From NCBI GenBank assembly GCA_002386525.1, contig DGIS01000025.1:705464-769463 (forward strand): a stretch of DNA of 64,000 bases, given 5' to 3'. Positions within the stretch are counted from its first letter, which is position 1; each line of letters opens with the position of its first letter. The notes under the pieces are model-generated. The model saw only the letters and a list, made by a program, of their open reading frames with translations, searched no databases and was not told where the DNA came from. The position numbers and the translations under genes are program-made. Below are positions 1 through 64,000 of this stretch, one piece after another. Source of the DNA: Sphingobacterium sp. UBA4616. Its GTDB lineage: Bacteria; Bacteroidota; Bacteroidia; Sphingobacteriales; Sphingobacteriaceae.

Positions 1-2459
1 TTCCTTGCTGTCCGTAAGATGCCTTCAAAGATAGATCATCAAGGTAAGCCCACTTACCATCCGCGTCCAACATACTTTTGATGTTAGCCATTGCCGACAC
101 CGACCATACAGGCAACAAACGCTCATTACTTCTATTCCCAAACTGATTAGAACCGTCAAATCGTGTATTTGCATTTAAGGTCAGATAATCGTTATAGGTG
201 TATGCTGCCGTTGAATAGACCGACAGAAGGTTTCGCCTATTGTCCACTATTACAGGTCTATTTCGTAAAATCCAGTTGGTATAGTTTGTAAATGTAGCTG
301 GAATATCCTCCACAAATTTACGTCCCCGCTCTAGAGAATATCCTCTTTGTATATCGGCATAACTCACATACTGCGTCGTATTGGCCTCGGTGCCCAACAC
401 AAAATTTAGGTAGTGCTGATTACGATTACCAAATGTCTTGTCAACATTTGCCTGCAGACGCGCGGTATAATTCTTGGTATTACTGTTTGTCTGAGACAAT
501 TCCCCTCCATATGGTAACAGACTATTTGCAGGAGGAGACTGTCCATATTCACTGAGGCGCAAATTGGACACATAAAATGATTGATCGCCCCAATAACTCT
601 CCTGCACATTGTTGATGACGCCCCCTGACAACACGGCATTGATCTTTAACCAACTAGTCGCCTTAAACAGCGCATTGGCGGTCGCTGTCGTTCCATTTCC
701 GTCAACTTTTTGAAAGCTATTTTCCAGTTCGTGCAGTATATTAAAATTCAGGTAGCCGACAGTTGGAACAGAACGCCTGTAAAATGCTTTAGTGCCGTCA
801 GCATTGAAGGCAGGAATTACGCGGCTTGTACTATACGCATAATTAATCGGATTGATACTATTCTGCGTAAATTTCCTCTGATTCAGGTTTCCCTTTAGAT
901 TAAACTGCAAAGAGTCGGTCGGACAGCGTCAGATCAAGATTGGAAGACACAGTATAACGTCTGTTATGAACATCTTTCACTACGTCACTTTCATCTGTAT
1001 ATCCGCCCGATATGTAATATCGTGTTGCTTGATTGCCACCAGACACGCTTAATGCATGATCTTGCGACAGGGAATTGTGGGTAAGGATATCAAACCAATC
1101 GGTGTTTCTTGTCGAGAGATTAGCTACCTCAGTTTGAAATTGTTGCTCATTAAGGGTGCCAGAATAGAGATCGGATAAAGCTGCCTCATATCCTACCAAT
1201 GGCATATCTAATGGGTATATAAATTGTTTAGATACTAAGTCCTGAGAGAATTGAATGCGCTCTTGCGAATTCATCAAATTGACACGTCCATCGGTGTATC
1301 GGGGACGCTGTCTTACCGTCATCTGAGTACCGTAAGCTATCAAAGGCTTTCCAACACGTCCGCGCTTTGTAGTCACGACGATGACTCCATTGGCTGCACG
1401 TGCACCATAGAGTGCTGTTGCAGCAGCATCCTTCAGTACATCCAATCGTTCGATATCCTGCGGATTCAATCCCGATATTGCATTACCTATCCGGTTTATG
1501 TAATCTGGATTATTTAACTCGTCTGCCGACAAATTAACCGGATCCGTCACGATGATACCATCGACCACCCACAGTGGCTCACGGTTACCAATGATTGTTG
1601 ATGTCCCGCGTATCCTTAAGCGAGGTGTCGCGTTAACTTCCGAACTATTATTAAAAACTACCATATCTGGAATTCTTCCTTCCAGCATTCTGTTTAGGTC
1701 GGTGGCGCCAGGAATCTTAAGTTCATCCATAGTAACTGACGAAACGGATGCAGTCAGATTACGGCGTTTGATCTGTTGATACCCCGTGATGACAAGCTCT
1801 TCAATTTTGTTCTGTTTTAACTCTAAACGCACATCACCAAGCTGCGCATCGGTAGATCCGGCTTTTATGGATATTCGCTTAGGCTCCATACCAACAAACG
1901 TAATGATCAATACGACACTACGATCGGCTGGGATGCTTGCTAAGAAAGAACCATTGGCATCTGTAGATAACGAAAATCCTGTTGATTCCACCGCGATACT
2001 GGCTCCTGGCAATGGTTGCCCCGCATCATTGATTACACGACCACGTGCATAACGTTTCTGTACAACAGTTGGTCTATTGACCGCAGCAGACGTGGAAGAT
2101 AAGGGCTTTGTTGCCTCTTTGGCACGCGTAATCAATACATATTTATCACGTACCGTGTAGTGTAGCCCAGCCCGCATACAGATAATAGCCAAGGCCTCTG
2201 TGAGCGTTACATCTTTCAGACTGAGGTCTAAGTTTTGCTGCTTGTCGATGACTTCATCTTGATACATGATCGTTATATTCGACTGCTGTTTCACCTGATC
2301 CAATGCATTGATCACGGAGATGGCTCTTGCCTGGATAGAAATCCGATTCTGCTCCTGCGAATGTCCCATTACAAACGTATAGCAGAATAGAAATAAAGCC
2401 AACAGCTTGTACCGACTTGCGATGCCAAACCATAATTTTTCGGGTTCATTTTTCTTCAT
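1..2459 (-). pseudogene. SusC/RagA TonB-linked outer membrane receptor, frameshifted and cut by window edge
   Basis: The gene encodes a TonB-dependent nutrient receptor of the SusC type. The first 519 codons hold a signal peptide, an STN domain (about residues 43-112), a carboxypeptidase-like beta-sandwich (137-215) and the plug (223-365), then barrel strands. The frame stops at TAA 900-902 after the motif SDRLFAV. From about 920 down to base 1 a different minus-strand frame stays open and reads as ordinary SusC barrel (for example LKGNLNQRKFT). So this is one gene broken by a frameshift at about 909-920. A 2-nt loss in a CT-rich run (minus strand) would turn the expected DRLSLQFNLKG into the observed DRLFAV-stop. 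The STN domain and the upstream FecR and sigma genes imply trans-envelope signalling. The lesion could be real or a sequencing error. The C-terminus and any SusD partner lie outside the window. Confidence 0.88.
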
Positions 2460-2496
2460 AGATAATAAAAAAATAATTGGTGGTTAGTTTGAAATC

Positions 2497-3579
2497 TTAC
2501 TTATAGACATAAAGTCTACCATTTTCATTACGAAATTTTACATCTGAAATCTCCTGTATAATCTGTAAAGAATATGCAATTGAATTATCACGGAATAAGC
2601 TCCCGGTAAACTGAACATCTTTCAGCTTTGGACTCTGATAGACGACCTCAATTTCATACCATTGTGCCAGTTGCTCCATGATATCTTCGAGCTTTGCACC
2701 ATGAAATTCGAATACTCCATCCATCCACGAGATGTAGATGTCCGTATTGACAGTTTTAAGTGTCATGGGTGCGTCCAATTTTACACTGGTTGCTTGCTGT
2801 TGTGGCACGAGTACCAACCGATCACGGCTATTCGATACCTCCACAGAGCCATGGACTAAGGTGGTCACGACAGGCTTGCTAGCATACGCCGACACATTGA
2901 AACGGGTTCCGAGCACCCTGATCGTATTACCGCCACTCTTCACGTAAAATGCAGTACCATTTTTTTTCACATCAAAAAATGCTTCTCCCTCAAGTTCGAG
3001 TGTACGATTGGCTAAAAAATTAGCGGCATATCGGATCTTGGTATTCGCATTAAGCCAAACGATACTTTGGTCTGGTAGTACCAACTTAAAATTACCTCCA
3101 CGCTGGGTTTGCACGGTATGATATATGGCAGCAGTATCAGTACTATTAGCAGAGATCAGTTCTCCGCCATTTTTCAGACTTTTTACTTCGCCATCTGTTG
3201 AGGAAAATAATACGGGCTGGACTGACCTTTGGAAATCAAGCTGCTCTAGGCGATGATTCCCCTCTCCTGCTCGTTGGTATAGGATAGCGATAGTAGAGAT
3301 AACGGCGATTAAGCACGCCGCCGCTACCGCGGCATAGCGAATGCGTATGCTTTTTTTACGTTTGTTGTAACGCGATCGGATTGAATTGTATGCGCTATCC
3401 GGATCTACAGATCTGTATGTTTCCTGCATAAGCTGCGTTTTGTACAACCGTATAAACGTAGCCATATATTGTCTATTTTCCTCATTATGCTCGACCCAAG
3501 CGTACAGTTCAGCATATTCATCTTTCGACAATGTGTTTGCTGTGTACTTGTGGAACAAGGTCACTATTTTTTCATCCAT
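2497..3579 (-). CDS. FecR-family anti-sigma factor (DUF4974 C-terminus)
   Basis: Inner-membrane anti-sigma regulator of 360 residues. It has a cytoplasmic N-terminal sigma-binding region (1-80), one membrane helix (about 82-101, rich in Ala/Ile), a periplasmic FecR domain (about 153-233, with GEAFFDVKK and VLGTRFNVSAY) and a C-terminal DUF4974 module (290-360). It lies between the ECF sigma gene (67 nt upstream) and the SusC receptor (37 nt downstream). In this family FecR relays occupancy of the SusC STN domain to its sigma factor, so this protein should control the gene at 3646-4173. The length and domain order are normal. Confidence 0.95.
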   Translation of the reverse strand: MDEKIVTLFHKYTANTLSKDEYAELYAWVEHNEENRQYMATFIRLYKTQLMQETYRSVDPDSAYNSIRSRYNKRKKSIRIRYAAVAAACLIAVISTIAILYQRAGEGNHRLEQLDFQRSVQPVLFSSTDGEVKSLKNGGELISANSTDTAAIYHTVQTQRGGNFKLVLPDQSIVWLNANTKIRYAANFLANRTLELEGEAFFDVKKNGTAFYVKSGGNTIRVLGTRFNVSAYASKPVVTTLVHGSVEVSNSRDRLVLVPQQQATSVKLDAPMTLKTVNTDIYISWMDGVFEFHGAKLEDIMEQLAQWYEIEVVYQSPKLKDVQFTGSLFRDNSIAYSLQIIQEISDVKFRNENGRLYVYK

Positions 3580-3645
3580 TTCAGGTTTTTTTATTGGATT
3601 GTTAACTGAAGGACGAAAGGATGTGGAAAATGGGTGACACGAAAA

Positions 3646-4173
3646 TCAATAAAAAAGAAAAAAAGTTAAAATATTAATGTTGTTCTTTCGCAAATATTTC
3701 ATCGCACGGGAAAGGTGGGTCTTTACGGTGTTCACAGAAATACCCATTTCTTCGGCCACTACCTTATATTTTTTATTATCGACGACGATGGCAAGCAATA
3801 CCCGGCGTTCCTGCGCGGGGAGAAGATTGAGAAGATCGTGCAAGGCTTGTTGCTTTACCTTTAGTTCGCGCTCGGATACCTCCTCCTCTGCAAGATAGGC
3901 GGCTTCTTCCAGATCGGTAAACAGCTGTGTTCTATTTTTTCGGATATAGTCTATGGAAGCATTGCGCACAGCTTTAAAAATATAGCCACGAAGACTTTCT
4001 GTGGAGAGACGGTATTTCTTATCTTCCCAAAACCGAAGCAATACATCCTGCACCAAGTCTTCGGAAACTTCAATGGCATCGGTATACTGTACCGAGAACG
4101 CACATAATTGGGAATAGCACTTGTCTACAATCTCCTTAAAGATTTCCTCATCTTTATATAAAGTCCTATTCAT
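3646..4173 (-). CDS. RNA polymerase sigma-70 factor, ECF (FecI-like)
   Basis: Sigma factor of 175 residues. Region 2 covers about residues 15-80, including SEDLVQDVLLRFWED at 37-51 and the DNA-melting segment around YIFKAVRNASIDYIRK. Region 4 covers about 113-163, with the helix-turn-helix around EEMGISVNTVKTHLSRA. It is the first gene of the sigma, FecR, SusC series. A Bacteroidota-type promoter and a pair of direct repeats lie just upstream. It probably activates the receptor operon when FecR releases it. The specific ligand cannot be told from the sequence. Confidence 0.95.
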   Translation of the reverse strand: MNRTLYKDEEIFKEIVDKCYSQLCAFSVQYTDAIEVSEDLVQDVLLRFWEDKKYRLSTESLRGYIFKAVRNASIDYIRKNRTQLFTDLEEAAYLAEEEVSERELKVKQQALHDLLNLLPAQERRVLLAIVVDNKKYKVVAEEMGISVNTVKTHLSRAMKYLRKNNINILTFFLFY

Positions 4174-4229
4174 CTTTAACCCAAGAAACTCAAGTAACTG
4201 TCCGTAATTTTAAAAGGCTCTCAACCCAT

Positions 4230-4260
4230 CAAATATACAAGTTGAAACCATAAAACGAAA
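4230..4260 (-). promoter_or_regulatory. Bacteroidota-type promoter of the ECF sigma gene
   Basis: On the minus strand TTTC (4257-4260) and TATATTTG (4230-4237) are separated by exactly 19 nt. This matches the Bacteroidota primary-sigma pattern TTTG-N19-TAnnTTTG with one mismatch in the upstream box. It lies 57 nt ahead of the start codon at 4173. Confidence 0.55.
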
Positions 4261-4302
4261 AAAAGAGCATCGAACACGTATAAAAAAGAGCATCTAACTC
4301 GT
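4259..4302. repeat. Two 21-nt direct repeats upstream of the sigma promoter
   Basis: Two copies of a 21-nt unit (4259-4279 and 4282-4302, period 23) match at 19 of 21 positions. The shared core is AAAAAAGAGCATC followed by nAACnCGT. They adjoin and slightly overlap the upstream promoter box, so a DNA-binding regulator site is plausible, but a chance A-rich duplication is possible. Confidence 0.5.
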
Positions 4303-4345
4303 GTTTTTGGCATTTAGCTGAAATAATCAACTATCTATATTTTAG

Positions 4346-4588
4346 TCCTTAGAATGGAATAGCAGGCTTAGTCTGGCCATAGCAAAAGCTATTGCAATAC
4401 CACTAGAGAAAGATTCATTAAACGTATTTTTAGAAGGCAGACTCGCTGGTTTTCATAATTCAAGTAGAATTGGGGATAATATCACGATTCCATTACTATG
4501 GAAGACGAAATTCCTCATTAGCTATTTAACCAAAAGAAATAAAAAACTGAATTATCATTGTCGCAGTGGCAGAGATCTATGTTTCTAA
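4346..4588 (+). other. Open frame without a start codon; possible gene remnant
   Basis: Within the 547-nt gap between the sigma gene and the DUF892 gene, one plus-strand frame is open from just after TAG 4343-4345 to TAA 4586-4588, 80 sense codons, with no ATG, GTG or TTG giving a sensible start. The reading (LEGRLAGFHNSSRIGDNITI in the middle) resembles protein-coding sequence but I do not recognise a family. It may be a decayed fragment or chance. Otherwise I see only promoter and leader sequence in this gap. Confidence 0.2.
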
Positions 4589-4670
4589 TATTTATAACCT
4601 AAAGTTCCTGCGCATGTGGTGAGCTGTGGATATGCATAGCAGTAATATGAGTGATCATTCAAAATTGAGA

Positions 4671-4720
4671 ATTTTAAAAACGATCTTCTCACGACTCATG
4701 TCCATCTCCAAAAAAGAATT
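4671..4720 (+). promoter_or_regulatory. Conserved 50-nt leader of DUF892 gene 1
   Basis: The block begins ATTTTAAAAACGATCT and ends with TGTCCATCTC and AAAAAAGAATT right at the start codon. The same elements recur at the same distances in front of the paralogue at 63421. Such retention outside coding DNA suggests a shared promoter or untranslated leader. Confidence 0.5.
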
Positions 4721-5236
4721 ATGGCAAAATCGAATCAAAATCAGGAACAAATGCCAAATGAGCATTTACATGAATTGTTTGTAGACGAATTAAAAGATAT
4801 TCTAGGCGCGGAGAAACAGCTCTTAAAAGGTTTAAAGAAAATGAGCAAAGCGGCAGAAAACGAACAATTGAAACAAGCGTTTGAGGAACACCACAGCCAA
4901 ACTGAAGGGCAGATCGAACGACTTAAAGAGGTATTCGGAGCTTTGGGCGTTCCTGCCCGCGGCAAAAAGTGTAAAGCGATGGAAGGCCTACTGGAGGAAG
5001 CAGATGAAATCATCGAAAATTTTGAAGGCGATCCAGCGTTAGATGCAGCCCTTATTTCAGCTGCACAAAAAGTTGAGCATTATGAGATCGCGAGCTATGG
5101 CTGCCTGGTTACATTTGCAAAACTAATGAATCATACTGAAGCAGAGCAAATGCTCCAACAAACACTTGATGAGGAAAAACAAACCGATGTGTTATTAACA
5201 GAGATAGCCGTCTCTTCGGTAAACCAGTCAGCATAA
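4721..5236 (+). CDS. DUF892 (YciE/YciF-like) ferritin-like protein, copy 1
   Basis: A 171-residue cytoplasmic four-helix ferritin-like protein. The family signature ELxDILxAEKQL is visible at residues 23-35, and the helices carry conserved acidic and His residues (EEHH, EGLLEEADEIIENF, KVEHYEIASYG). Relatives are linked to general and osmotic stress, but their biochemical role is unsettled. By my count it shares about 154 of 171 residues with the copy at 63421. It stands alone, with its own leader and a terminator directly downstream. Confidence 0.93.
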   Translation: MAKSNQNQEQMPNEHLHELFVDELKDILGAEKQLLKGLKKMSKAAENEQLKQAFEEHHSQTEGQIERLKEVFGALGVPARGKKCKAMEGLLEEADEIIENFEGDPALDAALISAAQKVEHYEIASYGCLVTFAKLMNHTEAEQMLQQTLDEEKQTDVLLTEIAVSSVNQSA

Positions 5237-5244
5237 CGAATTTC

Positions 5245-5268
5245 AAAAGCCCGGTAATTCGGGCTTTT
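5245..5268 (+). terminator. Rho-independent terminator after DUF892 copy 1
   Basis: AAAAGCCCG (5245-5253) pairs perfectly with CGGGCTTTT (5260-5268) around a 6-nt loop, nine bases after the stop codon, and is followed by ATTTTACTGTTTT. Confidence 0.8.
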
Positions 5269-5522
5269 ATTTTACTGTTTTCTGTGAAATGTTCATCGAT
5301 ATTTCTCAATCCGCCGTCCTTTATTTTATAGCTATTCAGCTAAGTACTTCCCATCTTTCGTCACAAATCTTACCAACTTCTAACTTATTTATTCCTTGCC
5401 CGAAAAACAGGGAAAATACATTTTTGAACGTAGTTTTAACATAAAATTCGATTATTAAAACCATTGCCGAGGTACCCGCCTTCATGTATAAAACAAGCAC
5501 ATTATACAATTAAGAAATTAGC

Positions 5523-7721
5523 ATGATGATAAATCCTGTCACTCCATGGACGGCAACTGTCCAGTCCGATATTGCAGACGCTATGCCGATTTTCGAAATA
5601 GATTTAAAAGCATACAAACTCAAAATCCATAATGCAGGTGATTCGATTTGGCTCGTAGCTATCTGGCCAAAAGGTGCAAAGATAGCCTTTAGACTTGCCT
5701 TTGGAATGAATAGCCGGTTTGAAAAAGTGACGATCTCCGAAGCACCTGATGAGATACTGATTACTGCTTCGACTAGGCTTGCCTATTATCGAATCATTCT
5801 GTTCTTTCCGGAAAGTAAGCATGCCGTCTTTCGTTACACCACGACCCTAAGAACAAAATTACCGCTGCTCATCCCCTTCTGGCCACGGGATATTATTCCC
5901 TTGACTCAAAATGGGAAGACCGAAAATACAGCAGGAAAAGTACATACCAAGCAGGTAGGCTCGCGGTCGGGACAGCTCTACTTTAGTATGACAAAGCCAA
6001 AAGCCGTTTCTGTGTTTTATTTCCAGAATCTGACAGCCATGTCCCCCTACTGTCAAGAAACACAGGTATCCCTCCGGGAAACAGTCGGGGGCGAATGGCC
6101 CGAGCTCGGATTCCAGTTTCCTGTCAACGCCGAAAAGCCACTGCCAGCCAATGAAGAATATATTATTTCGGATGCATTCGTTCAGCTGGATGAAAATATC
6201 CCTGAAAATGATAATGAAATCGTTAAAAGTTACCTTGATTTGCTCGCATCAGTCTACCTGCTGTTACCTAAGCCCGAAGCAAGCCAACATAATTGGTTGC
6301 CGACAGCTGAAAAAATACTCGATAATATCTCTAACAATAAAGGCTGCTGGACACAAACGGACGGCAGCCCTTATCTGAATGCTTATGTGGGTGACTACAA
6401 AACTCCTGCAGAGATCATGGTACAGCTTGCCGTCATCCTACCATTGCATGAATACCTTGCCTGGACTGGAGAGCACCACCCCATGCTGGAAGAACTTTCA
6501 GATGGTCTCCCATCTTTTTATGATGAGTCTATACGGAGTTTGGTCAGGTGGCATCCCTCACTAACAGAAGACTTGGATCATTCAGAGGAGCAAAAGAGTG
6601 AGATGGTAATGGACTCCTGGTATCTACATCATCCCTTGTTAAACCTAGCGCGACTGGCATTGCGGGGAAATAAGATGGCTAAAAAACTCTTTTTAAGTTC
6701 GATAGATTATGCAATAAAGGTTGCAAGGCATTTTAACTATAAATGGCCTGTATTTTATAAAATGACAACGCTAGAAGTATTAAAAGCCGAAACCGCTCCG
6801 GGCAAAGGAGGCGAAAAGGATGTTCCGGGATCATATGCGCACGTTATGCTCTTGGCATGGCAGCTGACAAAAGAAAAACGATTTCTTTTGGAAGCAAGCA
6901 GAGCAATTAAAAGCTTAGATGGCCTAGCCTTTGATATATTCTATCAGGCCAACAATACAGCATTCGCTGCAAGTGCCTTTTTGGAAATGTATAAGATCAC
7001 CGAGGATATTCATTACTTAGAGCTGAGCTATTGCTGCCTCGCCGGTATATTCGAAAATTGCCAATTGTGGGAGTGCAATTATGGGTACGGCAAAAATTTT
7101 CCGTATTTCTTCTCTGTATTTCCTTTGAAAGATGCGCCATATACGGCAGCATACGAAGAGTTGGAAGTATTTGCTGCCCTGCATCATTATCTTGAAGCGG
7201 CAGCAGGGATAACAATTCTACCAGCCCTAAGAATATTGATCCCCGAATTTATCAAGTATGCGACAGGCAGACTGGCGTACTATTACCCTCCGCTTCTCCC
7301 GGAAGAAATGATTGCCAAAAATACCAAAACGGGCGAGATTCAAAAGGATTTATGGATTCCACTGGAAGATATACATGACGGCTGGGAGAAAAGCGGTGAA
7401 GTTGGTCAGGAAGTATATGGCGCTGGGTTGGCCTTCGCCGTCATACCACGGCAATATTTCACAGTTGGAAATCTGCACGGAACCGTATTTATAAATTATC
7501 CAATATCAAACTTCCGAATCGGTAAAAACTCGGTTACTTTCAGGCTGGAGGGCAGTGATTTGCTCAGGGCTCAGATGAGTCTCCTAGGCTTCTCAAAGGA
7601 AACTTTAACCAAAATTACGGTAGAACAAAAATTAAAATCTTCCTATCAACCTGTGAATCAAATAAGTAACGGGTTTTACGAATTAACTGGCACTGGATTG
7701 GTGAGGATTACAACCCACTAA
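5523..7721 (+). CDS. Unrecognised 732-residue protein, possibly alpha/alpha-toroid
   Basis: I do not recognise the family. The N-terminal 200 residues look beta-rich, and residues about 220-650 are mostly helical with repeated aromatic-rich hairpins (for example DSWYLHHPLLNLARLAL and YGAGLAFAVIPRQYF). That pattern recalls six-hairpin glycosidase-like toroids. There is no signal peptide or membrane segment, so it appears cytoplasmic. It has its own transcription unit between the DUF892 gene and a convergent response regulator. The fold suggestion is inference from composition. No catalytic residues can be assigned. Confidence 0.8.
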   Translation: MMINPVTPWTATVQSDIADAMPIFEIDLKAYKLKIHNAGDSIWLVAIWPKGAKIAFRLAFGMNSRFEKVTISEAPDEILITASTRLAYYRIILFFPESKHAVFRYTTTLRTKLPLLIPFWPRDIIPLTQNGKTENTAGKVHTKQVGSRSGQLYFSMTKPKAVSVFYFQNLTAMSPYCQETQVSLRETVGGEWPELGFQFPVNAEKPLPANEEYIISDAFVQLDENIPENDNEIVKSYLDLLASVYLLLPKPEASQHNWLPTAEKILDNISNNKGCWTQTDGSPYLNAYVGDYKTPAEIMVQLAVILPLHEYLAWTGEHHPMLEELSDGLPSFYDESIRSLVRWHPSLTEDLDHSEEQKSEMVMDSWYLHHPLLNLARLALRGNKMAKKLFLSSIDYAIKVARHFNYKWPVFYKMTTLEVLKAETAPGKGGEKDVPGSYAHVMLLAWQLTKEKRFLLEASRAIKSLDGLAFDIFYQANNTAFAASAFLEMYKITEDIHYLELSYCCLAGIFENCQLWECNYGYGKNFPYFFSVFPLKDAPYTAAYEELEVFAALHHYLEAAAGITILPALRILIPEFIKYATGRLAYYYPPLLPEEMIAKNTKTGEIQKDLWIPLEDIHDGWEKSGEVGQEVYGAGLAFAVIPRQYFTVGNLHGTVFINYPISNFRIGKNSVTFRLEGSDLLRAQMSLLGFSKETLTKITVEQKLKSSYQPVNQISNGFYELTGTGLVRITTH

Positions 7722-7778
7722 GCAATTACACCCAGGGCCAAAAGGCTAAACCTGGTTTTACATCTTTGGGTCCCTGGA

Positions 7779-8435
7779 TTATTGCAATAGCATCTGCTGA
7801 AAGCCAAACCGGATGAGATCGGCTGTATTTCTGGTTTTTGTCTTTTCCATCAGATGCTGGCGATATCCCTCGACTGTACGGGTACTTAGAAAAATCCGTT
7901 CTGCAATTTCACTATTAGTAAGCCCTTCTGAGATTAACACCAATACTTCAAGTTCTCGTTCCGTGATACCATAATGATCGGCGACCGCAGCCCTGTCGAT
8001 ACGATTTGGCACAAAATTGCGGTATCCTTCTACAATGCGTACACTCAAAAAGGCCGTAACATATTTATTGCCTTCGGTCATGTGCATTATACCAAATAAG
8101 AGTTCCTGAATCTCGGTACTCTTCGATAAATAACCATCTGCACCAGCATCAAATGCTTCGAGTATTTTATCAATTTCCTCTATCATGGAAAGAATGGCTA
8201 TCTTGATCTGCGGATACACTTTCTTGATTATCCGAACCATGGAAATTCCATCCATACCGCTCATGTTAATATCTGATAAAATAAAATCGGGCTTATCCTG
8301 CTGTTCTATAAATGATAGAGCGTCTTTTGCACTGGCTGCTTCACCAATGATGTAAAAGCTGGGATTAGATTCAAGTAATAGCCTGATTCCGCTACGAACA
8401 ACCTCATGGTCATCAACTAAAAGTATTTTAAACAT
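7779..8435 (-). CDS. NarL/FixJ-family response regulator
   Basis: A 218-residue regulator with an N-terminal receiver domain (acidic pocket VDDHE at 7-11, phospho-acceptor Asp55 in LSDINMSG, Lys near 105) and a C-terminal LuxR-type helix-turn-helix (about 150-215, with TERELEVLVLISEGLTNSEI). It should bind DNA as a phosphorylated dimer. No histidine kinase gene is adjacent, so it is an orphan here. It converges on the 732-residue gene with 57 nt between the stops. Confidence 0.95.
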   Translation of the reverse strand: MFKILLVDDHEVVRSGIRLLLESNPSFYIIGEAASAKDALSFIEQQDKPDFILSDINMSGMDGISMVRIIKKVYPQIKIAILSMIEEIDKILEAFDAGADGYLSKSTEIQELLFGIMHMTEGNKYVTAFLSVRIVEGYRNFVPNRIDRAAVADHYGITERELEVLVLISEGLTNSEIAERIFLSTRTVEGYRQHLMEKTKTRNTADLIRFGFQQMLLQ

Positions 8436-8656
8436 CTATATATTCGTTCTTAACAATAACGCTACAAAACAAAATTTATTTTCTAAATTATATAATAAAG
8501 AAAAGCGTTAAGCACGCAATCGTAATTATAACTAAAAGAAAATAAAATCACAATAATAAAAATGCTAAAATCGCCAAGTTGTCTATTTAGACTTATCCAC
8601 GATGATCACTTCGACAACAGTTAATCTTCCCCTTCACTACGTCGAAACAGAAAAAT

Positions 8657-8688
8657 AGGGGCTAAGCTCCGTTAAAAACTTAGCCTCT
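8657..8688 (-). terminator. Terminator of the small lipoprotein gene
   Basis: CTTAGCCTCT (8679-8688) pairs with AGGGGCTAAG (8657-8666), with one non-Watson-Crick position. On the minus strand it is followed by TATTTTT. It lies 15 nt past the stop of the gene ending at 8704. Confidence 0.75.
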
Positions 8689-8703
8689 GTAAAAGCAAAT
8701 CAT

Positions 8704-8910
8704 TTAATCGGGTTTGGCGGGAGAAGGTTGTCTTTGTAAAGAATCTGTACTGTCACTGCCTAAAGAGTCACCCGTACGTACACCTGTCTGCCCTTCATCT
8801 ACACTAGTAGAAGAATCATAGCTTCCATTAGCTTGATTTCCTTTGTTGCTACTATTGCCACATCCCCAAAGGCCGAGGACTGTCAATATCAATATACTAA
8901 TTTTTTTCAT
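8704..8910 (-). CDS. Small lipoprotein, low complexity
   Basis: A 68-residue protein with a lipoprotein signal peptide: MKKIS, then a hydrophobic stretch ending in the lipobox LWGC. The mature part is about 50 residues, rich in Ser, Gly, Asp and Gln, with no recognisable domain. It is probably a surface or periplasmic lipid-anchored peptide of unknown function. Support comes from the clean signal peptide and a good terminator directly after it. Confidence 0.7.
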   Translation of the reverse strand: MKKISILILTVLGLWGCGNSSNKGNQANGSYDSSTSVDEGQTGVRTGDSLGSDSTDSLQRQPSPAKPD

Positions 8911-9255
8911 ATCTTATGAGTTTAAATTTTAAACCATTCGAAGATTGAACAGTACAAAATAAAGAATGGTTGTGTTGGGATAAATTTTGGGTAAAAATCG
9001 GTCGCTTGTGGTACTATTACTGTCTATTTAAGTAGCTATATAAAAACTACTTAATCTAACAATGCCTTTCGTATCATAATTGACCTAAATCTATGTAAGT
9101 TATACCTTGGAAGTGATCAAGCTGTCTACAAATCTCAAGACTCTCTAATATTCTTTAAGCAGTTTTGGGTTGGACATAATGTTGGATAATTAAATATCGT
9201 TCGATAAAACTGATTTTGAAAATCTTACATTATTAAGGATAACATACGAGCTGTA
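8911..9255. other. Intergenic stretch with an inverted repeat
   Basis: No gene is visible. At 9028-9054 TTAAGTAG and CTACTTAA form a perfect 8-nt inverted repeat with an 11-nt spacer. It lies upstream of the lipoprotein gene and downstream of the FAD/Rieske gene, so it could be an operator of the former or a weak terminator of the latter. The rest should hold the lipoprotein promoter, which I could not assign. Confidence 0.4.
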
Positions 9256-10773
9256 TTAAATATGTACGTCGATTTTAGAAAGACCTTTGGTAGCCGGCCC
9301 ATTTAACATGTTGCCATTGACATCAAACCTGGATCCGTGGCACGGACAGTCCCACGTATGCTCTGAAGGATTCCACGCTACCGTACAACCCATATGTGGA
9401 CACACTGAATTTAAACAAAATAATGTACCCTCCTTATCCCTATAGGCTGCCAATGTCTTGTTTTCAAAACGGACAACTTTCCCACCATCTTTGGGAATGT
9501 CATCTAGCTCTTTTATTGTCTCTGGTGAAAGCTTGTCCATAACGAAGTGCTTAACCGCATTCAACCCTTCGTCGACCACACTTTTAACACTTGCAATAGG
9601 TTTTACGCGGGCGGGGGACATTAATTTAGATAAAGGAGTTTCCTTACCTTCAATTAAATCTGGAATGATCAGAGCGGCCATTGAACCGAAGGTCATCCCA
9701 TTACCACCATACCCTGTGGAAATATAAACATTTGATTCATCTGGCATTCTCCCGATATAAGGTAAGCCATCTGCTGACACATAATACTGTGATGACCATT
9801 GAGCAACCAATTCTTCATAATCGAAATGCTCATCGGCCCATTCCTTCAGCTCATCAAAATGCTTCTCCGTATCCTTTTCATCTCCAGTTTTGTGGTCAAA
9901 CCCACCAACAATCAAATACTGCACGTCCCCAGCCTGGTGATACCTAAAGTAGTGATAAGGATCATACAAATCAGCAGCTTGTCCGGATTCAGATGACCCC
10001 TGGGAAAGTTTCAGCACCACAACATAGCTTCGGTAAGGTGCTAATAGAAAATTAAATCTATTCTTTCCTGGTGGTGTATGCGTTGCCCAAACCAAATTCT
10101 TGGCAGTAAAGATTCTTTTATCACTTGTCTTTATGGTAATTCTATTTTCATCATTGTCATAATCCTCGATAGTCTGATTGGTGAGGATGGCACCACCTTT
10201 ATTGATATAGGCAGACAATAATCCGTCGATATATTTAATTGGATGAAATTGGGCTTGTCCCTCAATGCGAATCGCTTTTTTAAAAGGAACGTTAAAGGGG
10301 ATCGAATTTACCTGAGATGTCTTCAATCCAATTTGTTGATGTGCTGCATAAATTTGATCAAGTTGCTCGTTTTGTCCTTCCTCTGCGCTGAACAAAAAAA
10401 AATCGCATACAGAAAAATCGCAGCCGATCCGATTTCTGATGATATTATTTCTGATGTAATCTACGGTATCAAATGTACTGAGAAGCAGCTGTTGCGCTGC
10501 TGTTTCTCCAAAATTATCGATAATCTCATTATAGGAAGCATCGTAAAAATTATTGATATGTGCAGTAGTTCCGCCCGTAGTACCGAATCCGGGATTTTCC
10601 TTGTCTAAAAGCAGGCACTTAAAACCCCGATCTTGTAATTCCTTCGCTAAAGTAACGCCCGTAATTCCTGCTCCAACGATAATGGTGTCAAATGTTAGAT
10701 CGATGAAGTCCGATGAAACACTGGGAGATTCAGCGCTTTGCCAAAAACTTCTATTGATTCCGTCTCGTGTCAT
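9256..10773 (-). CDS. FAD-dependent oxidoreductase with C-terminal Rieske domain
   Basis: A 505-residue two-domain enzyme. An N-terminal DadA-like FAD domain starts with the dinucleotide motif GAGITG at 34-39. A C-terminal Rieske [2Fe-2S] domain has Cys458-Pro-His460 and Cys476-x-x-His479. Related proteins are annotated as glycine/D-amino-acid oxidase-like enzymes fused to a Rieske module. The substrate is unknown and the Rieske centre presumably passes electrons on. There is no signal peptide. It is divergent from an SDR gene at 10997, a common pairing in stress regions. Confidence 0.93.
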   Translation of the reverse strand: MTRDGINRSFWQSAESPSVSSDFIDLTFDTIIVGAGITGVTLAKELQDRGFKCLLLDKENPGFGTTGGTTAHINNFYDASYNEIIDNFGETAAQQLLLSTFDTVDYIRNNIIRNRIGCDFSVCDFFLFSAEEGQNEQLDQIYAAHQQIGLKTSQVNSIPFNVPFKKAIRIEGQAQFHPIKYIDGLLSAYINKGGAILTNQTIEDYDNDENRITIKTSDKRIFTAKNLVWATHTPPGKNRFNFLLAPYRSYVVVLKLSQGSSESGQAADLYDPYHYFRYHQAGDVQYLIVGGFDHKTGDEKDTEKHFDELKEWADEHFDYEELVAQWSSQYYVSADGLPYIGRMPDESNVYISTGYGGNGMTFGSMAALIIPDLIEGKETPLSKLMSPARVKPIASVKSVVDEGLNAVKHFVMDKLSPETIKELDDIPKDGGKVVRFENKTLAAYRDKEGTLFCLNSVCPHMGCTVAWNPSEHTWDCPCHGSRFDVNGNMLNGPATKGLSKIDVHI

Positions 10774-10996
10774 AATACTTTTGATTAATCTGAAGGCGGG
10801 ATGTCTTATATCAAGCCCCAGAGGTGTATAACTATGATAGATTATTGTTAGGGATGAACCATTCTATGGAGGAATCGTTTTGTCGGTAAATACGTAAAAA
10901 GGCGAACAAATACGCCTTAAAAAGCTGTGACAAACGAATTTAGATGAGCAAACGTTCCCTGAATGCGGTTGAGAATAAATAGTCACTAATTATAAA

Positions 10997-11773
10997 ATGA
11001 TGATAAAAGAACAAACAAATCATGAAAATTCTGTCCTGCCAGAATGGATAAAGAATAAAAATATAATGATTACCGGTGGTACGACAGGCATTGGACGTGC
11101 AACGGCATTATTACTCGCATCGATGGGAAATCACGTTCTGATATGCGGTCATCACCAACGGCAGTTGGAGGACACACTGGAAGATTTTAATAAAATTACA
11201 TGTGCTGGCTCGCTAAACGGTATTGTTGTGGATTTGGCTACAGAAGATGGAATAAAGGTTCTCTTTCAGGAGTTTGACCGTATGTATGATCAGTTGGACG
11301 TATTGATAAATAATGCCGCCATCGCTTATCAATCGGTTGACGAAGGAACCTATTTAGACCAGGCTTATTTATTACGTATCAATATTCTTGCCTATCTGAG
11401 CTGTTCACAGGCTGCGTTGTCGAGGATGGTTCCCCACGGATCAGGACACATCCTTAATGTAGGATCCATGAGTGCAGATGTCCGCGAGGCACAGAGCTCT
11501 GTTTATGTCTGTTCAAAAGGCGGCATTCAGGCATTTACCGAATCTTTACGCAAAGAAGTTAATCCGAAGGGTATACAGGTTTCCCTTATTGAACCCGGAT
11601 CGGTCGGAACCGATATGCAGCCTTATCCGCCCGAAGAGCAGCGTGAAAAAATCGGAGCTATGGAAATGTTATATGCCGAAGACATAGCTCGATCTATCGC
11701 CTTTATCGTATCACAGCCACTCCGCTGTTCGGTCGTCGGTATGCAAGTTAAACCATTGTTACAAATTATCTGA
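10997..11773 (+). CDS. Short-chain dehydrogenase/reductase
   Basis: A classical SDR of 258 residues with a Rossmann NAD(P) site TGGTTGIGRA at 26-35, structural motif NNAA at 105-108, and catalytic Tyr170-x-x-x-Lys174 with a Ser near 157. It belongs broadly to the DltE/YdfG-like group. The substrate is not predictable. It is transcribed divergently from the FAD/Rieske gene across 223 nt. A second ATG three bases downstream is an equally possible start. Confidence 0.93.
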   Translation: MMIKEQTNHENSVLPEWIKNKNIMITGGTTGIGRATALLLASMGNHVLICGHHQRQLEDTLEDFNKITCAGSLNGIVVDLATEDGIKVLFQEFDRMYDQLDVLINNAAIAYQSVDEGTYLDQAYLLRINILAYLSCSQAALSRMVPHGSGHILNVGSMSADVREAQSSVYVCSKGGIQAFTESLRKEVNPKGIQVSLIEPGSVGTDMQPYPPEEQREKIGAMEMLYAEDIARSIAFIVSQPLRCSVVGMQVKPLLQII

Positions 11774-11885
11774 GTAGTGGTAAAATTTTTGAAAACTCAA
11801 ATTCGGTCAATTTACGTGTTGTTCAATTCATCTTTTATGAAGTGTTTAGTTCAATACTTAAATGATACTTTTTGCATAGCAAACG

Positions 11886-12557
11886 CTAACCTTTGCCCGT
11901 CTCTGTATGTGCAGCGTCTACTGGTTTTGATTCCGGCGATCCTTTTTGACGAAGAAAGATCGTCAATATGACAATAGATGCAACGGATAAGAATTCGCTT
12001 TGCCAGTTTTGAAAAGTCTCAAACCAAAACTGCGGCTCTGCGATAAAATCGATTAAACTTTTTTCAGCTTTGCCACGAAGGGAATCTTGAAGATTAGCAT
12101 CTTTAAAACTACCGTACAAATGACCGGCCCAACTCAAAATAAATAGGATTATAAAAGCAATTGAAAGAGAATGTTGGTACAGCGCTAAACGCCAACCACC
12201 TTTCTTTACTGGACCAGGTGCCCCTTCACGTTCCGGATCGGGGATTCGATCGACTTGTTCAGGTTTTTCTGGATCTTTTGATTCTGCTGATCCCACTTGT
12301 CGAAGTGAAATCGTAAGCATCACATAAAGTGCCATCTGTAAAAATTCACTCTGGAAATTTTCACATGTTGCTGAGAAAAAATGCCCAGTTCCCAAATAAG
12401 CAAAAAATTCAATTGCTTGGCCTCCCAATTCTTTTAACTCGTCGTTATGCTCTCTCCATCCGAAAAAAGCTTGGGCTCCGAACGCTAAAAAAAATAATGT
12501 AATAAAAACGATGGAAAGGCTGTTCTTGTAGAAAAAACTCTGTTTTTTATTCTTCAT
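11886..12557 (-). CDS. DUF6766-type membrane protein with internal duplication
   Basis: A 223-residue integral membrane protein made of two similar halves (about 8-95 and 122-214). Each half has a hydrophobic helix after NSLSI/HSLSI, a soluble loop, a motif N(F/W)QSEFL, and a second helix ending in LRQ-GS-ESK. This corresponds to the family known as DUF6766, whose function is unknown. The repeat strongly suggests a gene-internal duplication. It is monocistronic and located in the stress-type gene group. Confidence 0.85.
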   Translation of the reverse strand: MKNKKQSFFYKNSLSIVFITLFFLAFGAQAFFGWREHNDELKELGGQAIEFFAYLGTGHFFSATCENFQSEFLQMALYVMLTISLRQVGSAESKDPEKPEQVDRIPDPEREGAPGPVKKGGWRLALYQHSLSIAFIILFILSWAGHLYGSFKDANLQDSLRGKAEKSLIDFIAEPQFWFETFQNWQSEFLSVASIVILTIFLRQKGSPESKPVDAAHTETGKG

Positions 12558-12891
12558 AACTGTAGTTTAAGGACTGAGTAATATCGTTTTGATTATCTTC
12601 TCACAATCCCTGATGTTTTGTTTAGATGCATCTATTATTTACTATGCCATGCAAAATGGTTATCATCACATAAACAACAGCAAATTCATAAAGGTTTGAA
12701 TTATTGGGAATAGTTATGGTCGTCCAGTTTAGTATGCTAATTCGATTACTTCGTTTAAAAACCAGAGCTAAGATGAGTGGTCTTTCGCAACGTATTGTAT
12801 AAAAATTTCATACTGCATGGCAATCCAAACTTCCTATTTTATCGTAAATGATCATATAAAACTTTTAAATCACATGTAAAAAATAAAGATC
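12558..12891. other. Divergent intergenic region without visible gene
   Basis: This 334-nt AT-rich region separates the DUF6766 gene from the divergent fasciclin gene and must contain both promoters. I did not find a convincing TAnnTTTG box or repeat. Confidence 0.4.
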
Positions 12892-13458
12892 ATGAAAATT
12901 AAATCAATCTTATGGGCAGCTGCCACTGCAGCAACATTATTGGGAAGCACTTACATGAGCCAAGCTCAAACAAAGAAAAAAACTGTTATGGTGGGTGGTG
13001 CACCGATGTATCCTTCCAAAAACATTATTGAGAATGCAGTCAATTCTAAAGATCATACGACTTTAGTTGCTGCAGTAAAAGCTGCTGGGCTTGTGGAAAC
13101 CTTACAGGGGCCTGGTCCTTTTACGGTTTTGGCTCCTACCAATGACGCTTTTGATAAAGTACCCAAAGAGGCTCTAAATAATTTAATGAAGCCCGAAAAC
13201 AGGGCGCAATTAACTTCAATATTGACTTATCACGTGATTCCTGGGAAATGGAGCGCTCCGCAAATCGTTCAAGCAATTAAGGATGGCAAAGGAACCTATT
13301 TAACCAAATCAGTGCAAGGTGGCGACCTTACTTTTTGGATGAAAGGGAAAGACGTTTATGTAAAAGACGCAAAAGGTAATAGCGCAAAAGTAACGGTTGC
13401 TGACGTCAATCAATCGAATGGGGTAATCCATGTGATAGATGCTGTATTGATGCCTTAA
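12892..13458 (+). CDS. Secreted fasciclin (FAS1) domain protein
   Basis: A 188-residue exported protein with a signal peptide ending near SQAQ (residue 26) and one FAS1 domain (about 45-187). The hallmark H1 segment FTVLAPTNDAF and a C-terminal H2-like segment NGVIHVIDAVLMP are clear. FAS1 domains mediate adhesion or polymer binding. In soil Bacteroidota such single-domain proteins are common and of uncertain role. A weak hairpin follows the stop at about 13491-13523. Confidence 0.93.
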   Translation: MKIKSILWAAATAATLLGSTYMSQAQTKKKTVMVGGAPMYPSKNIIENAVNSKDHTTLVAAVKAAGLVETLQGPGPFTVLAPTNDAFDKVPKEALNNLMKPENRAQLTSILTYHVIPGKWSAPQIVQAIKDGKGTYLTKSVQGGDLTFWMKGKDVYVKDAKGNSAKVTVADVNQSNGVIHVIDAVLMP

Positions 13459-13569
13459 ATAGGATGTGCACAGTAGTGTAGGGTAAACGAAGAGGAGGAG
13501 CAACGGTATCATTGTTCCTTCTATTCGTATACATCATTCGATGTTTACAATTTAGTTAAATTATTGGCG

Positions 13570-14139
13570 CTATTCATCGTGATTAGAGTACCAATAGATG
13601 TTTTGAAGATTATGTTTACTTGTTTTTGTAAAGTGCAGCTCTGTTTGTACTGATTTTAGAAATTTCTTCAGATTTCTACCTTTAATCTCATCATACTTTG
13701 TTTTATACTCGACATCGTTTAAATAAATATCTTTCCCATTCGTGAAGCATAGCCTAAAATAAATTTTTGACGTTTTTAATGCAGGTGCTTCGGTTTCATA
13801 GTTGTAAGCATAAAATCCGTAAATATTATTTTTCAAGTACTTCTGCGGAGCATCATTTCCTTTTTGTATATACATAAAATCTCCTTCAAACCAGATTGTC
13901 ATACGTACGGACAGCGCTTTTAAAATGCTATAACATGTACCTAAATAGATGAGCATGAAAAACATCATGATCGAAAGATGGAATATTGCCTTAAAAAATA
14001 TATAGTATAATAAACTATAGCATACCAAACATGGAATAATAATGAAAAGGCTCCAACTTGTGGGATAAGGTAAAACCTGTTTGAACGTAAATACATTACT
14101 TTTAGCCATCACTAAAGATACAATATATTTTTTTTCCAT
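13570..14139 (-). CDS. Hypothetical membrane protein, PH-like
   Basis: A 189-residue protein with two membrane helices in its first 75 residues, followed by a soluble region of about 110 residues with alternating hydrophobic strands (ITIWFEGDFMYIQKG type pattern). The arrangement recalls bacterial membrane-anchored PH-like proteins but the match is not firm, and the function is unknown. It is a single gene convergent with the fasciclin gene. Confidence 0.7.
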   Translation of the reverse strand: MEKKYIVSLVMAKSNVFTFKQVLPYPTSWSLFIIIPCLVCYSLLYYIFFKAIFHLSIMMFFMLIYLGTCYSILKALSVRMTIWFEGDFMYIQKGNDAPQKYLKNNIYGFYAYNYETEAPALKTSKIYFRLCFTNGKDIYLNDVEYKTKYDEIKGRNLKKFLKSVQTELHFTKTSKHNLQNIYWYSNHDE

Positions 14140-14217
14140 TCATCTGCATCTATATACAACCTATTTTTCAGAAAAATAAACATCATAATAATCATTAGCT
14201 TACTTCATAAAAGCGGA

Positions 14218-15372
14218 TTATCCAAAGATCCATTTTGATGCCCGGGGAATCATTTTATAAAAACAAGCGACAAAGCCCCAGGAGATAAAGAAAACAATAG
14301 CTGCAGTGACAGGGATCTTTAACGATATCGGAATCGCAAGTATGTTAGCCAGCCAATAACCAAAACCTACAACAAAATAATGTATCAGATAAATTCCAAA
14401 ACCGCATTTTGTAATATTTGAAAACACCTCTCTCCATTTAGATGATTTCACCTTAAACGTTCGAACAAACAAAAAAATGGCTAATGTCATCATTAATACC
14501 TGTGGCGAACAATATAAGAAAAACAGTTCGATCTGTTCCTCACTGGAGTTCGGATTGGCTACCATCCATTTAAAACCACTAAATGTGATTCCATACCCAA
14601 TACCAAATAAGGGTATACTAACTAAAAGCGTTTTGCGAAAGGACCATACTTTGAAACGATGTGTCAATATATACCCAAGCAGTAAATACCCATTAAATCC
14701 AGCAAAATAATAAAATGTACCAAAACTATTCCAAGCACTAAGACCAAATAGTTCCTTCGAATAAAATGAGTAGGCATACGGCAAAAAAAGCGTGCATAAC
14801 CAAATTACAAAGAACACTTTTCGCTGCCCTGGCGTTGACTTCTCTACCCACGCAGAGAAGAAGGGCATATAAAGGTATAGGCCTATCAGCATATAGATAT
14901 ACCACATAGGTACGGTGTAAACATTGAACTTAATCGGAATTAAGGAAATTTGAACGAGCGCACTCATAAAAGTTTGGGCGGCGTCTTTCGGCGCATAGGC
15001 AAATACTTCTGATATGATCGTCGAGGGAAGACCGAGTACACCCGTAATCCAAGGAAAGAGGTTATACAATACAGACCACAATAAAAAAGGAACAGCGATC
15101 CGCAGAAGACGCTTTCTGTAAAATTCGCCAATGTTCATTTTGACTGGAAGCAACAACAGCCCAGTAATCATAACAAAGATAGGCACACAGGCACGGAGCA
15201 GTGAGCCGTATATAGCTCCCCAATAGTTAAAATCCGGGTTTGATCGCGCTTCGGGCGACACATTAAACGGATCGGAACAGTGAATGGCAATCACCATGAT
15301 TATAGCGATAAAACGCAATACATCAACCCAGACAATTCTTTGCTGATCAAAATTAGAAAAAGAGGTTTGCAT
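14218..15372 (-). CDS. Membrane acyltransferase (acyltransferase 3 family)
   Basis: An integral membrane O-acyltransferase, 384 residues from ATG 15372. An upstream TTG at 15399 is less likely. The conserved N-terminal segment WVDVLRFIAIIMVIAIHCSD holds the family His, and about ten membrane helices follow. Such enzymes acetylate or succinylate surface polysaccharide or lipids. The acceptor is unknown. A Crp/Fnr regulator lies 78 nt upstream in the same direction and may be co-transcribed. Confidence 0.9.
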   Translation of the reverse strand: MQTSFSNFDQQRIVWVDVLRFIAIIMVIAIHCSDPFNVSPEARSNPDFNYWGAIYGSLLRACVPIFVMITGLLLLPVKMNIGEFYRKRLLRIAVPFLLWSVLYNLFPWITGVLGLPSTIISEVFAYAPKDAAQTFMSALVQISLIPIKFNVYTVPMWYIYMLIGLYLYMPFFSAWVEKSTPGQRKVFFVIWLCTLFLPYAYSFYSKELFGLSAWNSFGTFYYFAGFNGYLLLGYILTHRFKVWSFRKTLLVSIPLFGIGYGITFSGFKWMVANPNSSEEQIELFFLYCSPQVLMMTLAIFLFVRTFKVKSSKWREVFSNITKCGFGIYLIHYFVVGFGYWLANILAIPISLKIPVTAAIVFFISWGFVACFYKMIPRASKWIFG

Positions 15373-15450
15373 GCTCAACGTAATTTGGTTAAGATGCAAA
15401 AGTAGACAATCTGATTTTGAACAATTTTTAAGTAGTTAAAGAAATTGATG

Positions 15451-16014
15451 CTATTTACGCAAAGCGCAAAGTGTTACATGCGATATGCCGAGATAGGAAG
15501 CTATATAGCCTAGATTTACCCTTTGGATTAATTTAGCGTGATTTGCCATAAAATCTTCGTAGCGTTTTTCGGCCGACAGATAAAATCGGTTGATTAACCT
15601 ACGCTCCATCTCCACAAAGGCTCTTTGATGCACATACCGCATCCAGTTAGCAATATCAATATGACTACGACAGAGCACTTCCAATTGATCAATTGGCATA
15701 AAATATAACAACGAATCCTCGAGAACCTGAACTGTTTCACTCTCATAACCGGGCACAGGTCCGTGAAAACTATTTGTTGAATAAAGGAGATCCCCTTCTT
15801 TGCTAAACCAAGATGTAACTTCTTTTCCATCGCGTACTGTGTATGCCCGAGAAATTCCGTTCTCAACAAAATAAATATTTCTATCAATTCTATCTGGCTT
15901 TATCAGTATGGTCTTTTTTGACACACTCCGTTCTTTTAAACCGCTAAGCAATATTGCTAAAGACTCATCTCTTATGTCAAAATGCTTACGTATAGATGCT
16001 ATGATATTATCCAT
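15451..16014 (-). CDS. Crp/Fnr-family transcriptional regulator
   Basis: A 187-residue protein with an N-terminal cyclic-nucleotide-binding-like beta barrel (about 20-120) and a short C-terminal helix-turn-helix (LGYIASYLGISHVTLCALRK) typical of the small Bacteroidota Crp/Fnr proteins. The effector is unknown and the cAMP-contact residues are not clearly conserved. It precedes the acyltransferase. Confidence 0.92.
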   Translation of the reverse strand: MDNIIASIRKHFDIRDESLAILLSGLKERSVSKKTILIKPDRIDRNIYFVENGISRAYTVRDGKEVTSWFSKEGDLLYSTNSFHGPVPGYESETVQVLEDSLLYFMPIDQLEVLCRSHIDIANWMRYVHQRAFVEMERRLINRFYLSAEKRYEDFMANHAKLIQRVNLGYIASYLGISHVTLCALRK

Positions 16015-16192
16015 GGAAGGCTATTTTCAATTCTTGGTAAACGACAAAGCTAAGGAAAAGCAATCTATAAAACCTTTTAAACTTTTGCACCTATAGTTTA
16101 ACGAATAAGTGCATATCGCCAGATTAAAATCCAGATAATTTATCAACTTTCCGAAAAGCTCGTTGCGAATGGATCGCTGTTATTATAAAAAA

Positions 16193-16510
16193 CTATGGTT
16201 TTATTTCCTTGTACATAGGCTGGAACTCTCGATGCCATTTTTCCAATTTATTATTCTTAAACCGAAACAAATAGAATTCATCATCAAAAGGAATATTTCT
16301 ATAGGAAATCACTTCTATGGTATCCTTATAGCTAACTTCTTTTTGCGATATTGAATAGGATGCACCCAAAATAGTAACAACCTGCGATTTAGACATCCCC
16401 AGTTCAAGTTGCTCCATCTTTGATTTCCTCATTGTGGCAATTCGGGTACCTGAACAAGCAGATAAAAATATCGTTAAAAGAGTTAAAATGGTTATAAAAT
16501 TTCTATTCAT
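16193..16510 (-). CDS. Small SmpA/BamE-like lipoprotein
   Basis: A 105-residue lipoprotein with lipobox LSAC at about 16-19. The mature region contains EQLELGMSKSQVVTILG, which matches the LxxGMsxxqVxxilG pattern of SmpA/OmlA/BamE-fold proteins, followed by beta strands ending in FRFKNNKLEKW. It probably sits at the outer membrane's inner face. A Bam role is not implied by fold alone. It is divergent from the AAA ATPase. Confidence 0.8.
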   Translation of the reverse strand: MNRNFITILTLLTIFLSACSGTRIATMRKSKMEQLELGMSKSQVVTILGASYSISQKEVSYKDTIEVISYRNIPFDDEFYLFRFKNNKLEKWHREFQPMYKEIKP

Positions 16511-16618
16511 ATTTCTAATATAAGAAATAAAATCGCTAGATTAACGGTTAAATACCTGAATATTATGACCATATCCTTCCAAAGCGTATAATATGAAAAT
16601 AAAACTCCAATAGAAAAA

Positions 16619-17152
16619 ATGAATCTATATATTATCACAGGTGGGCCTGGTGTTGGCAAAACAACATTGGTTGACTTTCTTAATAAAAAGGGCTTTTCAA
16701 TTTTTCCTGAATCTGCTCGAGCCATCATTAAAGATCAAGTGAATAAAAATGGTGATGGCGTTCCTTGGAAAAACAAATACGTATATGCACAACTGATGTT
16801 TAAGGAATCGCTAGAGGCTTATCATCAAATTTTCAATGTTAGTTGCAATAAAACGGTCTTTTTTGATCGTGGACTTGTGGATACATTATGCTACATGAAA
16901 ATGGAAAATATACCTGTAACTGATGACCAAATTAAGACTGTAAAGGATACAGTTTATAACAGAAAGGTTTTCATATTACCGCCATGGGCTGAAATTTATG
17001 AAACTGATATGGAGCGAAAGCAAAGCTGGGAAGAAGCCGTTAATACTTATTGCAAAATGAAAGATACTTATATCGATCTGGGATATGATGTAATCACAGT
17101 TCCAACTGGCTCTGTTGAGAGCAGATATAATTTTGTTTTAAATCACATATAA
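16619..17152 (+). CDS. P-loop ATPase/kinase (AAA_28-like)
   Basis: A 177-residue single-domain P-loop protein. The Walker A motif GGPGVGKTT is at 8-16 and a Walker B-like segment TVFFDRG at about 82-88. A DxxY-type segment and an Arg-rich lid (ERKQSWEEA) follow. The family is generally annotated as AAA_28/NadR-like kinases and may phosphorylate a small molecule. No partner gene is adjacent. Confidence 0.85.
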   Translation: MNLYIITGGPGVGKTTLVDFLNKKGFSIFPESARAIIKDQVNKNGDGVPWKNKYVYAQLMFKESLEAYHQIFNVSCNKTVFFDRGLVDTLCYMKMENIPVTDDQIKTVKDTVYNRKVFILPPWAEIYETDMERKQSWEEAVNTYCKMKDTYIDLGYDVITVPTGSVESRYNFVLNHI

Positions 17153-17330
17153 CTTATGTTAGGATGCTCTTGATGAACTAATTTACCAATAAAGCGTCAC
17201 CTCATGTGGAAAAAATAGTATTACCACTGCAGATTCCAAAAGATCAGCTTTCAACTTTTTGGTCTTTAGCTTTGAAATTCGCAAAGTTCCTATTTTAGCT
17301 GATCGTAAAATAGCGCTAATGAATAAAAAA

Positions 17331-17355
17331 GGGGCCATCAAAATAGATGTGCCCC
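17331..17355 (-). terminator. Terminator of the M16 protease gene
   Basis: GGGGC-CATC (17331-17339) pairs with GATG-GCCCC (17346-17355, one bulged T) around an AAAATA loop. On the minus strand a run of six T (17325-17330) follows. It lies 37 nt past the protease stop. Confidence 0.75.
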
Positions 17356-17391
17356 GATAAACTATAAACATTGAATATTTTTTTATTTGGA

Positions 17392-20331
17392 TCAATATCC
17401 AAATATTTCATCAAGAGTTAATTTTTTAACATTTCCCAACCCAGACATCAGGCCTTCATTTAGGTCCTTTTCATCGCCTACAATGCAATAGATATACGGT
17501 TTATGACTGATATTATCGTTATGGAATGCTTTTAGATCTGAAAATGTCAGCTGAGGAAGCTTCTCAAAAATTATCTTTCTAGCATCTTCTGTAAGTCCAC
17601 GACGTTGTGCGGCCAAATAGCTGGAAAGAATGCCTGCGCCAGTAATCCGTTCACTTGCCAACGACTTTAGTAAATTGGTGCGAATTGATTCTAGTCCTAC
17701 CTTTGATTCTGGAAGCTCATTCAAAAGCTCATTCATACCGCTAACGGCATCTTTAAACTTATCAGATTGTGTTCCTATATACGCGCCCACCATACCGTGA
17801 TTTTGCTTCTTTTGAGGCTGTCCATAGTAAGCATAAGTGGTGTAGGCCAAAGCTTTGGATTCACGCAGCGTTTGAAAAACAATACTTCCCATGCCGCCTC
17901 CAAAATAACCGTTGAAGAAAGCCACTGTAGGTATTTGGTTTTTATCAAATAATCCGGAATTACGAACCCAGAAAACTTCTGCCTGCTTCATCGCATACTG
18001 GGCAAACAAGACTTTATTTTCGTTTGTAGGCTTTTCCTCAAATTCTATACCTTTCTCAATCGCTGAATAAGGTAAATCATGTTGTTTTAAAGGTTTCAGA
18101 TTTTTCACTAGATCAGTCACCTCTTGGGGGCCATAATATAGGATGCGATGTTTGGCATTTGCTAGATGATGTAACACAGCTACGAGTTCAGATGCCTTCA
18201 ATCCGTCAAGTTCCTGATCGGTATAGGTGTAGTTAAATGGATTTTTGGCTCCATAACGTGCATACGCTTTTAATCCTTCCATGATGGATGCCTTATTCTC
18301 CTTGGCATTAGCCCGCGACTTTTTGACGCGTTCAATATATGCTTTGAACGCCCCCTCGTCTACCACGCAATTGTGCATAAGATCGTGCAACAGGGCAATG
18401 GATGCTGCGAAATTACTATTCATCCCTGAAACAGAAACGCTACTTTCTTCATTTCCCGAAGAGACCGAAAAGTCTGATGCCAATTTGTAGAATGCCTTGC
18501 TAAAGTCTTCGCTACTCTTATCTTTGGTACCCAAAAACTCCAAATATCCCACCGCAAGGCTTAATAATTTATTATCCCAGCTTCCAAAATCAAAATGATA
18601 GGTAAGGCTAAACAACTCATTATTTTTATTTTGAACGGCCAACACATCGATATCTTTCAATTTTGCTGTTGACATATCTTTTGCAAAATCAATCCATTTA
18701 GGTTTGATATCCTGCTCAGGCATCGCGTTAATCTGCTTCAAAAAGGCGGATTCAACATTTCGGTTAACAGTAATCGGCGTAATAGTCGGTTTCAATACTT
18801 TATCCACCTTGTCATCCTGTCCTTTTTGTTTATAGACAGCAACATAGTTCGCATCAGAAAGATACTTATTGGCAAAACGTACGATATCTTCTTTAGTAAT
18901 TTTTGATAATCGATCGGTATAACCCAATTCTTTTGCCCAATCAATCTCCGATGTGAAGCCTGACATGAGCTGCTCCGCAGTGCTACTATAGTTATCGAAT
19001 AACTTGATCTGCGCTTTCTTTTCATTATTAACGATTGAGATCAGCAAGTCATCTGAAAACTGCCCTTTTCGCAATTTATCAAGCTCGCTCAGCAATAAGT
19101 TTTTGACATCATCCAGGCTTTGTCCGGCACCGGGGTTCCCCTGAAGTATCAACATCGAATAATCTTTCAATACGTAGGGAAATGCACCTGCACCCAATAA
19201 TTTCTGTGATTTAACTAGATTTAGGTCAATCAATCCCGCGGATCCATTGGTCAGCACATTTGCCATAAGATTCAGCATTTGCGCATCAGGATCAGCCGCC
19301 CCTGGAAAACGAAATCCCATCAGCAGATATTCCGCTGTAGGTCCCATGACAGTTCTAGTAACGGGACTCGTAATCGCTTGTTCCTTTTCAAAAGTGTAGG
19401 CTGGAACAGCTTTAGGTTTCATTGTGGAAAACGACTTGTCAATACGTTGAATAACATCGTTGGGATTGAAATCACCCGACATAATCACGCCCATATTATT
19501 GGGCACATAATAGGTCGTGTAATATTCCCGTATTGCTTTTAGCGAAGGGTTTTTAAGGTGTTCTACAGAGCCCAATACCGTTTGTTTTCCATAATTATTT
19601 TTCGGAAACATGGCCGCAAAAATAGTTTCTATAGCTTTTCTATTGTCGTTATCCAGACTGATATTTTTCTCTTCATAGACGGATTCCAGCTCGGTATGGA
19701 ATAAACGCAGTATGGGATTCCTGAAGCGTTCGGCCTGAACCGTTAAATATTTGTCGAGCACATTATTGGGAATGTCTTCCACATAGACGGTCTGTTCAAA
19801 AGATGTAAATGCATTGGTTCCCTTGGAGCCCATACTACTCATCAGCTTGTCGTACTCATTCGGAATCGCATACTTAGCTGCTTCACCGGATACGCGATCA
19901 ATTTCTTTATAGATCGCCGCCCGCTCATTAGCATCCGTTGTATGATTATATTTCTCATACAGATTGTCAACCTGATCCAACAATGGTTTTTCTTTCGACC
20001 AATCGAGACTACCAAATTTGTCGGTACCCTTAAAAAGCATATGTTCAAGATAATGCGCCAATCCGGTATGGTCTTTAGGATCTGTTTTACTTCCAGCCTT
20101 GGTCGCGATGTATGCTTGAATACGAGGCTGTTTGTTATTCGGGCTGAGGATGACAGTGAGACCGTTTTTAAGTTTGTAGAAACGGGTACGAACGGGATCG
20201 TTGGTCACATACTTATAGGCATATCCACCTTCAGTGGAATCTTTCCATACATATTTATCTACCTGGGCCTGGATGCCGGTCGTAATGAACAATAGCGAAA
20301 TAAAGGCTATTGTTTTAAATTTTCTATTCAT
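17392..20331 (-). CDS. M16-family (insulinase/pitrilysin) zinc metallopeptidase
   Basis: A 979-residue exported protease. The inverted zinc motif HxxEH is HYLEH (His93, Glu96, His97 from ATG 20331) and the third ligand lies in LESVYEEKN. An N-terminal catalytic M16 half and a C-terminal inactive M16 half are both present, as in pitrilysin-type double-length proteins. A signal peptide ends near GIQAQ. The ATG at 20331 is preferred to a TTG 27 nt upstream because it places the signal peptide at the N-terminus. It is divergent from the beta-barrel receptor at 20635 and probably degrades periplasmic peptides. Confidence 0.95.
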   Translation of the reverse strand: MNRKFKTIAFISLLFITTGIQAQVDKYVWKDSTEGGYAYKYVTNDPVRTRFYKLKNGLTVILSPNNKQPRIQAYIATKAGSKTDPKDHTGLAHYLEHMLFKGTDKFGSLDWSKEKPLLDQVDNLYEKYNHTTDANERAAIYKEIDRVSGEAAKYAIPNEYDKLMSSMGSKGTNAFTSFEQTVYVEDIPNNVLDKYLTVQAERFRNPILRLFHTELESVYEEKNISLDNDNRKAIETIFAAMFPKNNYGKQTVLGSVEHLKNPSLKAIREYYTTYYVPNNMGVIMSGDFNPNDVIQRIDKSFSTMKPKAVPAYTFEKEQAITSPVTRTVMGPTAEYLLMGFRFPGAADPDAQMLNLMANVLTNGSAGLIDLNLVKSQKLLGAGAFPYVLKDYSMLILQGNPGAGQSLDDVKNLLLSELDKLRKGQFSDDLLISIVNNEKKAQIKLFDNYSSTAEQLMSGFTSEIDWAKELGYTDRLSKITKEDIVRFANKYLSDANYVAVYKQKGQDDKVDKVLKPTITPITVNRNVESAFLKQINAMPEQDIKPKWIDFAKDMSTAKLKDIDVLAVQNKNNELFSLTYHFDFGSWDNKLLSLAVGYLEFLGTKDKSSEDFSKAFYKLASDFSVSSGNEESSVSVSGMNSNFAASIALLHDLMHNCVVDEGAFKAYIERVKKSRANAKENKASIMEGLKAYARYGAKNPFNYTYTDQELDGLKASELVAVLHHLANAKHRILYYGPQEVTDLVKNLKPLKQHDLPYSAIEKGIEFEEKPTNENKVLFAQYAMKQAEVFWVRNSGLFDKNQIPTVAFFNGYFGGGMGSIVFQTLRESKALAYTTYAYYGQPQKKQNHGMVGAYIGTQSDKFKDAVSGMNELLNELPESKVGLESIRTNLLKSLASERITGAGILSSYLAAQRRGLTEDARKIIFEKLPQLTFSDLKAFHNDNISHKPYIYCIVGDEKDLNEGLMSGLGNVKKLTLDEIFGY

Positions 20332-20634
20332 AATTGGACGTGATTTTTTAATTGACAACTTAAGGCAACTATCTATACAAGATTATTTACAGCAATAATC
20401 AAAATTAGCAGCCACAAACACAAACACCCTTTAATAATTCAAGAAAAAAATCTCAAAAACACCACATAGACGAGAAAAAAAAACAAAAATAGCAGTATTT
20501 AACCTTACCCCCATTCATTTTTTTTGTTTAGAAGTCATTATATCATATGCAACATTCTTTCGCAAAGATCGACTAACTAGTAGCTACTAATTAAAACTAT
20601 CGTCATCAAAGCTTAGCGTAAGAAACTTAAATTT

Positions 20635-23100
20635 ATGAATGTACTAAAACAAATTTTTCTGCTTGTTCCATATCTACTCTTCTTCTCTCTATCTCATGGT
20701 TCACATCATACAGCTTCTACGGCCATCATCAATGCTGATGATTCGACTTTTAGTGTTAAGGGCAAAATAGTGGATTCAATTACCAATGAAGCGGTTCATC
20801 TAGCTTCAATATACCTATATGAGCGTACAAGTGATAAGGCTCCAATAAAAGCAACGATGACAAATGAAACCGGTGACTTCCAACTGAGGCACAGCACTTC
20901 GTTTTACATGACAATAAGCTATATGGGATTTCAGCCACAGACCAAAAGAATTGAGCGTATGAATGCGAGCGATATCAATATTGGTATAATAAGACTGCAA
21001 AAAATTGAAAATAAGCTTGAAGAGGTGGCCGTTTCTTCAAAAAAGCCTACGCTGGAACTTATTGTCGGCGGATATAAATTTAACACCGACAACAATGTCA
21101 TCGGAAACAACACAAACATGGCAGAGCTGCTCAAGCAGGTGCCCGGATTGACTGTGGACGAGCTGGAAGGTAAATTACAATTGCTTGGAAAGGGGGCCAC
21201 AGTGTTGGTTAACGGCCGAAAAGTCAATATGGGTGGTCGGGATCTATTAAATTACCTAAAATCCCTGCCGAGCAACGATGTCCTCTCAGTTAATGTGCTT
21301 ACAAGTCCGGGCGCAGCCTACGATTCATCCGGTGATGGTGGGATCGTAGATATCAGACTTAAGAAAAATAACATTCTGGGTTTCTTTGGTTCTGCCAGTG
21401 CCAGTATTTCTACACTTTGGGGCACAGAAGAATCAATGAATCTTAATCTTAGAAAAAATAAGTTTGAAGTTTCATTGGGGTATAATTTTTCATACAATGA
21501 AGACCAACATAGACGAAATGATCTCGTAAAAAACTACTACTTACCGGATTCAAGTTATCTCTATAGGCAAGAGCAGATTAGCCATAGATCCCAACGGACG
21601 CATTCAATCAAAACCAATACACTTTATCATATTGATTCGACGAGCACACTTTCTTTTAATTATTGGTACGCTTACTTTTATGGAAAATTTCCAAACGAAC
21701 GCGACGCTGCTGTCTATAATCAGAAAGATGAGTTTCAAAGAAGAATTGAACAACGTGATTTAATTTTTTTAGACAATCATTTCCATATCGTCGATCTTAT
21801 TTATGATAAAAATTTTGAAAATAAAAAGAAGCTCTCGATTGGTCTGAATTATTCTACCTATTCCAATGAGAATAATACGTCATTTTGGAGAAAGGCTTAT
21901 AATTTTTCTGGCATCGGAATAAATTCATCAGAAAACAATAGTAGAAATTTTATCACGACCAGACCCTATGAAATCTGGACATTCAATGCTGATTATATAA
22001 ATAACATTGGAAAGGACATCGATCTAAAATTTGGGACAAAATACAACAGAGCAAATACCAAAAGCTACTTTAAGGATTTAGCAACAAATGGAAATATAGC
22101 AGGTACAGAAGGAAATAAGGAAGATGAACTCCAATATAACGAGAGGATACTTGCCGCTTATGCTACGATGAGCGGTAAACATAAAGGCTTCTCGTTCGAT
22201 GTGGGTTTGCGACTGGAATCATTCGACTATTCACTGCGATCCGTTTCAAGAAGCGAACAGATAAAAGATAATTATATTAATTTATTTTCCAATTTTAATA
22301 TTCGACATAATTTAGATGAGAAAAACAGTATTTCTTTATCGGGGAATAGAAGAATTGAACGGCCAGGTTACAACATGCTCAATCCATTTGCAATAACAAA
22401 TAATCCGATCTATTTTACCAATGGCAACATTTATTTAAAGCCTTATTTTGCCAATAGACTGGATCTCCAATATTCATATAAACTGAATGACAACCACTCC
22501 ATCTTACTCTCTTTATATGGAAACTCTTCAAACAATATGTTTGCGTATGTGTCGAGATACAATCAAGAGGTGGCAAGTCCAGAGTTTAACTATTATAATG
22601 ATTATAATCAGCAACAGATTGGAGGCTATCTCATGTTGCAAAACAAATTTGGAAGCAAGGTGAATATCAGCACCTACCTATCGCTTCAACGTCCGACGTT
22701 CAAATCGAACAATGCAGAAGATATTTTGTTACCCGGAAGCCTAAACTTCAACGGCTCAATCAATACTTTTATCCATATATTCCCAAAGACTACGGTTCAA
22801 ATACTTGGCTTTTATGCTTCGGTACGCAATAGTTTCCAAATGAAATATGGCCCCTCAGGATATATAACGACTGGGTTGCAACAAAAAGTACTTAAAGACA
22901 AGCTGAACATATCCTTAACTATTGAAGATATTTTTAACTTACAAAAATTTCCTATTTCCAGTTTAGGTAACGCAATTGCAATAGCGTCAATAAACAAATT
23001 ATCATCAAGATATGCAAAAGTAAGTGTGAGTTACAATTTTGGAAAGACCTTCTCCATTAAACAGACAAAAAAAATGGAAAAGGATTCGAGAATAAATTAG
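20635..23100 (+). CDS. Outer membrane beta-barrel receptor (OMP_b-brl_3 type)
   Basis: An 821-residue outer-membrane protein with a signal peptide (1-22), a carboxypeptidase-like regulatory domain (about 42-120), a plug-like domain (about 130-245, with VPGLTVDELEG and SPGAAYDSSGDGG), and a large C-terminal barrel. This is the TonB-dependent-receptor-like family without a SusD partner. The substrate is unknown. A weak hairpin with a 6-bp stem (23138-23153) follows the stop. Confidence 0.92.
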   Translation: MNVLKQIFLLVPYLLFFSLSHGSHHTASTAIINADDSTFSVKGKIVDSITNEAVHLASIYLYERTSDKAPIKATMTNETGDFQLRHSTSFYMTISYMGFQPQTKRIERMNASDINIGIIRLQKIENKLEEVAVSSKKPTLELIVGGYKFNTDNNVIGNNTNMAELLKQVPGLTVDELEGKLQLLGKGATVLVNGRKVNMGGRDLLNYLKSLPSNDVLSVNVLTSPGAAYDSSGDGGIVDIRLKKNNILGFFGSASASISTLWGTEESMNLNLRKNKFEVSLGYNFSYNEDQHRRNDLVKNYYLPDSSYLYRQEQISHRSQRTHSIKTNTLYHIDSTSTLSFNYWYAYFYGKFPNERDAAVYNQKDEFQRRIEQRDLIFLDNHFHIVDLIYDKNFENKKKLSIGLNYSTYSNENNTSFWRKAYNFSGIGINSSENNSRNFITTRPYEIWTFNADYINNIGKDIDLKFGTKYNRANTKSYFKDLATNGNIAGTEGNKEDELQYNERILAAYATMSGKHKGFSFDVGLRLESFDYSLRSVSRSEQIKDNYINLFSNFNIRHNLDEKNSISLSGNRRIERPGYNMLNPFAITNNPIYFTNGNIYLKPYFANRLDLQYSYKLNDNHSILLSLYGNSSNNMFAYVSRYNQEVASPEFNYYNDYNQQQIGGYLMLQNKFGSKVNISTYLSLQRPTFKSNNAEDILLPGSLNFNGSINTFIHIFPKTTVQILGFYASVRNSFQMKYGPSGYITTGLQQKVLKDKLNISLTIEDIFNLQKFPISSLGNAIAIASINKLSSRYAKVSVSYNFGKTFSIKQTKKMEKDSRIN

Positions 23101-23137
23101 CATGTGCGTAAACAGGAGTGACAACCGGGCAGTAAAA

Positions 23138-23153
23138 CTACACTCAAGTGTAG
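23138..23153 (+). terminator. Possible weak terminator
   Basis: CTACAC and GTGTAG form a 6-bp stem with a TCAA loop, followed by CTTAATTTAG, 37 nt after the receptor stop. The stem is short and the T-run poor. Confidence 0.4.
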
Positions 23154-23380
23154 CTTAATTTAGCATAAACTCCAATATTTTTGATCGATATAACAACCGA
23201 TACCAAATGAAACGCGCAAAAGAAATGAATACCAAACAAGATGCTCTACCTATTAATCTGTTCACCTTTAAACCGTACTAAACATTTTTTTATCGCAATG
23301 TTGTATTTTAGTAATAGGAAAACTTCTTCCACGTCTGCGAAATATGTCTCGTTACCAGTATCAACCAAAAAAACACTGAT

Positions 23381-24094
23381 ATGAACTGTAAAAACTGTGG
23401 AGCTACCATTGCTTCTAAATTCTGTCCAGATTGTGGTCAACCAGCGGTTCTTAAAAGAATAGATGCCCACTACATTGCTCATGAAATTGAGCATGTACTT
23501 CATTTTGAACGGGGTATATTGTATACGATTAAAGAACTTATTGTCACTCCCGGCCAAAATGTAAAAAAATACATTTCGGAAAATAGGAGCCGGCTAGTCA
23601 AACCGATTATTTTTATCATTGTGACTTCGTTGATCTACTCCATTATTACTCACTTTTTTCATGTCGAAGACAAATATGTATTTTACAACGAAGCTAAACC
23701 GTCCACTACTGGAGTGCTATTTCAATGGGTGCAGGGACATTATGGTTATGCCAACCTTATCATGGGTATGTTTATTGCTTCGTGGATTCAACTATTTTTC
23801 AAAAAGTACAATTACAACTTTTTTGAAATATTGATCTTATTATGCTTCGTCATGGGAATGGGCATGCTTATTTATGCCGTGTTTTCCATTTTGCAGGGTG
23901 TTACTCATATGCGCATAGCTAATGTTGGTGGCGTTGTCGGCATCTTATATTGCTCTTGGGCAATAGGACAATTCTTCGACGCTAAAAGGGCAGGAAATTA
24001 TTTGAAAGCACTGGCTGCCTATATTTTAGGATTAATCACATTTTCAATAATGGTACTTCTATTGGGTTTAACCATCGATTACATTATTGGTTAA
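23381..24094 (+). CDS. DUF3667 membrane protein with N-terminal zinc ribbon
   Basis: A 237-residue protein that starts with a four-Cys zinc ribbon (Cys3, Cys6, Cys15, Cys18), followed by a short helical region (HYIAHEIEHVLHFERG) and four or five membrane helices. This is the DUF3667 arrangement, found almost only in Bacteroidota and with no known function. It forms its own transcription unit and is followed by a hairpin shared with the convergent HxlR gene. Confidence 0.92.
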   Translation: MNCKNCGATIASKFCPDCGQPAVLKRIDAHYIAHEIEHVLHFERGILYTIKELIVTPGQNVKKYISENRSRLVKPIIFIIVTSLIYSIITHFFHVEDKYVFYNEAKPSTTGVLFQWVQGHYGYANLIMGMFIASWIQLFFKKYNYNFFEILILLCFVMGMGMLIYAVFSILQGVTHMRIANVGGVVGILYCSWAIGQFFDAKRAGNYLKALAAYILGLITFSIMVLLLGLTIDYIIG

Positions 24095-24116
24095 AGTTAC
24101 GGCTTTGCTATGCGGT

Positions 24117-24142
24117 CAGGGCTAGCGTATCCAGCAGCCCTG
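24117..24142. terminator. Hairpin between convergent genes
   Basis: CAGGGCT (24117-24123) pairs with AGCCCTG (24136-24142). TTTGCATTTTAT follows on the plus strand. It may terminate DUF3667 and, less well, the HxlR gene. Confidence 0.6.
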
Positions 24143-24189
24143 TTTGCATTTTATATGATTTCAATGTCGAAGGAATAATTTGCAACGTA

Positions 24190-24558
24190 TTACACTTGCT
24201 TTTCCATCAGTTTTCTATGTTTACCGCCCCAATTACTCAATTGCGACCAAATAGGTACTAATTCCTCAGCAATTGCTATCAGTTCATAATCTACTCTAGG
24301 AGGTACTTCGGCATATACAGTTCGGCTGATAAGCCCCTCCTTTTCAAGTTCCCTTAACTGTAATGTAAGCATGCGTTCGGTGATGCCGTTAATTCTGTCA
24401 CGAAGTTCGCTGAAACGTAATTTTCCTCCCTCCAATTTACATAAGATCAATAATTTCCACCGCCCTCCAAGCATACAAACGGCGTATGTCAGATCGCATC
24501 CTTCTACGATAGCTTTCTCATTTTGCATATTAGTTGAGTTCTCTTTTCTCTTTCCCAT
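24190..24558 (-). CDS. HxlR-family transcriptional regulator
   Basis: A 122-residue winged-helix protein. The family signature is CDLTYAVCMLGGRWKLLIL (Cys21 onward), followed by LRFSELRDRINGITERMLT and the wing region. HxlR proteins sense electrophiles or oxidants, often through the N-terminal Cys, and control a divergent gene. The esterase and MFS pair starts 91 nt away with a palindrome between them, so this is probably its local repressor. Confidence 0.93.
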   Translation of the reverse strand: MGKRKENSTNMQNEKAIVEGCDLTYAVCMLGGRWKLLILCKLEGGKLRFSELRDRINGITERMLTLQLRELEKEGLISRTVYAEVPPRVDYELIAIAEELVPIWSQLSNWGGKHRKLMEKQV

Positions 24559-24579
24559 AACTTACAAATTTGTTCGTAT

Positions 24580-24602
24580 CACACAAATAGCTGCTTTGTG
24601 TG
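24580..24602. promoter_or_regulatory. Palindromic operator between hxlR-type gene and esterase
   Basis: CACACAAA and TTTGTGTG are a perfect 8-nt inverted repeat around a 7-nt spacer, centred in the 91-nt divergent region. Both copies of GTATCAC (24576 and 24607) lie close by. The position fits an HxlR operator. Confidence 0.6.
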
Positions 24603-24649
24603 TAAATGTATCACTTCTGCTTAGTTTTACTCAAAATTGAAGATACAAT

Positions 24650-25651
24650 ATGAAAAAACTCATCGGAATATTTATAATATCAATGTTAATTTCTTGTAAA
24701 ACGACAAAGACTATCACAATGCAAACAGTTAAATTTACGCCGGAAATCAGTAAAATCGTAGATGAACTCAGAAAGATTCATGTTTTTGACGGCAAAGACA
24801 TTTTAGATATGAGCCGAAAAGGCTATGAGACTATGGCGATTCAGCTCGGTGGTAAAAAGGAAACGATCAGAGTAATCGAAGAATTTGATATTCCTAACGA
24901 TGCCCACGCTATTCCTATCCGAATCTATAGACCAAACGGAATGCAAATCCAAAAATCTTCCGCTATCATATTTCTTCATGGAGGTTGGTTTGTTTCGGGA
25001 AGTTTTGAAACACATGATGCTATGGTTCGGCAATTAGCTAATGCAACAGGTGCCGCTATTATTTTTATCGACTATCGGCTAGCCCCAGAATACCCATTTC
25101 CGGCTGGACTTGATGATGCTCATTTTGCCAGTGAATGGATTATTAAAAATGCAGATGATCTACATTTGGACAAGGACAAAATCGGTATCGTCGGCGACAG
25201 TGCAGGTGGTGCATTGGCTGCAAGTATTTCAACACAACTAGGCCAACAATTTAGATTTCAAGTGCTCATCTACCCTGCTGCAGATAATAGCCTGGATACA
25301 CAGTCGTGGAAAGTCTATAAAGACGGTCCTATCATTAACAGGGAGGAAGGTGTTAGGGCTTGGAACTGGTATCTGAATACCCCAGAGAAAAAAACAAATC
25401 CATTAGCAATCCCCATACGAATAAAAGATTTTAAAACTACACCTCCGACACTGGTTTTATTAGCTGAACACGATCCGCTAAGGGATGAAGGATTAGTGTT
25501 GGCAGAAAACATGAAAGCCTATGGAGTTCCTATCAAAACCCTGTTTTACAAAGAAATGACCCATGGTTTTATGCATATGGGTGCCCTATTAAAAGAAACG
25601 AAAGAAGCTATTGTCGACATCGCCGAATTTACAAAAGAACACACTCAATAA
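24650..25651 (+). CDS. Lipid-anchored alpha/beta hydrolase (HSL-type esterase)
   Basis: A 333-residue esterase of the hormone-sensitive lipase group. The oxyanion motif HGGW is at 110-113, the nucleophile elbow GDSAGG has Ser184, and the acid and base are Asp275 (AEHDPLRDE) and His305 (THGF). A lipoprotein signal with lipobox LISC (13-16) suggests anchoring in the cell envelope. The gene sits 17 nt before the MFS gene and forms an operon with it, divergent from HxlR. Confidence 0.93.
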   Translation: MKKLIGIFIISMLISCKTTKTITMQTVKFTPEISKIVDELRKIHVFDGKDILDMSRKGYETMAIQLGGKKETIRVIEEFDIPNDAHAIPIRIYRPNGMQIQKSSAIIFLHGGWFVSGSFETHDAMVRQLANATGAAIIFIDYRLAPEYPFPAGLDDAHFASEWIIKNADDLHLDKDKIGIVGDSAGGALAASISTQLGQQFRFQVLIYPAADNSLDTQSWKVYKDGPIINREEGVRAWNWYLNTPEKKTNPLAIPIRIKDFKTTPPTLVLLAEHDPLRDEGLVLAENMKAYGVPIKTLFYKEMTHGFMHMGALLKETKEAIVDIAEFTKEHTQ

Positions 25652-25668
25652 ATCTCAACTGATTTTTC

Positions 25669-26826
25669 ATGAAAAAGTACGCATACATCGGGGCTTTAGG
25701 ATTTTTAGCTATTATCACCACAGAATTTGGAATCATAGGCATACTACCCCAGCTCGCAGATTATTATCGTATAAGCATTGATGAAGCCGGATATCTACTA
25801 GGTGCTTTTGCATTGGTAATTGCCTTAACAGGACCTTTTATGACCTTATTTTCTTCCAGGTTCGAACGCAAAAGCGTCATGCTGTTGGCGATATCAATTT
25901 TTCTGCTTACTGGAATAGTTTCTTCCTTCGCTCCCCCTTTTTGGTTATTGATGTTGGTGAGAATTTTACCTGCATTTTTGCAACCTGTTTATATTGCTAC
26001 AGCATTGTCAGTTGCGATAGCACATGGCAATAAACAAAACGAGAACGAAATGATGAGTATTGTGTTTAGCGGTGTAGCGCTGGCTATGGTTACCACAGTG
26101 CCTTTCTCCACGTATGTTGCAAGCTATTTATCTTGGGAATACTCATTTATGGTACAAGCAGTCATTAGCTTCGTAGCACTAGTCGTTATCTACGTGCTTC
26201 TTCCTTCGATGCCTATAAAAGAGAAAAAATCTTATGGAAGCCAATTAAAAATATTGACCAAACCAAAGTTCATTGTTAGCACAGCGACGAATTTCTTTAT
26301 GATTTCAGCCTGGTTTTCTACCTATAGCTACTTTGCTGACTACTTGAATAAAGCAAAGGATATGGATAGCACAATGATCAGTTACATGTTATTCGTGTTT
26401 GGAATGATTGGCATACTGGCAAATTGGTCAGCAGGAAAAATGCTCAATAGAGATGTAAAATTTACGACTGCATTTTTTCTCTCAGGCACTATCTTAGTCC
26501 CTATACTATTAAACTTTTCTGGAGGTAATACCCTTGCAACAATTTTTGTCATCATTTTATGGGGCTTTCTCTATTCTCCAAGTTTTCTGAATGCGTCAAC
26601 CTATATGATTTCTTCAGCGCCAGAAGCAATGGAATTTGCAAACAGTCTAGCTACATCATTTGGAAACTTAGGTATAACTGTGGGTACAACTATCGGAGGA
26701 TGGATTATTGTTAACAAAGGTGTAGCCTATACTCCTTGGCTTACCTTAGTATTTGGTGCACTCGCTTATTTCATGGTATTATTTAGGGGATACCTGGAGA
26801 AAAAGGAGGCTAAAAAGTACGTGTAA
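25669..26826 (+). CDS. MFS transporter (AraJ/drug:H+ antiporter type)
   Basis: A 385-residue permease with about 12 membrane helices. The early segment with EFGIIGILPQLA and the MFS-A-like loop RFERKSV are typical of the AraJ/drug:H+ antiporter-1 group. The probable role is export of a small molecule, perhaps a product or substrate of the neighbouring esterase. The pair is likely controlled by HxlR. Confidence 0.92.
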   Translation: MKKYAYIGALGFLAIITTEFGIIGILPQLADYYRISIDEAGYLLGAFALVIALTGPFMTLFSSRFERKSVMLLAISIFLLTGIVSSFAPPFWLLMLVRILPAFLQPVYIATALSVAIAHGNKQNENEMMSIVFSGVALAMVTTVPFSTYVASYLSWEYSFMVQAVISFVALVVIYVLLPSMPIKEKKSYGSQLKILTKPKFIVSTATNFFMISAWFSTYSYFADYLNKAKDMDSTMISYMLFVFGMIGILANWSAGKMLNRDVKFTTAFFLSGTILVPILLNFSGGNTLATIFVIILWGFLYSPSFLNASTYMISSAPEAMEFANSLATSFGNLGITVGTTIGGWIIVNKGVAYTPWLTLVFGALAYFMVLFRGYLEKKEAKKYV

Positions 26827-26854
26827 AGACACGCTTTGGTGTAGCGTATATTTT

Positions 26855-26888
26855 CAGTTTGTCCGTTTAGATAATAACGGACAAACTG
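26855..26888 (+). terminator. Strong hairpin after esterase-MFS operon
   Basis: CAGTTTGTCCGT (26855-26866) and ACGGACAAACTG (26877-26888) are a perfect 12-bp stem with a 10-nt loop, 28 nt after the MFS stop. It lacks a clear T-run on either strand. Confidence 0.6.
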
Positions 26889-26992
26889 GACTGCACCCAA
26901 TCAAAATATTGCAGCTTAGCCACTAGGTATAGAAAGAAGGTAAATATGTCTATGTCTGCGTCGACACAGCTTAATGATGGAACTAAGCTTGC

Positions 26993-28183
26993 CTAATACC
27001 CTAGCTGCGCCAAACGTCCGTACATCTCCACAAAAGCACATTGATCTAATAGCCACTTGGATTTCTGCTTTTTCTCCAATGTCCAATCAACATCAAACAG
27101 TCCATATTCATCCCGCATCTTATCCCATGCCCTGTCGAGGTTTTTAGCAAAAATGTCAAGATATGTTTTATTTCCATCCTGTTCAAATAAACTGACATAT
27201 CCTCGCATCATTACGGCATGGAACCATAAATTGCTGTTCTTTAAAATTGGAAAATCGCTTTCCTCCGTAGTGCGAAAAAAATAGGCTAAACAAGATTTCG
27301 CCAGCACTTGGGCGTCTTGGAGATATTTTTTTTCCTTCGTCAGCTTATAAAGCAATGCTGCAGCCTGCAACATTTGCCCTGAATTATATGAATACTTGGC
27401 TTTACCTATATTTCCATTGAGCTGAATATTATCCCAATACAGGTTATCCATTGGATCTTGCAGTCCTGCTTTCGTCCACTCATACAAACGCCGCCCCTCA
27501 TTCAGGTATTCCTTGTCTTTCGTTGCTTCAAAAAGTTTAAGTGCGAATACTGCTGCAGGAGCGTTTGAGCAAGTGTTTTTAGACTCTTTCTTCTGCTCGC
27601 ACCAATAGATTCCACCTCCAAGCTTTTCATCTTCACCACTTTTTACAAAAGTCCAGATCTCTTTTGCATGCTTTAGGTAGTCCATCTTTTTTGTCTGCAC
27701 ATAGCTATCGGTAAAATCAATTCCGAGCCAAACGTTGTCATCATAAAATCGGTCTGACACTGGAGCAGAATTAATGTAGGAAGCATATCCAACAGGCATT
27801 CGCGTGTGATCTCTATATTCCAATAACCCAGGCAATACCCGCTCGTCCAATATCTTTTGGTATAATGCTTTGTTCGTAGGCAGTTCCATCAAGCTATTGA
27901 CTGCCGAAAAACTTCCCGAGAATGGCCATAAATAGGCATATTTCTTTTGCGCTGCGGCTTGCTGTGGATTGTCAAGATAATCTGCTTTGAAGCTCTCGTC
28001 ATAAGGAAATTTCTCTGTTAACAGCTGGTTGTTGGCATTTCCATATTTAGCATAAATAACAGTTAAAGTTTGTTGGGCTCTTTCGGCAGACTGTCCTTTG
28101 TTGCGCTGGGCATTTCCGGTGAGATAACATAAGCCTGACAGTAACACGGTGGTCGTTATTTTAGTAATTTGTTTCATCTGCAT
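26993..28183 (-). CDS. Glycoside hydrolase family 76 (endo-alpha-1,6-mannanase-like)
   Basis: A secreted enzyme of about 396 residues from ATG 28183 (a second ATG is at 28177, and a far-upstream TTG is rejected because the signal peptide starts here). The GH76 double-Asp motif appears as YDDNVWLGIDF (Asp147-Asp148 from this start), with alpha/alpha-barrel repeats throughout. GH76 members cleave the alpha-1,6-mannan backbone of fungal cell walls. In Bacteroidota they usually sit inside SusCD loci. Here no SusCD remains, only the chimeric remnant upstream, which suggests the locus was shortened by deletion. Confidence 0.9.
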   Translation of the reverse strand: MQMKQITKITTTVLLSGLCYLTGNAQRNKGQSAERAQQTLTVIYAKYGNANNQLLTEKFPYDESFKADYLDNPQQAAAQKKYAYLWPFSGSFSAVNSLMELPTNKALYQKILDERVLPGLLEYRDHTRMPVGYASYINSAPVSDRFYDDNVWLGIDFTDSYVQTKKMDYLKHAKEIWTFVKSGEDEKLGGGIYWCEQKKESKNTCSNAPAAVFALKLFEATKDKEYLNEGRRLYEWTKAGLQDPMDNLYWDNIQLNGNIGKAKYSYNSGQMLQAAALLYKLTKEKKYLQDAQVLAKSCLAYFFRTTEESDFPILKNSNLWFHAVMMRGYVSLFEQDGNKTYLDIFAKNLDRAWDKMRDEYGLFDVDWTLEKKQKSKWLLDQCAFVEMYGRLAQLGY

Positions 28184-28246
28184 CTCTACTTTAAAGAAGC
28201 CGTTGCACCCTTTACGGAAATGCAAGGCTTCTTTCCATTTATTCAA

Positions 28247-28465
28247 TTATTTTAGTTTATTCTGAAAGCTTGACAATCCTTCAAACAACATGGCCGCACT
28301 TGCATAGGCTGTAAGCTCACTATTACCTAGGGGGCTGAGCCCACGAAGAACCAGAGATACTCCACTGTACTTTTTGTAAATCAGCTGAAAAGCTTGTTGG
28401 CAACCCGAACGTAGGGAGATCAACACAGCTTTCTCTTCAGCGTAGTCGTATTTTTGTGCATCCAT
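28247..28465 (-). pseudogene. Chimeric remnant: ECF sigma N-terminus joined to unrelated tail
   Basis: A 72-residue frame from ATG 28465. The first 33 residues (EEKAVLISLRSGCQQAFQLIYKKYSG) match the opening of an ECF sigma factor (region 1.2/2.1 start). After that the sequence switches to LSPLGNSELTAYASAAMLFE and similar, which is not sigma-like and reads as the last 30 or so residues of another protein. The simplest reading is an internal deletion that fused the start of a sigma gene to the end of a gene formerly next to GH76. A short functional peptide cannot be excluded. Confidence 0.5.
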
Positions 28466-28551
28466 GGTCACGTTTTACCCTTTCATCGATAGCAAATATT
28501 GCTAAACGTTTATTCTATTTGGTTATCTATTTCCAATCTTAAAATTTATGG

Positions 28552-28602
28552 TATAAACTAGTGAACGATATAAACTAATAAGCCTCGTAAATTAGTGAAC
28601 GC
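28552..28602. repeat. Three imperfect 17-bp tandem repeats
   Basis: The units are TATAAACTAGTGAACGA, TATAAACTAATAAGCCT and CGTAAATTAGTGAACGC. Units 1 and 2 share their first nine bases, and units 1 and 3 agree at 13 of 17 positions. They lie about 90-140 nt upstream of the sigma remnant on its promoter side, so they may be old regulator-binding sites. Confidence 0.5.
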
Positions 28603-28960
28603 CAAACAAGATAACTACGTGATGAAGGAATATTTCATAATATTGCCGTTCAACCTGTATCGTTTAACTTCTATAAGGACTATCGTAAGATGGTTATATG
28701 CAAATGTAGTAAAAACTAAAACGGTTTTGCATTTATTATTTTTTTTTCAGGCAACTGGTTCATCTGCTATCTATATTTTTTGTTGCTGATCGGAAAATTA
28801 ATTTTCTAAACAATAGTCCGAATTACGCTCAGCTCTCAATTCCGAATCGTTTGGAATGAAAAGGAGAATCGCTGCTGTACCATTGGAAATAGGAGCTAAA
28901 CGGTAGATTTTTAGACTGGAAAAATGATAATGTCGATTAAAACAACTTAATTAACAAAAG

Positions 28961-28992
28961 AAGGAGTAGAAAACTATTGCATTCTACTCCTT
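28961..28992 (+). terminator. Strong hairpin, no upstream gene
   Basis: AAGGAGTAGAA (28961-28971) and TTCTACTCCTT (28982-28992) form a perfect 11-bp stem, followed by TTGGCCTTTC. No plus-strand gene ends before it. The GNAT gene on the minus strand ends 107 nt away at 29099, so the hairpin could terminate that transcript or an unannotated RNA. Confidence 0.55.
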
Positions 28993-29098
28993 TTGGCCTT
29001 TCAAAAAGCGAAACTTTCGGCCGAAATTTAACGCTTCTTTAGCAACCTATTTTACAACAGAATACCGTTGTATTTATACGTCCTGCTATCGTATTTTT

Positions 29099-29545
29099 TT
29101 ACTTCCACCAATAGTAATAGTTGTGATTTCCATCATATTCGAAACCGCAACGTGGATATAGCTTATTCCCTATGTCGTTTGTTTTTTCCGTTTCAAGCAT
29201 CAATCCGCAAGCTTCTGTTTCGCCACACCACTGTTTTGCTTGGTTTATCAATGCCACAGATAAGCCATGCCCCCGATAATCAGGATGTACAAACAAATCA
29301 CTTAACAGATATTGCTTTGCAAGTTTAATGTAATGGTACAGTTTGTAAAGCTGTACAAAACCAACAGCTTTACCATTTGCATACACCACAAAAATAGTGG
29401 ATTGATCGTGAATCATTCGTTCCCTTACAAACTGTCTACACTGCTGGTAGTCGTCATTCTGACGGTAAAAAATCCGGTAAAGGTTAAATAATTCTGCGGT
29501 TTCGTCTAATTCGTTGAGACCTACTTTTTTAATGTTAAACTCCAT
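29099..29545 (-). CDS. GNAT-family N-acetyltransferase
   Basis: A 148-residue single-domain acetyltransferase. The acetyl-CoA binding motif A is LFVHPDYRGHGLSVALI (about 89-105, R-G-H-G), followed by LETEKTNDIGNKLYPRCGFE, which is the usual end of the fold. The substrate is unknown; the pattern resembles small-molecule or peptide acetyltransferases. It is monocistronic. Confidence 0.92.
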   Translation of the reverse strand: MEFNIKKVGLNELDETAELFNLYRIFYRQNDDYQQCRQFVRERMIHDQSTIFVVYANGKAVGFVQLYKLYHYIKLAKQYLLSDLFVHPDYRGHGLSVALINQAKQWCGETEACGLMLETEKTNDIGNKLYPRCGFEYDGNHNYYYWWK

Positions 29546-29895
29546 TTTTTATGAGTGTTGTTGATTGTACTAAAATAGATGATAATAAGATGAGCTTAGT
29601 GGTACAGTTTATCAAAAAACGGGTATGCCAGTACATAAGATTTGGTTACTGCTTTGGATTTTACATTCACCTTAATCGTATTGAATGGCCTATACCGAGC
29701 TTTACATGAATTACCCGTCTGTTTTGACGTCATTGTACTTTATTTGAAATCACATCTGAACATGTAAAGCCCGAAAGCTCTGGTTGGTTCCCGGGCTTTT
29801 AAAAGACTTCCAATCTGTGATCGAAACTCCAAAGTTGATGTCATACATTTGCATTATCCGGTAATAATGAAGAACAGGCTGTATACCGGTATGAT
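29546..29895. other. Intergenic region with one hairpin
   Basis: No gene is visible in 350 nt. A hairpin at 29766-29799 pairs AAAGCCCG with CGGGCTTT around an 18-nt loop. The minus-strand cupin/DapA operon ends 97 nt away at 29896, so this is a candidate terminator for it, although the T-run is poor. Confidence 0.45.
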
Positions 29896-30795
29896 TTAAC
29901 TTTGATAAACTTCGTTTTCCATAGTTGAAAGTATGTCAGCCAGTTCTGCTATTTCCATTTCGTTGAGGGACTGAATAGGGCTTTTAAAACCACCTCCACC
30001 CACTTCGAGCAAATCCAGACCTGCCTTTATGGAACGTGGTAAACCTTTGGCGACAATAAATTTCAGCAGCTCAATCTGCTGGTAGAAAACTGTTCTCGCC
30101 CAGTCCAGATGATTTTTCTCAATGGCGTCATAAAGTGCTATGTTGAGTTCAGGTATCAGATTAGGCGCAGCGGTACACCAACCTCGTGCACCTGCAGAAA
30201 AAGCGGCCAAAGCCAGCGGATTCGAACCATTGAAAAAAGCTACTTCTTCGCCTAATACCTTTCTCAAATAATGCATTCGCTGAATATCTCCAGTGCTTTC
30301 CTTAATCATCGTGACGTTTGGAATGTCCAGTAAACGTTTCAACAATGTAGGCGACATATCCACGCCGCCCGTAGCCGGATTGTTATATGCCATAATAGGG
30401 ATAGAAATTTTGGACGCGACTTTGTCGTAGTGGTTTACAATTTCGTCATCGGTAAGTTTCCAATAGCTCATTGGAATAATCATTACGGCTGTTGCTCCTG
30501 CTTTTTCGGCAAACTTTGCATGATAAACGGTTCGCTCTGTTGTAAGGTTTGAAACCCCTACCAGTGTAGGCAATCTGCCTGCCACCTGTTGCATTGTAGC
30601 TTCGGTAATGGCTTCTTTTTCACCATCATTCAGATAAGGCATCACGCCAGTACTCCCCAAGGGAGCAATACCGTGTACACCAGCTGTCACTAATCGCTCT
30701 ACCTGCTTTTTGAACAAGGGAATATCGATGTGCTCGTTGCTGTCAAAGGGTGTAATGGGATAGGCAATCACACCTTTAAATGGTACTGTGCTCAT
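29896..30795 (-). CDS. Dihydrodipicolinate synthase/N-acetylneuraminate lyase family protein
   Basis: A 299-residue TIM-barrel aldolase of the DapA superfamily. The Schiff-base lysine is Lys165 (MIKESTGD), the Tyr is Tyr137 (MAYNNPATGG), and the carboxylate-binding motif is GSTG at 47-50. It is likely a paralogue with a pyruvate- or other 2-oxo-acid-linked aldolase or dehydratase role rather than the biosynthetic DapA, because it sits with a cupin gene 21 nt upstream and a divergent MocR regulator. The substrate is unknown. Confidence 0.9.
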   Translation of the reverse strand: MSTVPFKGVIAYPITPFDSNEHIDIPLFKKQVERLVTAGVHGIAPLGSTGVMPYLNDGEKEAITEATMQQVAGRLPTLVGVSNLTTERTVYHAKFAEKAGATAVMIIPMSYWKLTDDEIVNHYDKVASKISIPIMAYNNPATGGVDMSPTLLKRLLDIPNVTMIKESTGDIQRMHYLRKVLGEEVAFFNGSNPLALAAFSAGARGWCTAAPNLIPELNIALYDAIEKNHLDWARTVFYQQIELLKFIVAKGLPRSIKAGLDLLEVGGGGFKSPIQSLNEMEIAELADILSTMENEVYQS

Positions 30796-30816
30796 TATGT
30801 AAATCTCATTTTAAAG

Positions 30817-31317
30817 TTAAAAATCTCTTCCTTCTTCTTCACGGAGTGCTACTCCAAGGTTTTGAAGTTGTGGGGCATTTTCGCAGGCAATATACTTTGC
30901 TGGTTGGCTATCGTTCAGATTTTGGTGCTGATGCCACGCCCACGATGGAATGTAAACAGCATCACCTGCTTCCCATTCCACAATTTCATCTTCAACTTTT
31001 GTCCACCCCTTACCTTCGAGCACATACAAAACGGTCTCATAGGTATGGCGATGTAGATGCGTTTTCTGTCCGGGCAATAAACCACCGATAGTCATACTTA
31101 CATTTTTACTTGGCAGATCCACAAAGAATACCGGATGTTTTCTCTCCTCCGAAAATTGATGATGTACCCCAGCGTTCTCTACATTTTTGTGGATAACATG
31201 CGAAGGCTTTACATAGGTTGGCCGGGCAAATGTTTGATGAAAATCTTTTGAACTGAATTGTTTTTGCTCGTCATGAATAGATTTCTTTACTTCTGTAGCT
31301 GATTCTAATTTTGCCAT
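30817..31317 (-). CDS. Cupin-domain protein
   Basis: A 166-residue protein from ATG 31317 (a GTG at 31344 is less likely). The cupin motif is visible: PGQKTHLHRHTYETVLYVLEG carries the metal ligands His, His and Glu, and the second motif has AGDAVYIPSWAWH. This type is a metal-dependent small-molecule dioxygenase or isomerase-like fold. It precedes the DapA-like gene by 21 nt, and both are divergent from a MocR regulator that probably controls them. Confidence 0.88.
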   Translation of the reverse strand: MAKLESATEVKKSIHDEQKQFSSKDFHQTFARPTYVKPSHVIHKNVENAGVHHQFSEERKHPVFFVDLPSKNVSMTIGGLLPGQKTHLHRHTYETVLYVLEGKGWTKVEDEIVEWEAGDAVYIPSWAWHQHQNLNDSQPAKYIACENAPQLQNLGVALREEEGRDF

Positions 31318-31365
31318 TACTGAAATATGATTTGTTTTTTGCACTATTGCATGACAAAAGTATTG

Positions 31366-31373
31366 TATCTTTG
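31366..31373 (+). promoter_or_regulatory. Promoter -7 box of the MocR gene
   Basis: TATCTTTG fits TAnnTTTG exactly. A T-rich stretch ending TTTG (31338-31341) lies 24 nt upstream, longer than the usual 19-nt spacing, so only the -7 box is convincing. It implies a transcript start near 31380 and rules out a protein start at 31327. Confidence 0.5.
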
Positions 31374-31416
31374 GACTGTATTAATGATGCAGTTTTTACA
31401 AAAATTGATAGTCCAG

Positions 31417-32838
31417 ATGTTACGCGATTGGAAGTTTGAAATACAATTAGATGAGAAATTGGATAAGGCCATTTACCTACAAATTGCCGATTCTTTAATA
31501 AAAGATATCCATTCGGGACGACTAAATCCTGGGGATGCTTTACCCGGAAGCAGAAACTTGGCACAACTATTAAAAGTCAATAGAAATACGGTTGTAGAAG
31601 CGCTAAGTGTACTGCTGATTGAAGGCTGGCTGGTTTCTAAAGAACGACAAGGGACATTTGTTGCTGATACATTGCCTAATTTTAAAGATGTACACAGTAG
31701 TGATGAGTTAACCGCGACTATACAGCGTACTGCAAACCAGCATTATCATCTGCGGTTTGATGATGGGCATCCCGATACTAAAATTGCTCCTATTGGTGAG
31801 CTGGCTCGCGCTTATCGTCAAATTTTCAATCAGAAAGCCAAGTGGCAGATGATGGGCTATGGCAATGAATTTGGAGATTTTGAATTTCGTAAAACAATTG
31901 TTCAAATGCTCAATCATCAAAGGGGAATGCAGGTAAACGAACATCATATCTGCATCACAAGGGGAAGTCAAATGGCGATGTACCTCACTTCACAATGTCT
32001 TTTTACCAAAGGCGACTATGTGATGATAGAAAATCCTGGTTACAAACCCGCATGGGAAGCATTTGAACATGCAGGGGCCACGCTGCTGCCGGTTAATGTA
32101 GATCATAACGGCTTAATGATAGAAGAGGTCAGTCACTATCTGAAAACTTATAAAAAAATAAAGGCAATTTACGTAACCCCGCACCATCAATACCCGACGA
32201 CGGCAACCCTGAGTTTAAAGAGAAGATTGGAATTAATACAGCTTTCCAACACCTATGGTTTTACTGTTATTGAAGATGATTATGACAATGAGTTTCATTT
32301 CGGATACCGTCCGCTATTGCCTTTGTCAAGTTTTACAGAACTAAAAAACTATGTATATATCGGTACGCTAAGTAAGGTAGTAGCGCCCGCATTGCGTATT
32401 GGCTATCTGGTAAGCAATAACGGTGACTTAATTAAAAATGCGGGCAGACTGCGAAAAATAATTGATGTGCAGGGAGACGGTATTATGGAGCAGGCAGTGT
32501 TACAACTGATCAAAGATGGTACGATTAAACGTCATATCAAAAAGGCAAGCCATTATTACAAATCCAAGAGGGATTTTATGGCGGGGCTTTTAAACAAACA
32601 TTTCGCCGACAAAGCGACATTTACTTTCCCCGAAGGTGGTTTAGCATTTTGGATGGTGCCGCATAAGGCCGTCGATTGGTCGTATGTTGCAGGGAAATTA
32701 GACAGCGTAGGAATTCAAATCATTCTACCAAATACCTATAGCTTCGATAAACCGGTAAAAGGCATCCGGTTAGGTTATGGATCTCTATCGGAAAAAGAGT
32801 TAGAAGAAGGAATTATCGCATTGTCGAAGGTGCTATAG
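31417..32838 (+). CDS. MocR/PdxR-type GntR regulator with aminotransferase domain
   Basis: A 473-residue regulator from ATG 31417 (ATG 31384 is possible). An N-terminal GntR winged helix (about 10-75, with GDALPGSRNLAQLLKVNRNT) is followed by a fold-type I aminotransferase domain. The PLP lysine is in GTLSKVVAPALRIGYL (Lys320 from this start). MocR proteins sense PLP, amino acids or related amines and control a divergent operon, here the cupin/DapA pair. The promoter box at 31366 argues against starts further upstream. Confidence 0.92.
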   Translation: MLRDWKFEIQLDEKLDKAIYLQIADSLIKDIHSGRLNPGDALPGSRNLAQLLKVNRNTVVEALSVLLIEGWLVSKERQGTFVADTLPNFKDVHSSDELTATIQRTANQHYHLRFDDGHPDTKIAPIGELARAYRQIFNQKAKWQMMGYGNEFGDFEFRKTIVQMLNHQRGMQVNEHHICITRGSQMAMYLTSQCLFTKGDYVMIENPGYKPAWEAFEHAGATLLPVNVDHNGLMIEEVSHYLKTYKKIKAIYVTPHHQYPTTATLSLKRRLELIQLSNTYGFTVIEDDYDNEFHFGYRPLLPLSSFTELKNYVYIGTLSKVVAPALRIGYLVSNNGDLIKNAGRLRKIIDVQGDGIMEQAVLQLIKDGTIKRHIKKASHYYKSKRDFMAGLLNKHFADKATFTFPEGGLAFWMVPHKAVDWSYVAGKLDSVGIQIILPNTYSFDKPVKGIRLGYGSLSEKELEEGIIALSKVL

Positions 32839-32868
32839 GCAGATAGTCTCAATTGTAAACAATTTAAA

Positions 32869-33942
32869 CTAACTTTGCTTTAAAAAGATCTTTATTTCAG
32901 TCCCTTGTCCAGGTTCACTGATTAAGTCTATCTTGCCACCCGCCTGTTTTACAATAGTATTTACCAGGTAGAGCCCCACTCCGGATCCATCGACCAATTT
33001 GGTAGCCCGCGTAAATTTCTCAAAAATTGTTTCCTTATCCTTAGCTCCCATACCGATCCCATTATCCTTAACACATACAACGATATATTCACCCGCTATG
33101 AATGATCTCACTAGAATTTCCGGAGGGCGTGTCTCTGGGGTATATTTCACCGCATTATTGATCAAATTATAGAGCACGCTGCGCAGCTTACGTCGTACAA
33201 AATAAAATTCCGAAACCGCTAAATCCTGATGAATAATCGCATCGGTCTCTATAAGCTGCTGTGCTAAACTCAAACGTACGTCCTCCAAAATATTAGGAAG
33301 ATCTACCAATTCAGATGATGCCTGATACTTTTGCTTCTCCCACCGACTTTCGGTAAGATCGTGAATTATCTTTTTTATTTCTATCAAGCTTTTTTCATGA
33401 TTTTGCATTAAAGGCAAGAATTTCTCGGAATTTCTATCCTTTACTTCCTTCATCAACCCAAATGTAAGATTGAGTACCAATAATGGATTTTTGATATCAT
33501 GGGCAATCGTATCTAGCAGCAACTCATGTTCCAAAACGAGACGTTCTTGTTCCTTAAGATCTCTCACCCTCGGAGTAATATCGACAAATGTTATAATCAC
33601 ACCGTTTGTCCGGTTCTCTTTACGAACATGATAAGGGAGTATATTCATCTGATACCACCTTAAATCTGTTGTCTGTATCTCTTTCTCCAGGATTTTACCG
33701 GTTGCCATAACAGTGTTTATATTATTGATAAAAGTCGGAAACCGAAAATTTCCCCTTATATTTTCAAGGGACATTCCTATGAACTCTGGCTTAAGATCAA
33801 ACTGCTTCATCGCTGGCGGAGTAAACTTCCTTAAAATTAAGTCCTCATCCACAAATAATTGTGGGATGATGGTATTGCTAAAATAATTTTCCAGGTCTTC
33901 GTTGAGTTGAGTTAAGTCGTTAATTTTATTGTCTTTATTCAT
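32869..33942 (-). CDS. Orphan histidine kinase with PAS domain
   Basis: A 357-residue cytoplasmic sensor kinase with an N-terminal PAS-type domain (about 12-125), a HisKA dimerisation domain with phospho-acceptor His148 (TIAHDIKNPLL), and an HATPase_c domain (about 235-355) with N-box NLINNAVKYTP, G1 DNGIGMG and G2 GSGVGLYLV. There is no membrane segment and no partner regulator nearby. It might partner with an orphan regulator elsewhere, such as the NarL-type one at 7779. Confidence 0.93.
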   Translation of the reverse strand: MNKDNKINDLTQLNEDLENYFSNTIIPQLFVDEDLILRKFTPPAMKQFDLKPEFIGMSLENIRGNFRFPTFINNINTVMATGKILEKEIQTTDLRWYQMNILPYHVRKENRTNGVIITFVDITPRVRDLKEQERLVLEHELLLDTIAHDIKNPLLVLNLTFGLMKEVKDRNSEKFLPLMQNHEKSLIEIKKIIHDLTESRWEKQKYQASSELVDLPNILEDVRLSLAQQLIETDAIIHQDLAVSEFYFVRRKLRSVLYNLINNAVKYTPETRPPEILVRSFIAGEYIVVCVKDNGIGMGAKDKETIFEKFTRATKLVDGSGVGLYLVNTIVKQAGGKIDLISEPGQGTEIKIFLKQS

Positions 33943-34176
33943 AGAAGCACATTATATTTTACCCATAAAAACAAGCTAAAATAGATATTGTTTTGACTTA
34001 CCTACCTATACAAAAGCTGATAAAAGTCTTTTTAAACGTCTTAACAGCATTTAGTGAGCAGCATTTTACTCAGAAGCAGGCTAGGAAAATTTATTTTTTC
34101 ATTTTTCCAATAGCTGCTATTTTTACTGGTTGTCCATACAGAGCTGTATGGGGATTTCAATGAGTTTTTCAGCTCT

Positions 34177-34794
34177 TTACCAATTTTTAATGACACTCTT
34201 GGTCTTATCGATAGTTGAACTGCGCCTTACCATAAATGTCATTCTAATATCGGATAACGCCACTTCGTCAATAATCTCAAAACCTTTTTTCCTATAAATT
34301 TTTACATTCAATGGATTAGCAGTTTCCAGATATACATCTCTTCCAGAATTTTCAGCATCAATCAAAACAGGATCTAATAATCCTTTAGCCAATCCTTTCC
34401 CCTGCCCCGAAGGCATTACACCGATACATGCCAAATATAGATATGGCTTTTGATCATTTATATGCGCATCCTTAAGTTTTAGCAGCTTGAGTGATCGAAA
34501 AACTGTCGAAGGTCCCATATAGAGTAAGAACTTTAAGTTTCTAACTATTTGTGCTGCTGTTACAAGCGTTTTGTTTTGAGATTGCCACAGTGCTACAGCA
34601 TTTCTAGTAGGATCAATAAATATCTCACCGTTAGTGAATGTTTCTTCAACTATATAATTTGCCAGAAAATAAATCTTTTTTTCAAAGTTTCTTTTTCCAA
34701 TCATCCACCTAAAGCAAGGATCGTTTACAAATGAACTGCATATAACCTCTACCACGCGGGCAGCATCTGTCTTATTTGCTTTCATATTTTCCAT
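34177..34794 (-). CDS. GNAT-family N-acetyltransferase
   Basis: A 205-residue acetyltransferase with motif A CIGVMPSGQGKGLAKGLL (about 125-142) and the C-terminal NPLNVKIYRKKGFE. Residues 1-110 have the fold's N-terminal helices and strands. The substrate is unknown. It is monocistronic and flanked by non-coding gaps. Confidence 0.9.
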   Translation of the reverse strand: MENMKANKTDAARVVEVICSSFVNDPCFRWMIGKRNFEKKIYFLANYIVEETFTNGEIFIDPTRNAVALWQSQNKTLVTAAQIVRNLKFLLYMGPSTVFRSLKLLKLKDAHINDQKPYLYLACIGVMPSGQGKGLAKGLLDPVLIDAENSGRDVYLETANPLNVKIYRKKGFEIIDEVALSDIRMTFMVRRSSTIDKTKSVIKNW

Positions 34795-34879
34795 AAATAC
34801 AAAAAACTGAAATTAAAGCACCAATAAACATGACAATTGTCAATAAAATCAGTAGACAGCGGTACCCTATAATTTGCGT

Positions 34880-35446
34880 CTAAATTTTGCCCCGAATCCT
34901 GCTCAATGTTTCCACTTTAACTCCGATATAAGATGCTATATATCGGATACTCACGGTAGCAATTAATTGTGGATAATGATCCATCAAAAATTGATATCGC
35001 TCCAAAGCCGTTGTATGCTGAATAAATCGCAAACGTTCATCTAAAAGAAGAGCGTAGGCAATAATTAGCTTTCTCTCCAACTCCAATAAAATTGTATTGT
35101 CTTTTTTCAACTTATCAAAATCAGCTACAGAAATACGATAAACCGCCACTGGGCTAAGAGCCTTAATATAGTCGGTACTTTTGATTTTGAATACGGCTGT
35201 TCTAAAATCAGCTACGATATCTCCAGGAAAGGTGAAGCTTGTAACAACTTCTTCCGTATCTCTTATATAATAGTTCACTAAGATTCCTGTCTCCACCACA
35301 TAATAATACAAATTCCGCTGTCCGGGTGATAACAATAAGGTGTTCTTTGGAAATTTGACCAGCTCAACAAAATCAGCGATCTCATCATCTATGGCGGTCT
35401 TCAGATCTTTCAGTACGGAGGTTGCATAGTTATTGTAAAGCATCAT
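34880..35446 (-). CDS. Crp/Fnr-family transcriptional regulator
   Basis: A 188-residue protein from ATG 35446 (GTG 35479 and ATG 35443 are alternatives). A cyclic-nucleotide-binding-like barrel fills the first 115 residues, followed by a C-terminal helix-turn-helix RYIASYIGVKVETLSRIRGK. It follows the carotenoid epimerase gene after 86 nt in the same direction, so it may share its transcript, but no functional link is shown. Confidence 0.92.
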   Translation of the reverse strand: MMLYNNYATSVLKDLKTAIDDEIADFVELVKFPKNTLLLSPGQRNLYYYVVETGILVNYYIRDTEEVVTSFTFPGDIVADFRTAVFKIKSTDYIKALSPVAVYRISVADFDKLKKDNTILLELERKLIIAYALLLDERLRFIQHTTALERYQFLMDHYPQLIATVSIRYIASYIGVKVETLSRIRGKI

Positions 35447-35532
35447 ATTTATATATAAATAATATGGACGAGTAACCACATATGAAGCAAATAAAACGAA
35501 AAAGTTCTAAAGTCAGCTTATATAATTATCGA

Positions 35533-36447
35533 TCATTTACCATCACGCAGCAGCGACCGTTCTATCGTGTCATAATAAAATTTAAACCCCATACGCCTAA
35601 TTTTCTCGTCACTGACGCGAGAACCTTGCAGCAGCATGACAGCCATATCGCTATATAGTAGTTTTAACATAAATCCAGGAACATTAGGCAAAAAGCTTGT
35701 TTTAGCAAACGATCTCAGCAATACGTAAGAAAATTCATTCATAGTAATATGTTGAGGAGCAACAGCATTATAAACACCTCGGACATCCTCTTGATGGAGT
35801 ATAAACTCGTACATACGCCCCAAATCACGAATGTCGATCCAAGGGAGGTATTGCTTTCCATCGCCTACTGACACATTGATACCAAGTCTTGCCAACGGCG
35901 CAAGCTTAGCATACATACCTCCCTCTTTACCCAAGACAATACCTTTTCGCAATATAACAGTTTTGACCCCCAAGCTTTCAAACTGCCGAGCAGCCTTCTC
36001 CCATAATTTACAGATGTGGGCCAGAAAATCAATGCCGCTATTAGCATCTTCCGAAAATAGGGTATCGGTTGTACGTGCACCATAATAGCCAACTGCCGAT
36101 GATGAAATGATTTTATCAATCGCAATAGCATGATGTTCGATGTATTTGTAAAGTAAATTCAGTGACAACACCCGGCTTTCGATCAGGTCCAAACGGCGTT
36201 TAGTTGTCCATCGTCCGGCGCTTATATTTTCACCAGTCAAATTAATGATGGTATCTACTCCCTCAAAAGCCTTTATATCGATGTAGCTCTTTTCTAAATC
36301 CCACTCAAAAAACTTTGTTCCGCTCTGCTCAGATCCCGAGAGAGTCTTACGTGTTAAGACGTGTACCTCATAACCAAGCTGTGTGAGGTGGGAAACGAGA
36401 TAACCACCTACAAAACCAGTCCCTCCTGCGATTAAGATCTTCTTCAT
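35533..36447 (-). CDS. TIGR01777-family epimerase (SDR39U1-like)
   Basis: A 304-residue NAD(P)-dependent extended SDR, starting with GGTGFVGGYL (8-17), with YYG near residue 120 (catalytic Tyr) and a C-terminal DUF1731-like region. Its function is uncertain in the whole family. Its ATG overlaps the IPP isomerase stop by 4 nt, so the two are translationally coupled in the phytoene synthase 1 operon. Confidence 0.9.
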   Translation of the reverse strand: MKKILIAGGTGFVGGYLVSHLTQLGYEVHVLTRKTLSGSEQSGTKFFEWDLEKSYIDIKAFEGVDTIINLTGENISAGRWTTKRRLDLIESRVLSLNLLYKYIEHHAIAIDKIISSSAVGYYGARTTDTLFSEDANSGIDFLAHICKLWEKAARQFESLGVKTVILRKGIVLGKEGGMYAKLAPLARLGINVSVGDGKQYLPWIDIRDLGRMYEFILHQEDVRGVYNAVAPQHITMNEFSYVLLRSFAKTSFLPNVPGFMLKLLYSDMAVMLLQGSRVSDEKIRRMGFKFYYDTIERSLLRDGK

Positions 36448-36971
36448 ATACTAGCTTGTTTAAGCTTCTGTATTACCTGAGGAAGCGCGGCTTTGAACCA
36501 ATAGGTATAACGTGTCGGATGAGCAGAAATATCCGACAAAATTTGCTCAACCGAACACCATTTAAAATCAGCGGCCTCTGATGGATTGAGTATTGGATCA
36601 GTATCGATACATCCTATGAATACATGGTCATACTCATGTTCAATCAAATTATTTTCGACTTTAGCATGATAGATGAAGGCGAAAGAGAAACTTAATTCGC
36701 AAGTAATGCCCATTTCAAAAAAAAGCCGCTCTTGAGCACTATCTAAAACGTCCTCCCCAACCTGCGGATGCGAGCAACATGTGTTTGTCCAAAGCCCCCC
36801 ACCATGATATTTTTCCAACGCCCGTTGCTGCAGCAGTAGCTCTCCACTACTGTTAAAAATAAATATTGAAAAAGCCCGATGCAATAGCCCTTCTTTATGA
36901 GCAGCAAGCTTATCCATCTGACCGAGTTGTTGATCGTTTTTATCTACAAGGACAACATGATTTCTATCCAT
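36444..36971 (-). CDS. idi: Isopentenyl-diphosphate delta-isomerase, type 1
   Basis: Converts IPP to DMAPP, the first committed step for prenyl chains and carotenoids. The Nudix-like domain has catalytic Cys in TNTCCSHP and Glu in EHEYDHVF. Starting at ATG 36971 gives 175 residues, normal for the family. ATG 37016 would add a 15-residue extension. The gene follows phytoene synthase 1 and overlaps the epimerase by 4 nt, so it belongs to the first carotenoid operon. A metal-dependent enzyme; no FMN-type isomerase is seen. Confidence 0.93.
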   Translation of the reverse strand: MDRNHVVLVDKNDQQLGQMDKLAAHKEGLLHRAFSIFIFNSSGELLLQQRALEKYHGGGLWTNTCCSHPQVGEDVLDSAQERLFFEMGITCELSFSFAFIYHAKVENNLIEHEYDHVFIGCIDTDPILNPSEAADFKWCSVEQILSDISAHPTRYTYWFKAALPQVIQKLKQASI

Positions 36972-37024
36972 AGTTTTGTAATTTAAGAGCCAAGGAATAT
37001 CCGCCTCTAAATTCATACTTCAAT

Positions 37025-37861
37025 TTATAAATACGCTATTTTGTACCGTACATAACTCTTGACCGCAACTAAGGCCTTTTGAAGATTCGGTATCCGAATC
37101 CGATTTTCTAAAATTTCGTTTGAAGATTTTCTACGAATCTTGGCAAAAAGTGATAGATAATATTTGTAAGCCAAATAAACCCCAAACTTTGCAGATGCGG
37201 GCAGTTGTTTTATTCCCAAAAGCGCTTCCTTAAATTCATTGTGAATTTCATGCTCAATCTGACTTTTGATTGCGTTATTAAAAACTGTCATATCCAAGTT
37301 GGGAAAATACGTCCTTCCAAGAATATGATAGTCCTGTTTGAGATCACGTAAAAAGTTTATTTTCTGAAATGCAGATCCGAGTTTCATGGCGTAGGGTTTC
37401 AGTTCTTCATACTGCGCTCTGTCTCCCTCTGTAAAAACTTGCAAACACATGAGTCCCACAGCTTCTGCCGAGCCATAAATATATTCCCTATAACGTTCGT
37501 CATTGTAATCGATCTTAGTCAGATCCATCTCCATACTATGAAGAAATTGACGAATCAGCTCAGTATCTACCGCATACCTATGTACAGTTTCCTGAAAGGA
37601 TTGCAATATGGGATTTAAGGAAATTTTCTCTTCTAAAGCATAGTTTGTATCTAAATATAAGCGTCCCAAAAGGCGCTTCTTATCATAACCGTGAAAACTA
37701 TCTACAATTTCATCTGCAAGCCGCACATAGCCGTAGATTGCATAAATACTATTACGAATGCAGGGTTTTAGTGCCAAGATACCGAGTGAAAAGCTGGTAC
37801 TATATTTTTCGGTAGTTCTTTTGCTTACTTCATAAGCGAGTTCATCAAATAGTTTCTTCAT
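37025..37861 (-). CDS. crtB: Phytoene synthase, copy 1
   Basis: Head-to-head condensation of two GGPP to phytoene. 278 residues with both Asp-rich motifs: DEIVD at 50-54 and DLKQD at 173-177. It is co-directional with the hydroxyisourate hydrolase (72 nt upstream) and with idi and the epimerase downstream. Copy 2 at 60047-60883 is the same length with no gaps and I estimate about 80% identity, so the pair is a recent duplication with one copy in each carotenoid locus. Confidence 0.95.
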   Translation of the reverse strand: MKKLFDELAYEVSKRTTEKYSTSFSLGILALKPCIRNSIYAIYGYVRLADEIVDSFHGYDKKRLLGRLYLDTNYALEEKISLNPILQSFQETVHRYAVDTELIRQFLHSMEMDLTKIDYNDERYREYIYGSAEAVGLMCLQVFTEGDRAQYEELKPYAMKLGSAFQKINFLRDLKQDYHILGRTYFPNLDMTVFNNAIKSQIEHEIHNEFKEALLGIKQLPASAKFGVYLAYKYYLSLFAKIRRKSSNEILENRIRIPNLQKALVAVKSYVRYKIAYL

Positions 37862-37933
37862 GGTCTAATAATTTATGATCTAACTAGACGCTCGATTGAG
37901 TAATACGAGATCAATAAGTCGCTTTCATTTCAC

Positions 37934-38353
37934 CTAGCTACCTCTGTATGTGGAATATCCAAATGGACTTACCGTGATTGGAACATGGTAGTGTTTATCG
38001 TCTTTTATCTCAAAAATGACTTCAATAAAAGGATAAAAGGTTTCCAGGTTTTGACTGACAAAATAATTTTCTGTATAGAATTTAAGTTTATATATCCCTT
38101 TATTATCACTCTTTCCAACTACTAAAAAATTACTAATACGACCATTACTATCCGTTTTTTCACTGGCTATAGTAATCCATTCCTTATTTGGCATTAGTCT
38201 CTCCAAATCAACTTTGACATTTGGTGCGGGACTTCCGTTGGAAATATCCAAAATGTGACTTGACAATTGATATTTATTATTCTGGCAATATGCTGTAAAT
38301 CCAAACAACATACAAAACAGCATGATAAAATATTTGTTTATATTCATATCCAT
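37934..38353 (-). CDS. uraH: 5-hydroxyisourate hydrolase (secreted, transthyretin-like)
   Basis: Hydrolyses 5-hydroxyisourate in uric acid breakdown. 139 residues with a signal peptide (about 1-23, cut near AYCQ), which would export it to the periplasm. The catalytic residues are in place: His33 (SSHILD), Arg72 (TDSNGR), His123 (HYHVPI) and the C-terminal YRGS (136-139). No urate oxidase or OHCU decarboxylase gene is nearby. It is the first gene of the phytoene synthase 1 operon, an odd place for a purine enzyme. Confidence 0.9.
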   Translation of the reverse strand: MDMNINKYFIMLFCMLFGFTAYCQNNKYQLSSHILDISNGSPAPNVKVDLERLMPNKEWITIASEKTDSNGRISNFLVVGKSDNKGIYKLKFYTENYFVSQNLETFYPFIEVIFEIKDDKHYHVPITVSPFGYSTYRGS

Positions 38354-38528
38354 TTATTTAGTATCTATTTCATTACTTAACTTTTTTATCTACGATAAGG
38401 TATAATCAATTCTTACCCCCTCTTCATTAATGTCCAATAACTCCTTTTCTTACTCCACTCGATTTACAGCCTGTAGTGAAGGGCATCATCCGCTATAGGA
38501 ATGCTCAGTTCAACTAAAATAGACTATA

Positions 38529-38546
38529 AATATACTATTATTGTTT
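38529..38546. promoter_or_regulatory. Shared carotenoid-locus motif, copy A
   Basis: The 18-mer AATATACTATTAT followed by TGTTT matches the copy at 63089-63106 in 17 of 18 positions. On the minus strand it contains TATATTTA-like bases that could be part of a promoter -7 box. It lies 176 nt ahead of uraH. Confidence 0.5.
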
Positions 38547-38776
38547 AAATAAATTTAAAATACCTTATTTTAAGTTCAAATACAAACTAAAAACAAGAGA
38601 TGAAGCTAAACCCGATATTTTGTAATCCTAATTTTCCTATTTATTGTTATGCTCTAAATATAAAGCGACTGATGCTACTTTGAAATGGCATAAGCTTCAT
38701 TGAATTTACCACCATTTTTTTAGTAGCCATAAAAAAGTTATCTAAAATCTTTTACCAAATATAGTTCATTTAAATT

Positions 38777-38806
38777 CTATTTTAGTATTAAAATATACTA
38801 AAATAG
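38777..38806. promoter_or_regulatory. Perfect 12-bp inverted repeat
   Basis: CTATTTTAGTAT and ATACTAAAATAG are exact reverse complements with a 6-nt TAAAAT spacer. It shares the ATACTA half-site with the 18-mers and lies 160 nt from the MarR 1 stop. A MarR dimer site is likely, a transcript hairpin less so. Confidence 0.5.
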
Positions 38807-38946
38807 AGAAAAAATTAGCAGTGAAATAATTGAAGATAAGTAATCTAGCGAATACATCGGTATAAATAGACGGTTGAGCACAATCAATAGATATTTAATA
38901 ATCAACATATTGCATGAAAATTAACCCAAGAAATGCTTTTTCAAAT

Positions 38947-38979
38947 AAAAAAAGATTAAGCTGAGCCTAATCTTTTTTT
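38947..38979. terminator. Terminator overlapping the end of MarR 1
   Basis: AAAAAAAGATTA (38947-38958) and TAATCTTTTTTT (38968-38979) are a perfect 12-bp stem with a 9-nt loop. The stem includes the last codons of the minus-strand MarR 1 gene and an A/T-run on each side, so it can work on either strand. Confidence 0.75.
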
Positions 38980-39617
38980 AAATATTGTTCGAGGTCGTTC
39001 ACGTCTTTCTTGTCAATCAGGGTATGATGATGATGATCAAGCTTTGCAAGTAATATGATCAATAAATCACGTTCTTTATTGGAAAGATTTCCAATTAATA
39101 TATTACCTACAATTTTTATTTTAGGCAGCACCTTAAATAATTCGGTACGCCCAGCATTGGAAATACATATTGGTTTAGCTCTTTTATCAGAGACTTTGGG
39201 TGCCTCTTCAATTAAACCAAGACGCATTAATCTCCGAATCACTTCAGTACCCGAGGCCTTTTCGACTGCATTTTTTCGAATCAGTTCTGTTTGCAGAAGT
39301 TTGTCATAAGAAAATAACACCATTAAGAAGGTAAAGTCTTCTGGAGACTGTAGATGAGTTCCTTCGAATGCCAATTTAATATAATGTTTGGCATAACGGT
39401 TCATCATCAAAAGAAGTTTTCCTAAATCTTCTGCTGGAACGTCCCTATCTTCTACCACTGCATGGTCTCCCCCGACTTTCCGTGTTTGAGTCATCCCAAT
39501 TGAATTTTTGAGATACATGTATTTTAGGAAATCATCAAGTGTGCCATTTGCTGATTCATTGGTGCAGTAATCTTCAAGCTCTTCAGCTATTTCGATCAAA
39601 AGATCTTTTCTTATCAT
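38967..39617 (-). CDS. MarR-family transcriptional regulator 1
   Basis: A 216-residue winged-helix regulator from ATG 39617 (GTG 39620 is possible). The helix-turn-helix sits near 100-150 (LLQTELIRKNAVEKASGTEVIRRL), with the wing around SDKRAKPICISNAGR. It is paralogous to the regulator at 62419-63069, sharing the MNR(Y/F)AK motif and the LIR(K/R)N segment. It sits upstream of the first carotenoid operon and probably controls carotenoid genes. A His-rich tail (DHHHHT) might bind metal. Confidence 0.88.
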   Translation of the reverse strand: MIRKDLLIEIAEELEDYCTNESANGTLDDFLKYMYLKNSIGMTQTRKVGGDHAVVEDRDVPAEDLGKLLLMMNRYAKHYIKLAFEGTHLQSPEDFTFLMVLFSYDKLLQTELIRKNAVEKASGTEVIRRLMRLGLIEEAPKVSDKRAKPICISNAGRTELFKVLPKIKIVGNILIGNLSNKERDLLIILLAKLDHHHHTLIDKKDVNDLEQYLKKD

Positions 39618-39718
39618 CACGACTTTCTCTTCTTTACAAATGAAAGAATTTTTATTGCGAAAAAAAAATTAAAAGGTACGTGCAGCTATTGTAACCTTCA
39701 GCAATTGGCGTGATCGTT

Positions 39719-40030
39719 TTAATCCTCCACTCGCTTTTCACCTATAACGATGTCGCCAACAATAGATCTTAAATAGCCTTCATATGCGATATTCAAGCCC
39801 TCAATAATTACTGGATCGTGTGCCTCAATATCGCCCAGTATTTGCTTATCATCATAGCTATTTCCAACAATTGCTAAGGAACAATGTTCGCTTTGTATTG
39901 GAAAAAGTCCGACACCTATGATTTCCTCTCCAAATGTAACAAACCAAGTTTCTTCACTATGGTCTGTCGTTGTGTTTGGTATATGTATGGCCTGCTTCAG
40001 GTCTGCACATTTAATAAGATCAAAATTCAT
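39719..40030 (-). CDS. Small hypothetical protein
   Basis: 103 residues, no signal peptide or membrane segment. The sequence is acidic with evenly spaced strands (FGEEIIGVGLFPI and GYLRSIVGDIVIG). I do not recognise a family. It is a plausible gene because the frame is intact, starts at ATG and fills the space between MarR 1 and the TlpA operon terminator. Confidence 0.6.
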   Translation of the reverse strand: MNFDLIKCADLKQAIHIPNTTTDHSEETWFVTFGEEIIGVGLFPIQSEHCSLAIVGNSYDDKQILGDIEAHDPVIIEGLNIAYEGYLRSIVGDIVIGEKRVED

Positions 40031-40137
40031 TTTCTTTATCTATTTTACATAGATAGACAGCTTGAAATGGAATATTGTTTTTTAAAACCGGACAATGTAT
40101 TGCCGTATTCGATCTTGGAAGTGATCACTTACAGGAA

Positions 40138-40174
40138 GTTGCTAGGGCTACAATGAGGTTACAGCCCTAGCAAC
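40138..40174. terminator. Terminator of the SusCD-TlpA operon
   Basis: GTTGCTAGGGCT (40138-40149) and AGCCCTAGCAAC (40163-40174) form a perfect 12-bp stem with a 13-nt loop, about 50 nt past the stop at 40224. The T-run on the minus strand is weak. Confidence 0.65.
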
Positions 40175-40223
40175 TGGATAAAAATTTGTTGGCACTGATG
40201 CTGGTTTATAGCATGAATGAAAA

Positions 40224-41366
40224 CTATTTTGCAAAAATTTCAGCTAGTTTTTTATCTAACTCTTCACCACGCAAATATTTAGCAATGATTTTTCCATTTG
40301 GATCAACCAGAAAATTCATGGGAATAGCCTTGACATCATACATGGCCCCAGCTTCATTTTCCCATCCCTTAAGATCCCCCACCTGTTTCCAAGTCAGTCC
40401 ATCATCTTGAATAGCTTTTAACCATTTCGTTTTATCCGCGGCTTTATCCATGGAAACTCCTAGAATTTCAAAGCCTTGTTTCTGGTATTTCGCATAGGCT
40501 TTTACTAAATTTGGATTTTCACGACGGCAAGGTGCACACCAAGACGCCCAAAAATCAATCAGGACATACTTTCCACGGTAGTCCGATAACTTGACCGGTT
40601 TACCGTCAACATCGGGCTGGGTAAAATCTTGCGCTTCTACTCCTTCGCTCGTTTTTTTGACCAGAGCAATACGCTTAGCAAGGTCTTTCCCAAGAATAGA
40701 GTTTTGTAAGCTCGGATCTAATGTGCTAAATATTTTTTCGGCTTTGACAGCATCAAACTCGGGTGGTAATGTTGAGTTAAATGCCATCAAGGCCATATAG
40801 CTTTTCGGATTCTTGGAAACATAGTCCAACTTTGCATCGATTGTCTGTTGCTGTATCACATTAGCACGATCTTCCAATGTTTTAATGTATTTGGGGTCTT
40901 GCTGATCTGCAAGCGATTTGGACTTATATTCATTTTCCAATACTTGATACTGGTCGTAAATCGGCTTTAGCATAGCATTTACCCGATCATTTTCTGCATT
41001 CAAAGGAGATCCAGTTATCTTTGCATGTCGTATAGAATCTGCCGCCGCGAATTTGATCGTTGTTCCTTCTATCAAAAAGGGCAATATATCTTGCTTTGGT
41101 GGTTTCGCTGGATCGAAAGGGGCATTATCGTGAATGATACGTAAATGCGCTTCCATCGGTGACGGAATAGTTCCTTTAAATTCAAATTTTCCATTTTTCA
41201 TTTCAACAGAATCAATCTGTTCTTTTCCATCGTAGCTCAGCCGAAGATAGGCTTTTGCAGGTTTATCTAACTTGCCCACTGTACCTTGCAGTGTATAATT
41301 TTGCTGCGCATATCCCATCGCTGGCAATATACAGGCCAATGCGAGGGTCCATTTTATATTTCTCAT
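40224..41366 (-). CDS. TlpA-like thioredoxin with DUF4369 domain
   Basis: A 380-residue exported protein with a signal peptide ending near MGYAQ, an N-terminal DUF4369 beta domain (about 22-120), a helical linker, and a C-terminal thioredoxin fold with Trp-Cys-x-x-Cys as WCAPC (CXXC near 275-278). Such proteins act as periplasmic disulfide reductases or oxidases. It is last in the SusCD operon, after the S41 protease. Confidence 0.92.
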   Translation of the reverse strand: MRNIKWTLALACILPAMGYAQQNYTLQGTVGKLDKPAKAYLRLSYDGKEQIDSVEMKNGKFEFKGTIPSPMEAHLRIIHDNAPFDPAKPPKQDILPFLIEGTTIKFAAADSIRHAKITGSPLNAENDRVNAMLKPIYDQYQVLENEYKSKSLADQQDPKYIKTLEDRANVIQQQTIDAKLDYVSKNPKSYMALMAFNSTLPPEFDAVKAEKIFSTLDPSLQNSILGKDLAKRIALVKKTSEGVEAQDFTQPDVDGKPVKLSDYRGKYVLIDFWASWCAPCRRENPNLVKAYAKYQKQGFEILGVSMDKAADKTKWLKAIQDDGLTWKQVGDLKGWENEAGAMYDVKAIPMNFLVDPNGKIIAKYLRGEELDKKLAEIFAK

Positions 41367-41398
41367 ATTTATTCGGTATTTATTCTACTATTTAAAAT

Positions 41399-43033
41399 TT
41401 ATTTTGACAGGTTTTCAGTACCTTTTTTTAAGGTTTGCCCAACAATGCCCGTTTGTAATAATTGTTTATAAAGCTTTTCGTCACGAAGGACAAGTAGGGC
41501 GTCTTGGAAACTCTTATTCGATTCATTTCTAATGCGCGCCATATAATCCCCACCGGTATAAAGTAGTGAGGCAACCTGCGCTTTAAATTCTATGTCGATG
41601 GCAGCATGGGCACTTTGATGATCTTCTGGAGGTATAGCAATAGACTGCTTACGTGCTGCTGAAATCAGCTGTCTATGCACTTCTTTAGGCACATTAAATC
41701 GAGAATTAAATGCGGTAAAGTCTGGATAAGCATTCAGTAACGCGCGACGATTTTGCTGTACAAATTCAAATCCACCTTTGGCAACAATCCCATTGTTCAT
41801 GAACTGTGCCATCCACGTGCTATATAGATTTGTGTCGATGGGCACAAATCGGTCTGGCATGATGCCTCCGCCGCCATACACGGTTCTTTTATTAGTCAAT
41901 GTGCTGTACTTTAAAGAATCTGGAAAAGAAATATGTCCTGCTTCCAATAATTCCTTAGAGGCCATACGACGATTAAAATCCTGGAAATAATCTTCCTTTC
42001 CTTTGGTATAGGGTTTCTGAATTGACCGTCCGGATGGAGTATAGTAGCGGGCTCCTGTTAGATGCATTTCTGAACCGTCAGACAATGGAACGGGTTTCTG
42101 CATGAGGCCCTTTCCAAAACTGCGCCGACCGATGACCACAGCGCGATCCCAGTCCTGAAGTGCTCCTGTAACGATTTCACTGGCTGAAGCTGTGGATTCG
42201 TCAATTAGGACAACCAATTCCCCTTCGTAAAATTGACCATAACCGCCAGTGAAGTAGTAATCTTTTCCGCCTTGGTTAGGTACGGAATAAAAAACAATTT
42301 TCTCTTTGGGCAAAAATTCATCTGCGACACCAATAGCGGATTGCACATAGCCGCCACCATTACTCTGCAGGTCCAGGATCAATTTTTTCATTCCCTGGCT
42401 TTTGAGGCTCTTTAAAGCAGCGTCTATTTCCTGACGCGTGGTCTGATTGAAAATTGAAAGTGCAATATAACCGATTTCCTTGTCGACCATATAGCTTTCA
42501 CGAACGGATTTCTCCAGTATATTTTCGCGTACAATGCTTATATTTTTGCTGTCGGTGCTTCCCGGTGACACGATTGTCAACACAACCGGTACATCTTTTT
42601 CACCTCGCAATTTTTCCATAATCTCACGGTTCCCCCATTTTTCCCCAACGATGCTATCGCCATCAATGCCGAGGATTTGGTCACCAACACGGATTCCTGC
42701 ACGCATGGCTGGACCATCTGGATTAACTTTTGTTACGAAGGTCTGCTCATTATTTTTTAGAAACTGAATGCCAATTCCAGCAAAACTTCCACTCATGACC
42801 ACACGCATTTGCTCGGCTTCCTCACGACTAGTATAACGTGAATGAGGATCTAAATCCGATATCATTGCTTTGATCGCGGCATCTACCAAATGTTCTTCAT
42901 TTACCTGGTCGACATAATTCTGCTGAATAAGCTTCAGTGCCTCCTCAAATTTATATTTTGGATTCATTTGAGCCTGCAAAGACAGTCCCAGACCGAGCAT
43001 TCCGACGAGTAAGCTTGTTGCTTTACTATTCAT
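41399..43033 (-). CDS. S41-family C-terminal processing peptidase
   Basis: A 544-residue periplasmic serine protease of the tail-specific (Prc/CtpA) type. After a signal peptide come a PDZ domain (about 80-160) and the catalytic core with Ser283 (STASASE) and Lys308 (RSFGKG), a Ser/Lys dyad. It probably trims or degrades periplasmic proteins. In its operon (21 nt after the TlpA-like gene at 43055) it could process receptor or substrate peptides. Confidence 0.93.
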   Translation of the reverse strand: MNSKATSLLVGMLGLGLSLQAQMNPKYKFEEALKLIQQNYVDQVNEEHLVDAAIKAMISDLDPHSRYTSREEAEQMRVVMSGSFAGIGIQFLKNNEQTFVTKVNPDGPAMRAGIRVGDQILGIDGDSIVGEKWGNREIMEKLRGEKDVPVVLTIVSPGSTDSKNISIVRENILEKSVRESYMVDKEIGYIALSIFNQTTRQEIDAALKSLKSQGMKKLILDLQSNGGGYVQSAIGVADEFLPKEKIVFYSVPNQGGKDYYFTGGYGQFYEGELVVLIDESTASASEIVTGALQDWDRAVVIGRRSFGKGLMQKPVPLSDGSEMHLTGARYYTPSGRSIQKPYTKGKEDYFQDFNRRMASKELLEAGHISFPDSLKYSTLTNKRTVYGGGGIMPDRFVPIDTNLYSTWMAQFMNNGIVAKGGFEFVQQNRRALLNAYPDFTAFNSRFNVPKEVHRQLISAARKQSIAIPPEDHQSAHAAIDIEFKAQVASLLYTGGDYMARIRNESNKSFQDALLVLRDEKLYKQLLQTGIVGQTLKKGTENLSK

Positions 43034-43054
43034 AGTGTATCTTGGTTTAATAGT

Positions 43055-45058
43055 CTATTTTTCGTTTTTAAGGATTTCAATAGCAAGGGATAGTTCATCC
43101 ATCAATTTACTCGGACTTCCCGAATAACCTCCTGAGCAATAGCGCACACGACCGTTTTTAACAATGATTTTGCGTGGAATGGAAGAGTCGCCGAACAATG
43201 GAACCAATTGTCTAAATAGTACATCTTGTTCTTTAGTTACTGGATTGACGGAATCGTGTAAGAGATTGAACCGGAAACCTTCACTACGAACATAGTTGAC
43301 TGACTTATCTTTATAATTTCCGGTCTGCATGGTACCCAGCATATATATCGCAACCTGTTTGTCCTGTGCATATTTATCGACTAAAAGCTGCATTCCGGGG
43401 AATGCCATGATACATGGTCGACACCAAGTCGCCCAGAAATCCACTACCACAATTTTGTCTTTCCAGTCTTCTGGCGTAATAAATAGCCCTTCAGCGGTTT
43501 CTAAACGAAAATTAGGCATCGGGTGATTGACCCAGTTATGATCAACATAGGCTTGCATTGCGGCTTTTTCTTTATCAGATTTTAATCCCGCCAAATAAGT
43601 TTGATAGCCACTTTCATCATTAGGATGTCCTTTTAAGTAAATTGATTTAAGTTTGTCAAACATCCGCGGCGTCATTGCATTGTATCGCGCGCTCATTTCC
43701 AGTAAAGGCAGGATTTGCTTATCATCCCCAAGCCCTTCTAAAACCTGAAGATTAATTTCATTCAGTTCGGCATTATTGTATTTAGCATCTTCGGAGAGCA
43801 GCGTAAAGTATTTCCGTGCTTCTGTATATTTTTTGAGATCATTTAATAAGGAGATATGTGTAAAGAGACGGTCATTTAAGTTTTTAACCACATTGGAATC
43901 TGCCTGAGCTTTACTATCAAAATCATCTTTGTAGGAATTATCGCCGCGGCGAGCAATCATTTTGGGTAGGATTGCTTCAGACACCTGATAGAGGCTATCT
44001 TTACCGACCATTTTAAACATATAGGCACGCATAATATTCCAGCGCATCAACTCATTTCCTGTTCTAAAATCAAGATCATCATATAACTTCGCAAATTTGT
44101 CGAGCTGTTTGGTTTCGAAGTATGCCGATCCTAGTCCGCGGTATATCGCATAATAGATAAATCCCTGAGCATTGGGACGCTGACGCCACTGCTGAACGGG
44201 AAAACGTTGTAAAAACTTTTCATAGGAAGTGATTATTTCAGCGTTACTCGGATTACCACTCATCGTATTACTATAAGCAATAAAACGAGCTGTCGCTCCA
44301 CTTGGGTAATCAGTATTTACACGCTTCTCGATCATTTGTATCACTTCATTGTCTTTTAGTCTTGAACTCGCAAACGAATAAAGCTGACCAAGCACTTCAT
44401 CGCTTAAATCTTTTTGTTGTAATTGCTGCGTGATCAGTTTTTGGGCATATACAGGAAAAACATTCCCTAAAGCCAATTTTTGTAAGTTCATAAAAGACTG
44501 AAAATAACGAAAGTATTGTTTACCGGACAAGGCAAACTCTTTATCAGCCAGGTTTTTGAGGTATTCAGCAGGCATCGCCGCCGGCTGCGTATTATAGTAT
44601 GAAAAAATTCCCCCACCAGCGATCTCAGGTTGCTGGAAGGCAGCCTCCCCAAGAAAGGCCCCTGGTACTGCTTTTCCTTTTGCATCACTTAAAGCTACCG
44701 CATAGCCTCGATCCTGATTGTTATCTGTTACGTCGGGATGATCAAATTCGCCCTGATAGAATTTTACAGCAATAAAAGCCGTTGTCGATTTGACAGGTAG
44801 CACTACTGTCCATAGCCCTGCTGCATTTTTTTGCATGGGAAGACTAATTTGCCTCCATGAAAAATCTTCGAAGAGAAAACAGGCCGCATTTATTGCATCG
44901 CTAAATTCAAGATCTTTATCCTTGGCATCGTATAGCACTTGAACAGGTTCAGATCTTCTAGGTTTGGCTGGTTTAAAAACACTGCTGTCAAATCGAGGCT
45001 GTGCATATGACACAGCCTGAACAAACAACAGTACTAAAAAAATAAATTCTTTTTTCAT
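43055..45058 (-). CDS. TlpA-like thioredoxin fused to long N-terminal region
   Basis: A 667-residue exported protein. About 520 residues of beta-sandwich and helical repeat-like sequence precede a C-terminal thioredoxin domain (about 510-660), with the redox motif WATWCRPC near 542-549. A signal peptide ends near SYAQ. Redox role in the periplasm is inferred from the CXXC. The N-terminal part is not recognised; its helical hairpins recall TPR-like folds. It lies 11 nt after the SusD gene. Confidence 0.88.
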   Translation of the reverse strand: MKKEFIFLVLLFVQAVSYAQPRFDSSVFKPAKPRRSEPVQVLYDAKDKDLEFSDAINAACFLFEDFSWRQISLPMQKNAAGLWTVVLPVKSTTAFIAVKFYQGEFDHPDVTDNNQDRGYAVALSDAKGKAVPGAFLGEAAFQQPEIAGGGIFSYYNTQPAAMPAEYLKNLADKEFALSGKQYFRYFQSFMNLQKLALGNVFPVYAQKLITQQLQQKDLSDEVLGQLYSFASSRLKDNEVIQMIEKRVNTDYPSGATARFIAYSNTMSGNPSNAEIITSYEKFLQRFPVQQWRQRPNAQGFIYYAIYRGLGSAYFETKQLDKFAKLYDDLDFRTGNELMRWNIMRAYMFKMVGKDSLYQVSEAILPKMIARRGDNSYKDDFDSKAQADSNVVKNLNDRLFTHISLLNDLKKYTEARKYFTLLSEDAKYNNAELNEINLQVLEGLGDDKQILPLLEMSARYNAMTPRMFDKLKSIYLKGHPNDESGYQTYLAGLKSDKEKAAMQAYVDHNWVNHPMPNFRLETAEGLFITPEDWKDKIVVVDFWATWCRPCIMAFPGMQLLVDKYAQDKQVAIYMLGTMQTGNYKDKSVNYVRSEGFRFNLLHDSVNPVTKEQDVLFRQLVPLFGDSSIPRKIIVKNGRVRYCSGGYSGSPSKLMDELSLAIEILKNEK

Positions 45059-45069
45059 CTTATATTATA

Positions 45070-46428
45070 TTACATTGGTCTTTGACCTATTTCTGGATTG
45101 AGCTGTAAATATTTATTTGCTACCGGATATACATAGCTAGCACTATTAATTTTGAGTGTATACTCTTGATTTATAAATTGTCTTTTAAATTCTTTCGCCA
45201 ATTTAGCATCAAGATTGAACCGACGCATATCCAGCCAGCGTAACCCTGTTCCGAAAAACTCCCGTCGGCGTTCATCCACGATGATTTGTAAAGCCTGGTC
45301 TGCTGAGGTTGCCGATAAAGGTGTAAAATCCTGTTGCTTGAATCGCTTTGCGCGCAGCTTGTTGACAAATTCCATTGCGGTTGATGTATTTCCTTTTCGC
45401 GCCTCAACTTCCGCTTTGATAAGCAACATTTCAGGAACAGAAGGTCCAGCATTAGGAGCACCGACCATCACGCTCATTTTTTTTGAGCGCAATGCGCCAC
45501 TTGGCATCTGACCGGTACCAGCTTGCATATAAACTGTACGTCGAAGATCTTTGGTGTCAAAAAGAGAAACAAGCTCGGGATTTAGTTGTTGATCAATCAT
45601 TCGTCCAACCTGCTTTAAAAAATACGTTTCAGGATGATTGAACGAAAGAGGGTATCCAGATGCCGATGTCGCGAACTGTTGTAAATCTAAAAGTTTTGCA
45701 TTGTATTGAAGGGCTGCATCTGCATGCGTCGCTGCTAAATCGAAATTACGCATATGAAGATGTACAATGGCCAACAAAGCTTCTACAGCAGCTTTATTGG
45801 GATGTCTATTATTGCTTGCCGTTGTCGGAATATCAACTAAAGCTTCGTTTAAATCTTGAAGTATCTGCGTATACACCTGGGCGAGCGATGCCCGCTTTAG
45901 CGAAGCAAATAAATCAGGTTGTAAAAGCAGTGGTACCCCCATTGCATTTCCGGCAGTCTGTGGGTCATAAATGTCTCCATAAAGATTAGCCAACACAAAA
46001 TAAGCATAAGCTCTTTGGATTTTCGCTTCCGCCAAGAGTGCACGCTTCTCCTTCTCTAAACCATCCTCGCTTTGCATCACTCCAGCTATGACTTCATTGG
46101 CCGTATAAATTTGTTTATAAGGTCTTGACCAGTTCAGATCTTCTGTATTATCCGGCACAAGTTGCGAGGACCAAATATAGGGCCACGCGTCACTTTCCGT
46201 TTGTTGTTGTTGGTATGCCAGGTTAGCAAAAGTGATATCATCACTAGATAATATCGGTGTACTAAAAGTAGGCGAAAATACCGTTGAATTATTTAAGAGA
46301 TAAGCATAATCTGTGGTATACTTTAATTCCCTACGGTTATACTGTTCAACTTCCACATATTTACGGCAGCCCTGCATAACGGCTGTCAGCGCAAAAATCG
46401 ATGCAAAAAAAATGTATTTGGTTTTCAT
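45070..46428 (-). CDS. SusD/RagB outer-membrane nutrient-binding lipoprotein
   Basis: A 452-residue surface lipoprotein with lipobox MQGC (18-21), a TPR-like helical SusD N-terminal region, and the C-terminal SusD segment with DERRREFFGTGLRWLDMRRF. It pairs with SusC (12 nt upstream) to form the lidded outer-membrane importer. The ligand cannot be told, but the neighbouring protease and thioredoxins favour peptides over sugars. Confidence 0.95.
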   Translation of the reverse strand: MKTKYIFFASIFALTAVMQGCRKYVEVEQYNRRELKYTTDYAYLLNNSTVFSPTFSTPILSSDDITFANLAYQQQQTESDAWPYIWSSQLVPDNTEDLNWSRPYKQIYTANEVIAGVMQSEDGLEKEKRALLAEAKIQRAYAYFVLANLYGDIYDPQTAGNAMGVPLLLQPDLFASLKRASLAQVYTQILQDLNEALVDIPTTASNNRHPNKAAVEALLAIVHLHMRNFDLAATHADAALQYNAKLLDLQQFATSASGYPLSFNHPETYFLKQVGRMIDQQLNPELVSLFDTKDLRRTVYMQAGTGQMPSGALRSKKMSVMVGAPNAGPSVPEMLLIKAEVEARKGNTSTAMEFVNKLRAKRFKQQDFTPLSATSADQALQIIVDERRREFFGTGLRWLDMRRFNLDAKLAKEFKRQFINQEYTLKINSASYVYPVANKYLQLNPEIGQRPM

Positions 46429-46440
46429 GCTGTTTATTTT

Positions 46441-49400
46441 TTAAAAGGTGGCGTCAATGGTTAAGAAAAAATTCTTTGTAGGCGGCAAATTATTATAGGT
46501 TTTAGCACGCGCATAGAGTGGATCAATTCCTAACTTATTTGCTTTCCAAAGAATACCTAAATTTCGTACGGCAGCGTTTACACCGACAGATTTAAACGGC
46601 GTACGCTTAAGTGAAGTTGACGGTACGCTATATCCCAACGATATCTGTTGAAAGCGTATATGGCTAGCATCAATGACCATCGGATCGGAATCCCTAAACC
46701 TGTTGAAGCTATTTGTATTTATGTTTTTTAAGCCCGGAACATTTGTTGTCGCTTCATCACCCGGATTTCGCCAACGCGCTGTCTGCATCTTGTTTGTGTT
46801 AAGCACGCCACCGAAAGTTCCTTGGAATTGTGGATAATTACCAAATGTTTCCAGACGCTTGACATTTCCCAGATCGTAGGTTATGCGAAAGCCGAGATTA
46901 ATACCTTTATATGAAAATGTATTCATAAAACCACCAAAGTAAGGCGCCGTTTTACGTCCCATATACACGAGATCTTCACGGACAAATATATTGCGTCCCC
47001 CTTGCGTACTCTTTACGATGTCACCGTTGGCTTTGGCGATTTGTGATTGTCCCGTCTCATCGAGGCCCGCCCACTTATAGGCATATAGATAATCCAAGGG
47101 CATCCCTTCTAAAATCGAACCATTGATGTAGTTACTAATATCTGTTGCTATTAAGCGTGAATCGGTAACTTTGTTGGTGTTGTAGGAAAAGTTAAGGGTG
47201 GAGCTCCATCGAAAGTCTTTCTTGCGAATGATAAGTCCCTGTATACCCAGATCGATTCCATTAGATTGCATTGTTCCGCCATTAAATTGGAGGTCTGTCC
47301 ATCCATATGTCGCATTATAAGGAAAAGTGTACAGGATATCACGTGTGTGTTTTTTATAAAGATCAAATGCGATGTTTAATCTGTTATTGATCAAACTAAC
47401 ATCAAGTCCGTAATTTTGCGTATAGACCTTTTCCCATCCAACCTCGGGATTTCGCGGTTGCGATATGGATGCCGGTATTTCACCTGTTGCATAATCAGCC
47501 CCTTCGACGTTGATGATGGTAACATTGGATCCGCCCTGTGGAACTGTACCACCGACACCATAGGTAATACGGAGGTCCAGCGCATTCAGCCAATCGACTT
47601 CTTGCATAAAACGCTCGGACTTGATATTCCATTTGGCACCAGCTGACCAGATTGGTTTAGCACGCTTCGATCTTGAAATACCAATCAACGTAAGATCGTC
47701 AAAACGTGCACTTGCAGACAAAATGTACCTGTCTTTAAGAAATGATAATGCTCCATTGGAGTAATAAGACATTTTGCGTAGGTTAGCTCTGCTAATGCCA
47801 TCTGAACCCGTAATCGACTGCTGCCAGCCCTGTATCCCCATAAAGCTACCAACCTGATTATAAGGAGCGATTGAATAGGTATCTTCATTAAAGCCATATC
47901 CCGTTTGTCTTGAGCTAAAGCCTGTTTGAGAACTAATCTCTGCTCCTGCAAGAAGATTTAAATTAACGAAGTCACCCCATGTCTTATTGACATTACCTTG
48001 CAAGCGAATATTATACTGTGTGGCATTTTGGTTTTGCAATGCGATTCTCCCGCCTTGTACGAAATTTCTGGTGAACGTATTATTTTGAAAATCGACAGTA
48101 GAATAATAATTTAAAAAGTCACGCATCGAATAACTTTTTAATTCGTCAAGATTTCGACTGTTTGCAATGGTACGTTGAAGCATACCTGACAGGCTTATGT
48201 TAGCCCAGCTAGTCACTTTGGCGTTGAGATCAGCATTAATTCTTATCCGATTGTCTGCAGTGGTATATTTGTTGTAGTCCAGTTCATCTATTGGACTATA
48301 GGTCCAGTCATACAATCCAATCTCTTTTAGATTTGCGGCTACAGACTCAGTAAAAAGCAATGATCGCCGATTTCTACTTCCATCGGGATTAACCAATAAT
48401 TCGTATGGCCTTAATCCCTCAGTCGAATTACCAATGGCGTTTGCCGCAACTTGGTTAGCAACAGTATTCGTATAATTATAATTCAATCCGGTTGTCAAAC
48501 TTAATCGTTGATTTAAAAAGTTCGTCGATAAAGTTGAATTCATAAAAAAGGACTGGGCCTGATTGGACCGGAATACGGGAACATCCTTTGCGTAGCTGCC
48601 CGAGAACGCATACGTTGTCCTTCCATTTCCACCTGAGAGGGAAAGGTTGTGCTGTTGGGTCACTGCATTCTGTAGCAGGTATTTCCGAATTTGGCTGGTA
48701 TTGTCAATTTGACCTAAACGATCGAGCTGTTTAGCTAACTCATCATCGCTAATCAATCCCTTTTTATTTTTATACATCCATTGAACCGCTTCACTGGCAG
48801 GCTTATTAGTATTAAAAGGTAGCCAATCCGAATTCCAATCTTCCGGATCAGCTATCCAGCCATAATCGAACATTTCCTTTTCAAAATCAATATACTGCGC
48901 AGTGGTCATCCGATCCAAGCTATTAAGATCTGCGGGAGCTGAAATACTGAGGCTGGTATTATAAGAGATGACGGGTTCGCCTACACGTCCCTTTTTTGTT
49001 TCAATGACGATAACACCATTTGCGGCCTGCGCACCCCATATGGAAGCTGCTGCCGCATCTTTAAGTACGGTAATACTTTCGATATCTGCCGGATTCAAAC
49101 GACTCAATATAGAATTGTTATCAAATTGCGTGGTATTTTTTACCAAGTCCTGATCGATTGCGGGAAAGCCATCTATGACAATAAGTGGACGCTTAGAATC
49201 GCCATCTGTATTGAAGGTATTTACTCCTCTGACGGTGATTGAATTCTTCACCGGGTCAACCTGAACACCAGGAATCATGCCTGCAATGCGATCCAAAAGA
49301 TTAATGGATGGCACTTCCTTCAACTGTTTAGCGGTAATTTGGCCAAAAGCCCCAGTTGCACGTTCTTTTGCGATTTTTTGGTATCCTGTCGACACAACTT

Positions 49401-49977
49401 CAACCTCATCCAGTTGATTGTTAACCGAGCCCAGGGTGACATTGATCTGTGTATCGCTGCCGATGACCTTTCGGGTAGGCTCCATACCAACATAAGAAAA
49501 AATGATTGCTTCTGCTGGATCCTTTAGACGCAGGGTATAGCTTCCGTCGCTACTGGTGGTTACACCCGACCGTACGGCGTAGCCATCCGGTATCACAGTA
49601 ACACCAGCAAGTGCTGTCCCGTTGTTATCTTTAACCTTACCCGTAATGACTTTCCAGAAGCGGTCGTCTCCATCATTGTCTCGTTTACCCCGCGAATCTT
49701 TTATAATCGTGAAGTAATTGTTCTGTACATAAAGAAACAAGAAGTTATTTGGATAAAGAAGTTCTTTTAACACGGTCTCCACAGGAAGCCTTTTGTTTTT
49801 CGGAATATGTTCACTGTTGACAAAGGCATCCCGGATCAAGCCCTCTTCATAGGAAAATTTAGTTCCGTAGATCCGGGTAACTTCGCTAAGAGCCTGACTG
49901 AGACTAGCTCTTTTTTGCGCAAAACTACCCGTGGTACTCAACAGGCAGACTATAGGCACAAGTAATTTAGTTTTCAT
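46441..49977 (-). CDS. SusC/RagA TonB-linked outer membrane receptor
   Basis: A 1178-residue receptor with a signal peptide, an STN signalling domain (about 20-95), a carboxypeptidase-like domain (about 108-186), a plug (about 195-340, with DAAAASIWGAQAANGVIVIE) and a full barrel. The STN domain connects it to FecR 2 and the ECF sigma at 51207. It lies 27 nt after FecR 2 and 12 nt before SusD. Intact, unlike the SusC at the left edge. Confidence 0.96.
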   Translation of the reverse strand: MKTKLLVPIVCLLSTTGSFAQKRASLSQALSEVTRIYGTKFSYEEGLIRDAFVNSEHIPKNKRLPVETVLKELLYPNNFLFLYVQNNYFTIIKDSRGKRDNDGDDRFWKVITGKVKDNNGTALAGVTVIPDGYAVRSGVTTSSDGSYTLRLKDPAEAIIFSYVGMEPTRKVIGSDTQINVTLGSVNNQLDEVEVVSTGYQKIAKERATGAFGQITAKQLKEVPSINLLDRIAGMIPGVQVDPVKNSITVRGVNTFNTDGDSKRPLIVIDGFPAIDQDLVKNTTQFDNNSILSRLNPADIESITVLKDAAAASIWGAQAANGVIVIETKKGRVGEPVISYNTSLSISAPADLNSLDRMTTAQYIDFEKEMFDYGWIADPEDWNSDWLPFNTNKPASEAVQWMYKNKKGLISDDELAKQLDRLGQIDNTSQIRKYLLQNAVTQQHNLSLSGGNGRTTYAFSGSYAKDVPVFRSNQAQSFFMNSTLSTNFLNQRLSLTTGLNYNYTNTVANQVAANAIGNSTEGLRPYELLVNPDGSRNRRSLLFTESVAANLKEIGLYDWTYSPIDELDYNKYTTADNRIRINADLNAKVTSWANISLSGMLQRTIANSRNLDELKSYSMRDFLNYYSTVDFQNNTFTRNFVQGGRIALQNQNATQYNIRLQGNVNKTWGDFVNLNLLAGAEISSQTGFSSRQTGYGFNEDTYSIAPYNQVGSFMGIQGWQQSITGSDGISRANLRKMSYYSNGALSFLKDRYILSASARFDDLTLIGISRSKRAKPIWSAGAKWNIKSERFMQEVDWLNALDLRITYGVGGTVPQGGSNVTIINVEGADYATGEIPASISQPRNPEVGWEKVYTQNYGLDVSLINNRLNIAFDLYKKHTRDILYTFPYNATYGWTDLQFNGGTMQSNGIDLGIQGLIIRKKDFRWSSTLNFSYNTNKVTDSRLIATDISNYINGSILEGMPLDYLYAYKWAGLDETGQSQIAKANGDIVKSTQGGRNIFVREDLVYMGRKTAPYFGGFMNTFSYKGINLGFRITYDLGNVKRLETFGNYPQFQGTFGGVLNTNKMQTARWRNPGDEATTNVPGLKNINTNSFNRFRDSDPMVIDASHIRFQQISLGYSVPSTSLKRTPFKSVGVNAAVRNLGILWKANKLGIDPLYARAKTYNNLPPTKNFFLTIDATF

Positions 49978-50004
49978 AAATTTCGATAGATTAGTGTTCG
50001 TTTT

Positions 50005-51033
50005 TTAATTAGGTTTTATTATTATTTGTTTGTTTTTCATTTCGATGTTTACATTCATAGTATGTTTGATAACAAAGAGGATGTCATCTATTTTTTTGAC
50101 TGGTATAACACCTGTAAATCGCTTATTGAGCAATGTTGGATCTTCTACTACAACTTGATAGCCATAGTTATCTTCCAATACATCTACAATATTTGCCAAG
50201 CTGTTATGTTCAATACTGAGTTCACCACGCGTCCAGGATAGCACCCTGTTAGCATCGTTAGTAACAACCTGATTTGCTTTTGCCGATGTATCATAGACGA
50301 AAGTCTCTCCTGGTTTTAGTATACGATCTTCACCGTTTTGTCCCTGAATACGAACGCTTCCCTCAAATAGAGCCACTTCGATACGTCCACGACGGTCTTT
50401 CACATTAAACTTTGTCCCCAACACAGTCAATGAAAGATCCCCCACGTGCACAACAAAGAAGTCGCTTTCGCGCAGACGGTTTTTAACGGCAGTATGTTTT
50501 ACCTCAAACATGCCTTCTCCTTCAAGCCAAACTTCGCGCGGTTTATCCGTTTTCCAACTGCGGACGTATGAAATGTGAGAGTTACTATTTAGTCTGATGA
50601 TAGAAGAATCCGGAAGGGAAAGTAGACGTTGTTCACCGAAGGCCGTATTTGTCTCTTTAGTCCCAAATTGGCTAACATCATATGCCACCACAATAAATAA
50701 CAAGATGGCTGCTGCAGATGCTGTCCACCGGAATAAAGTGCGTAAAATCCGACTACGTTGTTTTTTGCTTTCGTAGATTGGAATTTGTGCTTGAATCCTC
50801 GCCCAGCGCTGGTCACTACTTAAGGTACTTTGTGCAGTGGTCTGATTCTGGATCAATAAGGCCCATGTTTTGGCAAGAGCCATTTCGTCTGAAAGATGTG
50901 GATAATGAAGACTAAGTTCAGACCAAAAATCGGTTAAGGTAGCTTCCGGCATTAGCACCGCCAGCACAAAATCCTCATCCGCAAAAAAATCTGTTGCCTT
51001 ATAATCTTTATATTTTGATAATCGAGAGTTCAT
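50005..51033 (-). CDS. FecR-family anti-sigma factor 2
   Basis: A 342-residue regulator with a cytoplasmic N-terminal region, one membrane helix (about 103-125, WTASAAAILLFIVVAYDV), a FecR domain (about 130-235, with VLGTKFNVKDRRG) and a C-terminal DUF4974 module. It is the first gene of the SusCD-TlpA operon, 173 nt after the sigma gene at 51207, and should couple the STN domain of its SusC to that sigma factor. Confidence 0.95.
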   Translation of the reverse strand: MNSRLSKYKDYKATDFFADEDFVLAVLMPEATLTDFWSELSLHYPHLSDEMALAKTWALLIQNQTTAQSTLSSDQRWARIQAQIPIYESKKQRSRILRTLFRWTASAAAILLFIVVAYDVSQFGTKETNTAFGEQRLLSLPDSSIIRLNSNSHISYVRSWKTDKPREVWLEGEGMFEVKHTAVKNRLRESDFFVVHVGDLSLTVLGTKFNVKDRRGRIEVALFEGSVRIQGQNGEDRILKPGETFVYDTSAKANQVVTNDANRVLSWTRGELSIEHNSLANIVDVLEDNYGYQVVVEDPTLLNKRFTGVIPVKKIDDILFVIKHTMNVNIEMKNKQIIIKPN

Positions 51034-51206
51034 ACTGTTTTATATAGGTTACACCACTCGACAGAATTTTACCCCAATAAATTATATTTTTTTTAAAAAA
51101 AACAGACTTACCCAGTCAAATCATCATTAAACAGCGCTAATACTGATTATGATTGTAAATACTATCTATTATTTATTTCGAAAAAACTTGCAGATAGGTG
51201 AAAGAT

Positions 51207-51803
51207 TTAGTGATAACGCAGCTCGTTAAGTATATGGAGTAGTACCAATAAACCAAAAGTGCCAAAATGTTTCCTCAAACTATCCAATGCCCTGTAGTAC
51301 AATTTATAAGTATCTTTGGTCGAAAGGCCCATAATTTCGGCAATTTCGTCATACGGCAACTCTTCAAAAAAGCGCAGGTGGATAACTTCTCGTTGACGTG
51401 TGGTCATCTGCTGCAGCGCTTGATCCAGCTTATCTCTTACCTCTTGGGCACGTTCCTGACGGATCATACTGAGATCATGAGGTAGTTCGATGGTAAAGGG
51501 CAAATAATCAAGGGATGACTGAGCAATATCCGCCCTTCGCATGGATTGTTCTATTTTCTTGATCAGTGTGCGCCGGAATGCCTTAAACAGATAATTTTTC
51601 ACCGCGACATCTACACTTAAAGTTTCCCTATTGCACCATAGTTTAACAAATAGCTCTTGAATGCTATCTTCGATGATTTCTTCGTCTTGCGTAAATTTAA
51701 ATCCATAATTGAACAACAGCTGGTTGTAGCGTTCAAAAAGTATTTTGAACGAAGGTTCATGTCCAACTTGAAACATTTGCCAAATCTGTTGATCAGAGTT
51801 CAT
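51207..51803 (-). CDS. RNA polymerase sigma-70 factor, ECF 2
   Basis: A 198-residue ECF sigma with region 2 (about 20-95, DSIQELFVKLWCNRE and NYLFKAFRRTLIKK) and region 4 (about 130-180, REVIHLRFFEELPYDEIAEIMGLS). It is the presumed partner of FecR 2. A near-perfect TAGATTTG box lies at 51856-51863 but its upstream box is weak. It is divergent from the HU-like receptor gene. Confidence 0.94.
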   Translation of the reverse strand: MNSDQQIWQMFQVGHEPSFKILFERYNQLLFNYGFKFTQDEEIIEDSIQELFVKLWCNRETLSVDVAVKNYLFKAFRRTLIKKIEQSMRRADIAQSSLDYLPFTIELPHDLSMIRQERAQEVRDKLDQALQQMTTRQREVIHLRFFEELPYDEIAEIMGLSTKDTYKLYYRALDSLRKHFGTFGLLVLLHILNELRYH

Positions 51804-52125
51804 TTATAAATTTGAGCCGTTTTTGCTTTTCAGTTTAAGTAGATAAAATTTAATTCAAATCTAGCAATTTTTTTCGATCAATCTAATCATTGATTAGATA
51901 TGCATAGGCAATACTAGGTATACAAAAATAAGAAATACATATTACATCAGTATGCAATCAGGTAAACATGCCCCTATTTATCGATTTGCAATTGGTCGGG
52001 AACTGCCTATGCTATCGCATGACCCTAGCTATACATATTTCTGTCGCTCATTAGCGTCATTTCGTCTCATATCGCTAAAGGAACTTTTTTAGACCGATAA
52101 ATTTGAACCGTAATCAGATTTAAGA
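51804..52125. other. Divergent regulatory region with 19-bp palindrome
   Basis: 322 nt without a gene between sigma 2 and the TonB receptor. It has a minus-strand TAGATTTG box (51856-51863, RC of CAAATCTA) and a perfect 9-nt inverted repeat ATCTAATCA/TGATTAGAT at 51881-51899. Confidence 0.5.
51881..51899. promoter_or_regulatory. 19-bp palindrome, candidate operator
   Basis: ATCTAATCA (51881-51889) and TGATTAGAT (51891-51899) are perfect reverse complements with one central base, in the divergent region next to the sigma 2 promoter box. A dimeric regulator such as the LytTR protein might bind it, but LytTR sites are usually direct repeats, so the partner is uncertain. Confidence 0.5.
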
Positions 52126-54627
52126 ATGAATAGAAAAGAAACAATAGAACAGATCTCAAAACTATCCCAAGTATCAGCCCCTGAATGCGAAAGAGTCCTG
52201 GATGCACTCGAAATCGTACTCAGCCAAAAATTAGCGCGAAAAAAGGGGCTTCGACATAGCTTCGATTTACTCTATAAAATTATGGAAAAATTAAAGGATA
52301 AAATCGTCATTATATTCTTGTTCACCTTAATTTCTACGGCTGTTCATGCTCAGATTCCCCCAACACAAAAAATAGGCGGGGTCGTTACAGATCGATTGTC
52401 CGGCCAACAGCTCGCTGCCGTATCTATCCGAGTGTTGGAAAAACCAGGTTTGGTTGCAATAACCTCCGATAAGGGTGAATTCGTTTTGCCCAATCTTCCA
52501 GTCGGACGATATACCGTACAGGCTTATTGCTTAGGCTACGAGCTTACAGTGATTAAAGAGATTATGCTAACTTCTAAAAAAGAGATCGCATTAGAAATTG
52601 CAATGGATCCGACGCATTACGTATTGAAAGACGTGGTAGTGGCAGCCAATAAGGAAAGAGCTTCAAATAAAATGGCGCTGACTGGAGGACGTTTACTTCG
52701 GATTGAAGAAATTAATCGCTATGCTGGCGGAATGGATGATCCCGCCCGTCTGGTTAGTTCTTTTGCCGGGGTATCTTCAAGTCTTGGAAATAATGGCATC
52801 TCAGTACATGGGAATGCACCAAGTATGCTTCAGTGGAAACTTGAGGGAATAGAAATACCGAATCCAAATCACTTTGCAGATATAGCGACTTTGGGCGGCG
52901 GCATACTGACTTCATTGAGCACAAATGTTTTAGCCAACTCGGACTTCTATAATAGCGCCTTTCCTGCAGAATATAACAATGCCGTATCAGGGGTATTTGA
53001 CCTTAAATTGCGGACAGGAAATAATCGGAAACATGAACATACCTTCCAGGCAGGGTTATTGGGCTTCGATTTCGCTTCGGAGGGACCTTTTAGTACGAAT
53101 AATGATGCTTCTTATTTGATTAATTACCGCTATTCTACAACAGGCTTAATGAGCAAACTTAGCACAGGAGAAACTAATGGGCAGTTATTGGACTATCAGG
53201 ATCTAAATTTTAAATTAAACTTTCCGAGTAAGCATAAAGGAACATTTTCAATTTGGGGAAACGCATTAGCCGATAGGTTCCGTACAAAAAAAGAATCAGA
53301 ATCAAGCTGGAAGTATATGGATGATCGTAAATCCTCAAAAACAGACCAGATGTCTGCAGCAGCCGGCATTACCCATCGCTATTTTTTTGAGAATGGAGGA
53401 GTTCTTCGTACCACTTTGGCCACTACCCATTCAACTAATAAGGCAACCGAAGATATCTTCAACGATAGTACCGAAATGCCCTATTTAAATTTAAGAAACC
53501 GCTATACCAATGTGATTTTAACATCTTCCTTTGATAAAAAATATGCGGAGAAGTATAGCAATAAAACCGGCTTTACGGTAACAAACATGTATTACAACAC
53601 CCAGCTGGATCGTTCACCTTTTGTAGGAAAACCATTGCTGGCAATTTCCGAAGGAAAAGGGACTACCACATTGCTTTCAGCTTACAGCAGTTCATTAATT
53701 GAATTTAACCAAAAAATCTATGTAACATTAGGGCTCAATGCACAGCTATTAACCCTGAATAACCATTGGACGGTTGAACCACGAGCTGCTATAAAGTGGT
53801 CTTCAGGACCTAAAAGCTCGATTGCCATGGCTTATGGCCTACATAGCCGTATGGAGAAGATGGACGTATTCCTTGTAAAAGATAGAGGCAATGGCCAACC
53901 ACTAAACAAGGATGTTGATTTCACCAAAGCGCACCATATGTCTTTATCCTATCAATATAAACTGTCGGATAACATGCATATCAAACTAGAACCGTTTTAT
54001 CAATATCTCTTCCATGTGCCAGTAATTGCGGATAGCTCATATTCCATCCTTAACCGCAACCTATTCTACGTGGAAGATGCGCTGGTGAACCGGGGCAAAG
54101 GACAGCATGTCGGATTGGATATTACAATCGAGCGCTACTTACAAAAAGGTGTTTATTATATGTTGACCGCCACTCTATTTGATGCCAAATTTGCAGGTGG
54201 AGACGCCATTTGGCATAACGGCAAATTTAACAGACGTTTTATTGTTAATGGATTGACAGGCAAAGAATGGTTTATGGACAAACAGCAACGGGATCTACTA
54301 AGCGTTAACCTGAAATTGACCTTGCAAGGAGGAGAACGATATGCTCCGGTATTGGAAAAGTCTTCCCTTAACCATCCTGATAAAGAAATCCAATACGAGG
54401 AAAAAAATGCATTTGCTAAACAATTCTCCCCCATGTTTATCGCTAATTATTCGATAAGTTATAGACTTAACAGGTTGAAACGATCGCACGAGATTGCAAT
54501 CAAATGGCTGAATGTTACAGGCGCAAAAGAGTATTATGGACATCAATATAATCTAAATACAGGGGCCATAGAACCCAAAAAACAGGCAACATCACTTTTT
54601 AATATACTGTATAGAATGGATTTTTAA
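52126..54627 (+). CDS. TonB-dependent receptor with HU-like N-terminal extension
   Basis: An 833-residue receptor. Residues 1-52 (MNRKETIEQISKLSQVSAPE and on) look like the first half of an HU/IHF-type DNA-binding protein, ending before a signal peptide-like stretch (about 53-76, IVIIFLFTLISTAVHAQ). After that come a carboxypeptidase-like domain (about 83-165), a plug and a barrel. If translation starts at ATG 52282 the signal peptide is at the N-terminus as usual, and the first 52 codons may be an overlapping small protein or leader. Downstream genes follow within 18 nt. Confidence 0.85.
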   Translation: MNRKETIEQISKLSQVSAPECERVLDALEIVLSQKLARKKGLRHSFDLLYKIMEKLKDKIVIIFLFTLISTAVHAQIPPTQKIGGVVTDRLSGQQLAAVSIRVLEKPGLVAITSDKGEFVLPNLPVGRYTVQAYCLGYELTVIKEIMLTSKKEIALEIAMDPTHYVLKDVVVAANKERASNKMALTGGRLLRIEEINRYAGGMDDPARLVSSFAGVSSSLGNNGISVHGNAPSMLQWKLEGIEIPNPNHFADIATLGGGILTSLSTNVLANSDFYNSAFPAEYNNAVSGVFDLKLRTGNNRKHEHTFQAGLLGFDFASEGPFSTNNDASYLINYRYSTTGLMSKLSTGETNGQLLDYQDLNFKLNFPSKHKGTFSIWGNALADRFRTKKESESSWKYMDDRKSSKTDQMSAAAGITHRYFFENGGVLRTTLATTHSTNKATEDIFNDSTEMPYLNLRNRYTNVILTSSFDKKYAEKYSNKTGFTVTNMYYNTQLDRSPFVGKPLLAISEGKGTTTLLSAYSSSLIEFNQKIYVTLGLNAQLLTLNNHWTVEPRAAIKWSSGPKSSIAMAYGLHSRMEKMDVFLVKDRGNGQPLNKDVDFTKAHHMSLSYQYKLSDNMHIKLEPFYQYLFHVPVIADSSYSILNRNLFYVEDALVNRGKGQHVGLDITIERYLQKGVYYMLTATLFDAKFAGGDAIWHNGKFNRRFIVNGLTGKEWFMDKQQRDLLSVNLKLTLQGGERYAPVLEKSSLNHPDKEIQYEEKNAFAKQFSPMFIANYSISYRLNRLKRSHEIAIKWLNVTGAKEYYGHQYNLNTGAIEPKKQATSLFNILYRMDF

Positions 54628-54645
54628 TGTAATTTTAGTACCTAT

Positions 54646-55686
54646 ATGAGCCAAAGCAAACCGTATCATTTTTTATTTGCCTCCAATTATAGACCATGGA
54701 GGCATCTAACCTTTATTTTAACCTTAGTTATTATTACTTTTAATCAAACATTTATAGTGTATCAAGACATTATGTCTTCTTTGGGAAACACTATCTTTTT
54801 AATTTGTTTTCTCTCATTTGTCACTTACCTACTAACAACATATCTGAATTATTTTTACCTCATACCAAAGTTCTTGTTAAAGGAAAACTATACCATTTAT
54901 ATCCTTTTGTTAGTATCTTTTGTGGTAGCGCTTATGGGCTGCACGCTTGTTTTGGAATATTCCATACGCGCAATTTTGAGTCTACCGCATCGCATAACAT
55001 CCTATAGCAATCCAATTATCCTAATAGACAGTCTATCTTCCTCAGCAATGACTATAATCTGTCTATGGAGCATGTCAGTTATAAAACTCTTTCGAAAATG
55101 GAATAAAAAGAACGAAGATGTGATGATGCTGGAGCAGAACTTTCTTGAAACAGAAGTAAACAAACTGAAAGGGCAAGTTTCGCCAATCTTTATGTCGAGA
55201 GCCTTACGTAAAGCGGCCTTAATAACCGCATCAGATCCACAAAAAGCCTCACAAATATTGATGTTACTCGGTCATTTACTGCGCTACCAACTCTATGACT
55301 GCGATAGAAATAAAGTTTTCCTTAATTCCGAAATAATCTTCCTAAAAAACTTACTACAATTAAAAAAATTTATTGAAGATAGCCGTTTTGAATATGTTCT
55401 GGAGGTAAAGGGAAAAACCAACAATTTGCTGATTTCTCCTCTTTTATTAATCGTATTGATACAGTCCCTGCTGATAGCAAATGAAATTAAAAGCTTAAGT
55501 ATTAACGTTGAAATTTCAGAAAAAAAAATACGCTTTATCGTAAACTATGAGAACACTTATCTATTCCCCCCGGAATACAAAATGGAAATAACCGACAAAT
55601 TAAATATGCTCTATCCTGATTTATATATATTTACTATTGAATCCGGAAATATCAGTCTTCAACTAGATCTTAAGGAATGGAAATAG
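54646..55686 (+). CDS. LytS-type histidine kinase homologue lacking phospho-acceptor His (pseudokinase)
   Basis: A 346-residue membrane protein with about four helices (to about residue 150) and a C-terminal region aligned with LytS kinases. Where the family has QINPHFLFN, this has QVSPIFMSR at 177-185, so the phospho-acceptor His is Ile181. The catalytic N- and G-boxes are also not recognisable. It overlaps the intact kinase downstream by 10 nt and follows the receptor by 18 nt. It is probably a pseudokinase that modulates the kinase, perhaps as a heterodimer. Confidence 0.85.
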   Translation: MSQSKPYHFLFASNYRPWRHLTFILTLVIITFNQTFIVYQDIMSSLGNTIFLICFLSFVTYLLTTYLNYFYLIPKFLLKENYTIYILLLVSFVVALMGCTLVLEYSIRAILSLPHRITSYSNPIILIDSLSSSAMTIICLWSMSVIKLFRKWNKKNEDVMMLEQNFLETEVNKLKGQVSPIFMSRALRKAALITASDPQKASQILMLLGHLLRYQLYDCDRNKVFLNSEIIFLKNLLQLKKFIEDSRFEYVLEVKGKTNNLLISPLLLIVLIQSLLIANEIKSLSINVEISEKKIRFIVNYENTYLFPPEYKMEITDKLNMLYPDLYIFTIESGNISLQLDLKEWK

Positions 55687-56735
55687 CCGTAGAAAATAAA
55701 GAAATTGCTTTCTTAATTGAAGATCGCTACAGCATACACAGGCATCTTTGTATGCAACTATTTATGCTGTTAATTTCAATTGGGATATTCTTCGATGCGC
55801 CTGATAAACTAAACCTATCTTTCGACAGAACTTGCGGTTGGGTAGCCTACTATTTGTTTATGAATATGCTGGTTTATGTAAACGTTTACCTGCTATTCCC
55901 CTTCTTTTTAGCCAAAGATAAGCTGATACATTATTTAATCGCTGTCGTGTTATTTTCCGTATTTGCTTTATTGATAGTGATGGTCCTGCAAAATATGTTC
56001 TACGATATCGCAGTCAGCCGAAACGATCCCAGCGCTACAGCGATATTTCTCAGTTTAGCATCCAGCTTACTGGCAATCATCCTATTTATTTTCGGCACTT
56101 CATCGCTTTTACTCTTTAAGCCTTTAATAAAGAGCAAGATGAAGCAGCAGGAGTTACAAAAAGCAACTACTGAATCGGAACTCAAATTTTTAAAGAGTCA
56201 AATCAATCCTCATTTTTTATTCAATACGATTAATAATGCCAATATACTGGTGGATGAAGATCCTAACATGGCAGCCCATATTCTAACCAAACTCGATGAT
56301 TTATTGCAATACCAGTTCACTAACAACAGCAGGGATAAAGTTTTATTGTCTGACGATCTATGTCTATTGACAGACTATTTGGAATTGGAGAAAGTCAGAA
56401 GGGACCAATTTGAGTTCAATATAAAAATTTGGGGAGATAGCAATAAAGTAATTGTTGCTCCTTTGTTATTCATTCCTTTTGTAGAAAATGCTGTTAAACA
56501 CAACCTGAACAGTAATGGCATATCTTATGTTAATATATCCTTTCAATTAGAAAAAGAATCCCTTATTTTTATATGTGAAAATTCAAAATCTATAAACCAA
56601 AGGCAAACAGAAAGGGGGGGTATCGGATTGAGCAATATCGTTCGTAGATTACAGTTGCTTTACGAAAATCGGCACGCTTTAGAAATAGAAGAAACAGAAC
56701 AAAATTATATCGTAAAATTAACGCTACTATTATGA
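55677..56735 (+). CDS. LytS-type sensor histidine kinase
   Basis: A 352-residue membrane kinase of the LytS/His_kinase family. About four membrane helices precede a cytoplasmic kinase domain with QINPHFLFN (phospho-acceptor His179), an N-box PFVENAVKH (about 266-275) and a C-terminal G-box RGGIGLSNIVRRL. It starts inside the pseudokinase gene and its stop overlaps the response regulator start (ATGA), so all three are translationally coupled. Confidence 0.94.
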   Translation: MEIAVENKEIAFLIEDRYSIHRHLCMQLFMLLISIGIFFDAPDKLNLSFDRTCGWVAYYLFMNMLVYVNVYLLFPFFLAKDKLIHYLIAVVLFSVFALLIVMVLQNMFYDIAVSRNDPSATAIFLSLASSLLAIILFIFGTSSLLLFKPLIKSKMKQQELQKATTESELKFLKSQINPHFLFNTINNANILVDEDPNMAAHILTKLDDLLQYQFTNNSRDKVLLSDDLCLLTDYLELEKVRRDQFEFNIKIWGDSNKVIVAPLLFIPFVENAVKHNLNSNGISYVNISFQLEKESLIFICENSKSINQRQTERGGIGLSNIVRRLQLLYENRHALEIEETEQNYIVKLTLLL

Positions 56736-57433
56736 GATGTATCATTGTAGATGACGAGCCTATAGCGCGTAAAGGAATAAGGAAACTAGTCGATCAGATT
56801 GCATCTCTTGAACTTCTTGAAAGTTTCAACAATGCTGTTTCTGCGGGTACATTTATACAACAAAACGCTGTTGATTTAATCTTTCTGGATATCAATATGC
56901 CGGAAATTAACGGAATTGAGTTTGCACAAAATATTCCCAAAAATACGCTTGTGATTTTTACCACCGCTTATTCCGAATATGCTGTAGACAGCTATGAGGT
57001 CGACGCAATCGATTATCTTGTTAAACCTATTGATACCGTTCGTTTTCGTAAAGCTGTAGACAAGGCGATTGTTTATCATGGACTTCTTTTGGATGAAGAG
57101 AATAAAAATTTAGAGCAAATCACGGATGATTATATTTTTGTAAAATCTGACCGTAGATTTTTTAAGATCAATCTCAACGAAATTCTTTTTATTGAATCTC
57201 TTAAAGATTATGTCATTTTCCAAATGGAAGATCAACGCGTGATTACACGTATGACCATAAAGAATATACATGACTGGCTTCCAAAATCTATTTTCTTACG
57301 GATAAATCGCTCCTATATCATCAATAAACATAAAATCGACTCATTTGACCATAATGACGTGTTTATCGACAAATATGAAATCGCGATTGGCAAAACCTAT
57401 CATGATACCTTTTTTCAAGAGATTCTCCCTTAA
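56732..57433 (+). CDS. LytTR response regulator
   Basis: A 233-residue regulator with a receiver domain (VDDEP at 6-10, phospho-acceptor Asp53 in FLDINMPEIN, Lys near 103) and a C-terminal LytTR DNA-binding domain (about 130-230, FFKINLNEILFIESLKDYV). It is the obvious partner of the overlapping LytS kinase. It likely controls the receptor and peptidase genes on either side. Confidence 0.95.
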   Translation: MRCIIVDDEPIARKGIRKLVDQIASLELLESFNNAVSAGTFIQQNAVDLIFLDINMPEINGIEFAQNIPKNTLVIFTTAYSEYAVDSYEVDAIDYLVKPIDTVRFRKAVDKAIVYHGLLLDEENKNLEQITDDYIFVKSDRRFFKINLNEILFIESLKDYVIFQMEDQRVITRMTIKNIHDWLPKSIFLRINRSYIINKHKIDSFDHNDVFIDKYEIAIGKTYHDTFFQEILP

Positions 57434-57491
57434 TACTTTTTAATTTAAGCTGGCCAGCCTATTTTGAAAGTCAATTATTTCCCATACAGTT

Positions 57492-58790
57492 ATGAAAAAA
57501 ATATTTACTCTTCTCTTTATTATCCATCTTACTGCGCAGGCTTATGCACAACGTAAGCAATATGAAACAGCCAATATCAACTCATGGTTTGAAGAGCTCA
57601 AAACTGCCTCAGATCAGAGTTTCAAGTTATGGAATAAAAGTATATACGGACCAATTCTTCTTATTGATCCCGCCACACGCACAATCTATGCCAACGAATT
57701 GGATGGAAAAAAAGCTTTAAAACCATCAGCTAACTTATATACTGGAATTCTACCTCAGGAGGTCAATTTTTCTAACACGGCACTGGATTGGAATGACAAG
57801 AGGTGGGCAATGATTATGTTGCCACTTCCAGAAAACAGGGATGATCGTATAAATCTGCTTGCACATGAGTCATTTCATCGTATACAACCTGATTTGGGTT
57901 TCTCACTAAATAATGCGAACAATAATCACCTCGACGAAAAAGATGGCCGGATTAGCTTACGTCTTGAATTTGAAGCTTTAAAACAAGCTTTAATGTCCAC
58001 ACATAAAAATGACATGAAACGTCATCTCACCAATGCCCTATTTTTTAGAAAATATAGATACATGTTATTCGATGAAGCTGCTAAAAATGAGAATTTATTG
58101 GAAATTAACGAAGGAATTGCCGAATTTACAGGAATAATAGTCAGTGCCCGCAGCGATGAATCGACAAAACAATATCTTATAAATGGTATTAACCGATCTC
58201 AAAACAATCGCACCTTTGTAAGATCATTTGCCTACCAAACGACGCCAACTTATGGTTATCTGCTGTATAAAAAGGATAACGATTGGAATAAAAAAATAGA
58301 TAAAGAAACTGACCTAACAGCATTATTTATTCGCAAGTTTGCAATTTCTCTCCTTCCGCCAACTGAACAAAATTTTAAGAATCTTTCCAAAGCATATAAT
58401 GCAGCTGTAATTTTTGAAGAAGAAAATAAAAGGGATGCTGAAAATAAACGCTTAGTCAAAACTTACAAAAACAAGTTTGTCGAATCTTCTCATTTTGAAA
58501 TTCATTTCGAAAAAATGAACTATTCTTTCGACCCTAGAACCATCATTCCGATCGAAAACTTGGGCACATACTATCCCACTACCCGAATTACAGATGCTTG
58601 GGGGATTTTAGATGTCACAAATGGGGCTTTAATTAGTCCTGATTGGAAAAAGATATCCATCACTAAACCTATATCCATTGAAAAAAATCTCATTAAGGGG
58701 GATGGATGGACACTAGAGCTCAATAGCAATTACACGATAGAAATTGATCAACAAAACAATTTTTACTTAAAGCATGTAGAAATAAAATAA
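57492..58790 (+). CDS. Secreted HExxH metallopeptidase-like protein
   Basis: A 432-residue exported protein with a signal peptide (1-19, AYAQ). The zinc site HExxH is HESFH at 125-129, followed by a Glu-rich segment LRLEFEALKQAL and NEGIAEF (Glu207 or Glu211), so it resembles the gluzincin pattern with a distant Glu third ligand. No named family is certain. It comes 58 nt after the LytTR regulator and could process or degrade a peptide ligand of the receptor. Confidence 0.8.
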   Translation: MKKIFTLLFIIHLTAQAYAQRKQYETANINSWFEELKTASDQSFKLWNKSIYGPILLIDPATRTIYANELDGKKALKPSANLYTGILPQEVNFSNTALDWNDKRWAMIMLPLPENRDDRINLLAHESFHRIQPDLGFSLNNANNNHLDEKDGRISLRLEFEALKQALMSTHKNDMKRHLTNALFFRKYRYMLFDEAAKNENLLEINEGIAEFTGIIVSARSDESTKQYLINGINRSQNNRTFVRSFAYQTTPTYGYLLYKKDNDWNKKIDKETDLTALFIRKFAISLLPPTEQNFKNLSKAYNAAVIFEEENKRDAENKRLVKTYKNKFVESSHFEIHFEKMNYSFDPRTIIPIENLGTYYPTTRITDAWGILDVTNGALISPDWKKISITKPISIEKNLIKGDGWTLELNSNYTIEIDQQNNFYLKHVEIK

Positions 58791-58866
58791 CAAAATGAAG
58801 TGGGAATCAGCTCCTCTACGGACATATGCAGCATACGTATCTTTAATCCGATTGCTCCAATGCGTC

Positions 58867-59571
58867 TCACTTCGCTATTGAAGCCAAACCTTTATTTTGA
58901 AATTTCTTGAAAAAATAGAGAACCAATAAAAACTGTGTATAGCCATATACCGCATCTTCTACAGGAATCGTCAGTATCCTGATGCCCATAAATTCCATTG
59001 GGTTGTAATTCACTATCGGCGATTCCAATCCAGTTCCCGTGAGTATACCATTCACAGGTAAAAATCCCAACATGAGCAGGGTAAAAACCAAAGAGGCTTG
59101 CGTAATCCATTGCACGCGTAAAACAAAATGGAAAATCAACAGTGTTAAAATAGTGACTACAGCGGTTACCAGGGTATAAATTCGATCTGTATAACGGAGA
59201 GCAACCACGGCGCATATAATGATGCTTACAAAAACGACGATGTTGTTAAAGGCGGAAAGGGATTGCAGTTTAAAAAATTTGTCAATGCAAAAATAAGTAA
59301 AAATACAAGAAAAAGGAATGAAGATAAAGAATAGCCACTCTTCTATTGGCAGTCCTGCTATCACCAGTCCTAAAGTATATCTTGTGTCAAACCACCAAAC
59401 TCCCTCACTCGTAAACCACACATCCCAAGCGATAAAAAATATAGCAACAAGCGCAGCTGCTTTTAAGAATGGAAAAAATTCACGGTCGAATCGAAGCCGC
59501 TTGTCGAAGGATGCGACAAAACAGATTACTACCGTAAAGAATAAGATAAGCGAATAAGTATATTGCATCAT
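58867..59571 (-). CDS. Lycopene beta-cyclase, CrtYcd type
   Basis: A 234-residue membrane protein made of two similar lycopene-cyclase halves. The acidic motifs are LPIEE at 74-78 and IPVED at 202-206, with six to eight membrane helices. It converts lycopene to beta-carotene. The start overlaps the CrtZ stop (ATGA) and it is last in the second carotenoid operon. Confidence 0.9.
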   Translation of the reverse strand: MMQYTYSLILFFTVVICFVASFDKRLRFDREFFPFLKAAALVAIFFIAWDVWFTSEGVWWFDTRYTLGLVIAGLPIEEWLFFIFIPFSCIFTYFCIDKFFKLQSLSAFNNIVVFVSIIICAVVALRYTDRIYTLVTAVVTILTLLIFHFVLRVQWITQASLVFTLLMLGFLPVNGILTGTGLESPIVNYNPMEFMGIRILTIPVEDAVYGYTQFLLVLYFFKKFQNKGLASIAK

Positions 59572-60026
59572 ATTTTTTCATTGTTAGAATACATTTTAAA
59601 GTATTTCATTGGCACATACAGAAAACCGAAACATTCCCCTTCTTCCTTGCCCAAATGTTTGTGATGCTGCTTGTGAGCACGCCGAAGAGCCAAAAAATAA
59701 CGATTATTTGTTTTACTCATCCATTTGAAACGCTGATGTATAAAGATATCGTGAACGAAAAAATAAGCCAAACCATACAGCATAATCCCAATGCCGATAT
59801 AAAAAAGATAATTGTAATCTCTTAAAGAGCCAAAATACATTAGGGCGATGGTCGGAACAGCAAAAATAATGAAGAAGTAATCATTTTTCTCCAAAAATCC
59901 CTCGTTACTATGATCATGGTGATCCCTATGGAGCATCCATAAGAAGCCATGCATAATATATTTATGAATTAACCAGGTAGCGCCTTCCATGGCGATAAAA
60001 GTGAGCAGTATAATAATCATGTTCAT
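59568..60026 (-). CDS. crtZ: Beta-carotene hydroxylase
   Basis: A 152-residue membrane di-iron hydroxylase of the fatty-acid hydroxylase superfamily. The His clusters are HKYIMH (21-26), HRDHH (33-37), HDIFIH (92-97) and HKQHH (118-122). It converts beta-carotene to zeaxanthin. It lies 20 nt after phytoene synthase 2 and overlaps the lycopene cyclase gene by 4 nt. Confidence 0.95.
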   Translation of the reverse strand: MNMIIILLTFIAMEGATWLIHKYIMHGFLWMLHRDHHDHSNEGFLEKNDYFFIIFAVPTIALMYFGSLRDYNYLFYIGIGIMLYGLAYFFVHDIFIHQRFKWMSKTNNRYFLALRRAHKQHHKHLGKEEGECFGFLYVPMKYFKMYSNNEKI

Positions 60027-60046
60027 ATTGCGATAAGCTGATGGAT

Positions 60047-60883
60047 TTATAAATAAGCCGCCTTATAGCGCACGTAACTTTTAACTGCGACATAAGCTTT
60101 TTGAATATTAGGTATTCTAATCCTATTTTCCAAAATTTCTTCAGAAGATTTCTTTCGGATCTGTGAAAAGAGAGAGAGATAATATTTATAAGCTAAATAG
60201 ACTCCAAACTTAGACGACGCAGGTAACTTCTTGATTCCCAAAAGTGCTTCTTTAAATTCGGTATGAATTTCCTCTTCGATACGACGTTTCATGATATTAT
60301 CGAATTGGCCCATATCCAAATTTGGAAAATAGGTGCGTCCAAGCACCTGATAATCTTCTTTTAGATCGCGTAAAAAATTGATTTTTTGAAATGCCGAACC
60401 GAGCTTCATGGCATAAGGCTTTAGCTCTTCATAGCGCTGACGGTCGCCTTCACAAAAAACCTGTAGACACATCAGTCCCACGACTTCTGCAGAACCATAA
60501 ATATATTCCTTGTAGCGTTCTGAATTGTACTCAACTTTGTTGAGATCCATCTCCATACTATGAAGAAATTGATTGATAAGGGACATATCAATATTATATT
60601 TGCGTACGGTTTCCTGAAAAGATTGCAGGATAGGGTTTAACGAAATACCTTCATCTAAAGCATTGGTGGTTTCCAAATAAAGTCGCCCCAATAACCGTTG
60701 CTTGTCATAACCATGAAAACTATCGACAATTTCATCAGCCAATCGTACATAACCATATATCGCATAAATACTTGAACGAATGCTCGGCTTTAGAGCCAAA
60801 ATACCGAGCGAAAAACTTGTACTATACTTTTCAGTTGTTTTTTTGCTCACTTCATAAGCGAGTTCATCAAATAGTTTTTTCAT
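60047..60883 (-). CDS. crtB: Phytoene synthase, copy 2
   Basis: 278 residues from ATG 60883 (a TTG 27 nt upstream is not used in the family). The Asp motifs are DEIVD at 50-54 and DLKED at 173-177. It is a near-twin of copy 1 at 37025, also on the minus strand. The gene starts 4 nt after the CrtI stop and belongs to the second carotenoid operon. Confidence 0.95.
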   Translation of the reverse strand: MKKLFDELAYEVSKKTTEKYSTSFSLGILALKPSIRSSIYAIYGYVRLADEIVDSFHGYDKQRLLGRLYLETTNALDEGISLNPILQSFQETVRKYNIDMSLINQFLHSMEMDLNKVEYNSERYKEYIYGSAEVVGLMCLQVFCEGDRQRYEELKPYAMKLGSAFQKINFLRDLKEDYQVLGRTYFPNLDMGQFDNIMKRRIEEEIHTEFKEALLGIKKLPASSKFGVYLAYKYYLSLFSQIRKKSSEEILENRIRIPNIQKAYVAVKSYVRYKAAYL

Positions 60884-60887
60884 GATC

Positions 60888-62366
60888 TTATAATTTACGC
60901 AATAATTCAATGGCTTCTTTGGCGACTATCTTACCCGATATAATGGATGGAGGTACCCCGGGGCCGGGCACCGTCAGCTGCCCTGTATAAAAAAGATTCT
61001 TAACTTTCTTGTTCCTGATCTTCGGTTTCAATACCGCTGTTTGTTTCAATGTATTTGCTAATCCATAAGCATTTCCGCCATAAGCATTATAATCGCTTAC
61101 AAAGTCGCTCACACAGTAACTTCTTTTATATACGATCTGTTCATATAACATATTTGAACCAGTATGCTTTTCTAGACGCTTTAACATATGAATAAGATAT
61201 TTTTCACGCGTTTCTTCATCGTCCGAAATAGCTGTAGCCAATGGCATTAATAAGAAAAGATTCTCCGTATTTGCAGGCGCCACATTGGGATCCGTTTTGG
61301 ATGGACAACAAGCATAAAACAAAGGATTCTGAGGCCACTTCTTTTCGCCATAGATACATTCAATATGATCGTCCAATGGATGCTCAAAAAACAAGGTGTG
61401 ATGCGTTAAATTAGGAATAGGAGACTTCATACCTAAGTAATATATCAAACTGGATGGTGCAAACGTTCTGGTTTTCCAGTAATCCTCATCGTAGTTTCTG
61501 AACTCTTTATCTAATAATGTTTCAATATGATGATAATCTGCCGAGGCAACCACAACATCATAATCATGATACACTCCGTTAATCTCCAGCGAACTGATCG
61601 TATTATTTTTAACCCTCATTCCAGCGACATTATGATCGAAATGAAAAGTTACGCCTTGCTTCTCAGCCACCTGTTGCATCGCTAGCACCAATTGAAAAAA
61701 ACCTCCTTTTGGATAATGAGTACCTAATGCATAACCGCCATAATTCATTAGGCTATATAAGGCCGGAATATCTTTGGGTGAAGCACCCAAAAATATAACA
61801 GGAAATTCCATTAATGTGCGTAGCCTCTGGTCCTTAAAATATTTAGCAACATAGGATCTAAAATTAGAAAGCAGATCGAGCTTAAAAGCACTAAGAGCAA
61901 TCTTAGGGGACAGAAATTCACTCCAATTGTGACAGGGTTTATTGACAAAGTCGCGCATGCCTACCTCATACTTAAATTTGGCAGCCTCCATAAATTTATC
62001 CAGCTGCTCACCCGCTCCAGGTTCGATCTGCTCAAACAACTGCTTTAATTCCGGATAAGATTCGGGTACGCTAATCTGTCCTGAACTAAATATCATTTCA
62101 AATTGCGGATTGAGCGAAACGAGCTCAAAAAAATCAGCTGTACTGCAATCAAAATCTAAAAAAAATGACTCAATGATATCAGGCATCCAGTACCAGCTTG
62201 GTCCCATATCAAATTTAAATCCTTCAACTGTGTCAAACTGTCTCGCCCTCCCACCGGGCACCGTATGCTTTTCATAAACATGTACGTCGCATCCAGCCTG
62301 AGCGAGATAAGCCGCAGCTGAAAGACCTGAAAAACCCGCACCTATAACTGCTACCTTCTTCTTCAT
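60888..62366 (-). CDS. crtI: Phytoene desaturase
   Basis: A 492-residue FAD-dependent desaturase that makes lycopene from phytoene. The FAD motif GAGFSG is at 9-14 with the Glu-binding YEKH, and the C-terminal motif near 456-480 reads FYTGQLTVPGPGVPPS. The start region is duplicated upstream (62354-62406). It is the first carotenoid enzyme gene downstream of MarR 2. Confidence 0.96.
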   Translation of the reverse strand: MKKKVAVIGAGFSGLSAAAYLAQAGCDVHVYEKHTVPGGRARQFDTVEGFKFDMGPSWYWMPDIIESFFLDFDCSTADFFELVSLNPQFEMIFSSGQISVPESYPELKQLFEQIEPGAGEQLDKFMEAAKFKYEVGMRDFVNKPCHNWSEFLSPKIALSAFKLDLLSNFRSYVAKYFKDQRLRTLMEFPVIFLGASPKDIPALYSLMNYGGYALGTHYPKGGFFQLVLAMQQVAEKQGVTFHFDHNVAGMRVKNNTISSLEINGVYHDYDVVVASADYHHIETLLDKEFRNYDEDYWKTRTFAPSSLIYYLGMKSPIPNLTHHTLFFEHPLDDHIECIYGEKKWPQNPLFYACCPSKTDPNVAPANTENLFLLMPLATAISDDEETREKYLIHMLKRLEKHTGSNMLYEQIVYKRSYCVSDFVSDYNAYGGNAYGLANTLKQTAVLKPKIRNKKVKNLFYTGQLTVPGPGVPPSIISGKIVAKEAIELLRKL

Positions 62367-62406
62367 TTATGTTAATTTGATTCCTTCTTCTTCACTGATG
62401 TTAATT
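62354..62406. repeat. Duplicated CrtI translation-start region with 7-codon mini-gene
   Basis: CCTTCTTCTTCATTTATGTTAATT (plus strand, 62354-62377) and a second copy (62383-62406, 22 of 24 identical, period 29) bracket the CrtI start. On the minus strand the upstream copy reads GTG AAG AAG AAG GAA TCA AAT TAA (62395-62372), a start codon with the same three Lys codons and a stop. It may be a leader peptide or decoy start for CrtI. Confidence 0.65.
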
Positions 62407-62418
62407 AAACTATGGATG

Positions 62419-63069
62419 TTATTTCGCTATATTGATCTGCTCCAACAGTTTATCTGGTGAAATATTCTTATCGTAAATTACCTGATGAAATCTGCTCAGT
62501 TTATCCAATAGACTTATTAATGTTATTTTTTCACTGTATGTCAAATTACCTGAAACAATTTGTGTTGCATGCCGTATTTTTTCCATTTGTTGATCTAAAG
62601 CTAATCGACCATTTTCCGTAATATAAATCACTTTACTTCGACGATCCGATTCTGAACTTTGCTGGCTAATCCATCCTTGTTTGATTAAACGGTTAATAAT
62701 GGCCATACCCGCTGGTTTTTCATGAATATTCCTCCTGATTAGCTCCATTTTTGTCATCTCACCAAATGACCTAAGGGTAATAAGATATATATATTCCTCT
62801 TGGGTTGAAAAATCAGATTCCCATATAGCCGCTTTGGAATAGCTTTTTGCAAACCTATTCATATGCACAAGTAAGGTGCTGATTACACTTTCTGGCGTGC
62901 GCCCATTTTCCTTTCCTTCCCAATAGGGCTCAACAGAAGTTCCTGTTTCCTTTGCCGTTATCCAACGCTTAAATCCATCGGAGTCATCGCTAAAGCTATC
63001 AGTAACTTCTGTTTCCGCGTCAAATTCCTCGACTAATCCAATGATTTCTTTTAAAAGCTTATACTTCAT
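62419..63069 (-). CDS. MarR-family transcriptional regulator 2
   Basis: A 216-residue winged-helix regulator from ATG 63069 (GTG 63075 is possible). The helix-turn-helix lies near 95-145 (MTKMELIRRNIHEKPAGMAI) and the wing near SDRRSKVIYITENGR. It is paralogous to MarR 1 at 38967. It precedes crtI by 52 nt and probably controls the second carotenoid operon and perhaps the first through the shared 18-nt motif. Confidence 0.88.
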   Translation of the reverse strand: MKYKLLKEIIGLVEEFDAETEVTDSFSDDSDGFKRWITAKETGTSVEPYWEGKENGRTPESVISTLLVHMNRFAKSYSKAAIWESDFSTQEEYIYLITLRSFGEMTKMELIRRNIHEKPAGMAIINRLIKQGWISQQSSESDRRSKVIYITENGRLALDQQMEKIRHATQIVSGNLTYSEKITLISLLDKLSRFHQVIYDKNISPDKLLEQINIAK

Positions 63070-63088
63070 ACACACAAATTAGAACACT

Positions 63089-63106
63089 AATATACTATTA
63101 TAGTTT
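63089..63106. promoter_or_regulatory. Shared carotenoid-locus motif, copy B
   Basis: AATATACTATTATAGTTT differs from copy A (38529) at one base. On the minus strand TATATTAG (63087-63094) is a candidate -7 box, with T-rich bases 19 nt upstream. It starts 20 nt ahead of the MarR 2 start, so a bound MarR protein could block this promoter. Confidence 0.55.
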
Positions 63107-63370
63107 TATGTATAAAAAAAAAGGGTTGTTTTAGGATAAAATTAAACCAATAAAAATAATATAGAGCTTAATTCTGAATTACTATTAGTTCGTAATATAC
63201 TAAAAAACAGCAATAAAATCTGAATGTGAGATCAAATAAACCGCATATGTATTAAATTTTGTTACGAATGATACGATTAAGCTCACTTCGACTATATGGA
63301 GCAAAAGAATGTAAGGGTTTTATTGTCACCAATTGACGAATGCCAGTGAAGATAAAGAAATGAAAATGAG

Positions 63371-63420
63371 ATTTTAAAAACGATCTCATTTTGACAGATG
63401 TCCATCTCTAAAAAAGAATT
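63371..63420 (+). promoter_or_regulatory. Conserved 50-nt leader of DUF892 gene 2
   Basis: It starts with ATTTTAAAAACGATCT and ends TGTCCATCTCT, AAAAAAGAATT, just like the leader at 4671-4720 and at the same distance from the start codon. Confidence 0.5.
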
Positions 63421-63936
63421 ATGGCAAAATCGAATCAAAATCAACAAAAAATGCCAAATGAGCATTTACATGAGTTATTTGTAGACGAATTAAAAGATAT
63501 TTTGGGTGCTGAAAAACAACTTTTAAAAGGGTTAAAGAAAATGAGCAAGGCAGCCGAAGATGAACAGCTGAAACAGGCATTTGAAAAACATCATGGCCAG
63601 ACCGAACAGCAGATTGAGCGGCTTAAGGAAGTGTTTTCCGTATTGGGAATCGCCGCTCGAGGTAAGAAATGCAAAGCCATGGAGGGGCTCCTAGAGGAAG
63701 CTGACGAGATTATCGAAAATTTTGAAGGAGACCCAGCATTGGATGCAGCGCTTATTTCTGCAGCGCAAAAAGTTGAACATTATGAAATAGCAAGTTATGG
63801 TTGTCTGGTTACATTTGCAAAGCTGATGAAACATTCAGAAGCAGAGCAATTGCTACAACAAACACTTGATGAAGAAAAGGAAACAGATACGTTACTTACA
63901 GAAATTGCTGTTTCGGGTGTAAATGAATCTGCTTAA
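63421..63936 (+). CDS. DUF892 (YciE/YciF-like) ferritin-like protein, copy 2
   Basis: 171 residues, the paralogue of the gene at 4721 with about 17 substitutions by my count and no gaps. The helical core and the DELKDILGAEKQL signature are unchanged, so both copies should fold alike. It has the same 50-nt leader and a stem-loop after the stop. The pair flanks nearly the whole window as direct repeats. Confidence 0.93.
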   Translation: MAKSNQNQQKMPNEHLHELFVDELKDILGAEKQLLKGLKKMSKAAEDEQLKQAFEKHHGQTEQQIERLKEVFSVLGIAARGKKCKAMEGLLEEADEIIENFEGDPALDAALISAAQKVEHYEIASYGCLVTFAKLMKHSEAEQLLQQTLDEEKETDTLLTEIAVSGVNESA

Positions 63937-63954
63937 GCAATAATAACCAAAAAT

Positions 63955-63980
63955 GAAATGCCCGAAAAATCGGGCATTTC
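63955..63980 (+). terminator. Hairpin after DUF892 copy 2
   Basis: GAAATGCCCGA (63955-63965) pairs perfectly with TCGGGCATTTC (63970-63980) around an AAAA loop, 19 nt after the stop. The T-run is better on the minus strand. Confidence 0.7.
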
Positions 63981-64000
63981 GGTAGTGTAAACTGAACTGT

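What the first reader, a model, noticed from the sequence alone, without database searches (positions are those of the whole stretch)
52126..58790. Receptor, pseudokinase, kinase, LytTR regulator and HExxH peptidase as one system
Five plus-strand genes are closely packed and three are overlapping. The first kinase has QVSPIFMSR in place of QINPHFLFN, so the phospho-acceptor His is lost and the neighbour keeps it (His179). Pairing a degenerate LytS with an active one, downstream of a TonB receptor and upstream of a secreted zinc peptidase, suggests a new outer-membrane ligand-sensing circuit in which the pseudokinase may link receptor state to the active kinase.
Basis: partly seen in the sequence, partly recalled or inferred. 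Interest (0 to 1): 0.75.

Follow-up and report, generated by a model that had tools for sequence, protein, structure and literature searches.

The report
Receptor operon with a pseudokinase subunit
A family of outer-membrane receptors in Bacteroidota bacteria comes packaged with a two-protein sensor, one half of which has lost its enzyme motifs but has been kept across distant species, plus a switch protein that seems placed to turn the receptor's own genes on; the neighbouring peptidase looks like a bystander.

Summary
The five genes exist as described, and the first kinase is degenerate: no phospho-acceptor His, N-box or G-box. It is not decaying. Its relatives form one clade of pseudokinases, encoded directly before an active LytS kinase (53 pairs in 51 loci), then a LytTR regulator (49 of 53), usually behind one TonB-receptor subfamily (41 of 53). 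Starting from the receptor instead, 27 of 80 fetched loci carry both kinases plus regulator; in the receptor tree 69 of 71 rows of one clade do. A neighbouring receptor clade has STN domains and FecR/sigma genes instead (8 of 8 upstream regions). The operon promoter has 21-bp direct repeats and, in 33 of 36 loci, a -7-like box exactly 38 bp on: a LytTR site placed for autoactivation (window 52039-52105). The HExxH protein does not belong: in the loci read it adjoins the operon only in the window and its two closest relatives. The pseudokinase most likely forms a heteromer with the kinase; this, the direction of regulation and the ligand are untested.

The parts
52039..52072 (+). LytTR-type operator: two direct half-sites, TTCTGTCGCTCAT and TTTCGTCTCATAT, 21 bp start to start
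   Evidence: 21-bp period enriched upstream of 42 orthologous operons, 19 observed against 1.4 +/- 0.9 in plain shuffles (the window's own site is too degenerate to be among the 19). Assigned in the window by a matrix trained on these same regions: score 27.0, next best in the 64 kb 14.3
52098..52105 (+). -7 box TAAATTTG, 38 bp after the start of the second half-site
   Evidence: same offset in 16 of 36 loci with the strict box; 33 of 36 at 38 and 1 at 37 with a relaxed box. TAnnTTTG as the Bacteroidota -7 consensus is recalled, not from a call
52126..52281 (+). HU-like N-terminal hairpin mini-domain (52 codons), in frame with the receptor ORF; the conserved domain is 58 codons and runs to 52299
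   Evidence: Pfam PF00216 E 0.001, below the curated cut-off; 27 of 30 family members match PF00216 at E<=0.1; AlphaFold2 pLDDT 85.5; dN/dS 0.20 and 0.16 over 52 codons
52282..54627 (+). TonB-dependent receptor with signal peptide, CarboxypepD_reg domain, plug and barrel; no STN domain
   Evidence: Pfam PF13620/PF13715; plug and barrel assigned by eye and by kinship, no Pfam plug or barrel hit
54646..55686 (+). LytS-type pseudokinase: 4 TM helices, DHp without His, CA domain without N- and G-boxes
55677..56735 (+). LytS-type histidine kinase with all catalytic motifs: His179, N-box, G-box
56732..57433 (+). LytTR response regulator, Asp53 in the receiver domain
   Evidence: Pfam PF00072 and PF04397; Asp53
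57492..58790 (+). secreted HExxH protein, judged not part of the system
   Evidence: no hit in 80 pseudokinase loci; adjacent only in L222 and L223 of 80 receptor loci; 22 of 301 genomes; no Pfam hit

Best explanation
The unit is an autoregulated receptor circuit: HU-like mini-domain, TonB receptor, pseudokinase, kinase, LytTR regulator. The receptor takes up or binds an unknown ligand. The two LytS proteins form a heteromeric inner-membrane sensor through their DHp helices: the second supplies ATP binding and His179; the first supplies no chemistry but keeps the dimerisation helix and the membrane part, and acts as the signal-responsive regulatory subunit. The kinase phosphorylates Asp53 of the regulator, which binds two direct repeats 21 bp apart just upstream of the -7 box and activates the operon, receptor included. 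Shown by sequence: gene order, losses, selection, clustering in one clade, operator and its fixed phasing to a promoter-like box. Inferred: heteromer, DNA binding, direction of regulation (activation), that the signal is the ligand or its uptake, and what the HU-like element does.
For: Pair: 53 pairs in 51 loci; second kinase has His, N-box and G-box in 53 of 53, the first an EN in the N-box in 1 of 53 and G.G in 1 of 53 (the first lacks His in 53 of 53 by the selection rule). Without that rule, starting from the receptor: 27 of 80 fetched loci have two kinases, all 27 with the regulator, first without His in 25 of 27, second with His in 27 of 27. 40 of 53 overlap, 50 of 53 lie within 10 bp. 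Pseudokinases (63 rows) and partners (59 rows) need one change of label each on a 144-row tree. Distance correlation over 38 complete quartets is highest for pseudokinase-kinase, r 0.90, against 0.74 for kinase-regulator; permuted maximum 0.24. Constraint: CA region 0.32 in the pseudokinase against 0.57 in the kinase, H-box 0.50 against 0.91, second DHp helix 0.54 against 0.53, with R213, L216 and Y217 invariant in 54 of 54 and variable in the kinases. One open frame of 584 codons without N, L299, joins a pseudokinase lacking its CA domain to an active kinase. Receptor linkage: 69 of 71 rows of one receptor clade, 27 of 29 counting only rows fetched through the receptor. Operator and promoter phasing. 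In 5 of 5 Sphingobacteriaceae genomes the operator pattern is found at the operon, with one further hit, inside an ORF.
Against: No interaction, phosphotransfer, DNA-binding or expression data. The distance correlation compares members of one protein family, which may share rates. L224 and L243 keep a His in the first kinase, so loss of His is common, not universal. 12 of 53 pairs have no such receptor called upstream: L010, L013, L040 are cut or at contig ends and L028 has a broken receptor ORF, but L021 and L022 (second pairs), L038, L047, L053, L057, L074, L079 have other neighbours. L268 has a receptor of the clade but no kinases. 4 of 53 pairs lack a called regulator (L006, L008, L014, L079). 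Tree support is modest: 84 (pseudokinases) and 66 (partners) SH-aLRT, with long branches. Between L222 and L223 themselves dN/dS is 0.27 for the pseudokinase and 0.36 for the kinase, on very few changes. The operator pattern was written from these operators, and its reversed control gave 6 hits in the same five genomes, as many as the pattern itself, so the genome scan shows where the sites lie, not an excess.
Confidence: 0.6

Rival explanations
1. The pseudokinase is a decaying duplicate of the kinase with no function.
For: Against L222 and L223 its dN/dS is twice that of the window's kinase (0.22-0.23 against 0.11), and its catalytic region is much less conserved. Its ORF is broken in some loci (L024, L041).
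Against: Intact in most loci across several families; one clade of 63 rows; invariant residues of its own; dN/dS well below 1.
Confidence: 0.04
2. The kinase works as a homodimer; the pseudokinase acts elsewhere, for instance as scaffold for the receptor, TonB or the regulator, or as a phosphatase partner.
For: The kinase has every catalytic motif, and solo relatives without pseudokinase stand in 17 of the 80 loci. The second DHp helix could serve regulator binding as well as dimerisation.
Against: Tight gene coupling, highest distance correlation with the kinase, one fusion to it.
Confidence: 0.22
3. The receptor is only cargo: the kinases sense something unrelated in the membrane, and the regulator happens to control an uptake gene.
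For: The pseudokinase model shows no periplasmic sensor domain, only short loops; the receptor lacks STN; some pairs have other neighbours; the closest sister group of the receptor clade, 14 rows, has no kinases nearby and by eye no STN.
Against: Linkage to one receptor clade; a neighbouring clade of the same receptors is wired to FecR and sigma. The pseudokinase's second periplasmic loop (topology inferred) is more conserved than the kinase's (0.31 against 0.18).
Confidence: 0.2
4. First reader's five-gene circuit with the HExxH peptidase as output or ligand processor.
For: The peptidase is adjacent in the window and in L222 and L223.
Against: No hit in the 80 pseudokinase loci. G549, G584 and G590 have both operon and peptidase, far apart. 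1076 homologues; among the 120 listed, the named ones are mostly Chryseobacterium.
Confidence: 0.04

Closest known systems
FasBCA of group A Streptococcus (PMC12675982, abstract and passages read)
   Same: Two 6-TM kinase-like proteins and one regulator in an operon; two-hybrid heterodimer without homodimers; authors propose that FasC is a pseudokinase and hypothesise that FasA acts only at fasX
   Different: There the proposed pseudokinase FasC keeps the phospho-His (H246) and the partner supplies catalysis. Here the pseudokinase lacks both, and the operon holds a TonB receptor. Sequence kinship was not tested
DivL-CckA of Caulobacter and the ChrS pseudokinase of Corynebacterium (PMC12189002 and PMC9491836, passages read)
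   Same: A catalytically dead histidine kinase modulates an active one
   Different: DivL is not LytS-type (recalled) and the ChrS pseudokinase arose in laboratory evolution; neither is tied to an outer-membrane receptor in the passages read
FecA-FecR-FecI surface signalling (mechanism recalled)
   Same: A TonB receptor co-encoded with its own signalling genes; related receptors here have STN, ECF sigma and FecR
   Different: This receptor has no STN domain, and pseudokinase, kinase and LytTR regulator stand where FecR and sigma would be expected
YpdA/YpdB and other LytS/LytTR two-component systems
   Same: LytS-type kinase and LytTR regulator; YpdB half-sites printed in PMC4847170 are also 21 bp apart (passages read; spacing counted by me)
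   Different: One active kinase, no pseudokinase partner (recalled)
HU/IHF family
   Same: Mini-domain matches the HU alpha1-alpha2 hairpin; all 34 Foldseek hits read as HU/IHF-type histone-like proteins, 32 of 34 at 0.6-1.3 A over 34-38 residues
   Different: Beta arms absent, third helix instead; Foldseek E-values 0.9 or worse, it being so short

Membership tests
LytS/LytTR two-component system | LytS-type kinase with H-box, N-box and G-box | tested here: met
   kinase 2: His179, FVENAVKHN, GGIGL
LytS/LytTR two-component system | receiver with Asp plus LytTR DNA-binding domain | tested here: met
   PF00072, PF04397; Asp53
LytS/LytTR two-component system | direct-repeat operator of about 21 bp period | tested here: met
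   by sequence; binding itself not tested
histidine pseudokinase | same fold, catalytic residues lost, gene kept | tested here: met
   PF06580; no His, N-box or G-box; model matches GanS and DesK kinase domains; dN/dS 0.22-0.23
histidine pseudokinase | no autophosphorylation | not testable with these tools
   needs an assay
FecA-type signalling receptor | STN domain and FecI/FecR next door | tested here: not met
   no STN in the window's receptor nor in L001 or L007. Met in a neighbouring clade: STN in 5 of 5 tested, sigma and FecR in 8 of 8 upstream regions. The window does hold a FecR and a sigma gene, but on the other strand with another receptor
FasBC-type heteromeric sensor | two kinase-like proteins heterodimerise | not testable with these tools
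   one natural fusion only
HU/IHF DNA-binding protein | alpha-helical hairpin | tested here: met
HU/IHF DNA-binding protein | beta saddle and arms for DNA binding | tested here: not met
   58 aa, three helices, no strand

The most novel reading that the evidence does not exclude
A further way of outer-membrane receptor signalling: a receptor family whose other branch signals through STN, FecR and sigma is here wired to an obligate pseudokinase-kinase heterodimer and a LytTR autoactivator, with an HU-like mini-domain (released by signal peptidase where it is fused, made separately elsewhere) acting in trans as a regulator of the switch.
Probability: 0.22. Interest if true: 0.85.

Novelty: new variant of a known kind. 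Interest (0 to 1): 0.7.

Why it matters
It gives a natural, conserved, compact case of a histidine pseudokinase whose partner, receptor, regulator and promoter can all be named, so how dead kinases steer live ones becomes testable. It also suggests that one receptor family is wired to two unrelated signalling modules, which would let the transmission step from outer membrane to cytoplasm be compared side by side.

Tried and rejected
Fusion in L051: a 702-aa frame joins both kinases, but the contig has an ambiguous NN stretch and a frame change against its relative L063; rejected as an artefact. L299, with no N, was kept.

Peptidase as a member: rejected.

'Replacement' of FecR/sigma by the kinase module: weakened on checking. 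The immediate sister group of the paired receptors, 14 rows, has no kinases nearby and by eye no STN (FecR and sigma were not sought there), so the ancestral wiring is not known; the odds of the novel case were lowered from 0.25 to 0.22 for this.

Pattern search for targets outside the operon, six Bacteroidales genomes: 13 matches in 5 of 6 genomes (none in G006), reversed control 3. Four lie before this operon's first gene (L307, L308, L313, L316). One extra intergenic site, L312, lies 83 bp before another TonB-type receptor in G004; L311 is near a contig end; the other seven lie inside ORFs read on the other strand. Wider targets were not pursued.

Literature: eight searches showed no description of this operon in the held open-access library; subscription papers and preprints are not covered. 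Passages were read in five papers (PMC12675982, PMC12189002, PMC9491836, PMC4847170, PMC4227749); the rest were seen as listings only.

Rows dropped: the operator matrix was trained on the regions it scores, so one search is the less biased test; of its 19 loci, at least four (L011, L033, L045, L048) have their repeat away from the motif, and L023/L027 and L031/L041 are close relatives. 36 of 42 regions passed the score cut. The receptor tree left out loci with one kinase ORF (L271, L282, L293, L299) and receptors under 700 aa; its 118 rows hold 101 different sequences, as some loci came in twice. Of 184 receptor matches listed regions were fetched, mostly the highest scoring ones not yet in hand; those searches scored only up to 3, 3, 8 and 10 candidates a genome, so their tallies are lower bounds. 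Among the 49 loci without kinases, five (L172, L252, L275, L277, L278) have 1.2-2.5 kb of sequence behind the receptor. The pair table needs both ORFs of at least 300 aa, so loci with a short or broken kinase ORF (for example L024, L025, L029, L042, L061, L063) are not in it.
Full report
What is there. Five plus-strand ORFs lie at the stated places. Kinase 2 has QINPHFLFN with His179, an N-box and a G-box; kinase 1 has QVSPIFMSR and has lost all three motifs. Its AlphaFold2 model (pLDDT 83.3, pTM 0.53) keeps four membrane helices, DHp-like helices and a CA-like sheet; its best PDB match is the kinase domain of GanS, followed by DesK. The receptor ORF starts with 52 codons that are not receptor.

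The pseudokinase is a family. Of 83 homologues, 70 were aligned and read: 61 (P0001 to P0066) lack the phospho-acceptor His, nine (P0067 and below) have it. A scan of one genome each of 84,980 species kept the best 80 of 459 confirmed stretches. In 62 of these 80 loci at least one kinase ORF lacks the His; 17 hold solo active kinases (Flavobacterium, Chryseobacterium, Algoriphagus, Dyadobacter, Chitinophaga, Mucilaginibacter and others); the last is L051, set aside as an artefact. With both ORFs of at least 300 aa there are 53 pairs in 51 loci, 40 overlapping and 50 within 10 bp; 49 have the regulator behind and 41 a related receptor in front. Loci come from Sphingobacterium, Pedobacter, Parapedobacter, Bacteroides, Parabacteroides, Tannerella, Dysgonomonas, Butyricimonas and others.

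Descent. In a tree of 144 kinase rows, grouped by motif, the 63 pseudokinases and the 59 active partners each need one change of label (support 84 and 66, long branches present, so one origin is likely but not proven). Some Sphingobacteriaceae (L016, L017, L018, L020) sit among Bacteroidales in both halves of the tree, as if the pair had moved together. Patristic distances of pseudokinase and kinase correlate at r 0.90 over 38 quartets, more than kinase-regulator (0.74), regulator-receptor (0.68), pseudokinase-receptor (0.68), pseudokinase-regulator (0.65) or kinase-receptor (0.58); since both are LytS proteins, shared rates may contribute.

Selection. Between the window and its relatives L222 and L223, dN/dS is 0.22 and 0.23 for the pseudokinase, 0.11 and 0.11 for the kinase, 0.10 and 0.10 for the receptor, 0.05 and 0.06 for the regulator, 0.20 and 0.16 for the HU-like domain, 0.17 and 0.11 for the peptidase. 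L222 against L223 gives 0.27 for the pseudokinase and 0.36 for the kinase, on very few changes. By region the pseudokinase has relaxed where chemistry was (CA 0.32 against 0.57, H-box 0.50 against 0.91) and not in the second DHp helix (0.54 against 0.53), where R213, L216 and Y217 are invariant in 54 of 54 rows and variable in the kinases; most membrane parts are about equal or slightly lower, and the second periplasmic loop (topology inferred from the model) is more conserved than the kinase's (0.31 against 0.18). This is the pattern expected of a regulatory subunit that dimerises and senses. A second apparent fusion, L051, was rejected.

Receptor linkage tested from the other side. The receptor was sought in 301, 301, 123 and 101 genomes of the families of G001, G011, G012 and G010 (Sphingobacteriaceae, Bacteroidaceae, Tannerellaceae, Dysgonomonadaceae by the names of the seed loci). 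Of 184 matches 80 regions were read: 27 have two kinases plus the regulator; 4 have one kinase ORF (L271, L282 and L293 with 1.7 kb or less of sequence left behind the receptor, and the fusion L299); 49 have none. First kinases lack the His in 25 of 27; L224 and L243 keep it but lack the N-box. In the receptor tree the paired receptors fall in one clade (support 95), 69 of 71 rows paired, or 27 of 29 counting only rows fetched through the receptor; the two others are L268, a real exception, and L172, whose contig ends 1.2 kb after the receptor.

Two kinds of wiring. A neighbouring clade, 44-48% identical to the window's receptor, has receptors of about 880 aa. Five of five tested carry the STN domain, and in eight of eight upstream regions an ECF sigma factor and a FecR stand upstream on the same strand, in some with a further gene between. 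The window's receptor and its orthologues L001 and L007 have no STN. So receptors of one family are wired either to FecR and sigma or to pseudokinase, kinase and LytTR. Which came first is open: the immediate sister group of the paired clade, 14 rows, has no kinases nearby and by eye no STN.

The promoter. In 250 bp upstream of 42 operons, the window among them, 9-mers repeated with at most one mismatch are enriched at a spacing of 21 bp (19 of 42 against 1.4 +/- 0.9 in plain shuffles) and its double, 42 (10 of 42 against 1.2 +/- 0.8); spacing 41 shows a small excess (5 against 1.4 +/- 0.7), and other spacings reach at most 4. The window is not among the 19, and at least four of the 19 are repeats away from the motif. 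YpdB half-sites printed in PMC4847170 are also 21 bp apart (spacing counted by me). In the window the site is 52039-52072. A -7 box of the Bacteroidota type (consensus recalled) begins 38 bp after the second half-site starts in 16 of 36 loci in strict form, and with a relaxed box at 38 in 33, at 37 in one, at 59 in one and nowhere in one of 36; shuffled tails hold the strict box anywhere in 3%, while the relaxed box had no shuffled control. The box was not used in finding the repeats. Fixed phasing of this kind fits an activator bound just upstream of RNA polymerase. In five Sphingobacteriaceae genomes a pattern written from these operators was found at the operon in 5 of 5, with one more hit, inside an ORF; the reversed control pattern gave 6 hits. 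So the regulator may serve mainly its own operon, at least for sites this close to the pattern.

The HU-like element. It occurs in 29 of the 80 loci (E < 0.01): fused in frame ahead of the receptor's signal peptide in eight (L001-L003; L028, L030, L032, L033, L035) as in the window, otherwise as a small separate ORF, in 13 loci 20-40 bp before the receptor, but also near the pseudokinase where no such receptor is called (L046, L047, L061). In the receptor-first set it is present in 12 of 27 loci with two kinases, 1 of 4 with one and 0 of 49 with none, with about 1 kb upstream searched where the contig allowed. Among 14 genomes holding the operon, 10 have a strong match (E < 1e-15): nine at the operon, and one, G013, elsewhere as an orphan; weaker matches cover only the HU part in ORFs of 90-143 aa, as in ordinary HU proteins (apart from the second half of the G007 duplicate), and G004, G005, G009 and G014 have no strong one. 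A draw of 395 genomes of the phylum gave 2 matches at E <= 1e-8, one of them the centre genome. In L018, L037 and L055 the receptor's signal peptide begins with what looks like a remnant of its first helix (by eye). The model is three helices, the first two like HU, without DNA-binding arms. Its role is unknown; constraint at the protein level argues against a mere leader.

The peptidase. Adjacent only in the window, L222 and L223. In Sphingobacteriaceae it is in 22 of 301 genomes; three more of these (G549, G584, G590) have the operon, with the peptidase far away. It is not part of the unit.

Verdict. A real, conserved receptor circuit, not found described in the searches named, and a new variant of two-component and TonB-receptor signalling. 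Its heart, a heteromeric pseudokinase-kinase sensor, is well motivated and untested.

Noticed in passing
46441-51803, minus strand: A SusC-like TonB receptor (Pfam Plug) with a FecR gene (50005-51033) and an ECF sigma gene (51207-51803) lies back to back with this operon, so the window itself holds both wiring types side by side.
   Followed up: partly
58867-62366, minus strand: Carotenoid-type genes follow the peptidase: lycopene cyclase, phytoene synthase family, flavin amine oxidoreductase family; 59568-60026 had no Pfam hit.
   Followed up: partly
L089, 1486-1674: Orphan stand-alone HU-like mini-protein in the Butyricimonas genome G013, without a receptor behind it.
   Followed up: partly
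L312, site at about 1501: An operator-like repeat 83 bp before a second, different TonB-type receptor in G004; a possible further target.
   Followed up: partly
L008 and L019: The HU-like small ORF is a tandem duplicate of the domain (131 aa ORF).
   Followed up: partly
L047: Two pseudokinase-kinase pairs on opposite strands in one locus, and two HU-like ORFs before one of them.
   Followed up: no
L053, L057, L074, and the second pairs of L021 and L022: Pairs next to other outer-membrane-type or unrelated genes instead of the usual receptor; these may show what else such sensors serve.
   Followed up: partly
L222 against L223: Synonymous divergence is very low in the two kinase genes (0.005 and 0.014) but 0.15-0.30 in receptor, regulator, HU-like part and peptidase, as if the kinase pair had been exchanged by recombination.
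   Followed up: no
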